From the IMG/VR virus record IMGVR_UViG_3300048021_000118, positions 1 through 32,561 of that record: DNA of 32,561 nucleotides, one strand, 5' to 3'. The position numbers and the translations under genes are program-made. The notes below the pieces were generated by a model. The model was not told the DNA's origin and searched no databases. It saw nothing but the letters and a program-made list of their open reading frames with translations. Position 1 is the first letter of the stretch; every line of letters begins with the position of its first letter. This DNA is from a virus. Shown here piece after piece: positions 1 through 32,561 of the stretch.

Positions 1-127
1 CACACGCGCATTGATGGATTGGAGAAGGAAATCGTGGCTATTAAAACCGAGATGGATATTCAATTCAAAGACTTGTTTAACCGCGTAAAGCGTTTAGAAG
101 CGATTGTTATTGGTGCGTCTGCCTTTA
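1..127. repeat. Terminal copy of the 127-bp direct repeat (circular junction)
   Basis: Bases 1-127 are identical to 32435-32561. The length of 127 equals a common maximal assembly k-mer, and the gene split between the two ends (32408-32561 plus 1-165) is continuous in frame. The simplest reading is an assembly overlap of a circular or circularly permuted genome, with a true length of 32,434 bp, and not a biological terminal repeat. Confidence 0.9.
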
Positions 128-165
128 TCATAGCTCTGCTTCTTCGCATAAATATGATGGGGTAA
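1..165 (+). CDS. Small coiled-coil/single-TM protein, 3' part (continues from 32408), lysis-cassette candidate
   Basis: This is the 3' part of a 63-residue gene that starts at 32408 and crosses the circular junction; it ends in TAA at 163-165. Joined, the protein has an amphipathic charged segment (about residues 10-42, heptad-like: IDGLEKEIVAIKTEM) followed by one hydrophobic segment (about residues 43-58) and a very short tail. That layout resembles small phage accessory proteins of the haemolysin XhlA type found beside holins, but similarity is by architecture only. It is the first gene of a run of membrane proteins leading to the endolysin, so a lysis or holin-associated role is inferred. 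The start at 32408 overlaps the preceding stop (TAATG). Confidence 0.75.
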   Translation, partial: HTRIDGLEKEIVAIKTEMDIQFKDLFNRVKRLEAIVIGASAFIIALLLRINMMG

Positions 166-168
166 ACC

Positions 169-630
169 ATGCTTGCTGAATTAGCAGCAGCTAACGCTGC
201 TTACAGCACAATTAAGAAATTTGTTTCTAATGGCAAGGAGGTGTCGGATTTTCTGGCACCTCTTAAAAATCTTGTAAGCTCTGAAGAGGAACTAAAAGCT
301 AGAGGCAACCGCAAGAAAGATGGATTGTTTTCTAAGATCATGGGCAAATCTGCTGATGACTTTGATGAGTTCATTGCTTTGCAACAGATACAAGAACAAA
401 GAAAAGAATTAGAATCCATTTGCAGATTGTACGGGAAGCCCGGCACTTGGGATTCCTTCTTGGCTTTTGAGGCCAAGATGCGCGTTCAGCGAAAGAAAGA
501 AGCTGAAAAGCGTCAGAAACAAATAGCAGCTACAATCAAATATATTACTTGGGGCATTGCTGTTTGCTTAAGTGTTGGAGGTGTTGTTGTTTTATATTTC
601 TTCACTGAATTTTTGAAAGGTATCAGATGA
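169..630 (+). CDS. Hypothetical C-terminally anchored membrane protein in the lysis cassette
   Basis: The 153-residue protein has a soluble, helical, charged N-terminal part (residues 1-122, rich in E/K/R) and one strong hydrophobic segment at about residues 125-146, near the C-terminus, ending FLKGIR. There is no signal peptide and no recognised enzyme motif. It starts 3 nt after the upstream membrane gene and its stop overlaps the next start (ATGA), so it is translationally coupled within the lysis cassette. Proteins of this shape occur next to holins in aquatic phages, but I do not recognise a named family. It could be a holin regulator, a spanin-like component or a virion membrane protein. 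The function is unknown and the gene call is secure. Confidence 0.8.
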   Translation: MLAELAAANAAYSTIKKFVSNGKEVSDFLAPLKNLVSSEEELKARGNRKKDGLFSKIMGKSADDFDEFIALQQIQEQRKELESICRLYGKPGTWDSFLAFEAKMRVQRKKEAEKRQKQIAATIKYITWGIAVCLSVGGVVVLYFFTEFLKGIR

Positions 631-833
631 CTATAGCTATGGAAAAGATACTGGCATGGAAACTCATGCCTCGGCTTATGATGCTTGTTATGACCATCAT
701 GTATATTCGCGTCATAGAGTGGTTTATGTCCTTGCCGCAGGATGTGGTAAGCACACAGGCTACTGCGCTCACAGCCACCGTTACAGGCGCTCTCACGGGT
801 GCTTTTGCAGTATGGGTAGGGCATGAGAAATGA
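627..833 (+). CDS. Small two-TM protein, holin candidate
   Basis: The 68-residue protein has two hydrophobic segments (about residues 13-34 and 46-64) joined by a short loop. Its start lies in an ATGA overlap with the preceding stop and an AAAGG ribosome-binding site precedes ATG 627; a second ATG at 639 is possible. Size, two membrane helices and position just before another membrane protein and the endolysin fit a class II-type holin. No sequence family is recognised, so the role is inferred from architecture and context. Its own stop overlaps the next start (ATGA at 830), which couples translation of the cassette. Confidence 0.75.
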   Translation: MTIAMEKILAWKLMPRLMMLVMTIMYIRVIEWFMSLPQDVVSTQATALTATVTGALTGAFAVWVGHEK

Positions 834-1174
834 TTGGTCAGATTATAGGTGCAGTTGGTGGGCTAGCTACTAGTTACTTAGACGGTAAGACTGCAATCCA
901 GAAGGCTAATGCAGAGATCAAACTCAAGCAAGCTACTGGTGAGATGGACTGGGAGCAGTCAGCTATTGAAGCATCGAAGGATAGTTGGAAAGATGAGCTA
1001 TGGACTATAGTTTTTGTAGCTATTCTTTGCGCTAATTTTATACCAAGTTGGCAGGATGCAATGCGTGTTGGCTTTGATAATTTATCTAACTGTCCAATGT
1101 GGGTACAATGGGGAATGTACGCTTCAATAGCTGCAAGCTTTGGAATCCGCACCATGAAGGGATTAAAGAAATGA
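830..1174 (+). CDS. Holin-like membrane protein upstream of endolysin
   Basis: The 114-residue protein begins with a glycine-rich amphipathic or hydrophobic stretch (residues 1-15), has a charged helical region (residues 20-55, including the motif DSWKDE) and then two hydrophobic segments (about 57-72 and 90-106). This order, with an SWKDE/W-rich junction before the membrane helices, is reminiscent of the 3TM holin family first noted in gene-transfer agents, though I cannot confirm membership. It overlaps both neighbours by 4 nt (ATGA) and lies directly before the peptidase endolysin, the classic holin position. Either this gene or the 68-aa gene before it may be the pore-former; having both suggests a holin/antiholin pair. 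Confidence 0.75.
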   Translation: MIGQIIGAVGGLATSYLDGKTAIQKANAEIKLKQATGEMDWEQSAIEASKDSWKDELWTIVFVAILCANFIPSWQDAMRVGFDNLSNCPMWVQWGMYASIAASFGIRTMKGLKK

Positions 1175-1626
1175 GTTTTAAATTATCGCAGCGCAGTCTT
1201 GATAGAATGCAGGGCGTAGATGAGCGCATGGTTTCTGTAGTTAAGTTTGCAATCACAGCAACAAAGACAGACTTCGGAGTTATTCAAGGCTTGCGTACCT
1301 TAGAAATGCAGAAAGCATTAGTAGCTAAAGGTGCTAGTCAGACTATGAAGTCAAAGCACTTGGATGGATTAGCTGTTGATCTGATGGCTTACATTGAGGG
1401 CCGTGGTTCTTGGGAGCTTAATCTGTATGACGATTTGGCTGACGCTATGAAGGAAGGTGCCAATGCTGCTGGGGTGAGTGTCCGCTGGGGAGCAGCTTGG
1501 CATGTACCTGACATTCGTAAGTGGGAAGGCACAATGGAAGATGCTATGAATGCTTATGTTGATAGGCGAAGAGAGCAGGGTCGAAGGCCATTTATTGATG
1601 GCCCTCATTTTGAGCTAATGCTTTAG
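1171..1626 (+). CDS. Endolysin, peptidase M15 family (L-alanyl-D-glutamate / D,D-peptidase type)
   Basis: A cell-wall peptidase of 151 residues that should cleave peptide cross-links or stems of peptidoglycan at lysis. The M15 zinc-site pattern SxHxxGxAxD is present as SKHLDGLAVD (S61, H63, D70), and the second zinc/catalytic block is DGPHFEL (H146, E148). The length fits the single-domain endolysins of T5-type M15C peptidases. An upstream in-frame ATG at 1099 would extend 24 residues into the holin-like gene; the ATG at 1171 is preferred because it forms the ATGA overlap seen throughout the cassette. There is no signal peptide, so export should need the upstream holin. The 3' end overlaps the converging leftward gene by 35 bp. 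Confidence 0.92.
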   Translation: MSFKLSQRSLDRMQGVDERMVSVVKFAITATKTDFGVIQGLRTLEMQKALVAKGASQTMKSKHLDGLAVDLMAYIEGRGSWELNLYDDLADAMKEGANAAGVSVRWGAAWHVPDIRKWEGTMEDAMNAYVDRRREQGRRPFIDGPHFELML

Positions 1627-1903
1627 CCTTATTAATTTTATTTGAGTGACGAGATAAAGTCTTTATAGTTAAAGCGCGACTGTATCCCATGAAGGACATG
1701 CGTCTGCATATAGAGTCTTTGTCTTTGCCTTCTAAAGCCAGTCTGATTATTTCTCTTGTTTCTGGTTTGGCATCTTTGCCGCCCATATAATAATCAGTAT
1801 TGTTTTGTTTTAGAAATCGGCTTTGCCCATCTCTTTCTCTAGCTCTTTTATTAACTTGCTTTGCGTCTTCAAGCATGGCGGCTAGTAATTGTTCTTCCGT
1901 CAT
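1592..1903 (-). CDS. Hypothetical basic protein, possible DNA-binding
   Basis: A 103-residue, lysine/arginine-rich protein at the end of the leftward regulator operon. Residues 45-100 form a helix-rich segment (ETREIIRLALEGKD then SICRRMSFMGYSRALTIKTL) that could be a helix-turn-helix, but no named family is recognised. ATG 1903 sits in an ATATGA overlap with the 59-aa gene upstream, so the two are probably coupled. Its 3' end runs 35 bp antisense into the end of the endolysin. The four genes 1592-2537 together look like a regulator block separated from the replication operon by a terminator. Confidence 0.7.
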   Translation of the reverse strand: MTEEQLLAAMLEDAKQVNKRARERDGQSRFLKQNNTDYYMGGKDAKPETREIIRLALEGKDKDSICRRMSFMGYSRALTIKTLSRHSNKINKAKALAQNEGHQ

Positions 1904-2079
1904 ATGTGATAGCCCTCTTTCCTTAGTTTGTTTACGAATTGGTTTAGTTCAGAACGTGCTGCCCATAGATCTTGTTTTACATTTGGGTGTGGATCAGTTC
2001 TGTTTTCTTCATCGATTAGCGTATCAACTCTGCGCTTGAGAAAGTCTAACTCTACTTCATGTGCGCGGTGTACCTTCAT
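1900..2079 (-). CDS. Small hypothetical protein (59 aa)
   Basis: An ORF of 59 codons on the minus strand, starting MKVHRAHEVELDFLKRRVDT and ending RKEGYHI. The ribosome-binding site GGGAGAAAGCA lies directly before ATG 2079. It overlaps the upstream HTH gene by 4 nt (2076-2079) and the downstream gene by 4 nt (1900-1903), the signature of a coupled operon, which supports it as real. The protein is charged and predicted helical throughout, with no membrane segment or known motif. Its function is unknown. Confidence 0.75.
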   Translation of the reverse strand: MKVHRAHEVELDFLKRRVDTLIDEENRTDPHPNVKQDLWAARSELNQFVNKLRKEGYHI

Positions 2080-2267
2080 TGCTTTCTCCCTTGCTCTACG
2101 ACAGGCCAGAATATGTTATTGCGATGAATGAAATTATTGAGGCCAGATAGTTTTACGTCAAGTATTTTTGCTGCTTGTGTTTGAGTGCAGCGAGATTGCG
2201 CCAATGCTTTTACTAGCTCTAGTTTTTCACGGCGATGCCGAGCTTCCATTTGTTTCCATGTTTCCAT
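2076..2267 (-). CDS. Small Fis-type helix-turn-helix protein
   Basis: A 63-residue protein whose residues about 27-52 (CTQTQAAKILDVKLSGLNNF) match the pattern of Fis/HTH_8 DNA-binding helices (xxTxxxAAxxLgxxxxxLxxxI). The N-terminal 25 residues form a charged helix. GGGGAG precedes ATG 2267, and the start lies 3 nt after the XRE gene's stop. It should act as a small phage transcription regulator or nucleoid-type binder. Its target is not known; the palindromes at 7975-8011, 9600-9636 and the CTGCA sites are candidates. Confidence 0.75.
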   Translation of the reverse strand: METWKQMEARHRREKLELVKALAQSRCTQTQAAKILDVKLSGLNNFIHRNNIFWPVVEQGRKQ

Positions 2268-2270
2268 TAA

Positions 2271-2537
2271 TTATTCTCCCCAATGAAAATGAACATGAAT
2301 ATCAATTCGATTTGGAATTGTTTGGCTATCTTCTTTTCCAGTTATAAGAAGATCCTCCATATTACACTCAAGATAATTTGCTATTGCCTTAACTACTGCT
2401 GCAGATGGATTTTCAACAGACCCTTTTTCATAGCGAGAAAGATTACCTTGTTGTAAGTTAAGATCTTTAGACATTGTTGTTTGAGTTATTCCTTTTTCTT
2501 TTCTTAACTCTATTAATTTTTTATTATTTAACCTCAT
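2271..2537 (-). CDS. XRE/Cro-CI family transcriptional regulator
   Basis: An 88-residue protein with an N-terminal helix-turn-helix of the XRE type: residues 6-62 carry KKLIELRKEKGITQTTMSKDLNLQQGNLSRYEKG and an AVVKAIANYL helix, the usual five-helix Cro/CI layout. A short charged tail follows, with a histidine-rich stretch (IDIHVHFHW) near the end. AAAGGAG precedes ATG 2537. It is the first gene after the terminator at 2555-2597, so it is either read by leak-through from the replication operon or from a promoter hidden in 2540-2640. A repressor or Cro-like switch role is inferred. Confidence 0.85.
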   Translation of the reverse strand: MRLNNKKLIELRKEKGITQTTMSKDLNLQQGNLSRYEKGSVENPSAAVVKAIANYLECNMEDLLITGKEDSQTIPNRIDIHVHFHWGE

Positions 2538-2554
2538 GATGAACTCCTTTGAGT

Positions 2555-2597
2555 AAAAAAAAGCCCCGCTATGCAGAGTGATCTGACTAAGCGAGGC
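2555..2597 (-). terminator. Rho-independent terminator of the leftward replication operon
   Basis: On the minus strand GCCTCGCT (from 2597) pairs with AGCGGGGC (8 bp including one G-U) and is followed by eight T (2562-2555). The loop contains a further 4-bp CAGA/TCTG hairpin. It lies between the SSB-like gene (ends 2643) and the XRE gene (starts 2537). Confidence 0.85.
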
Positions 2598-2642
2598 AGT
2601 TGTGAGGAGGGCAGGACGTCCCTCTGGAGAACTAAGCTTAGC

Positions 2643-3008
2643 TTAGAACGGAATGCTATCTTCTTGCAATGGGGAAGATGCAGCTTGTTGGCCTTGTTGC
2701 TTGTCGCTTATTTGAAAAGACATATAAGGTTTACCATCTTTCATGCGTCTCCACCCAGCGATCCGCTTGTCTTCACCAACGGGGCCAGAGTAATCGGGTG
2801 CTGCATCATTGCCCTTCTTGTCGTTGTCAAACATCACGGCCATCTTTTGATAGACCTCGACAATACCACGACCGTCTTTGGTCTGGTCTTTAACAAGAAC
2901 TACTTTTGAATCCACGCCCTCGACATTGACCTTACCTTGCAAGATCATTTGCTGTGTTGGGAATGGTGTGAAGGCTGCGCCTCTGTTTGTGTCGTCATAT
3001 TCTGCCAT
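2643..3008 (-). CDS. Putative single-stranded DNA-binding protein (DUF736-like core with SSB-type acidic tip)
   Basis: A 121-residue protein. The last residues, EDSIPF (116-121), match the acidic C-terminal tip by which bacterial SSB proteins recruit partners (typically DDDIPF), after a Q/S-rich flexible linker (residues 102-115). The core contains NDKKGNDAAPDY (62-73) and a W-R-R-x-K-D-G-K-P-Y stretch (86-95), which resembles the DUF736 family pattern (KK..NAPDYR...W.K....G..YLSVK). I infer a phage ssDNA-binding protein working with the annealing protein and exonuclease encoded just upstream. An AGGAG site precedes ATG 3008. It is the last gene before the operon terminator. Confidence 0.7.
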   Translation of the reverse strand: MAEYDDTNRGAAFTPFPTQQMILQGKVNVEGVDSKVVLVKDQTKDGRGIVEVYQKMAVMFDNDKKGNDAAPDYSGPVGEDKRIAGWRRMKDGKPYMSFQISDKQQGQQAASSPLQEDSIPF

Positions 3009-3032
3009 GCTTCTGGCTCCTGTGTTGTGTGA

Positions 3033-3482
3033 CTACCAGCCACTGCTCTTGTTACCACTGTCTTGATCGTACTTATTGCCATCCATCTTACCTAAGAAGA
3101 TGTCAGCATCACAGCCAATGTGCGACAGTGCTTTGGTTAGGCCATCAGTGATAGCCATCTTCGGTGCATCTTCAGCCATACGACCCTTAGCTGCATCAAA
3201 GAACTTACGGCACCCTGTGAAGGGGCCAAATGAATTTGCTGGCGATGTATGCCAGACAGTAACATGCGCTAGTACAGCGCTGTCCCCGTTGCTTACAGGC
3301 ACAATCTCTGTTGTGTTGTGCCAACCCCAGCCCTCACCGACTGGCCCGAACTGCTCAGTCATCTTTCTGACTTGGTATTGTGGATCGATGGCGGTGAATG
3401 ATCGGCTGCCGAAGCTGACCTTCTTCAGATATTTGGGGTCTGAAGAGGCCAGCTTGTCCCAGATGTCAAGGTTATTAGTCAT
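3033..3482 (-). CDS. Single-strand annealing protein, Rad52-like (phage recombinase)
   Basis: A 149-residue protein whose sequence pattern fits phage single-strand annealing proteins of the Rad52-like group. It has an N-terminal RSFTAIDPQYQVRKMTEQFGP block followed by GWGW (residues about 26-54), then KMAITDGLTKALSHIGCDADIFLGKMD near the C-terminus, the usual A-x-TDAxxKALSxLGFxADVFLG signature. It should anneal complementary ssDNA generated by the YqaJ-like nuclease encoded immediately upstream (8-bp overlap, 3475-3482). The leader GGAGAACCAACA precedes ATG. A short polar tail (NKYDQDSGNKSSGW) is typical. The exact subgroup (Sak3-type versus others) is uncertain. Confidence 0.8.
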   Translation of the reverse strand: MTNNLDIWDKLASSDPKYLKKVSFGSRSFTAIDPQYQVRKMTEQFGPVGEGWGWHNTTEIVPVSNGDSAVLAHVTVWHTSPANSFGPFTGCRKFFDAAKGRMAEDAPKMAITDGLTKALSHIGCDADIFLGKMDGNKYDQDSGNKSSGW

Positions 3483-4251
3483 TGTTGGTTCTCCTTGTTA
3501 TGCGGAGTGATCCCCGCTTGTCTCGTTTGATTGTAAGGTAGTCGCAGTAAACTTCTCGCTCGTTGCTACCGACCATTTGTTTAAGATCTTTCTTTGCGTT
3601 CTCGAACACGCGGTTCTGTTCGTACCCACCGATGTAGGTAATTGCTGCGTCGATGAACTGGTTATCCGTGCTGGCGTCTCGCTTGACCATGTTGTCCACC
3701 TCAACCTTGTCAATGGAGATGTCTGGCGTTTGAATACCAATCGGTTCTTCGTCGCGTATAACGTAACCCCAGAAGTCTGACACCACTGCCCACATAGAAT
3801 TGAAATACTTGTGGTTGTACGAGACATAAGTTGATTCCCATTTGCTGTTGCCAAAGATTACTGAGAAGTATGCGCCATCTGCATCTGACAAGTAGCAGTA
3901 CAATTGTATCTGCGGCATGTAGTATTCGATAACATCATCTATATTTTTGTATGGATTGGTGTGCTTGGCCTCGACAATGCGAGATCCCCAGCGAGCATCG
4001 ATCATGCCCTTAGCTGGCACAGTACCGATCATATCTTCTAGCTCTTCTTGATGACCAGACAATACGCAATCATGCTCTTGCTCAAACCATTTAAGATTGA
4101 AGTCTTCAGTCCAGCTACCGAGTTGTACTGCAATATTGCGAGACAAGTCATCTGATTCTACGCGACCAGTCTTGATCTGCCATAGCTCAAGCCAGTCGCC
4201 ATTCATAATTTTTACGCAGTCGCTGCCGCCTATGAAACCTTTACGTTCCAT
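3475..4251 (-). CDS. YqaJ/lambda-exonuclease-like PD-(D/E)XK recombination nuclease
   Basis: A 258-residue nuclease expected to resect double-stranded ends for the annealing protein. The motifs are in family order: GGSD at residues 8-11, a conserved LGSWTED block with E49, the catalytic GMID (D85) and EAK (E94, K96), and QIQLYC (114-119), the Q-x-Q-x-Y helix of the lambda exonuclease/YqaJ superfamily. The C-terminal third is less conserved and ends in a basic tail. A leader AAAGGAGAACTCA precedes ATG 4251, and a TATAAT box (4266-4271) and CTGCA-N4-TGCAG palindrome lie upstream, so the recombination genes 4251-2643 may have their own promoter. Confidence 0.9.
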   Translation of the reverse strand: MERKGFIGGSDCVKIMNGDWLELWQIKTGRVESDDLSRNIAVQLGSWTEDFNLKWFEQEHDCVLSGHQEELEDMIGTVPAKGMIDARWGSRIVEAKHTNPYKNIDDVIEYYMPQIQLYCYLSDADGAYFSVIFGNSKWESTYVSYNHKYFNSMWAVVSDFWGYVIRDEEPIGIQTPDISIDKVEVDNMVKRDASTDNQFIDAAITYIGGYEQNRVFENAKKDLKQMVGSNEREVYCDYLTIKRDKRGSLRITRRTNND

Positions 4252-4265
4252 TGAGTTCTCCTTTT

Positions 4266-4297
4266 ATTATATAGGTTAGACTACTGCATACTTGCAG
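4266..4297 (-). promoter_or_regulatory. Candidate leftward promoter with palindromic operator upstream of the nuclease gene
   Basis: On the minus strand a perfect TATAAT (4271-4266) lies 15 bp before ATG 4251. No good -35 box is present at 16-18 bp. Instead the palindrome CTGCA-TACT-TGCAG (4284-4297, + strand) begins 12 bp upstream of the -10 box. A missing -35 with a palindrome at that position fits an activator-dependent promoter. The same palindrome type recurs at 5683-5696 and 7962-7975. Confidence 0.5.
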
Positions 4298-4298
4298 C

Positions 4299-4556
4299 TT
4301 ACTCAAGATATTTCTTAAGGTCAGCTTCAGTAAGATTAGTAAGCTCAAGCAGCTTTTTTCGCTGTTCGCCTTTGAAGTACGGCTCTCCAACAGGTTCGCC
4401 GTTCTTAATACGCTTGGCTATAATCTCATACTCATCCAGTACATAAGTATATTTCTTATACTCTTTGGCATAGTGAGGTGAGCTTGTGGCTTTTGTAATG
4501 TGTGCATCCCACACACTGCTAGCTACTGCATTGCCTAATGATTTAGGTTTCTTCAT
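4299..4556 (-). CDS. Hypothetical protein (85 aa)
   Basis: A lysine-rich soluble protein starting MKKPKSLGNAVASS. ATG 4556 is preferred over the in-frame ATG at 4562 because the ribosome-binding site AAAGGA lies 8 nt before 4556 but only 2 nt before 4562. The C-terminus (FKGEQRKKLLELTNLTEADL) looks like a small helical domain. It overlaps the end of the winged-helix gene by 14 bp, so it is in the same operon. No family is recognised and no membrane segment is seen. Confidence 0.75.
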   Translation of the reverse strand: MKKPKSLGNAVASSVWDAHITKATSSPHYAKEYKKYTYVLDEYEIIAKRIKNGEPVGEPYFKGEQRKKLLELTNLTEADLKKYLE

Positions 4557-4836
4557 TGTCATCGTCCTTTGGCATTAGTTTAAATTCATACAAACCGTTA
4601 CCTTGATAGCGGCGCTCTACAATTCTGTTGCCAAATTTTTCTTTTCTTAGATTTCTTATTTGCGCAGACACACTTGGCTCTGGAAAATTAAGATCATCTG
4701 AGATTTGTTTTACAGATAGCCAGTTATTATTTTCCATGTACATTCTTACTTGATGTATTTGTTGTGTAAGTCTTGGCTTATCTCGACCAGAAACATAATC
4801 ATCTCCGTCAAATTCAGCTGTTATTTCTTTCTGCAT
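4543..4836 (-). CDS. Winged-helix DNA-binding protein
   Basis: A 97-residue protein with a clear winged-helix pattern. LTQQIHQVRMYMENNNWLSV is helix 1 and its turn, KQISDDLNFPEPSVSAQIRN is the HTH, and ERRYQGNGLYEFKL is the wing (residues about 25-90). ATG 4836 is chosen because GGAGAACGCAA sits just upstream; an ATG 11 codons earlier lacks a site. It is common among proteobacterial phage early regions, where it is thought to act as a small regulator or replication accessory. It overlaps the resolvase gene by 23 bp. The exact role is unknown. Confidence 0.8.
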   Translation of the reverse strand: MQKEITAEFDGDDYVSGRDKPRLTQQIHQVRMYMENNNWLSVKQISDDLNFPEPSVSAQIRNLRKEKFGNRIVERRYQGNGLYEFKLMPKDDDNEET

Positions 4837-5152
4837 TTGCGTTCTCCATAAGTTTAAGGAATTGATCACCGCTCATGATGACCAGAGTTTGCGGACTTCC
4901 TGTCCGTCTTTTATAGAAGGCAATGTCTCGCCTATCTAATACTGTGAATGGGCTAGGGAAGTTAGACTTATCCCTATACTTTACTTCTCCCACCAGTTCT
5001 TGTCCGAAGAGTTCGAGCTTGATGTCGCCTGAATACTCTCCTCCCAAGCTGCCTGAGAGGGGCTGTCTTTTCGCTTTGATCTTCGCTTTGGTAAGCCAAT
5101 CGACGAACCACTTTTCGTGGTAAGTTCCTTTGTTCTTGTTACGGTTTGCCAT
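4814..5152 (-). CDS. Holliday-junction-resolvase-like PD-(D/E)XK nuclease
   Basis: A 112-residue protein with the PD-(D/E)XK layout used by Hjc-type and phage junction resolvases: an N-terminal helix with NKGTYHEKWF (E13), a GGEYSGDIKL strand (D43) and GEVKYRD (E56, K58). The spacing of the acidic residues and K fits the catalytic core. It should cut branched recombination intermediates made by the exonuclease/annealing pair or produced during packaging. GGAGGACAA precedes ATG 5152. The 5' half is overlapped in another frame by the zinc-ribbon ORF 4981-5301. A general VRR-NUC-like nuclease is the main alternative. Confidence 0.8.
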   Translation of the reverse strand: MANRNKNKGTYHEKWFVDWLTKAKIKAKRQPLSGSLGGEYSGDIKLELFGQELVGEVKYRDKSNFPSPFTVLDRRDIAFYKRRTGSPQTLVIMSGDQFLKLMENANAERNNS

Positions 5153-5301
5153 TTGTCCTCCTCATAGCAATGAAGGCAGACATACCAATGCTTCTCGTAA
5201 GTAGCTGCGCCATTGTTTTTAAGTATTGCAACGAACCAAATAGTAGTAACTTGACAGGCAATGCAATCAATCGCGCTGCCTTTCTTTGACTTCGATGTCA
5301 T
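4981..5301 (-). CDS. Putative zinc-ribbon protein overlapping the resolvase gene
   Basis: A 106-residue ORF. Its N-terminal half carries two paired cysteines, DCIACQ and VCLHCYEE (residues about 12-48), with a strand-like WFVAILKNNG between, the pattern of a small zinc ribbon. It is the only coding candidate for 5153-5266. The C-terminal half (serine/lysine-rich, low complexity) runs 172 bp inside the resolvase gene in another frame and is probably less constrained. There is no clear Shine-Dalgarno sequence before ATG 5301. It could be a real overlapping gene, or a shorter gene whose stop has drifted. Confidence is moderate. Confidence 0.5.
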   Translation of the reverse strand: MTSKSKKGSAIDCIACQVTTIWFVAILKNNGAATYEKHWYVCLHCYEEDKWQTVTRTKELTTKSGSSIGLPKRRSKRKDSPSQAAWEESIQATSSSNSSDKNWWEK

Positions 5302-5524
5302 AGCCTAAAGCATCCAGCCAACACATCAGCATGAATCCAGATGGGATACGCTTCTGTGCTTCCCATTTGTGAATCAGTGATACAGTGCATCCTATTTTAT
5401 GAGCTAATGCTTCTTGGCTTAAACTTAGCTCGTACCGAGCGTCTGTTAATATCTTTACCAGAAGCGCGTAGTCTTTCGGTATGCTCACGGGCTTGTTGTA
5501 TCGAGTGAAGTTCTTCGATAGCAT
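5267..5524 (-). CDS. XRE-family helix-turn-helix regulator
   Basis: An 85-residue protein with an HTH of the XRE type: LVKILTDARYELSLSQEALAHKIGCTVSLIHKWEAQKRIP (residues about 22-61), followed by a LMCWLDALGYDIEV helix that matches the last helix of the fold. It starts at ATG 5524 inside the coding region of the neighbouring HTH gene (128-bp overlap in a different frame), with only a weak GAAAG upstream. It is likely a phage repressor or Cro-like protein. A GTG at 5488 is an alternative start but has no ribosome-binding site. Confidence 0.75.
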   Translation of the reverse strand: MLSKNFTRYNKPVSIPKDYALLVKILTDARYELSLSQEALAHKIGCTVSLIHKWEAQKRIPSGFMLMCWLDALGYDIEVKERQRD

Positions 5525-5681
5525 TGATTACTTTCACTGCTGTATCATACCTTAGTTCAGTGTCTCCATTAATTGATCTATAGTAAGTTGACGTTGGAAC
5601 GCTGGCTCGTTTGAAAGACAAGAGCAAAGAGATAGATGTTTCCTTTGCTCTGTCTTGTAAGTATTCAAGATATGATTTCAT
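5397..5681 (-). CDS. Repressor-like helix-turn-helix protein
   Basis: A 94-residue protein. Residues 18-50 (LLLSFKRASVPTSTYYRSIN, then ELRYDTAVKVINAI) resemble the HTH of small phage repressors, where the recognition helix follows VxxSTxYR. The C-terminal 40 residues are very basic. It overlaps the following XRE gene by 128 bp. ATG 5681 has no Shine-Dalgarno sequence; in its place stands an 18-bp perfect inverted repeat (5681-5698) whose arm includes the T of the start codon. That arrangement suggests autoregulation, by protein binding to DNA or by an mRNA hairpin at the start. Confidence 0.65.
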   Translation of the reverse strand: MKSYLEYLQDRAKETSISLLLSFKRASVPTSTYYRSINGDTELRYDTAVKVINAIEELHSIQQAREHTERLRASGKDINRRSVRAKFKPRSISS

Positions 5682-5698
5682 GCTGCATTAGTGCAGCA
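5681..5698 (-). promoter_or_regulatory. Perfect inverted repeat at the start of an HTH gene (operator or start-site hairpin)
   Basis: TGCTGCA (5681-5687) and TGCAGCA (5692-5698) form 7-bp arms around TTAG. The core CTGCATTAGTGCAG differs at one base from the palindrome at 7962-7975 and shares CTGCA-N4-TGCAG with 4284-4297. It fills the 19-bp gap between two genes and occupies the place of a ribosome-binding site. Confidence 0.55.
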
Positions 5699-5700
5699 AG

Positions 5701-5904
5701 TTACTCATCATTGTCAAGATCTTCTGGTTCTATTTCAATCTCACAGTCACCGTTGCAGTTAAAGCAAGTGTCTTTGTATTCTTCTTCGTAGCCTACATCG
5801 ACATCAAAACCTTGCCTAATAAACCTAGTGTAAGTCAGAGTGCCATGACCGTAGCACTCTGGGCATTCAATATGGGATGTGGTCATCAACATCTGGTATG
5901 TCAT
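5701..5904 (-). CDS. Small zinc-finger protein with DnaJ-like CxxCxGxG motif
   Basis: A 67-residue protein with CPECYGHG (C14, C17) and CFNCNGDC (C47, C50, C54), the cysteine pairs of a DnaJ-type zinc finger, separated by an aromatic/acidic linker, and an acidic C-terminal tail (EPEDLDNDE). ATG 5904 is chosen over an upstream in-frame ATG at 5949 because GGGAGGACAACC is ideally placed. It overlaps the preceding gene by 38 bp. Such mini zinc-finger proteins are frequent in phage early operons; their partners are unknown. Confidence 0.8.
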   Translation of the reverse strand: MTYQMLMTTSHIECPECYGHGTLTYTRFIRQGFDVDVGYEEEYKDTCFNCNGDCEIEIEPEDLDNDE

Positions 5905-6070
5905 GGTTGTCCTCCCAAGCTTTGGTTGCGCGTTGCAAAAACTTTTCACGATTAAAACGTGGGTTAGTTTTCTCTAGCTCATCAGCTATTGAATGTAGGT
6001 GAGAGGGCCAACCTACCATTGGCCCAATCGTATCTGCAATAAATTCATAGTGTTGTTTACTCATTCGCAT
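5867..6070 (-). CDS. Conserved small phage protein (67 aa), function unknown
   Basis: Starts MRMSKQHYEFIADTIGPM and contains SIADELEKTNPRFNREKFLQRA. This matches the pattern of a small protein common in proteobacterial phage early regions (HFxxIAxxI ... ALxxxNPRFDRxxFLxA), where the function is not established. AAGGGAGACCAGC precedes ATG 6070. It is soluble, predicted all-helical and cytoplasmic. It lies between the ParB-like gene and the zinc-finger gene. Confidence 0.8.
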   Translation of the reverse strand: MRMSKQHYEFIADTIGPMVGWPSHLHSIADELEKTNPRFNREKFLQRATKAWEDNHDIPDVDDHIPY

Positions 6071-6081
6071 GCTGGTCTCCC

Positions 6082-6903
6082 TTATAAAATTAAGTTACAT
6101 GTATTTAAATCCCAGCCATCCATTTCATATGCATGCTTGCTAATCTTTGCGCTTTTAAGGGTGTCGTAACTTTTAAACTTATTCCAAGACAACATTATTA
6201 AGCGCATCTTATGAACTGTAGTCATCTTCTTTTGGCGAAGAGCATCTCGACTAATTAGTTCTCTGATGTAATGAACAGGATCATCTTCATAATTTATCTG
6301 TCCATCCTTCCAAGTTTTAATAAACTCATCAGCTTGATTGTCGTAACCTGTTTGCTTTGCGATGTAATGTATTGCGCCTAACAATGGGTCACATCTTGTA
6401 AAAGTTGCCGCAGCATATTTAACGCTATCTATTACTGCTCCATGTTTTTCTAGAACACCATCCATTTGTGATGCTGTGAATCCAGCATGCTTTGGATGTT
6501 TCATTGCTATTAAACATAAGTGAGTAATGGTTGCAGCAAGCCCAGTGTAATTTTCAAAGCCTCTTATCTTAAGCCTATCAGAATATGATCTAGTTCTGCC
6601 GCTATCTATAGTAACCATACATTGTTCAGCTAATCCTCCAACAATAATTGTCCAAAAGGAAATGCCAGTTTCAACACAAGCAGTTAATCTTTGCTGACCG
6701 TCTAACAATATGTTTGTATTAGATGTACATATTGTATGACCGTTGTATTCAAAGTCACCGTTTATTAAATCTCTTGAATATTGAGCAACTTTAGTTTTAT
6801 TGATACGCCGATTCTTACTGTTTATTTCTAGCAATTTACTTGCTTTGTCTGGCGTAATTAAGGTTAGTTCATAGTTTATATTTGGTCTATTGTAGATATG
6901 CAT
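6082..6903 (-). CDS. ParB/Srx-like domain protein
   Basis: A 273-residue protein. The N-terminal domain carries TPDKASKLLEIN and the signature LLDGQQRLTACVETG (DGQQRLTA at residues 68-75), matching the ParB/sulfiredoxin-like N-terminal fold (usually DGxHRLxA), preceded by a RRINKTKVAQYSRDL helix. The C-terminal two thirds are helical, without a recognised HTH. Start 6903 is preferred over 6933 because AAGGAGAACCACC lies directly before it. Phage proteins of this type are annotated as ParB-like nucleases or DNA-binding proteins; whether this one binds a site, cleaves DNA or is a CTP switch is unknown. Confidence 0.8.
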   Translation of the reverse strand: MHIYNRPNINYELTLITPDKASKLLEINSKNRRINKTKVAQYSRDLINGDFEYNGHTICTSNTNILLDGQQRLTACVETGISFWTIIVGGLAEQCMVTIDSGRTRSYSDRLKIRGFENYTGLAATITHLCLIAMKHPKHAGFTASQMDGVLEKHGAVIDSVKYAAATFTRCDPLLGAIHYIAKQTGYDNQADEFIKTWKDGQINYEDDPVHYIRELISRDALRQKKMTTVHKMRLIMLSWNKFKSYDTLKSAKISKHAYEMDGWDLNTCNLIL

Positions 6904-6914
6904 GGTGGTTCTCC

Positions 6915-7748
6915 TTATACCATATCGTTCCATTGTTTTGACTTCATTGCGCTAGCAATCTGTAGTTCACGATTGTACTTAGCGATCTCTGGCTTACGCA
7001 GATCCTGTGTGTGCGTAGCCCAGTAAGTAAGGCAGTTGTACAATGCCCACTTATTGGAGCCGAGGCTGCTGCGCTCGTCACTCCAAATACTTAGCAAGTT
7101 TTCTAGTTGCTTTTCGTTGGTCTTGGTGACTGACTGCTGGCGTGTGAATGCTTTGCAGACAGTCTTCTTAAAGAAGTTCTCGATCTGTGGTTGCTCTAGC
7201 TTGGTTTGCATCCAGCTTTGCCAGACATCCTTGCGAGATTTAAAGTGTTCAAGCCCATTGATTACCTTGGCTGCTGCGCCCTCGACGTTGATAGATGCGG
7301 TGTGCTTGTATCTACTGCGCGCTACTGTGTCTGGTGTGGTGCAACCATTGAGACACCATAGCCGTAAGCCATTGGCTTGCTGAGAGAAGGACCAAGACGC
7401 ATCGTAACTATTAAAGAAGCTGACTCGGAACTTAACGTAGTCACCGACTGCTGGTTCAACAGTAAGATTATTAAATAGTATCTCACCTCTTAGCTTGCGA
7501 CCGTCTTCAAGCACATCGACGCTGACTTCATAATCGTCTGATAGATCTGCTGTCTTGATTCCGTCGAGAACTGAGTTGACTACATCATCGTGTGATACAA
7601 TCTTGTAGCGTGATCCGTGTACGCCCAACACCTGATCGGTATCGGTACGCACAACAGCTTGATGACCAGCGATAATATTGCCAAGCTGGTCATGGATTGG
7701 TTGTTGCTCAACTGGAAAGTTGAAGTCATTCATTGAAAAATGTTTCAT
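6915..7748 (-). CDS. DUF932 family protein (phage/plasmid-like)
   Basis: A 277-residue protein with VLGVHGSRYKIVSHDD (residues 40-55), the hallmark of DUF932 (TIGR03299-type) proteins, followed by a beta-rich middle region (RGEILFNNL, VKFRVSFFNSYDASWSF) and a C-terminal segment. GGAGGTATAAC precedes ATG 7748. DUF932 proteins occur widely on plasmids and phages next to replication or recombination genes; a role in DNA metabolism is inferred only from that. Here it is followed by the ParB-like gene 11 bp downstream. Confidence 0.88.
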   Translation of the reverse strand: MKHFSMNDFNFPVEQQPIHDQLGNIIAGHQAVVRTDTDQVLGVHGSRYKIVSHDDVVNSVLDGIKTADLSDDYEVSVDVLEDGRKLRGEILFNNLTVEPAVGDYVKFRVSFFNSYDASWSFSQQANGLRLWCLNGCTTPDTVARSRYKHTASINVEGAAAKVINGLEHFKSRKDVWQSWMQTKLEQPQIENFFKKTVCKAFTRQQSVTKTNEKQLENLLSIWSDERSSLGSNKWALYNCLTYWATHTQDLRKPEIAKYNRELQIASAMKSKQWNDMV

Positions 7749-7749
7749 G

Positions 7750-7938
7750 TTATACCTCCTCTAGCTTTGCATGTATTTCTGCAAAGCAATTTGCAATTTG
7801 TCTCATTGCATGTGGTCGCTTGCAGTCATTAATTGCATTTGAGTTATCCTTGAAAAATTCATGGATTGCTTCGATGTCACCTTTGACAAACATTACAGAC
7901 AAAGGCAGGTCTGCATAGTCAATGTAGTTGAGTCTCAT
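7750..7938 (-). CDS. Hypothetical protein (62 aa)
   Basis: Starts MRLNYIDYADLPLSVMFVKG; helical and soluble, rich in A/N/E, with two cysteines. GGAGAACTAAC, the shared leftward leader, precedes ATG 7938. It sits immediately downstream of the paired regulatory palindromes (7962-7975 and 7975-8011), so it may be the first gene of a separately controlled segment that includes DUF932 and the ParB-like gene. No family is recognised. Confidence 0.75.
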   Translation of the reverse strand: MRLNYIDYADLPLSVMFVKGDIEAIHEFFKDNSNAINDCKRPHAMRQIANCFAEIHAKLEEV

Positions 7939-7961
7939 GTTAGTTCTCCGTTGGTTATGTC

Positions 7962-7975
7962 CTGCATTATTGCAG
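7962..7975. promoter_or_regulatory. Palindrome CTGCA-N4-TGCAG (operator candidate)
   Basis: CTGCATTATTGCAG lies 24 bp upstream of the leftward gene starting at 7938. It is one base different from 5683-5696 and shares its arms with 4284-4297. Its last base is the first base of the 37-bp element at 7975-8011. A weak minus-strand -10-like AATAAT falls inside it. Confidence 0.5.
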
Positions 7976-8011
7976 TGACAATAGTTAAAGTCATTAGTTA
8001 CGTTGCGTCAC
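7975..8011. promoter_or_regulatory. 37-bp imperfect inverted repeat, operator type A, copy 1
   Basis: Read on the minus strand, it begins GTGACGCAACGTAAC, then a 7-bp spacer TAATGAC, then TTTAACTATTGTCAC. Length, spacer and the GTGAC/GTCAC ends match the element at 9600-9636 (left half 13/15 identical, right half 10/15). It overlaps the stop codon of the HTH gene 8008-8265 and lies upstream of the gene at 7938. It is a candidate repressor/activator site or replication/partition site. Confidence 0.55.
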
Positions 8012-8265
8012 TTTGATTTCTCTTTGCGTTTCAACCAATAGTTAAATGCTTGATATGATTGAAAGCCTAACAACTTAGCAGCGCGTGTCTGGCTTCCATA
8101 ATTTTTGCCTACTCGACGAAACGCTTCATCAATATAATCATTTGTAAGATCTTTAACTGCTTGTTTTACATTCATATCCTCTCTGAATTGAGTACTTGAT
8201 TTTAGCTTGATAGTTACTTGATCACCGTCAACAAAAACAGTGTGATATTTTAAATCAATATTCAT
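8008..8265 (-). CDS. Helix-turn-helix protein (Fis-type C-terminus)
   Basis: An 85-residue protein: an N-terminal beta-like segment (YHTVFVDGDQVTIKLKS) and a C-terminal helical part with YGSQTRAAKLLGFQSYQAFN (residues about 56-75), a Fis/HTH_8-like DNA-binding motif, ending in a basic tail RKEKSK. TAGGAGAACTAA precedes ATG 8265. The end of the gene lies within the 37-bp palindromic element, so this protein is a reasonable candidate for binding it or the copy at 9600-9636; that is inference. Confidence 0.75.
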   Translation of the reverse strand: MNIDLKYHTVFVDGDQVTIKLKSSTQFREDMNVKQAVKDLTNDYIDEAFRRVGKNYGSQTRAAKLLGFQSYQAFNYWLKRKEKSK

Positions 8266-8274
8266 TTAGTTCTC

Positions 8275-8433
8275 CTATTTTGGTTTTCGTTTTGGTTTCA
8301 CTTGCGGCACTTCGTGCTGGTGAATGACGCATTGCACTTCACCGTGAGCAAGTGAAGGATTCATTTTTAAAAACTGATCGCATTCTTCTGGCGAAGAAAA
8401 TGCAACGAATGCAATCCAAACTGTCTTGAGCAT
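8275..8433 (-). CDS. Hypothetical protein (52 aa)
   Basis: Starts MLKTVWIAFVAFSSPEECDQ and ends with a basic tail PKRKPK. The ORF is open upstream to 8526, but ATG 8433 is chosen because TTAGGAGACAGC stands directly before it and the upstream part overlaps the 25-aa membrane peptide gene in another frame. The sequence reads as a small alpha/beta domain (strand WIAFVAF, helix ECDQFLKM, strand EVQCVIHQHEV). No family is recognised. Confidence 0.65.
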   Translation of the reverse strand: MLKTVWIAFVAFSSPEECDQFLKMNPSLAHGEVQCVIHQHEVPQVKPKRKPK

Positions 8434-8441
8434 GCTGTCTC

Positions 8442-8519
8442 CTAAGTTAGCAATGATAAGCATAGAAACAGTGCCGCGAAGAGCGACACTGCTGTGATGA
8501 GATCGAGCGGTGTTGGCAT
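8442..8519 (-). CDS. 25-aa putative membrane peptide
   Basis: The ORF reads ATG CCA ACA CCG to TAG 8442: MPTPLDLITAVSLFAALFLC then LSLLT. One membrane-spanning segment occupies nearly the whole peptide. ACAGGATGTGTT precedes ATG 8519 (AGGA, 6-nt spacing). Its TAG stop forms part of the TTAGGAG ribosome-binding site of the next gene, as in coupled genes. Tiny hydrophobic peptides of this sort occur in phage early operons and may act on host membrane proteins. The gene is very short and the call is tentative. Confidence 0.5.
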   Translation of the reverse strand: MPTPLDLITAVSLFAALFLCLSLLT

Positions 8520-8533
8520 AACACATCCTGTTG

Positions 8534-8567
8534 TAAACAAAGAAATAGGGCGACCGTTAAGCCGCCC
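8534..8567 (-). terminator. Rho-independent terminator/attenuator after the first leftward gene
   Basis: On the minus strand GGGCGGC (8567-8561) pairs with GTCGCCC (8554-8548), 7 bp with one G-U and loop TTAACG, followed by a T-rich tract TATTTCTTTGTTT. It lies 7 bp after the stop of the gene 8574-8984, so it would limit transcription into the rest of the leftward operon. Confidence 0.7.
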
Positions 8568-8573
8568 TGATGG

Positions 8574-8984
8574 TTAACCCAAGATGCGCTTAAGTTCGCT
8601 GGCATCTCCAAGTCCATCTGATTTGTAAGTACGCTTCGGCTTGTGCGTCCAGACTTCGCCTTGTGTTACCTCGGTGTAAACATTCTTGTCTGCTTCGTGA
8701 CGCTCTTGAAGCTCTGCTAACTCAGCCTCCATCTTGCGATAGAGTGAGATCTTCTTGCCGATATTAATGTCAACAACTTCCTGTCCTGCTGATTCAGCAA
8801 GGGCTGCAAGCTCGTTCTTAGTTACTGACATCTGCTCTGACTTCCATTCGATAGAATTGAAGCTGGTGTAGCAAGCATCTCTGGCAATACTTATGCGAAG
8901 ATATTCATTGTGGTCACCTTTATGATGGTTAATTACCGCTAGCTTGAGATCGAAAAGTGTAGGTGTAGCGTTCTTCTTAGTCAT
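8574..8984 (-). CDS. Hypothetical early protein, first gene of the leftward operon
   Basis: A 136-residue soluble protein starting MTKKNATPTLFDLKLAVINH, with a long helical, probably coiled-coil stretch (KISLYRKMEAELAELQERHE, residues about 77-96) and a basic C-terminal region (THKPKRTYKSDG). ATG 8984 is chosen because AGGAGAACTAGAC precedes it; an ATG at 9017 has no site. It is the first leftward gene and is followed by its own terminator, so it should be made at the highest level early in infection. No family is recognised; a host-takeover or regulatory role is only a guess from position. Confidence 0.75.
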   Translation of the reverse strand: MTKKNATPTLFDLKLAVINHHKGDHNEYLRISIARDACYTSFNSIEWKSEQMSVTKNELAALAESAGQEVVDINIGKKISLYRKMEAELAELQERHEADKNVYTEVTQGEVWTHKPKRTYKSDGLGDASELKRILG

Positions 8985-9004
8985 GTCTAGTTCTCCTGTG
9001 ATGT

Positions 9005-9555
9005 GTGCGAGGACCATCCCCGCACGGCGACTTGAAGCACGGAGCAGAAACGCCCAGAGGCGCTTGCAGTTCGCAATATCCGAGGAACGAGCGTTATTGC
9101 GAACTGTTTCTGCCCGATGCTCAACAAAGACGGGCAGGGGATGACCGCAGCCTCACTCGCAGGGGAACGCCGAACATGGATAAGACAGGACGATGCGCCT
9201 TAAGCTTTTCGTTCTCAGGCTGGCGGTCTTTTAGTAGGCATCATTTTTAGAAGGTGGACCGCAATGAATACGCATAAGTATGGTCAGAGATCTTGCTGCC
9301 AGCTTTGGTTCTATTGGATGGCAGTCTGAGCCAGTAACTAAGGGCGGGCTTGTAGCCGAATCAGCAGGGCAGGAAGATGTTGCCATCGGCAAGTCACTCT
9401 ATGCAAGATGGTGAGTTAGCGCTTCAAGTGCTCACGGAGTAGACTGTTTGCAGCGGGGTGACGCAAGGCTGGGCGCATCAGCTGGAGTGTGCTTTCATGT
9501 TAGATGCTGGGATATGCCTATGAACTAGCGTGTCTTGGCGTCACCATCTAGGGTG
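9005..9555 (+). ncRNA. Candidate large structured noncoding RNA
   Basis: This stretch has no credible gene but many long complementary segments that nest into domains. 9067-9078 pairs with 9095-9106 (12 bp perfect), stacked directly on 9044-9050/9107-9113 (7 bp), with a small hairpin 9051-9062 in the same junction. 9143-9152/9218-9228 (10 bp, one bulge) continues into 9163-9169/9210-9216 (7 bp). Smaller stems are 9268-9271/9278-9281 and 9296-9301/9319-9324. A 3' domain is closed by 9395-9400/9550-9555 and 9406-9409/9546-9549, enclosing hairpin 9411-9434 and 9457-9464/9538-9545 (8 bp). Three helices contain T-G pairs on the + strand, which would be A-C mismatches on the other, so the + strand is favoured. 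Size, phage context and multi-domain layout recall ornate RNAs such as GOLLD or ROOL; identity is not shown. Some helices have competing partners (for example 9290-9296 with 9403-9409). Confidence 0.55.
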
Positions 9556-9599
9556 CTTAGCGGTTGTGCTATTTATGGTGTCAACTGGAATAATAAGGT

Positions 9600-9636
9600 G
9601 TGACGTAAGGTAATTAGTATAGTTACGTAACGTCAC
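9600..9636. promoter_or_regulatory. 37-bp imperfect inverted repeat, operator type A, copy 2
   Basis: GTGACGTAAGGTAAT (9600-9614), spacer TAGTATA, then GTTACGTAACGTCAC (9622-9636). The halves match 12/15 as an inverted repeat, and the right half contains the perfect palindrome GTTACGTAAC. The spacer region holds a minus-strand TATACT (-10-like), so a leftward early promoter could be embedded here. It has the same geometry as 7975-8011. It lies between the leftward early operon and the rightward late genes, as expected for a control point. Confidence 0.6.
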
Positions 9637-9667
9637 TATTGACAGACACATAGGAAATAGTGTTAGC

Positions 9668-9715
9668 GTGGGGGGAGAGAGGGAGAGGGGGGCTAGTGAA
9701 TGAGAAATAAGCCCC
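9668..9715 (+). repeat. G-rich hairpin element, copy 1 (upstream of terS)
   Basis: The element begins GTGGGGGGAGAGAGGG, continues with a second run of six G, then GGCTAGT (9691-9697) and ends AAGCCCC. GGGGCT and AGCCCC can pair (6 bp, 15-nt loop). Alternatively the G runs could form a quadruplex. A related element (GTGGGGG ... GGCTAGT ... CCCC) lies just after terS at 10217-10264. A packaging-site role is possible. Confidence 0.45.
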
Positions 9716-9724
9716 AATGTATAA

Positions 9725-9817
9725 ACAATCCTTCTTAACCATAGCTTACTGCATCTAGCAAACACAGACGACAGCAGTTAGCTAGATGTTAGTCGTCAGC
9801 TTAGAAGAAAGGATTGT
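9725..9817 (+). promoter_or_regulatory. Folded mRNA leader sequestering the terS ribosome-binding site
   Basis: ACAATCCTT (9725-9733) pairs perfectly with AAGGATTGT (9809-9817), extended by CTT/AAG with one bulged A. The 3' arm contains the AAAGGA ribosome-binding site of the GTG start at 9821. Inside, CATCTAGC (9752-9759) pairs with GCTAGATG (9781-9788), and GACGAC (9767-9772) with GTCGTC (9792-9797). The two are interleaved, i.e. a possible H-type pseudoknot. This suggests translational control of terS. Confidence 0.6.
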
Positions 9818-9820
9818 AGT

Positions 9821-10192
9821 GTGGTTCCCGCTAAGAAGCTAACTGATAAACAGACTGCGCTGGTGGATATAATGGTATCAAAAGGGCTGCCTGCAGCTAA
9901 AGCTGCCATTGAAGCTGGGTACGCTGAAGGCAAGTCTGGATACGTCTCAGCTTACAAAGCACTCAAGACAGCCCATGTGCAGCAGTACATGATGCAGAGA
10001 ATGAATGAGGAGTTTGGACTTAGTGCTACCGTGGCTGTAAACACAGTGCGTAGGCTATCACAGGGTGCTAAGTCTGAGTATGTTCAGCTTGAAGCTAGTA
10101 AGGATTTGTTGGATCGTGCTGGCTACAAGCCTATCGATAGAAGCCAAGTACAAGTGGCTGGTGACATCAAGGTAAGCATAGATCTAGGGTAA
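9821..10192 (+). CDS. terS: Terminase small subunit
   Basis: A 123-residue protein that should recognise phage DNA and present it to the large terminase. The N-terminal part has LTDKQTALVDIMVSKGLPAA-type sequence followed by AAIEAGYAEGKSGYVSAYKAL (residues about 8-50), the helix-turn-helix pattern of Terminase_2-type small subunits (KQxxFV..y...g....AA..AGY). Then comes a central oligomerisation helix region and an ASKDLLDRAGYKP segment (93-105) typical of the family. The start is GTG at 9821, with AAAGGA 7-8 nt upstream inside the folded leader. It is the first rightward gene after the non-coding region and is separated from terL by ten tiny genes. Confidence 0.85.
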   Translation: MVPAKKLTDKQTALVDIMVSKGLPAAKAAIEAGYAEGKSGYVSAYKALKTAHVQQYMMQRMNEEFGLSATVAVNTVRRLSQGAKSEYVQLEASKDLLDRAGYKPIDRSQVQVAGDIKVSIDLG

Positions 10193-10216
10193 TTCGTTGC
10201 TGGCTATGGTGTGGCA

Positions 10217-10264
10217 GTGGGGGTAGGGGGAAAAGTTGGCTAGTCAGTTACTGTAATAGTCCCC
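10217..10264 (+). repeat. G-rich element, copy 2 (downstream of terS)
   Basis: GTGGGGGTAGGGGG, then GGCTAGT (10238-10244) and CCCC (10261-10264). It shares order and spacing with 9668-9715 (GGCTAGT to CCCC gap of 16 versus 14 nt). The AGGGG/CCCCT arms can pair, but there is no T tract, so it is not a convincing terminator. The pair flank terS. Confidence 0.4.
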
Positions 10265-10288
10265 TCCTCACATTATTAGCCCTAAAGG

Positions 10289-10299
10289 TTTGTGCATTG
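10289..10299 (+). promoter_or_regulatory. TTTGTGCATTG motif, copy 1 (candidate late promoter element)
   Basis: One of three exact copies of TTTGTGCATTG in the genome, all + strand and intergenic (others at 13821 and 28326). It ends 34 bp before the ATG at 10334. No consensus -10 box is obvious at a fixed distance. Confidence 0.5.
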
Positions 10300-10333
10300 C
10301 CTAGTAATATTTTTTCAGTGTAGAGGTTTTGTT

Positions 10334-10429
10334 ATGAGTAGATTCAAGAAGAAGCCTGAGGCCCAGCCACCGCGAGCGGATACGTCTGTTGCCAAGGCTG
10401 CATTAAAGAGTGTTGGCTATGGTCGCTAA
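10334..10429 (+). CDS. Tiny basic protein (31 aa)
   Basis: The ORF encodes MSRFKKKPEAQPPRADTSVA then KAALKSVGYGR. It is basic, with proline- and alanine-rich content and no hydrophobic segment. It is the first gene after the TTTGTGCATTG motif and overlaps the start of the next gene by 11 bp. Basic mini-proteins of this kind fill the interval between the terminase subunits in many aquatic podoviruses; their role is unknown. The upstream ribosome-binding site GTAGAGG is acceptable. Confidence 0.6.
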   Translation: MSRFKKKPEAQPPRADTSVAKAALKSVGYGR

Positions 10430-10709
10430 GAAGTATCAGAATCCTGAGGGCGGTTTGAATGCTGCTGGTCGCGCTTATTTCAAGCGTAAGGAGGGGTCTA
10501 ATTTGCAGGCTCCTGTTAAGGAGACTCCTTCTAAGAAGAGCAAGGACTTTGGCCGCAAGGTTTCGTTTGCTGCTCGGTTTGCTGGCATGAAGGGTCCGAT
10601 GAAGGATGAGAAGGGTCGCCCTACTCGAAAGGCTTTAGCATTGAAGGCTTGGGGTTTTGGCAGTGTTGAGGCGGCTAGGAATTTTGCAAGGAGGCATAGG
10701 CAAAGCTAA
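10419..10709 (+). CDS. Conserved small basic phage protein with GPMKD/PTRKALAL motif
   Basis: A 96-residue basic protein with GGLNAAGRAYFKRKEGSNLQ near the N-terminus and FAGMKGPMKDEKGRPTRKAL (residues about 54-73). This is a widespread aquatic-phage pattern (GLNxxGRxxYxxxxGxNLxxPV ... MxGMxGPMKDxxGxPTRKALAL), which I associate with DUF6321, though the accession should be checked. ATG 10419 is preferred over the GTG at 10410. The function is not known; the high charge suggests nucleic-acid contact or an internal virion role. Its stop overlaps the next start (TAATG). Confidence 0.8.
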   Translation: MVAKKYQNPEGGLNAAGRAYFKRKEGSNLQAPVKETPSKKSKDFGRKVSFAARFAGMKGPMKDEKGRPTRKALALKAWGFGSVEAARNFARRHRQS

Positions 10710-10885
10710 TGTGTTTTGGTGGTGGAGGCAGAAGTGCCAAGAAGATTTACGAAGAGAAGAAGCCGGAGGATAAGCCGCTTCCTTCTTTGAGTATGAAGCC
10801 TGTTGAGCGCGGTGATCAGAAGTTAGAGGATGTCCCTTATCGTAGGAAGGGAACGCAGCGCAGAACTTTATTAGGAGGTTATTAA
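10709..10885 (+). CDS. Small MCFGGGG protein (58 aa), copy 1
   Basis: Starts MCFGGGGRSAKKIYEEKKPE and ends YRRKGTQRRTLLGGY. The MCFGGGG N-terminus and an arginine/glycine C-terminus are shared with the 77-aa protein at 13880-14113, so the two look like distant paralogues. There is no signal peptide before Cys2, so lipidation by the Sec pathway is unlikely. Similar glycine-start proteins sit next to portal genes in podoviruses. It begins and ends in TAATG overlaps. The function is unknown. Confidence 0.7.
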   Translation: MCFGGGGRSAKKIYEEKKPEDKPLPSLSMKPVERGDQKLEDVPYRRKGTQRRTLLGGY

Positions 10886-10962
10886 TGCCACAGGGTAAGG
10901 GAACTTATGGATCTAAGGTTGGTCGTCCTCCTAAGCAGAAGCCAAGTGGAAAGAAGAAATAA
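10885..10962 (+). CDS. 25-aa basic protein MPQGKGTYGSKVGRPPK-type
   Basis: The whole protein is MPQGKGTYGSKVGRPPKQKP then SGKKK. This tiny protein recurs in aquatic phage genomes with little variation (MPxGKGTYGSKxGRPPKK), which supports it as a real gene despite its length. GRPPK resembles an AT-hook core, so minor-groove DNA binding is conceivable. It is joined to both neighbours by single-base TAATG overlaps, and TTAGGAGGTTATTA precedes the ATG. Confidence 0.75.
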   Translation: MPQGKGTYGSKVGRPPKQKPSGKKK

Positions 10963-11210
10963 TGGCTGAAACTGTAGAGCAGCGTTATGATCGTCTTTCT
11001 AAGGAGATGGCTAAGTTCGAGGAGATGGTTCCTGACGTTGTTCGAGACGAGCCTAATGCCTCTACGTCTGACAAGATGAAGCGTAGATATGTGAATAAGA
11101 CGCGCAAAGCTGTAGAGTATTTCCGCGACAGGCATCCTAAGTATAAGAGTTTATTAAAGCAGCTTGAGTCTATTGAGGCCAAGTGGGATAAAGAAGGGAA
11201 GCATATGTAA
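10962..11210 (+). CDS. Hypothetical helical protein (82 aa)
   Basis: Starts MAETVEQRYDRLSKEMAKFE; highly charged and predicted entirely helical, with a possible two-helix bundle (residues 1-30 and 42-78). It is coupled by TAATG to the gene on each side. No family is recognised. Its position in the chain of tiny genes between terS and terL suggests a late, possibly packaging- or capsid-associated function. Confidence 0.75.
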   Translation: MAETVEQRYDRLSKEMAKFEEMVPDVVRDEPNASTSDKMKRRYVNKTRKAVEYFRDRHPKYKSLLKQLESIEAKWDKEGKHM

Positions 11211-11527
11211 TGGCTAATTCAGTTTCGGAAATGAAGAAGAAGCTTCTGCTCGTTGAGCGGCAGTTTAGCAAAGGGTACGGAGTTTATTCACTAGATCCAG
11301 ACAAGAAGGGTCAGTATTCTGCTTTTCTTCGCAAGCACAATTTAAAGCCTACAATGGGAACTGTTAATCGTATTAGCTCTGTTAAAGAGTCTTTAGGTAA
11401 AGACCCATCAAGGCAAGAATTGCAAGCGGCACAAAGTTTGATAGAAAAATGGCACGCTCCATTAAAGTCTCTTGATAAGTTAAAAGAGAAGAAGCCTATG
11501 AAAAAGGCTAGCTTGTTAAGGAAGTAA
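11210..11527 (+). CDS. Hypothetical basic protein (105 aa)
   Basis: Starts MANSVSEMKKKLLLVERQFS and ends KKPMKKASLLRK, lysine-rich throughout. The middle segment (PTMGTVNRISSVKESLGKDP then SRQELQAAQSLIEKW) reads as helical. It overlaps the upstream stop by one base (TAATG). I do not recognise it. The run of basic small proteins around it suggests DNA- or RNA-binding or head-internal proteins. Confidence 0.7.
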   Translation: MANSVSEMKKKLLLVERQFSKGYGVYSLDPDKKGQYSAFLRKHNLKPTMGTVNRISSVKESLGKDPSRQELQAAQSLIEKWHAPLKSLDKLKEKKPMKKASLLRK

Positions 11528-11529
11528 GC

Positions 11530-11697
11530 ATGGCTGTTAATACTGCTGGTAATTATACCAAGCCTAAAATGCGGAAGTCTTTGTTTCAGAGAATAAAGGC
11601 GGCTAATGTTCAAGGCACTGCTGCTGGCAAGTGGTCAGCAAGAAAAGCGCAGTTGCTTGCCAAGGGATACAAAGCTGCTGGCGGTGGATACCGATAA
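11530..11697 (+). CDS. DUF5872-like protein, N-terminal module (GxWSARKAQLLAxxYKAxGGGY)
   Basis: A 55-residue protein with KPKMRKSLFQRIKAANVQGT followed by AAGKWSARKAQLLAKGYKAA and GGGYR. This corresponds to the first half of a small two-part protein (DUF5872 as I recall it) that in several aquatic viruses is a single chain. Here its stop overlaps the start of the next gene (TAATG at 11695-11699), which encodes the second half. Strongly basic; function unknown. Confidence 0.75.
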   Translation: MAVNTAGNYTKPKMRKSLFQRIKAANVQGTAAGKWSARKAQLLAKGYKAAGGGYR

Positions 11698-11933
11698 TGC
11701 AAGCCTCTCAGAAGTCATTACTTAACTGGGGCAAGCAGAAATGGCGCACCAAGTCTGGCAAGAAGTCTAGTGAGACTGGTGAGCGTTATCTTCCTAGTAA
11801 GGCTATCGCTGCTCTTAGTAGTTCTGAATATGCAGCTACAACCGCAGCTAAACGAAAGGGTAAGGCAGCAGGTAAGCAGCATGTGGCTCAACCGAAAGCT
11901 ATTGCCAAGAAAGTAAGGAAATATAGAACATAA
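11697..11933 (+). CDS. DUF5872-like protein, C-terminal module (WRTKSGKxSxxTGERYLPxKAI)
   Basis: A 78-residue protein with SLLNWGKQKWRTKSGKKSSE, TGERYLPSKAIAALSSSEYA and TTAAKRKGKAAGKQHVAQPK, ending VRKYRT. These motifs match the second half of the DUF5872-type proteins. The frame is open upstream to 11631 but ATG 11697 is chosen: it overlaps the stop of the first-half gene and the upstream part would overlap that gene in another frame. It is very basic and likely contacts nucleic acid. It ends in a TAATG overlap with the next gene. Confidence 0.8.
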   Translation: MQASQKSLLNWGKQKWRTKSGKKSSETGERYLPSKAIAALSSSEYAATTAAKRKGKAAGKQHVAQPKAIAKKVRKYRT

Positions 11934-12094
11934 TGGCTTGGTACACAGCAAACGATAATAAAATCTATAAAGGGCCGACTCACACATTGGGCGGTACAAC
12001 TTACTCAGGGGCTACTCGAACCTCTTCTTCGCGGCGACTTGTTGAAGGCCCAGACCCAAAGCCAGCACCAAAGAAGAAAGCGGTTAAAAAGTGA
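11933..12094 (+). CDS. Small YKGPTHxxGG...GATxTSSSxRL protein (53 aa)
   Basis: The ORF encodes MAWYTANDNKIYKGPTHTLG and continues GGTTYSGATRTSSSRRL, with a K/P-rich tail ending KKAVKK. The YKGPTHxMxxGxxxSGAxHTxxSxxV pattern is common in tiny proteins of aquatic phages and some large DNA viruses, usually found close to the two modules encoded just upstream. It starts in a TAATG overlap and its TGA overlaps the next start (GTGA). The function is unknown. Confidence 0.75.
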   Translation: MAWYTANDNKIYKGPTHTLGGTTYSGATRTSSSRRLVEGPDPKPAPKKKAVKK

Positions 12095-12297
12095 GCTTTA
12101 TAAATACAATTAAGCAGCAAGACTTGGATCTTTTGCGCAAGATTGTGCGCAAGGTTCATCTTAGTTATGTTGTAGAAAAGTTTGGCGCTAGCAGTCACTT
12201 GGTTAGTGACTCTGCTTGCGATAAGCTGATTGAAAGTATTGCGCCCGAAGTAGTTCAGGATATGATCCGATTTGGAGTCGACAAGGGTTATAGATGA
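12091..12297 (+). CDS. Conserved small protein preceding terL (68 aa)
   Basis: Starts with GTG 12091 (GTGA overlap with the previous stop): MSFINTIKQQDLDLLRKIVR, then KVHLSYVVEKFGASSHLVSD and a C-terminal SACDKLIESIAPEVVQDMIR. The DLxLLRKIVRKVHL...CDKLIExIxPEV pattern recurs immediately before terL in aquatic podoviruses. It is predicted helical and cytoplasmic. Its stop overlaps the terL start (ATGA at 12294), so terL is translated by coupling to it. The role is unknown. Confidence 0.8.
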   Translation: MSFINTIKQQDLDLLRKIVRKVHLSYVVEKFGASSHLVSDSACDKLIESIAPEVVQDMIRFGVDKGYR

Positions 12298-13817
12298 TAG
12301 ATTTTAAGTACAAACCTGATGGTGATGTACTCAAAGCCTTTATGAAGGATGACACCTTCTTTCGTGGCGTAAGAGGCCCTGTTGGTTCTGGTAAATCTGT
12401 TGGCTGCTGTGTTGAAGTATTTCGCCGCGCTATTCAGCAGAAAAAAGGCCCAGACGGATTACGCAAAAGCCGTTGGGCTATTATTCGTAACACCAATCCA
12501 CAGTTAAGAACAACGACTATTAAGACTTGGCTAGACTGGTTTCCGGAAAATGACTGGGGCAAGTTTACTTGGTCAGTGCCATACACCCATAGGATTCAAA
12601 AGGGAGACATAGATCTTGAGGTTCTTTTCTTGGCCCTTGATAGGCCCGAAGACGTTAAGAAACTTCTTTCTTTGGAACTCACAGGGATCTGGATTAACGA
12701 AGCGAGAGAAATTCCTAAGAGTATTATTGATGCCTGCACGATGCGTGTTGGCCGTTTTCCTTCTATGCGTGATGGTGGCCCTTCTTGGACTGGCGTTATT
12801 GCCGATACCAACGCCCCTGAAGAAGATCATTGGTGGCCCATTATGTCTGGCGAAGTTCCAATCCCAGATCATATTCCGCGTGAGCAAGCTAAGATGCTGG
12901 TTAAACCAGACAACTGGTCTTTCTATACCCAGCCCTCTGGGATGGTTGAGAGAAAAACAGAAGACGGAGAAATAGAAGACTATGATCCAAACCCAAAGGC
13001 TGAAAACACAAAGAACATGCTTAAGACTTATTACTCGAACCTTATTCGAGGCAAGACTAAATCATGGATAGATGTGTATGTGATGAATCGGCTGGGTCAT
13101 ATTCAAGACGGAAAGCCTGTATATCCAATGTTTGCATCAGAAGTTCACATAGCAGAAGAAGAAATACCCGTTGCTGCCAACATGCCAGTCTATGTTGGTG
13201 TGGATTTTGGTCTAACTCCTGCTGCGGTCTTTGGTCAAAAGGTAAGGGGAAGATGGTTTCTACAGTCAGAAATTGTGGCGGTAGACATGGGCATCGTGCG
13301 TTTTGCCGAGGTTCTTAGAAATGAACTATCCACTAGGTTTGCCGCTGCCTCTGAGGTAATTATTTACGGCGATCCCGCGGGTGATTTTAGAGCGCAGACT
13401 GATGAATCGACTCCCTTTCACATTCTGCGCGGTGCTGGCTTGAAGGCGTTTCCTGCGCCTTCCAACTCTGTTGACCTTCGGCTTGAATCTGTATCCTCCC
13501 AGTTAACGAAGATGGTTGAAGGTAAGCCAGCACTACTAATAGACAGACGCTGCCCCCAGTTAATTAAGGGGTTTGAGGGTGGCTATGCCTACAAGCGTAT
13601 GGAAGTAAGCGGCGAAAGATACGCAGATAAACCAGACAAAAATATGTTTAGCCACGTTCATGATGCAGCTCAGTATTTATTCTTAGGTGCTGGTGAGGGT
13701 AGAGCATTAATGAATAGCCAAAGACCAGCCAAGCCTGTGGTCGCTAAACGCAACTTTGATGTCTTTAGTAGGGGCCCAAAGCAAAGAAACAAACCTAGCT
13801 TTTGGGCTAGGCTATAA
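12294..13817 (+). CDS. terL: Terminase large subunit (packaging ATPase/nuclease)
   Basis: A 507-residue DNA-packaging motor. The Walker A motif is GPVGSGKS (residues 28-35, K34) and Walker B is GIWINE (131-136) with catalytic E136. The C-terminal RNase H-fold nuclease has its acidic residues in YVGVDFGLTPAA (D304), IIYGDPAGDF (D360) and HVHDAAQYL (D457). Length and motif order are normal for podovirus large terminases. It begins in an ATGA overlap with the gene before it and ends at a hairpin terminator that includes its stop codon. The lack of a known cos site means the packaging type cannot be told from the sequence. Confidence 0.95.
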   Translation: MIDFKYKPDGDVLKAFMKDDTFFRGVRGPVGSGKSVGCCVEVFRRAIQQKKGPDGLRKSRWAIIRNTNPQLRTTTIKTWLDWFPENDWGKFTWSVPYTHRIQKGDIDLEVLFLALDRPEDVKKLLSLELTGIWINEAREIPKSIIDACTMRVGRFPSMRDGGPSWTGVIADTNAPEEDHWWPIMSGEVPIPDHIPREQAKMLVKPDNWSFYTQPSGMVERKTEDGEIEDYDPNPKAENTKNMLKTYYSNLIRGKTKSWIDVYVMNRLGHIQDGKPVYPMFASEVHIAEEEIPVAANMPVYVGVDFGLTPAAVFGQKVRGRWFLQSEIVAVDMGIVRFAEVLRNELSTRFAAASEVIIYGDPAGDFRAQTDESTPFHILRGAGLKAFPAPSNSVDLRLESVSSQLTKMVEGKPALLIDRRCPQLIKGFEGGYAYKRMEVSGERYADKPDKNMFSHVHDAAQYLFLGAGEGRALMNSQRPAKPVVAKRNFDVFSRGPKQRNKPSFWARL

Positions 13818-13823
13818 CTTTTT
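13794..13823 (+). terminator. Rho-independent terminator after terL
   Basis: CCTAGC (13794-13799), loop TTTTGG, GCTAGG (13806-13811), then CTATAACTTTTT. The 6-bp stem lies inside the last codons of terL and the stop codon is in the tail. The T run merges into the TTTGTGCATTG motif that starts the next unit. Confidence 0.6.
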
Positions 13824-13831
13824 GTGCATTG
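13821..13831 (+). promoter_or_regulatory. TTTGTGCATTG motif, copy 2 (candidate late promoter element)
   Basis: An exact copy of the 11-bp motif directly after the terL terminator and 48 bp before ATG 13880. Downstream, TTTACT and AGTAAA (6 bp) can pair around a loop containing TCTATGCTTACG. A terminator followed at once by the repeated motif fits the start of a new transcript. Confidence 0.55.
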
Positions 13832-13879
13832 ATGTTTACTGTCTTCTATGCTTACGAGTAAAAAACAAAGGAGATTAAT

Positions 13880-14113
13880 ATGTGTTTTGGTGGTGGTGGC
13901 CCCAGTAGGGCTGAAAAAGAAGCAGCGGCTGAACAGCGTATAGAAGCTGAAGCGGCTAAGTCTGAAGAGATTCAAAAAAAAGCCAAGCAAAAGCGAGAAG
14001 ATATTTCTACTGCGCTAGATCGCAGAACGGAAAGAAGTGGTATGCGCGGTGGCGCAGGAAGACGTTCTTTATTTCGTGCTTCTGGCGGTGGATTTTTAGG
14101 TAGGTTTGGCTAA
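13880..14113 (+). CDS. Small MCFGGGG protein (77 aa), copy 2, before portal
   Basis: Starts MCFGGGGPSRAEKEAAAEQR, followed by a highly charged Ala/Glu/Lys helix (residues about 9-50) and an RG-rich C-terminus (GMRGGAGRRSLFRASGGGFL). The first seven residues equal those of the 58-aa protein at 10709-10885. Its stop overlaps the portal start (TAATG). Comparable short glycine-start proteins precede the portal in many podoviruses, and a structural or assembly role is inferred. AAAGGAGATTAAT precedes ATG. Confidence 0.75.
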   Translation: MCFGGGGPSRAEKEAAAEQRIEAEAAKSEEIQKKAKQKREDISTALDRRTERSGMRGGAGRRSLFRASGGGFLGRFG

Positions 14114-15642
14114 TGGCTGATATAGCAAAGCAATATATTCAAAGTTATCAGAAGGCAAAAGCCTTTCGTGAGAACTGGGTTCCGTTATTTGAGGAATGCT
14201 ATGAGTATGCTTTGCCTCAACGTGAGTCATTTTACTATGAAGAAGCTGGTCAGCGCAGGGATGATAAGATCTTTGATGAAACTGCGGTGGTTGGTGTGCA
14301 GGAATTTGCCAGTAGATTACAGTCTGGCTTGGTTCCTAACTTTGCGCGTTGGGCTGATCTTATGGCTGGCAGTGAAGTGCCGCCTGATCAGCGTGAAGCT
14401 GTAGATAATGAGCTTGATGAAGTAACTGAGTATGTATTCGAGGTTCTTCAGAATTCTAATTTCAGCCAAGAGGTTCATGAATCCTTTATGGATTTGGCTG
14501 TGGGTACTGGTGTCTTGTGCGTAGAAGAGGGGGATGCAATCAATCCTGTAAACTTCTCAGCTATACCGCTCCCTCATGTGGTACTTGACACTGGTCCCGA
14601 TGATAAGATCGATCACGTTTATCGTGAGCGAAAGAAGGTTAAGTTTGATCACCTTGCTATTATGTATCCTAAAGGAAACTTTGATCCAAAGGTAACTTCC
14701 TTAATGGGTTCTGATAGAGAAACGACTGTACTTGAGGTTGTTTGTCGCGACTACTCCAAGAAGAATCAAGAAGCTTACTTTCACTATGCTATCTGCATGA
14801 CCACTAAAACTTTAGTTCATTCTAAGGAAATGACTGGCCTTGGTTCTAATCCTTTTGTTTGCTTTCGCTGGGGTAAATGCGCTGGTGAGATTTACGGGCG
14901 CGGCCCACTGCTTAATGCACTATCTGCTATTAAGACTACTAATCTTACCATTGAGCTTATTCTTGAGAATGCACAGATGTCTATCTCTGGTATTTATCAA
15001 ATGGAAGATGATGGCGTAATCAACCCTGACACGATTAATTTAGTGCCCGGTTCAATTATACCGAAAGCTATGGGAAGCCAAGGTCTTCAGCCTATTAATG
15101 CAGCGGGTCGATTTGATGTAGCGCAGCTTGTTTTAAGTGATATGCGTTTAAATATTAAACGTGCGCTATACAATGATATGCTTGGTAATCCTGATAGAAC
15201 ACCTGCGACTGCAACTGAAGTAGCGGAACGTATGGGTGACTTGGCTAGAAGAATGGGATCTGCATTTGGTCGCTTGCAAGCAGAACTCGTGCAGCCCGTA
15301 CTTCAACGTGTAATATACATCTTAAAGAAGCAGGGCCGCATAGAGGTACCTACAGTAAACGGACGGGAAGTTAAAGTCCGTTCTGTCTCTCCTTTAGCAC
15401 AAGCGCAATCTAATCAAGACATTTCCAGCGTTGCTAGATTCCTTGAGTTAGTTGGTGGAGCCTTTGGCCCAGAGATGTTGCAGCTTCTAATTGACAGTGA
15501 ACAAACAGCAATTCACCTTGCAAAAAAATTTGGTGTGCCAGAGAGCTTGATTCGTGACGAAGAACAGCGTAAACAAATAGCTGCATTAGCGCAGCAGATG
15601 GCGCAGCAACAGCAAGGACAGATGGTTGCCGAACAAGGTTAA
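14113..15642 (+). CDS. Portal (head-to-tail connector) protein
   Basis: A 509-residue T7 gp8-type connector that forms the dodecameric portal for DNA entry and tail attachment. It opens with a helical KAKAFRENWVPLFEECYEYA segment and an LPQRESFY motif, continues with VVGVQEFASRLQSGLVPNFA-type sequence, and has the family's GxGxLxxEEG strand and the FVCFRWGKCAGEIYGRGP block (residues about 248-265). The late DMLGNPDRTPATATEVAERM region (about 355-374) is the conserved clip/wing helix of podovirus portals. The C-terminus is Q-rich. Length is normal for the Head-tail_con family. Confidence 0.93.
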   Translation: MADIAKQYIQSYQKAKAFRENWVPLFEECYEYALPQRESFYYEEAGQRRDDKIFDETAVVGVQEFASRLQSGLVPNFARWADLMAGSEVPPDQREAVDNELDEVTEYVFEVLQNSNFSQEVHESFMDLAVGTGVLCVEEGDAINPVNFSAIPLPHVVLDTGPDDKIDHVYRERKKVKFDHLAIMYPKGNFDPKVTSLMGSDRETTVLEVVCRDYSKKNQEAYFHYAICMTTKTLVHSKEMTGLGSNPFVCFRWGKCAGEIYGRGPLLNALSAIKTTNLTIELILENAQMSISGIYQMEDDGVINPDTINLVPGSIIPKAMGSQGLQPINAAGRFDVAQLVLSDMRLNIKRALYNDMLGNPDRTPATATEVAERMGDLARRMGSAFGRLQAELVQPVLQRVIYILKKQGRIEVPTVNGREVKVRSVSPLAQAQSNQDISSVARFLELVGGAFGPEMLQLLIDSEQTAIHLAKKFGVPESLIRDEEQRKQIAALAQQMAQQQQGQMVAEQG

Positions 15643-15886
15643 CATTGGATTAGACGGAATCCAGAGGTCTTCTGACAAGGATGTTCAAATAAGTCAGAAC
15701 ATTTCTCAGATATTTGAGTCACCAACAGGCAAGGAAGTTCTTCGTTATTTGCGCTCGGTTACCATAGAAATGGTTAATGGGCCTAATGTGACTACGGAAG
15801 AGTTGCGACATATAGAAGGCCAGCGTTATATTGTTGGCCTTATTGAGCAGCGTATTGCACATTCACATAGGAGTAAAAACAAATGA
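15626..15886 (+). CDS. Bbp19-like small virion protein
   Basis: An 86-residue protein beginning at TTG 15626 (AAGGA about 10 nt upstream), overlapping the portal end by 17 bp; no better start exists in frame. The sequence IFESPTGKEVLRYLRSVTIE and ELRHIEGQRYIVGLIEQRIA follows the pattern of the Bbp19-like family (Fxt.xGkxvLxxL ... ExxxxEGqRxvvxxI), small proteins encoded between portal and scaffold in podoviruses and found in virions of some. It ends in an ATGA overlap with the scaffold gene. Confidence 0.75.
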   Translation: MPNKVNIGLDGIQRSSDKDVQISQNISQIFESPTGKEVLRYLRSVTIEMVNGPNVTTEELRHIEGQRYIVGLIEQRIAHSHRSKNK

Positions 15887-16614
15887 GCGAAGAAGCAGCG
15901 GTACAAGCAGCAGAAGCTGATGGGCGTGACTTTATAACAGAAGCAGATGTTGAACATGCAGCGCCTTCAGAGCGTCCAGACTGGCTGCCAGAAAAGTATT
16001 CAACTGGTGAGGACTTAGCTAAAGCTTATAAAGAGCTTGAGTCAAAGCTGGGTGGTAAAGAAGAAGACATAAGAAATAAATTGTTAGAGGAAATACAAGC
16101 AGAGGCTTTCAGTGATCGCCCTGATTCTTCTGGGGATTATCAGCTTCCTGATATTGTTGATGACGATCTTGCTGTAGATAATGAATTACTACAGTGGTGG
16201 TCTGAGCATTCCTTTGAGAATGGCTACGGGCAGGAAGAGTTTCAAAAGGGCATTGAGATGTATGCTCAAGCCATTAATGGAAGCCAACCTAATCTTGAGG
16301 CTGAATCGGCAAAACTTGGTGACAATGCAAATGACCGCATTCAAGCAGCGTCTATGTTCGCAAACAAGTTTTTCCCACAGGAATCTTTGCCAGCTATTGA
16401 GCGTATGTGCGAAAGCCATGAAGGGATTCTTGCGCTTGAGGCAATTATGGAAGCCACTAAGGATGGTTCCTTTTCTGAGGGCACTCAGCCAACAGGTCAA
16501 ACAACTCAGGCTGAGTTAGATCAAATGATGAATGATCCTAGATACTGGGATAAGAATGACACTGCTTACGTCAAGCAAGTAGAAGAAGGCTTCAAGCGTC
16601 TTTATGGAGGTTAA
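15883..16614 (+). CDS. Capsid scaffolding protein
   Basis: A 243-residue acidic protein with RPDWLPEKYSTGEDLAKAYK (residues 31-50) near the N-terminus. This is the recurring scaffold pattern (RPxWLPxKFxxxEDLAxAYxxLE) of T7-like and other podoviruses. The central part is charged and helical; the C-terminal segment (TTQAELDQMMNDPRYWDKND, ending VEEGFKRLYGG) is the typical basic/aromatic tail that contacts the major capsid protein. It lies between portal and capsid, as expected. It should guide procapsid assembly and leave before maturation. Confidence 0.9.
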   Translation: MSEEAAVQAAEADGRDFITEADVEHAAPSERPDWLPEKYSTGEDLAKAYKELESKLGGKEEDIRNKLLEEIQAEAFSDRPDSSGDYQLPDIVDDDLAVDNELLQWWSEHSFENGYGQEEFQKGIEMYAQAINGSQPNLEAESAKLGDNANDRIQAASMFANKFFPQESLPAIERMCESHEGILALEAIMEATKDGSFSEGTQPTGQTTQAELDQMMNDPRYWDKNDTAYVKQVEEGFKRLYGG

Positions 16615-17125
16615 GATTCTCAAGAGGGGTAAGTTTTACTTAACCCCTTTTACTCTTAATCACATTGATGAGGTTGCTAATAACCTAAGCCATGAGAATA
16701 TAAGAGAACTTAAAATCCTTGGTCACTTGGATATTAAGCAAGCCATTACAGAAATGTATGAATGTTCTGAGTGTTACTTAGTTCGCAAAGAGGGTGAGTT
16801 ATTTACTGCTGTTGGTGGTCTTTGGTATGCTGAAGATCAAGATTATCCTCAGATGTTCTTTATGTTTTCTCACAAAATTAAAGAAAACTTTACTTCTATA
16901 GCTCGCGGCTCAAAGATGTTACTTAATTACTTGGAGCAAACACAGCCTCAAATGACCATGACTATACTTGCCGATTATGAGATTATGGTAGACTGGGCAG
17001 TGTGGCTTGGCTTTGAACCAGTTGGCGTAAGCATATCTCCTCCGCATAAGTACGTTGATTTTGTGCGTTGCAATCCAAGTAGAAAAAGTGTTTACGATGA
17101 ACCATTACGGCCCATAACGCACTGA
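16604..17125 (+). CDS. GNAT-like protein, DUF2833 (T7 gp13-type)
   Basis: A 173-residue protein with an N-terminal LTPFTLNHIDEVANNLSHEN IR-type helix, a LVRKEGELFTAVGGLWYAED strand pair and a C-terminal ILADYEIMVDWAVWLGFEPV segment (residues about 125-144). That is the layout of acetyltransferase-fold DUF2833 proteins such as T7 gp13, which is needed for virion formation, although its role as a true acetyltransferase is unproven. The gene overlaps the scaffold 3' end by 11 bp in another frame. Only the capsid gene leader separates it from the major capsid gene. Weak motif identity makes the family call moderate. Confidence 0.7.
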   Translation: MEVKILKRGKFYLTPFTLNHIDEVANNLSHENIRELKILGHLDIKQAITEMYECSECYLVRKEGELFTAVGGLWYAEDQDYPQMFFMFSHKIKENFTSIARGSKMLLNYLEQTQPQMTMTILADYEIMVDWAVWLGFEPVGVSISPPHKYVDFVRCNPSRKSVYDEPLRPITH

Positions 17126-17136
17126 AAGGCCCGAAA

Positions 17137-17204
17137 GGATACCCTTGTTGAGGTGAAAGAGTGGATACCCGTTGGCAACTGTAACTTCAAAATAGGACTG
17201 TAAA
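17137..17204 (+). promoter_or_regulatory. Leader of the major capsid gene with a direct repeat
   Basis: GGATACCC followed by T/GTTG occurs at 17137-17148 and 17163-17174, a 26-bp periodic direct repeat; the first copy also lies in AAGG-ATAC-CCTT, a small hairpin. AGGA (17193-17196) with a 9-nt spacer precedes ATG 17205. No TTTGTGCATTG motif is present. It could be a binding site or an mRNA-stabilising leader. Confidence 0.35.
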
Positions 17205-18014
17205 ATGGCTAATACAATTGACCAAGCCTTTATCAAACAGTTTGAATCAGAAGTTCACATGGCGTATCAGCGTATGGGTTCTAAATTACGGAACACAATC
17301 CGCTCAACCAATGTGACTGGTTCAACTGCTCGCTTCCAAGTAATTGGAAAAGGTACTGCATCAACTAAAACACGCAATGGCGATGTTTCTACTATGGAAC
17401 TAGCGCACACAAATGTAGAAGCTACTATGGCTGACTACTATGCGGCTGAGTATATTGACAAGCTAGACGAGTTGAAGATTAACATCAACGAGCGTCAAGC
17501 TGTAGCTCAATCTGCTGCTGCTGCTTTGGGCCGTCAAACTGATGCTTTGATTACAACAGCTATGGATGCTGGTGCTAATTCAACTCAGATTGCTGATACA
17601 ACCGGAGCGCTTGCTAAAGCTGATCTCTTAACTTTGTTTGAAACCTTTGGTGCAGAAGATGTTCCGGAAGATGGCCAACGCTATCTTGCTATGTCTCCCG
17701 CTGGTTTTGCTGACTTGTTTAACATTGATGAGTTTGCCTCATCTGATTATGTTGGGCCGCAAAACTTACCATTTGCTGGCGGCATGACAATGAAAGAGTT
17801 TTTAGGATTCAAGATCTTCTCAACTTCAGCGGTAGCTGGCGGCAAGAACTTTGCTTACCATGCTCGTGCTGTAGGCATTGGAATTAACTCTGATGTTCAA
17901 ACCGAGGTCAACTATGTACCGCAGAAAGTAGCGCACCTTGCGACATCAATGATGTCTATGGGTTCTGTCGTTATTGATGATGACGGTGTGTTTGAAGTTC
18001 TCGACAACAACTAA
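17205..18014 (+). CDS. Major capsid protein
   Basis: A 269-residue coat protein of presumed HK97 fold. It begins with a helical MANTIDQAFIKQFESEVHMA segment, has a beta-rich STARFQVIGKGTASTKTRNG block (about 40-60), the LDELKININERQAVAQSAAA helix (spine-like, about 88-107) and a beta-rich end with the ISTxAV-type sheet (LGFKIFSTSAVAGGKNFAYH, about 199-218). It is preceded by scaffold and followed by the tail tubular genes, the standard podovirus order. It is relatively short for the class. A strong GC hairpin follows its stop and may define the 3' end of an abundant capsid mRNA. Confidence 0.9.
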   Translation: MANTIDQAFIKQFESEVHMAYQRMGSKLRNTIRSTNVTGSTARFQVIGKGTASTKTRNGDVSTMELAHTNVEATMADYYAAEYIDKLDELKININERQAVAQSAAAALGRQTDALITTAMDAGANSTQIADTTGALAKADLLTLFETFGAEDVPEDGQRYLAMSPAGFADLFNIDEFASSDYVGPQNLPFAGGMTMKEFLGFKIFSTSAVAGGKNFAYHARAVGIGINSDVQTEVNYVPQKVAHLATSMMSMGSVVIDDDGVFEVLDNN

Positions 18015-18015
18015 T

Positions 18016-18045
18016 AGGAGGGGGGCGAAAGCCCCCTAACTTCTT
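18016..18045 (+). promoter_or_regulatory. GC hairpin with GAAA loop between the SD and the start of the tail gene
   Basis: GGGGGC-GAAA-GCCCCC (18021-18036, plus a G-T pair 18020/18037) directly follows AGGAG (18016-18020). The next ATG is at 18046 and no ribosome-binding site lies in the 8-nt TAACTTCT after the hairpin. Folding would bring AGGAG to normal distance from the ATG. It could also act as a leaky terminator, though only short T-rich sequence follows. Confidence 0.6.
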
Positions 18046-18624
18046 ATGCCAGCAAATACAGCAATCAAAATATGCTCCCGCGCCTCAATACTAATGGGTG
18101 GCTCTCCTATCCAATCGTTTGATGAGGGAACGGCTGAAGCTGATGTAGTTGACGCTGTATATGAGGATGTTGCTCGTGCTGCGCTAACGAACTCAAGATG
18201 GCGTTTTGCTACAAATCAACAGCAAATTAGCAGGCTCGTAGCGGCACCAACTGGTCGATACGATGCAGCTTACCAGCTTCCGTCTGATCTTATTATGCTA
18301 AGTGCTGTAACAGTAAACGATGAACCTATTATCTATGATACTTACGGAGACAAGGTTTATTGCGATGCTAACGAGACTGAGGTTCTTGTAGCTGATTATA
18401 TATTTAGAGCAGATGAGGCTTACTGGCCTCCTTACTTTACAATGGCTGTAGAGTTTCAAGTTGCTGCCATGCTTTCAATCTCAGTAGCTAGAGATGCACA
18501 GCTTGCGTCCTTGATGGAGCAAAAGGGTGAACAGTTTTTAATAAGAGCGCGTAGGCTTGATTCACAACAGCAAACAACTAAAAAGCTAAATACCTCGAGG
18601 TTTATAAGTCAAAGGCGTAGCTAA
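18046..18624 (+). CDS. Tail tubular protein A-like (T7 gp11-type adaptor)
   Basis: A 192-residue protein that should form the ring between portal and nozzle. It opens ANTAIKICSRASILMGGSPI and has the family's ALTNSRWRFATNQQQISRLV block (residues about 47-66: SRWRFA in the position of the usual W.FA) and YQLPSDLIMLSAV (76-88), followed by the DYIFRADEAYWPPYFTMAVE segment. Both the sequence and the position directly before the large tail tubular B gene match gp11-type proteins. Its stop overlaps the next start (TAATG). Confidence 0.9.
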   Translation: MPANTAIKICSRASILMGGSPIQSFDEGTAEADVVDAVYEDVARAALTNSRWRFATNQQQISRLVAAPTGRYDAAYQLPSDLIMLSAVTVNDEPIIYDTYGDKVYCDANETEVLVADYIFRADEAYWPPYFTMAVEFQVAAMLSISVARDAQLASLMEQKGEQFLIRARRLDSQQQTTKKLNTSRFISQRRS

Positions 18625-21344
18625 TGCAGAAAGTTAGAGTAGCACAGAATAGCTTTCAGTTTGGCGAAATCAGCGATTCTTTGATAATGAGAACGGATTC
18701 TCCTGTGTATGTTTCTTCTGCACAGCGCGTAGAAAACATGGTTGTTACAGCAGAAGGCTCTCTTAAAAAGCGTAAAGGCTTAAAAAATCATTATGATTAT
18801 AGCTTAACATATAACGCAACTTATCCTGAGCAGTCTCATTTATTTAAGTTTGAGTTTGATGATAATGAGTCATACGTTATTTCCGTTGAGCATCAAAAGG
18901 TTCGTTGCTTTTTCCTAGATAATGCTGGAACCTATACCACAGCTGGCGGCTTGCATTTGGTAGAAACTATTACTCAAGATACCAGCAGCAATTCTTTGCC
19001 CTTTGATCAAGAGTACTTGCAGGAATATACGTTTGCTCAGTATGGCGATGTAATGTTTATTTGCCATCCGTTGTTTGCACCGCGTATGCTAACAAGAACT
19101 TCACTAACTGATTTTGAGATTAGCGCTTATAGTTTTGATCAAAGGGCAGATAATAAAGTTACATATCAACCATATTCTAAGTTTCAGGCAAATGGAGTTA
19201 CGCTAGATCCTTCTGCGACTACTGGATCAGGCGTTACCCTTACCACAAGTTCTGCATATTGGGTAGCAGGGCATGTAGGAACTACGATTAGATATGGTGG
19301 ATCTGAGATTGAAATAACTGGTTACACATCTTCTACTGTTGTAACTGGAACTGTTGTCGATGAGTTAAAGATTAGGCTTTCTGTTTTAAACCCTCTTAGA
19401 ACAATTGATGGAGCAGCCATTATAGAAGTAACTCATTTAAGTCATGGGTTTTCTGGCGGTGAAAGCATTACAGTTGAAGAGGCTTCTGCTGTTGGCGGGA
19501 TTAATGCCAGTCAAATAAATGGTGCTAGAACTGTAGGCGATATTATTGATGAAAACACTTACACAATAACTGCTGCATCTAATGCAAATAAATCAGAAGA
19601 CGGTGGCGGTAATGTAAAGATTGTTACTCACGCTCCAACTGAAGATTGGGATGAGCAGTCTTGGTCTGGTGTTAGAGGTTATCCTGCGGCTGTTACCTTC
19701 CATGAGAACAGGCTTTGCTTTGGCGGCACTATTGCAGAACCAGATAATATTTGGATGAGTGGGGTCGGAAACTTTTTTAACTTTGATGTAGGCGATGCAG
19801 CGGATTCTGATTCAATTCAGATTGTTGCTGCAACAGGTGACGTAAACCAAATCAGATATATGGTTTCTAACCGTGACTTGCAAATCTTTACTGCGACTGG
19901 TGAATTGTATGTACCTACTTACTTAAACCAAGCCATTACTCCAACTAACGCTCAGATAAGAAAGCAAACACCATATGGGTGTGAGTTTGTTCAGCCGACT
20001 TCTATTGACGGTGCTACTATTTTTTCTGAAATGGGTGGCAAAACTGTAAGGGAGTATTTGTATACAGATACAGAGGAAGCATATACCGCTACTTCAATCT
20101 CTACTATTGCCTCTCATTTAATAGATACGCCTAAGTATTTAGCTGTGGTGCATAGTGGATTTGGGTTGCCAGATTCATATGCGGCATTTACTTTGTCCAA
20201 TGGTCAGATAACTTTGTTTAGCTCTAACAGGGCAGAGAAGAAAGCTTCTTGGACTAGAGTTACAACAGATGGCATCTTTTCATCTGTGTGCGCTATACAC
20301 AATCGTTTGTTTGTTAATACTTGGTATAATAACAAGCTTCAGTTATGTGAGTTTACTGGTCAACTTGGTGCAGACAATCACATAGAGGTCAGCGTTCCTT
20401 CAAGCATACCGGTAATTGCAAATAGTACATTTGATCTTGCTCCGTCAGGATATGGCCCATCTAATCAAGACACTGGTAAATGGTATTATAACTCGACATC
20501 TCCTGATACTGATCTATGGCATCGCTTTCAAATGCCTGATTCTAATTACATTTACAGATTAAATAGACAGGGCTCTAATACAATTAGTGATGGTACTGTG
20601 TTTTATAAAGCAGACTTTCCAATGTATAAAAGCAATATTTATACATTTCAATATACTCTTTATACAGCTGGCGCTATGGGAACCGGTGTAACTGGTGCTT
20701 TTCATGATATTCGCTTGCGCATCTATAGTGGTATTTTCTCAAGGTATACTGGAAGTTATAAGACATATTCAGACATGATTTTTGCCTCAACAACATTTAC
20801 AGAGGATGTTATTGTAAGTCATGATATTTCAAACCCAACAATAACTTTTCAAGCAAAAAGTTTAACAGACACAGGAACTTATATGATTGGGCTTGATAAT
20901 GTAACTATTAATGGGGTTGCTGTTAATATGAACGCACTCTCATCTGGATTTGTTGCTAATGAAACCCTAGCATCATTTGAAAATGGATCATTTGCTGGTA
21001 ACTTAACCCTTGATCAAAATGCTTCAATTCCAGTGGAAACATATGGAGGTCGAACATTAACCTTAGGCAAAAAATTTACATCAAAAGTTGTGACCAATCC
21101 TGTAGATGCGTCTATGGGAAATGGCCCAGCGACTGGTGAGGTCAGAGGTATTACTAATGTTGTTGTTGATGTAAAGAATACAGATTCTTTAAAGGTAAAC
21201 AATAGACCAGTAATTAGTTCAAACTTTACTGGCAAGAAAGAAGTAAAGTTGTTGGGGTATAATAGAAATCCACAGGTTACTATTGAGCAAGATGATCCTG
21301 TTGATATGCAAGTAAACGGATTAGTAGCGGAGTTAATAGTCTAA
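18624..21344 (+). CDS. Tail tubular protein B-like (T7 gp12-type nozzle)
   Basis: A 906-residue, beta-rich tail nozzle protein. The N-terminus (QNSFQFGEISDSLIMRTDSP, then VENMVVTAEGSLKKRKG) matches the conserved opening of gp12-type proteins (xxSFxxGxxSPxLxxRxDxxxY...xxNxxVxxxGxxxRRxG). The mid part has EDWDEQSWSGVRGYPAAVTF (about 340-359) and an ENRLCFGG motif, also typical. The region about residues 580-830 is more divergent and reads as beta-sandwich inserts (carbohydrate-binding-like), making it longer than T7 gp12 (about 794 residues). It lies between tubular A and the internal virion genes. Confidence 0.92.
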   Translation: MQKVRVAQNSFQFGEISDSLIMRTDSPVYVSSAQRVENMVVTAEGSLKKRKGLKNHYDYSLTYNATYPEQSHLFKFEFDDNESYVISVEHQKVRCFFLDNAGTYTTAGGLHLVETITQDTSSNSLPFDQEYLQEYTFAQYGDVMFICHPLFAPRMLTRTSLTDFEISAYSFDQRADNKVTYQPYSKFQANGVTLDPSATTGSGVTLTTSSAYWVAGHVGTTIRYGGSEIEITGYTSSTVVTGTVVDELKIRLSVLNPLRTIDGAAIIEVTHLSHGFSGGESITVEEASAVGGINASQINGARTVGDIIDENTYTITAASNANKSEDGGGNVKIVTHAPTEDWDEQSWSGVRGYPAAVTFHENRLCFGGTIAEPDNIWMSGVGNFFNFDVGDAADSDSIQIVAATGDVNQIRYMVSNRDLQIFTATGELYVPTYLNQAITPTNAQIRKQTPYGCEFVQPTSIDGATIFSEMGGKTVREYLYTDTEEAYTATSISTIASHLIDTPKYLAVVHSGFGLPDSYAAFTLSNGQITLFSSNRAEKKASWTRVTTDGIFSSVCAIHNRLFVNTWYNNKLQLCEFTGQLGADNHIEVSVPSSIPVIANSTFDLAPSGYGPSNQDTGKWYYNSTSPDTDLWHRFQMPDSNYIYRLNRQGSNTISDGTVFYKADFPMYKSNIYTFQYTLYTAGAMGTGVTGAFHDIRLRIYSGIFSRYTGSYKTYSDMIFASTTFTEDVIVSHDISNPTITFQAKSLTDTGTYMIGLDNVTINGVAVNMNALSSGFVANETLASFENGSFAGNLTLDQNASIPVETYGGRTLTLGKKFTSKVVTNPVDASMGNGPATGEVRGITNVVVDVKNTDSLKVNNRPVISSNFTGKKEVKLLGYNRNPQVTIEQDDPVDMQVNGLVAELIV

Positions 21345-21814
21345 TGTTGCAACTTATTGGCGCTGGAATAAGTGCGATTGGACAGATAGCTGCTGGTCAA
21401 GCCGCTAAAGAATCTGCTGATTTAAATGCATTTAACATTAAAACAGATAAAGTTTTAAATGAAACTCAAGCGATGCAGCAAGCAAGAGCTAGAAAAGAAG
21501 AATATGATTTAGCTACTTCTGCTAACGTTGCTGCATTTTATGCTGCCGGTCGTGATGTAGGTTCAGATAAAAGCGTTCAAGCTTTTCTTGAGAGACAGCA
21601 AGAATTGGTGGGTGATGATCTTGGGCGCATTGCTCGTCAAAGAAACATGAATGCAATGAAGGCTGAAATGCAAGCAATGGCTGAAAAGCGTCGCGGCAGA
21701 AACGCTTACACCTCTTCATTATTTAGTGCCGCTGGCACTATAGCTCAAGGCGTTTATCAACATCAAACTACAGCTGCACCAACTATTGTAGGCGGTGGTG
21801 GAGGAGGCAAGTAA
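21344..21814 (+). CDS. Internal virion protein (T7 gp14-like)
   Basis: A 156-residue protein with a glycine/alanine-rich hydrophobic N-terminus (LIGAGISAIGQIAAGQAAKE) that could insert in a membrane, then a long charged helix rich in R/Q/E (RQRNMNAMKAEMQAMAEKRR) and a second hydrophobic patch SSLFSAAGTIAQGV before a GGGGGG tail. This arrangement and position after tubular B match gp14-type ejection proteins, which form the outer-membrane pore. The TAATG overlap couples it to the nozzle gene. Similarity is by architecture more than by residue identity. Confidence 0.75.
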   Translation: MLQLIGAGISAIGQIAAGQAAKESADLNAFNIKTDKVLNETQAMQQARARKEEYDLATSANVAAFYAAGRDVGSDKSVQAFLERQQELVGDDLGRIARQRNMNAMKAEMQAMAEKRRGRNAYTSSLFSAAGTIAQGVYQHQTTAAPTIVGGGGGGK

Positions 21815-24800
21815 ATGGCTGTAATTAGAGAAAGAACCAGAGTCTTTAATCAGCCAGTTGGTGTTGTTAGGGCAGATGCAGGTAGTCAAGATATTGGTAG
21901 AGCAATTAGTAATGTTGCCTCTACATTTCAAAATATTGCTTTTCGTGAAGCCGCTGAAGATGCTCAGAAGAAGGGCATAGAGATTGCCGAGGCCGTTGAG
22001 GAAAAGAAGCTAAGAACAATCAATCCAGAAACAGGCAAGCCAGAAGCATTCAAAGCCCCTAAAGGATTCGGTCGTATAGCATCTGCTGCTTATCAAAGCG
22101 TTATTGATAAGAGATACGAAGACTCAATTGGCACTGAGCTTAGAGTTAAGGCTCAAGAGATTGCTCTGAAATATCAGTATGACCCTGAGTCATATGATGA
22201 AGTAATGAGCAACTACATTGGCCAGATGGCTAATGGTGCTGAAGGCAAGTACAAAACATTTGTAGAGACAACAGGCGCTAAGTTCTTAGCTCTTACAAAG
22301 CTAAACATCCAAGAGCGTGTTGCCTCAAGATCTAGGCAAAATGCCGCTGGTTCTATTCTTACTGGGATTAGCACAAGCCAAGATGATGCTTATAGCGTTG
22401 CTCGTGCTGGTGGCTTTATTGCTCGTGAGAACGAAGAGGTTAGTGAAGCTCAAGCAATACACGATAGAGAGTTTGCCAATGCTCAGAACGGTGTATCTTC
22501 TGCGCTGTTAAAGGTTGGTGCTGATCAGACTGCTTCACGGCAACTTAAGCAATCTATTGCACTAGGCGCTGTTGAGTATTTGCTTTCTGGCACTGCAAAC
22601 AAATCAGAGCGCAGTGCGATTGATCTTGCTATACGAACTCGCGGTAATCGGATGTCAGGATTGCCAAAGGGTTTGCAAGAAGAAGTTAAAAGTCTTTTGG
22701 CTTATGTTGAGCCAGCAAATATAGAAGCAGTTCTTAGACATAGCTCGGTTGTATCTAGTGATTATAATGCTGTTGAGCAGGATCAAATCCAGCAAGCGTC
22801 AAATTTAGCAAAGCTAAGAGCAAGAGAGCTAGAGCTTACTTTACCTGATACTCTTGAATCTTTGTTTACTACATCTAGCCTTAATGCGTCTGATGCTTTT
22901 GCCTCAGATGAGGCTTACTCGATACAAGCTGGCCTTAACTTAACAAATGATCTGTATACGAATGTTCAGTCTAAGTTAGATCAACGTTTCTTATCTGATG
23001 AGACTTACTCAAGATCAGAAAGAGAAGGTGATCTAAGGGATGCTCGCCAGAACCTTCTTCGCCCTTACTTAATTCAAGCGGCTGCTGAAGGTAATGTAGA
23101 AGAGTTTCGGATTGCATTGGTAAGCAATAATCCAGAAGACATGAGTAAGCTGTCATTAAAGCAGCGCACATTTATTTCTGAGATTTACAATACTGACTTC
23201 TTTGATCCCAACGAAGACACTGGGTTTGCTAGAGAAGTTCTATCAGCAAACATTAATCAGATTAGACAGCAACGAGATAGAGAAGCATTACGCTTTGAGA
23301 TTGCTCAATCTGTAACAGAAGCTGCAGCTGCTGCTGAGTCTGGTGCGCTTAGTGATGAAGAATTTAATTCTATAAATGCTAAGATTGAAGGGAGTATTGG
23401 GCCAAATGGCTTAACGGCAGATCAAGGTATATCTGAATCAAATCGTCTAAGTAAGTCCAAAGCTTTTGGTGAGGTCACAACCTTTGCTGCTCGCGCCAAC
23501 TCTCGCAGTCTTAATAACCTTGCTGCATATGTAGACAGCCAAGGTAAACGTGAAGGCATGCCAGATAATGTAGTCGCTGCTGGCAATCGGATCTTAGAAA
23601 CCACAGATGACGTTGATGCTGTCGTTAGTAAGATTAATGGGCTTAGGGCGACAATAGCTTCTGAAGAAGCGCAGATGAAAGAAGCTATTGAGTTTCGCAA
23701 TAACTCTATTCGTATTTTTGGTGGCGGTGGAAATCCTAACGATAAAGCTGATAGAAACACTGTTAAGAAGATAATGGACAATTATGGCATTGACTTATCT
23801 AAGTTTGACCAGCTTTCTGAAACACAACGAGCTGCTGCGATTTCCATAATGAAAAGCGCTCCATCACAGGAATTAATAGACAAGCTAGATCAAATCTTAT
23901 CTGGTCAAGTAGTTCCAAATGCAGGACAATTTTTAGATATACATGCTATTTTATCTAATGACCCAACTAAAACTGGTGTGTTTATTAGCAGATTTGGCGA
24001 TTCAATTAGTCCAGCTGATGCTCAGCGCTTAAATGACATACATCAGATAAGATTAAATACTGGCGAAAGTGTTAATGAAATTGCAACTGCTTTAATTCAA
24101 AGGCAGACAGATCCTAAAGCTAAGATTAATATGGATGTTGTTTTAAATAAAATGACACCAACTGCATATACTTTGAATTTGGTAAAAGATCCTATTATCG
24201 CAGAAGAGCTAGCACCTGTTACTGAGTATATGGCCCTTACTGGAAAGGGCGCATCGCAAATTAACTCTGTGTTAAATCAAATTGTTGATAGCAAGTATGC
24301 AAAAAACAAATACATTGCTGATCCGCGCTTTCCTGCTGGCTCAATCAAGAGATCACGTTACTCTTTAGAGGCTGTATTTCCTGAAGAAGATGATCGTACT
24401 GCATTTATAGCAGCAGTAGAATCACAGCTTCCATTTGGATATTCGTTAGACCCAACTGTTACTGTTAAGGGAACTACAGATATAGAGATAGAGGATGTTA
24501 AGCGAGTGTACTTAGTTCCAGATGAAAGCACTGCTGGAGTAAATTACTTTTCTTATTTCGTGGATGAAAATAAAGTATTGCAACCATTAATCTTTGAACA
24601 AATTTCTAGAAAGGGCGAAAAGCCTGAGCTTATGTGGCCTGCTTTTGATCGTAGTGATATTGCAGATCATACAGCTAAAAAGGCAAGTGTGCGTGATTCT
24701 GCATTAAGAGAGCAAGAGACAGAACAGAAAAGAAAGTTTCTTGTAAGAGAAGAGTTAGAAAACAGACTTAACCCTGACTATGTTCCCAAAACATATAAAG

Positions 24801-24826
24801 ACATTAATAGGGCGCTAGAAGAATGA
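21815..24826 (+). CDS. Internal virion protein (T7 gp15-like)
   Basis: A 1003-residue protein, almost entirely predicted helical with many Q/E/A-rich repeats. It opens VIRERTRVFNQPVGVVRADA and has long heptad-like segments. No enzymatic motif is seen. It sits between the gp14-like and gp16-like genes and is coupled to the latter by a 4-nt ATGA overlap (24823), consistent with the gp15-type tubular ejection protein of the T7 core, although it is longer than T7 gp15 (about 747 residues). The identification is from size, composition and synteny. Confidence 0.75.
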   Translation: MAVIRERTRVFNQPVGVVRADAGSQDIGRAISNVASTFQNIAFREAAEDAQKKGIEIAEAVEEKKLRTINPETGKPEAFKAPKGFGRIASAAYQSVIDKRYEDSIGTELRVKAQEIALKYQYDPESYDEVMSNYIGQMANGAEGKYKTFVETTGAKFLALTKLNIQERVASRSRQNAAGSILTGISTSQDDAYSVARAGGFIARENEEVSEAQAIHDREFANAQNGVSSALLKVGADQTASRQLKQSIALGAVEYLLSGTANKSERSAIDLAIRTRGNRMSGLPKGLQEEVKSLLAYVEPANIEAVLRHSSVVSSDYNAVEQDQIQQASNLAKLRARELELTLPDTLESLFTTSSLNASDAFASDEAYSIQAGLNLTNDLYTNVQSKLDQRFLSDETYSRSEREGDLRDARQNLLRPYLIQAAAEGNVEEFRIALVSNNPEDMSKLSLKQRTFISEIYNTDFFDPNEDTGFAREVLSANINQIRQQRDREALRFEIAQSVTEAAAAAESGALSDEEFNSINAKIEGSIGPNGLTADQGISESNRLSKSKAFGEVTTFAARANSRSLNNLAAYVDSQGKREGMPDNVVAAGNRILETTDDVDAVVSKINGLRATIASEEAQMKEAIEFRNNSIRIFGGGGNPNDKADRNTVKKIMDNYGIDLSKFDQLSETQRAAAISIMKSAPSQELIDKLDQILSGQVVPNAGQFLDIHAILSNDPTKTGVFISRFGDSISPADAQRLNDIHQIRLNTGESVNEIATALIQRQTDPKAKINMDVVLNKMTPTAYTLNLVKDPIIAEELAPVTEYMALTGKGASQINSVLNQIVDSKYAKNKYIADPRFPAGSIKRSRYSLEAVFPEEDDRTAFIAAVESQLPFGYSLDPTVTVKGTTDIEIEDVKRVYLVPDESTAGVNYFSYFVDENKVLQPLIFEQISRKGEKPELMWPAFDRSDIADHTAKKASVRDSALREQETEQKRKFLVREELENRLNPDYVPKTYKDINRALEE

Positions 24827-27800
24827 AGAATGGGCTGACAGCATTAAGAGAGATTGAAACAGGGCAAAGGGTAACACCTCTGCCCGATATTTCTTTCATA
24901 GATACAGTTAAGTCTTCATTGGCCTACAAATACGATCCGCTAATAAGCAGAGAGCAGGAAATAGCTCGCTTCCCTTCGTTGCCTCAAGATGGATATAGAG
25001 CAATAGACAATATTCCTGATGATATGAAACAGTATGGCTCGACATTGCTTAGAGCTACAAGCCAACAGCATATGGAGTTTTTGGTTCAAAACCTAAGAGA
25101 CGGATTAAAGACACGTCAAACTCTTTCTAGGTCAGGTATTATTCCTCAGTTTGCTGCTGAACTGTTTGATCCTATTAACTACATTGGTATTCCGTTTGCT
25201 CGTGCTGCAACATTTGCTGGCTCTGCTGTTAGAGGCGGTGCGTCTACGGCTGCTGTCGTTGCTGGTCAGGAGGCCATTCGCTATCCGCTTGATCCTTTGG
25301 CTACAAAAGAAGAGGCAGCATTAAACATTGGTGCTTCGTTTATTCTTGGCGGTGCCATTAGTGGCTTAGTTACAATCCCAATGCAAAGAAGGATTGCCGC
25401 GCAGAAGTCTGCTGAAGAAGAAATAGCTAATCTACAGAAACAGATTGAGCCAGTAGAAGGTGAGCCTGTTGCTGAGATAGCACCAAGCTTGTTTACTGAC
25501 TCATGGCTATACAAAGGAGTAACTACTCCTATGAAACGTATTCTTACTGATGACAGCATCCCGAACTCAGTTAAGTTGCGCACACTCAAAATAGCTAATG
25601 ACTCTGGCATACTGCTTGCAGCAAACAAACAAGGTCAGAAGGTAGGTAACTCAGTCTTTCAGAACTCTAAGCTGCTCGAAGGCGAATGGGTAAAGACATA
25701 CGATGACATGATGTTGATCTGGGGTGAGAGCACTGGCAAAGGTGTGGTCAATCCTCTGGACTACACATTCAAGCGCAAAGACTTCGAGACATGGCTTGAG
25801 GGCGTAGACTCAAAAGCAATGCGTGGCGTTGAAGCTGCTGATGACTTTGAAGCTCAGGCTATGAACAAGCTTAATACTTTTTACAAGACTTGGGAGACTC
25901 GTCTTAGCGAGCAGGGCTTGATTGGATCTAAGGCACACTACGAAAAGTTCATAACAGGCCGTGAGAGGCGCATAGAGGGCGCACAGAAGCGCTTAGAGAC
26001 TGCTCGCAATATAGACTACCGTATGAAGCTAGAGGGTCAGGTGCGGCGTTATAGCGATGAAGTAAATGAAGCTCGTGCTATCTTAGATGATATAACTGAT
26101 GAAGTTATGCCAGCTAATGAAAAGATCTTCCGTCCTAGATACTGGGATCAGGATGCAATCAAGGCAAACCGCGTAGAGTTCGAGCGCATTTTAACAGACT
26201 GGTACAAAAATAATCCATCAATAGTTGTTGAGAAAGACGGTAAGTTTAGCAAGGTAAAGCTATCTACAGATCCAGCAGCTATTAAGTCGCGTGTTGATGA
26301 TACAATAGATAACATTATTGGCATCAAGGACATCTTAGATCCTGAAGCTGGTTACTATGGCGCTGGTAAATCAAAGCACTTTAAACATCGCTTGGTAGAT
26401 ATTCCAAACGCACTGGTTTTAGATTTTATTCAAACTAATCCGATTGCTGTAATGAAGGCATACGTTCAGCGTACTGGAACTCGTTATGAGTTTTCTCGAC
26501 AGTTCGATGGGGCATCTATCGACGATGTATTAGATGATACGTTCAACGAAATGCTGGATGCTGGCAATACACCAGAGCAAGCTAACCGCGCTTTGCGTGA
26601 TATGCGTCACTTGTATAGAAGAGTTACGGGTGGTTTGCAGCGTGAGCCTGATCGCTGGGATCAATCAACAGCTAGGGTTCTTCGCAGCCTTGCACAGCTA
26701 AACTATCTAGGTTCTGCTGGTGTATCTACAATAACTGAACCAGCTAAGATTATGATGGAGCATGGGCTTGGGCCTACGTTCCGTGGCTTGTTCTCAGTAA
26801 TGAAGAACAATCAGCTAAGACTTGGCGGCAAAGAAGGCAGACTAGCTGGTGAAGCTTTAGATAATATTATGAACTCGGCGCATCTGCGTCTTGTTGATGA
26901 TGTAAACAATAATCCGTTTAGATCTGACATACTGGATAAGGCTAAAGAGCCTTTCTATTTACTCAACGGTCTTGGCCCGATTACTCGTATCTTCAAAGAC
27001 TTTGATGCTATGATGCGCTCTCACAGCATTATTGATTACTCTGTGCGCTGGACGCAGGGCAAAGCAACGAAGCAAGAGCAAGAGTATTTGCTGCGTTATA
27101 ACATTGATTTAGAAGATGCTAAGAAGCTTGCAAATGCACCTTGGCAGAAGTCTGAGTCTGGTTTGTATATGGCAAACACAGAAGCATGGACTAATACGAT
27201 TGAGTTTCCTGCGACTAAAGCTGAAGTTATATCTGGCCCAACAGATGAGTTTACTAAGGGCGGTCGTTACAAGCCAGCATTTTATCGTGACTCTGAAAAG
27301 AAGATTTACATAGATGAAGATCACATCAAAGATGTAATGTACGAACAGCGCGGTTGGGAAAATCCACGAGTTGAAGGCGTTAAACCTATTAAAAAAGGCA
27401 TCATCAATACGCCAGAAGATTATGTGACTTTTATTAAGATGCATGAGATTATGCACTCACTTAACAGGCCCAAAGACATGGGCTTTGACATGAGAAAGAA
27501 AGAAAGCAAGGCTGCGTATGAGAATGCAATAAACGATCTGGCTGTTGCTGAAATAGAAAAACAAGCAAGAGTAGATCCTGAGACTGTGCGTACATTCCGC
27601 AATGCTCTTGGCTCTGGGATTATGAATACAATCCTAATGGGTACACCGGCAGATAAGCCAATAATTACTGACGGTATTGCTTATATTCCCATGCGAGTTG
27701 CCGAGAAGTTCGGCATGAAAGAAGACAGAGAGTTCAAGGGATACGCTCGTATTGAAAGCGGATTGCTTGGGCTACCGTTTCAGTTCTATAGCTACAGCTT

Positions 27801-28311
27801 AGCTGCGGTAAACAAAATTACAGCGGCATATGGACATGGGCAGCTAAAGAACCAGTGGATTGGTACAGCGCTGTCTATGGGCTTAGGCTATATGGTGCTG
27901 CAATACAAAACGCCTGACTTTGTAGAAATGAGTTTCCAAGATCAGCTTGCTAGATCCTTTGATTACTCAGGTGTTACTGCTTTGTATTCTGATATGTTCT
28001 ACACAGCCATGTCTACTAGCTTAGCATTAGGTGGTCCTAATCTAACTGGTGGTGTTCTTCAGCCTCGTTTTCCTCAGAAGCCTGATGCACTGGATGCTGC
28101 AAACGGTTTACTAGGCGCTGGGCCTAGCATTGCTACTGATCTTGCTCGCGGGTCTTATGATCTAGTTACGGGCAATATTGGTGAGGGCACTAAAGAAGTT
28201 ATTCGTAATTTACCTTTTGCTAGAATGTGGTTTTGGAAAGGTAAAATGAATGAGTTTACTAATATGATTGAAGGTGAGCTTGATGCCCCTCTTGGTTTTG
28301 GTCGATATTAA
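24823..28311 (+). CDS. Internal virion protein (T7 gp16-like) with embedded zincin motif
   Basis: A 1162-residue protein occupying the gp16 position. A glycine/alanine-rich hydrophobic segment (LNIGASFILGGAISGLVTIP, residues 167-186) could contact membrane during genome ejection, and the body is helical. Near residues 820-950 there is a distinct module with KKIYIDEDHIKDVMYEQRGW leading to KMHEIMHSLN: HEIMH (H874, E875, H878) is a zinc-metallopeptidase HExxH motif with strands and a helix arranged as in minimal zincins. No lytic transglycosylase domain like that of T7 gp16 is visible, so the metallopeptidase may be the wall- or protein-cleaving replacement. It is the last gene before the third TTTGTGCATTG motif. 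Confidence 0.8.
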   Translation: MKNGLTALREIETGQRVTPLPDISFIDTVKSSLAYKYDPLISREQEIARFPSLPQDGYRAIDNIPDDMKQYGSTLLRATSQQHMEFLVQNLRDGLKTRQTLSRSGIIPQFAAELFDPINYIGIPFARAATFAGSAVRGGASTAAVVAGQEAIRYPLDPLATKEEAALNIGASFILGGAISGLVTIPMQRRIAAQKSAEEEIANLQKQIEPVEGEPVAEIAPSLFTDSWLYKGVTTPMKRILTDDSIPNSVKLRTLKIANDSGILLAANKQGQKVGNSVFQNSKLLEGEWVKTYDDMMLIWGESTGKGVVNPLDYTFKRKDFETWLEGVDSKAMRGVEAADDFEAQAMNKLNTFYKTWETRLSEQGLIGSKAHYEKFITGRERRIEGAQKRLETARNIDYRMKLEGQVRRYSDEVNEARAILDDITDEVMPANEKIFRPRYWDQDAIKANRVEFERILTDWYKNNPSIVVEKDGKFSKVKLSTDPAAIKSRVDDTIDNIIGIKDILDPEAGYYGAGKSKHFKHRLVDIPNALVLDFIQTNPIAVMKAYVQRTGTRYEFSRQFDGASIDDVLDDTFNEMLDAGNTPEQANRALRDMRHLYRRVTGGLQREPDRWDQSTARVLRSLAQLNYLGSAGVSTITEPAKIMMEHGLGPTFRGLFSVMKNNQLRLGGKEGRLAGEALDNIMNSAHLRLVDDVNNNPFRSDILDKAKEPFYLLNGLGPITRIFKDFDAMMRSHSIIDYSVRWTQGKATKQEQEYLLRYNIDLEDAKKLANAPWQKSESGLYMANTEAWTNTIEFPATKAEVISGPTDEFTKGGRYKPAFYRDSEKKIYIDEDHIKDVMYEQRGWENPRVEGVKPIKKGIINTPEDYVTFIKMHEIMHSLNRPKDMGFDMRKKESKAAYENAINDLAVAEIEKQARVDPETVRTFRNALGSGIMNTILMGTPADKPIITDGIAYIPMRVAEKFGMKEDREFKGYARIESGLLGLPFQFYSYSLAAVNKITAAYGHGQLKNQWIGTALSMGLGYMVLQYKTPDFVEMSFQDQLARSFDYSGVTALYSDMFYTAMSTSLALGGPNLTGGVLQPRFPQKPDALDAANGLLGAGPSIATDLARGSYDLVTGNIGEGTKEVIRNLPFARMWFWKGKMNEFTNMIEGELDAPLGFGRY

Positions 28312-28325
28312 TTTGTCTTAGATTA

Positions 28326-28336
28326 TTTGTGCATTG
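28326..28336 (+). promoter_or_regulatory. TTTGTGCATTG motif, copy 3 (candidate late promoter element)
   Basis: An exact 11-bp copy, 15 bp after the internal virion gene and 44 bp before the tail-fibre ATG. Downstream, CTTTGCTT and AAGCAAGG (8 bp, one G-T) can form a hairpin whose loop contains TTTATGAG, comparable to the loop after copy 2. A GGAAGAGGTG ribosome-binding region follows. Confidence 0.55.
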
Positions 28337-28380
28337 TTCTTCTTTGCTTCTTTATGAGAAAAGCAAGGAAGAGGTGACAC

Positions 28381-31300
28381 ATGGCAATTAACGTATCAGA
28401 CAACAATCCCCGTATTAATTACACAGCAACATCAGGGCAAACTGTATTCACAGTTCCCTTTGAATTCTTTGCAAGCACTGACCTGACTGTATATGTAGGC
28501 GGCTCTGTTCTGTCTGCATCTAATTACACAGTAACAGGTGGTAGTGGGTCAACTGGATCTATTACGACAAATAGCGGTCAATCTGCTGGCGCAGAGATTG
28601 CTATAGTTAGGGATGTACCGCTTGAGCGCACTACTGACCTTACTTCTACTTACAGCGCATCCTCTTTAAATGATCAGCTAGATAGGCTTGTTGTTCAAGT
28701 TGCTGACTTAGATGATCGAGTATCGCGCTCTATATCTTTAAATGATTATGAGGTTGGTGTGTCTTTAGACCTGCCAGCTACTGCTAGTCGCCTTGGTAAA
28801 ACAATTCAGTTTAATTCATCTACTGGTGCATTAGAGATTGGGCCAAGCGGCGATGAGCTAACAAGTATTGCTTCTATTGCATCTGAGATTACTGCGCTTG
28901 ATGGCATTAAGGCAAACATAACAACTGTTGCTGGCTCTATATCTAATGTTAATAGCGTAGGATCTAACATATCCTCAGTTACTTCTGTTGCTAGCAGCAT
29001 ATCAAACGTAAACACAGTCAACACAAACATAGCTAATGTTAATAGTGTTGCTGGCTCTATATCTGATCTTAACGATGTAGCTGATAGCCTTGATCAGGTT
29101 GAGCTTGTTGGTGGGTCTATAAGTAATGTAGATATTGTTGGTCCTGCGATTGCCAATGTAAATACAGTTGCTGGTGATATATCTAATATTAATACTGTTG
29201 CTGGTATTTCGGCAAACATTACAACGGTTGCTGGAATTACTGCTGACATTTCTACGGTAAACAGCAATTCAACAAACATTAATCTAGTCGCTACAAATAT
29301 GGATGACGTTAATGATGTAGCTAATGTTATTACGAAAGTAACCACGGTTGCTGATAACATTGCTAATGTAAATACGGTTGCTCCATCTGTCGGTTATTTA
29401 TCTACAGTGGCTAACAATATATCTAACATTAATACGCTTGCACCAATTAGCGCAGATATTACGACAGTAGCTGGGGTTGCTGGTTCTGTCAGCAGTGCTG
29501 CTGCAAATGCTGCGGCTGCTGAATCCGCTAAAGTAGCCGCAGAAGCTGCGCAAGCTGCTGCTGAATTAGCTGCTGATACATTTGAAGATACTTATTTAGG
29601 CGCTAAGGCATCAGATCCATTAACGGACAATGATGGTGACGCGCTAAATGCTGGTGATTTATACTTCAATACAGGTTCAAATGTATTGAAGGTATATGAT
29701 GGCTCTTCTTGGGCTGCTGCTGCTCTTGATGCGTCAGGTTATATTACTATTGCTGGCGGTACATTAACGGACAATTTATCTTTTGGCGATAATGACAAAG
29801 CTATCTTTGGCGCAGGGTCTGACCTACAGATTTACCATGATGGTAGCCATAGCTATATAAAAGATAACGGCACGGGGAACCTACTTATTCAAGGTAGTGC
29901 GGCTATTGTTTTAGAAGACCCTGATGGCAACAATATGATTTATGCCGAAGATGGTGGCCCAGTTTACTTATATAGCAATGGTTCACAAAAACTCGCCACC
30001 ACCAGCACAGGCGTAAACATCACGGGGACTTTGACCAGCGATGGGCTGACTGTGGATGGGACAGGGGTGGAAGTTATTTCTGTCAACTCAACACAAAATG
30101 GTGCGCAAATTAACTTTGATAGCGCATCAACTTCAGTAGACTGGTCTATTGGTGTATCAAACAGCGCTGATGGTGACTTCTTAATTTATCAAAGTGGTTC
30201 AGGCAGCGGTGACATAAACCTTTACACAGGCGGCTTAAAACGCCAAGAAATAAACCGCAACGGCGACATCAGCTTTTACGAGGACACTGGCACCACGGCA
30301 AAGTTCTTCTGGGATGCGAGTGCGGAGAGATTATCTATTGGCACAAATATCTCAACTGAAACACCATTAACTGTCTACAAAACAACGCCAGTTGGTGGTT
30401 ATGCTACGGCATTGTTCCGCAACAGCGCAGTTGCAGGTGAAGGGAATGGTATCCTTGTAGATGTGCAGAATACTCCGCATAGTTATATTGCAGACTTTAG
30501 GATTAACAATTCATCAAAGGTGCGCATCGACAGCAGCGGTCGGGTTGGGATTGGGACGAGTTCGCCTAGCGAAAGCCTAACAAACCGTGGAAATATATTC
30601 ATTGAGACAAACTCAACATCTGCGAATAGTGGCAACGGATTGTTTTGGCAATCAACTACAAACGGTTGGTCTACTTCAACTGCCCATGCAGCAATCTATG
30701 GCAAACGCACAGATGCGTCTAACGGTTATCTAAGGTTTGACACACGTCAGTCTGGTTCTGCCACAGAAGCCATGCGCATCGACAGCAGCGGTAACTTGCT
30801 GGTGGGTAAGACTGCGCAATCAGTTGACACTGTTGGTGGTGAAATATTGTCAACGGGTATAGGTCAGTTTACCGTTGACGGAAACTTTGCAGGGCGCTTT
30901 ACGAGAAAAGGCGTAAGTGATGGCGATATTGTTGTGTTCCGTAAGGGAACAGGCACGGTGGGGAGTATTGGTTCATCTTACGGGGATAGAATAAATATTG
31001 GCACAGGCAATACAGGGGTAATGTTCCGCACATCTAGTCGGTCTATTGATCCTGCCGATCCTAGCACTGGTCTGATTACAGATAATTTAATTAGCCTTGG
31101 TCGAAGCGGAGTAACTTACAAAGACCTCTACCTCTCTGGCGGTGTCTACCTTGGCGGCACTGGGTCGGCTAATAAGCTGGATGACTATGAAGAGGGGACT
31201 TGGACTGCGCAACTCTCTGATGGGACTAATATCTCGTCAACAACTGCAACAGGATATTACACAAAAGTTGGCCGTATAGTTCACTGTATGGTGGCGAAAT

Positions 31301-31578
31301 TTACAAACATAAGTACGTCAGGTTTAAGCGGTTTTTTGCGATTGTCTTTACCATTTACTCCCGCAACAGGTGGATTTTATTCTTCTGGCACAGCAGTAAT
31401 GTTTTCTGGGACTTTTCCATCAAACACTTATGCACTCAGAGCATCAATATATCACGGTGAAACTAGAGCATATCTTCAAGCAGTTGGAACAAGTGGGGCT
31501 TCATCACTATCAACAAGTAATATAACATCAGGAGCAACAGATATAGATCAAATAACATTTAGCTATATAACTTCATAA
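28381..31578 (+). CDS. Tail fibre protein (T7 gp17-type N-terminus)
   Basis: A 1065-residue receptor-binding fibre. Residues 1-120 match the T7 tail-fibre N-terminal attachment domain (YTATSGQTVFTVPFEFFAST at 15-34, then VRDVPLERTTDLT and SLNDQLDRLVVQVADLDDRV). Residues 161-370 are 21 tandem decapeptides (consensus xTVAGxISNV). An alanine-rich helical spacer (about 371-400) and an FEDTYLGAKASDPLTDNDGD linker follow, then repeated beta segments (LRFDTRQSG, MRIDSSGNLLVGKT-like units) as in fibre shafts. A final beta domain, containing YYTKVGRIVHCMVAKF and ending ITFSYITS, is the probable receptor tip. No endosialidase chaperone C-terminus is seen. Confidence 0.92.
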   Translation: MAINVSDNNPRINYTATSGQTVFTVPFEFFASTDLTVYVGGSVLSASNYTVTGGSGSTGSITTNSGQSAGAEIAIVRDVPLERTTDLTSTYSASSLNDQLDRLVVQVADLDDRVSRSISLNDYEVGVSLDLPATASRLGKTIQFNSSTGALEIGPSGDELTSIASIASEITALDGIKANITTVAGSISNVNSVGSNISSVTSVASSISNVNTVNTNIANVNSVAGSISDLNDVADSLDQVELVGGSISNVDIVGPAIANVNTVAGDISNINTVAGISANITTVAGITADISTVNSNSTNINLVATNMDDVNDVANVITKVTTVADNIANVNTVAPSVGYLSTVANNISNINTLAPISADITTVAGVAGSVSSAAANAAAAESAKVAAEAAQAAAELAADTFEDTYLGAKASDPLTDNDGDALNAGDLYFNTGSNVLKVYDGSSWAAAALDASGYITIAGGTLTDNLSFGDNDKAIFGAGSDLQIYHDGSHSYIKDNGTGNLLIQGSAAIVLEDPDGNNMIYAEDGGPVYLYSNGSQKLATTSTGVNITGTLTSDGLTVDGTGVEVISVNSTQNGAQINFDSASTSVDWSIGVSNSADGDFLIYQSGSGSGDINLYTGGLKRQEINRNGDISFYEDTGTTAKFFWDASAERLSIGTNISTETPLTVYKTTPVGGYATALFRNSAVAGEGNGILVDVQNTPHSYIADFRINNSSKVRIDSSGRVGIGTSSPSESLTNRGNIFIETNSTSANSGNGLFWQSTTNGWSTSTAHAAIYGKRTDASNGYLRFDTRQSGSATEAMRIDSSGNLLVGKTAQSVDTVGGEILSTGIGQFTVDGNFAGRFTRKGVSDGDIVVFRKGTGTVGSIGSSYGDRINIGTGNTGVMFRTSSRSIDPADPSTGLITDNLISLGRSGVTYKDLYLSGGVYLGGTGSANKLDDYEEGTWTAQLSDGTNISSTTATGYYTKVGRIVHCMVAKFTNISTSGLSGFLRLSLPFTPATGGFYSSGTAVMFSGTFPSNTYALRASIYHGETRAYLQAVGTSGASSLSTSNITSGATDIDQITFSYITS
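28861..29490 (+). repeat. 21 tandem 30-bp units in the tail-fibre gene (decapeptide repeat)
   Basis: Laid out in rows of ten residues from T161, the protein shows 21 consecutive units without insertions, with V/I/L at positions 3 and 10 and usually I/V at 7. Typical units are TTVAGSISNV, NTVAGDISNI and TTVADNIANV. At the DNA level units drift but keep a 30-bp period, and GTTGCTGGCTCTATATCT recurs at 28926 and 29047. Confidence 0.85.
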
Positions 31579-31581
31579 CAC

Positions 31582-31599
31582 CCCTGTTGGATTACAGGG
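31582..31599 (+). other. Intergenic hairpin after the tail fibre gene
   Basis: CCCTGT and ACAGGG pair (6 bp) around TGGATT, 3 bp after the tail-fibre stop codon. No T run follows, so it is more likely an mRNA 3' structure or processing element than a terminator. The next gene has its own CAGGAG site at 31618. Confidence 0.45.
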
Positions 31600-31630
31600 T
31601 AGTCAGTCCAACCATCACAGGAGATAAACG

Positions 31631-31885
31631 ATGGCACTAACAGAAGAAACAGTACAAGACAAAATAGAGATCGTAGGCGACTTCAAGCACGTTCAGGTGC
31701 GTACAGCCACGGTTATCAAGCGTGATGGTGTAGAAATCAGCCGTGGATATTCACGCCATGTAGTCGCACCAGATGCAGACATCACAGGTGAAAGCACAGA
31801 GGTGCAAGCCATCTGTAACGCAGTTCATACGCAAGCAGTTAAGGATGCTTATGCCGCACATCTAGCAGCACAGGAGACACCATAA
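31631..31885 (+). CDS. Conserved protein downstream of tail fibre (84 aa)
   Basis: Starts MALTEETVQDKIEIVGDFKH and continues VQVRTATVIKRDGVEISRGY, then HVVAPDADITGESTEVQAIC. This sequence pattern is very common just after tail-fibre genes in aquatic phages (xIxxKxExxGxxxxxQVRxxTxIxxDGxEIxRxxxRxVxxP). The function is unknown, with a virion or fibre-associated role usually guessed from position. It is predicted beta-rich in the first half and helical at the end. CAGGAGATAAACG precedes ATG, and the stop overlaps the next start (TAATG). Confidence 0.85.
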   Translation: MALTEETVQDKIEIVGDFKHVQVRTATVIKRDGVEISRGYSRHVVAPDADITGESTEVQAICNAVHTQAVKDAYAAHLAAQETP

Positions 31886-32196
31886 TGGCTGTAACTTACA
31901 CTTGGACTATTCCAACCCTTGAGCGTCACACAGCAGATGGTGGCGTTTACATTGCTCACTGGCGCTGCACAGGCGTTGATGATGATGGCAACTCAGCATC
32001 AGCTTATGGCACCTGTGGCTTAACCTACGATGCCTCTGCGTCTGACTTCACACCATATGACGATATTACTGAGGCTCAAGCGCAAGGCTGGGTCTGGGGT
32101 CATGTATCACAAGCTGATACTGAAGCTGCCATAGCGTCAAAAATAGACGCAATGGTAAATCCAACGACTGCCGCAGGAACACCTTGGGCAGCATAA
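31885..32196 (+). CDS. DUF7936-like small protein (103 aa)
   Basis: Starts MAVTYTWTIPTLERHTADGG and continues VYIAHWRCTGVDDDGNSASA, then YGTCGLTYD and AQGWVWGHV. The pattern (YxWxIxxxer....GvxxxHWRxxxxDg...a..YGxxgf....) is one I associate with DUF7936-type proteins that follow phage tail-fibre genes. Predicted mainly beta-sandwich with a short C-terminal helix. It is coupled to the previous gene by TAATG. The function is unknown; the domain accession should be checked. Confidence 0.75.
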   Translation: MAVTYTWTIPTLERHTADGGVYIAHWRCTGVDDDGNSASAYGTCGLTYDASASDFTPYDDITEAQAQGWVWGHVSQADTEAAIASKIDAMVNPTTAAGTPWAA

Positions 32197-32213
32197 CCTG
32201 AAAGGAGATCAAT

Positions 32214-32408
32214 ATGACTGAAAACAAAAAGGTCATTACGATTGACGAAGTAGAATACACTGAAGATCAACTAAGCGATGAGGCAAAAGCTTGTATAAAT
32301 CATATTGGTTCTTTGGATCAAAAGATGGCAAGCGCTCAGTTTAACTTAATACAACTGCAAGGTGGTCGTGAGTATTTCATGGCTAAGTTAAAGGAAGAAT
32401 TAGAGTAA
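32214..32408 (+). CDS. Small acidic helical protein, DUF6447-like (64 aa)
   Basis: Starts MTENKKVITIDEVEYTEDQL and continues SDEAKACINHIGSLDQKMAS, ending YFMAKLKEELE. The pattern ITIDGxEYxxdxLSxEAKxxxxhixxLDxki fits a small family (DUF6447 as I recall) found near phage lysis and tail genes. It is a two-helix, probably coiled-coil protein with an N-terminal beta hairpin. GAAAGGAGATCAAT precedes ATG. Its stop overlaps the start of the junction-spanning membrane gene. Confidence 0.8.
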   Translation: MTENKKVITIDEVEYTEDQLSDEAKACINHIGSLDQKMASAQFNLIQLQGGREYFMAKLKEELE

Positions 32409-32561
32409 TGGACAAGCGCACTGTACAATCGGCGCACACGCGCATTGATGGATTGGAGAAGGAAATCGTGGCTATTAAAACCGAGATGGATATTCAATTC
32501 AAAGACTTGTTTAACCGCGTAAAGCGTTTAGAAGCGATTGTTATTGGTGCGTCTGCCTTTA
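32408..32561 (+). CDS. Small coiled-coil/single-TM protein, 5' part (continues at 1-165)
   Basis: ATG 32408 (TAATG overlap) opens MDKRTVQSAHTRIDGLEKEI and runs off the window end in frame. The rest of the gene is read from 1-165 after removing the 127-bp duplication, giving 63 residues. A charged helical part precedes one membrane segment and a three-residue tail. Upstream GAATTAGAG is a weak ribosome-binding site, so translation is probably coupled to the preceding gene. It is the first member of the lysis cassette. Confidence 0.75.
   Translation, partial: MDKRTVQSAHTRIDGLEKEIVAIKTEMDIQFKDLFNRVKRLEAIVIGASAF
32435..32561. repeat. Second copy of the 127-bp terminal repeat
   Basis: Identical to 1-127, overlapping the same reading frame. 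It marks the circular closure of the sequence. Confidence 0.9.

Follow-up and report, generated by a model that had tools for sequence, protein, structure and literature searches.

Large phage RNAs are, to our knowledge, few in number and of unknown function. Among them, GOLLD and ROOL are structured RNAs of ~0.6-1 kb with unknown function, which adopt ornate, branched and pseudoknotted folds, are often located near tRNA genes and are represented by Rfam models (PMC12286853). The sequence analyzed here, IMGVR_UViG_3300048021_000118, is a 32,561-nt stretch of marine phage DNA that is referred to, in its full length, as the window. It resembles these systems in harboring a large structured phage RNA candidate, but differs from them in that the candidate is a palindrome forming an unbranched rod beside the terminase small subunit gene (terS), with one arm constituted by the antisense of a protein gene. 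A search against Rfam returned no match in the window at gathering thresholds and none on 8900-9860 even at an E-value of 10. The region is hence not a divergent GOLLD or ROOL, one of two possibilities raised in an initial annotation of this DNA, nor a divergent OLE or HEARO. No tRNA or tmRNA gene was detected in the 32.5-kb window, and the genomic setting near tRNA genes that is common for GOLLD and ROOL is therefore absent here.

In the ColE1 plasmid, the structured portion of RNA II lies upstream of a G-rich tract, RNA I is complementary to the RNA II hairpins and the Rop protein is a helical hairpin. The phage locus is similar in presenting a predicted structured RNA 5' of a G-rich tract, both on the + strand (rod 8543-9575, tract 9670-9692), a putative opposite-strand transcript complementary to hairpins and a neighboring protein predicted to be a helical hairpin. 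The phage stem, in contrast, extends to 1 kb, with a gene overlapping it. Obelisks and HDV-like RNA replicons are described as ~1-kb rods, one arm of which contains an ORF (PMC11922315, PMC13096302). The phage element shares both traits, but it resides in a DNA genome, its ORF lies opposite the favored rod strand and a circular RNA is not indicated. Eukaryotic hairpin-RNA loci, which arise via inverted gene duplication, likewise combine an inverted gene copy, an imperfect long hairpin and co-evolving arms; unlike them, the element described here belongs to a phage, is not accompanied by RNA interference machinery and uses the source gene itself as one arm. No description of such an element was found in the open-licence papers searched.

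We judge the chances to be evenly balanced that this locus represents a class of phage RNA that is new: a rod, at most 1.2 kb long, in which the antisense of a gene makes up one arm and a non-coding arm follows the gene, in which G-U pairs would maintain RNA pairing yet interrupt the palindrome in DNA and which, together with the G-rich tract, could form a possible RNA-primed origin beside terS in a widespread group of marine phages. The element is abundant in marine phages and has a relative in an isolated Pelagibacter phage. Its architecture would have an entire coding gene double as an arm of an RNA hairpin under selection, and it allows experiments on how a genome may keep a kilobase of double-stranded RNA without a lethal DNA palindrome.

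Results

Structure of the palindrome

Comparison of the window with itself revealed that 8543-9574 aligns with its own reverse complement, defining one imperfect palindrome that extends from approximately 8543 to 9575 and within which 9174-9574 is an inverted copy of 8543-8986 (70% identity). When folded as + strand RNA, 8543-9575 yields a single rod with a minimum free energy (MFE) of -628 kcal/mol, a z-score of -26.5 against shuffled sequences and 82% pairing, versus -473 kcal/mol and a z-score of -17.8 for the - strand in the same test. The + strand MFE structure contains 383 pairs with a span above 150 nt, the outermost being 8530/9585 and the innermost 9004/9155, and places 331 of the 411 bases of the leftward gene in paired positions. 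The longest perfect Watson-Crick runs in the stems measure just 12-24 bp. The components of the locus are listed in Table 1.

Table 1. Features of the palindrome and its right flank, in window coordinates.
Feature	Position	Strand	Description
5' (left) arm	8543..9004	+	Antisense of the leftward gene, its terminator and its Shine-Dalgarno region; from self-inverse alignment and MFE fold
Intrinsic terminator of leftward gene	8547..8568	-	Within the left arm
Leftward protein gene	8574..8984	-	136 aa when read from the conserved ATG; the ORF list gives 147 aa, starting at an upstream ATG
Hinge (apical domain)	9005..9154	+	Conserved elements GTGCGAGGACCATCC and TTCGCAA/TTGCGAA
Apical 12-bp hairpin	9067..9106	+	In the MFE fold; best conserved helix of the family; covaries in 19 sequences
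3' (right) arm	9155..9575	+	Non-coding; complementary (Watson-Crick and G-U) to the antisense strand of the gene
Right-arm-only motif YTTTTAGTA...TTTTAG	9228..9254		Internal loop, conserved across all clades
TTGACA	9639..9644	+	Conserved; ~30 nt (start to start ~31) before the G-rich element
GGGGGGAGAGAGGGAGAGGGGGG, 23-bp G-rich element	9670..9692	+	Once per genome, between hairpin and terS
terS, terminase small subunit (Terminase_2)	9821..10192	+	Profile matches

The initial annotation had placed a large structured RNA with several domains at 9005-9555, an interval that it considered devoid of a believable gene. The latter observation agrees with the absence of Rfam matches and with the right arms of relatives, which carry 4-13 stops per + frame; a coding right arm is ruled out by stops in all frames. 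The boundaries of the feature needed correction, as it starts ~460 bases further left, within and past the neighboring gene, and what had been taken for a closed 3' domain is in fact a palindrome's 3' arm, the partner of which is that gene. Three of the helices postulated on the shorter interval (9143-9169/9210-9228, 9395-9409/9546-9555 and 9457-9464/9538-9545) were not recovered in the full fold, where 9395-9409 pairs with 8731-8746, 9457-9464 with 8663-8670 and 9543-9555 with 8562-8574, all of them in the left arm. Folded by itself, 9005-9560 behaves much as shuffled sequence on either strand (z-scores of -1.43 and -1.14), because this interval comprises the hinge and one arm. The hairpin 9067-9078/9095-9106, on the other hand, is real: it is present in the MFE fold and its stem covaries among 19 related hinge sequences. 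The notion of a large structured RNA is hence upheld as a conserved, covarying + strand candidate, while the ornate multi-domain fold gives way to an unbranched rod.

A single alignment of all hinges recovered just the apical stem, because the loop modules vary between phages. The hinge of one IMG/VR locus (L056:1568-1758) is near-identical to window 8985-9175 despite different adjacent genes, a likeness that suggests module exchange through recombination. The motif YTTTTAGTA...TTTTAG of the right arm has no template in the gene and is possibly the -10 region of the promoter of the leftward gene.

Distribution in related phages

Relatives were drawn from IMG/VR, and searches of phage GenBank by DNA and by the protein of the leftward gene returned no matches. 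All examined loci of related genes (62-99% protein identity) carry the palindrome, and each full-length relative tested presents one palindrome of 1.07-1.15 kb, with E-values from 1e-93 to 1e-149. The isolate Pelagibacter phage EXVC031P Hodr (TerL 64.7% identical) contains a 0.69-kb palindrome around its own leftward gene. It is virtually certain that the palindrome is genuine and conserved. Inverted copies are a known type of chimera in amplified or long-read libraries, and a fold-back chimera generated during assembly or sequencing could in principle create such a structure; its recurrence across many metagenomes and in the Hodr isolate, however, provides independent loci that refute an artefact, which we regard as extremely improbable.

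Two samples of loci, 80 obtained by terminase profile and 68 by the 23-bp G-rich element, presented hairpins of 150-1256 bp at the same site, flanked by the leftward gene on one side and terS on the other. Most of these related marine phages carry a shorter or longer version: a palindrome lies next to the G-rich element at 46 of the 68 loci sampled by it. The downstream parts of the loci contained one palindrome in ~480 kb, and bacterial prophages with more distant terminases were mostly without a palindrome. A separate palindrome, long but weak, precedes terL in a Desulfovibrionaceae MAG (L144:5769-6380).

The near-continuous spread of stem lengths at this one site (150-1256 bp), together with the shortness of the perfect Watson-Crick runs (12-24 bp), is compatible with a structural or decoy RNA, whereby a long imperfect double-stranded RNA would either scaffold a particle or occupy proteins that bind such RNA (RNase III or a defence sensor). 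Stem length would then be free to vary, growing outward by inverted duplication of adjoining sequence. Such a role is nonetheless somewhat unlikely, for it leaves unexplained why the Shine-Dalgarno sequence and start codon are always included in the stem and why the stem is linked to the G-rich tract that precedes terS.

The leftward gene

The Shine-Dalgarno sequence and ATG of the leftward gene are conserved in all relatives. Between clades, dS values of 1.3-2.4 against dN values of 0.11-0.28 indicate that this is a true protein gene, the synonymous sites of which are near saturation, and the right arm has therefore followed the gene through that divergence. The protein matched no Pfam family and had a weak PHROG match (E = 0.063). 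Its AlphaFold2 model, with three helices and a mean pLDDT of 80.5, predicts a helical hairpin; a Foldseek search with this model found no significant PDB match, a Rop variant appearing at a non-significant E-value of 0.97, and the fold search gave weak matches to phage proteins without names (E = 2e-3).

The position of this gene within the stem is relevant for a possible antisense control, in which the + transcript, antisense to the gene, would be folded back by the right arm, and silencing of the gene would require its unfolding or cleavage. In full-length forms the left arm coincides exactly with the transcription unit of the gene, from Shine-Dalgarno sequence and ATG to terminator, and the Shine-Dalgarno sequence and ATG lie within the stem in those forms for which arm sequences were read. 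The stems of many phages, however, cover just the beginning of the gene, some tens to hundreds of bases, and simple termination would be a cheaper solution, so that control of this kind is unlikely.

Co-evolution of the arms

Right arms score ~350-445 against the genes of their own clade, versus ~86-262 against the genes of other clades. The structured RNA proposed in the initial annotation implied covariation among relatives, and compensatory changes are present in their palindromes: RNAalifold identified 379 pairs in a six-sequence alignment, 59 of them with compensatory change. Pairs with double changes numbered 53, compared with 8-18 for slid partners and at most 40 for shuffles, and the strand comparison used as a further control gave -417 for the + strand versus -317 for the - strand. 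In the close pair L016/L017, 10 double changes are paired versus 2 unpaired, and they sit between shared bulges, mismatches or G-U pairs that are usually 3-16 bp apart. Many single changes between these two loci break pairs, and the constraint per pair is therefore moderate. Irregularities are also shared at greater distance, with L016 and L037 having 26 bulges in common versus 5.2 expected and G-U pairs too being common between clades beyond chance. Judging from these alignments, the arms almost certainly co-evolve.

An ordinary pseudogene, that is, a decayed inverted duplicate, does not fit these data, since the right arm tracks its parent gene and its divergence is not neutral. An inverted duplication is nevertheless the simplest origin for the right arm, and an old, functionless copy might have been kept similar to the gene by quasi-palindrome correction or gene conversion; the arms do evolve in concert, and most double changes finish as perfect pairs. 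Gene conversion is unlikely, however, given that it would require templated tracts shorter than ~16 bp that spare neighboring bulges and G-U pairs. The irregularities common to clades beyond chance (L016/L037), the existence of a conserved motif proper to the right arm and a G-U asymmetry and G enrichment that oppose the neutral base bias also speak against a functionless arm, and we consider it very unlikely.

Strand asymmetry of the arm differences

Differences between the arms that leave G-U rather than A-C on the + strand predominate by 43:1 in the window, by 56:4, 41:6 and 27:3 in other clades, by 28:3 and 31:5, independently, in two long forms (L117 and L118) and by 683:202 when pooled over the G-rich-element loci. 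With respect to the gene, the right arm presents A-to-G and C-to-T changes, the reverse being almost absent, so that the + strand keeps G-U pairs where the - strand would have A-C mismatches. The restriction of T-G pairs to the + strand, already remarked on in the initial annotation for a few helices, thus proved to be the key signature of the element. A mutational bias behind these changes is rejected by the composition of 4-fold sites in + genes (G 0.115, A 0.277): neutral sites are G-poor, and mutation therefore does not explain the A-to-G excess. Because the G-U excess runs against base bias, decay, gene conversion and assembly artefact all fit poorly, and it is probable that selection acts for RNA pairing on the + strand. 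That the candidate + strand RNA is made and functional appears likely.

The + strand might alternatively fold as single-stranded DNA during replication or packaging, which would render both a transcript and a promoter unnecessary and would agree with the adjacency of terS and the G-rich element. The Hodr group (L019:5332-6025, which is Hodr, and L039-L048) also lends itself to this interpretation: its arms differ almost exclusively by small indels, show no G-U excess and consist of perfectly paired, nearly substitution-free runs between bulges. A change from A-T to G-T is costly in DNA, however, and its equivalent from A-U to G-U is nearly neutral in RNA; with ~30 such changes in the clade of the window, the balance would therefore favor RNA, and folding as single-stranded DNA is quite unlikely. 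The absence of a G-U excess from the Hodr group speaks against a selected + strand RNA; under that model the group would be another solution to the same constraint.

Right flank and proposed role

The TTGACA sequence downstream of the rod is the probable -35 element of the terS promoter. Just 5' of it, a palindromic operator-like sequence (TGACGTNACGTCA type) is present at 9600-9636 and recurs in several clades. The G-rich element GGGGGGAGAGAGGGAGAGGGGGG is found exact and single-copy in at least 120 IMG/VR stretches. It precedes terS in those phages that were examined, in some of which no hairpin was detectable. From its sequence, possible functions include an R-loop, a quadruplex, a packaging element or a transcription-start element.

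We infer that the selected unit is the rightward (+) transcript. G-U pairs would keep this RNA paired while being mismatched in DNA, and the phage may thereby avoid a perfect, unstable DNA palindrome. A rightward transcript would have the rod as its structured leader and would then enter the 23-bp G-rich tract ahead of terS; there, the nascent RNA could remain hybridized to its template and prime DNA replication. The leader of the leftward gene would naturally provide a countertranscript to the hinge, and the whole would resemble ColE1 RNA II. An RNA-primed replication origin, with rod and G-rich tract in a primer role, is our leading guess, though a tentative one. If correct, the element may reveal the start of replication in these phages. 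Cumulative GC skew has its minimum at 7-9 kb, a weak signal that is confounded with gene orientation. No sigma-70-like promoter was found on the + strand left of the left arm, nor a conserved one in relatives, and the left flank of the palindrome differs between close relatives (L006, L008), points that count against this reading. The G-rich tract also fits a terS transcript start or a packaging site. Taken as a whole, a co-evolving + strand RNA rod, perhaps serving as a transcript leader or primer, is the best explanation for the locus, and we hold it with slightly less than even confidence.

The contig ends, 1-127 and 32435-32561, overlap by exactly 127 bases. This is a usual assembly k-mer length, and the overlap therefore points to circularity of the assembly and falls short of proving a terminal repeat.
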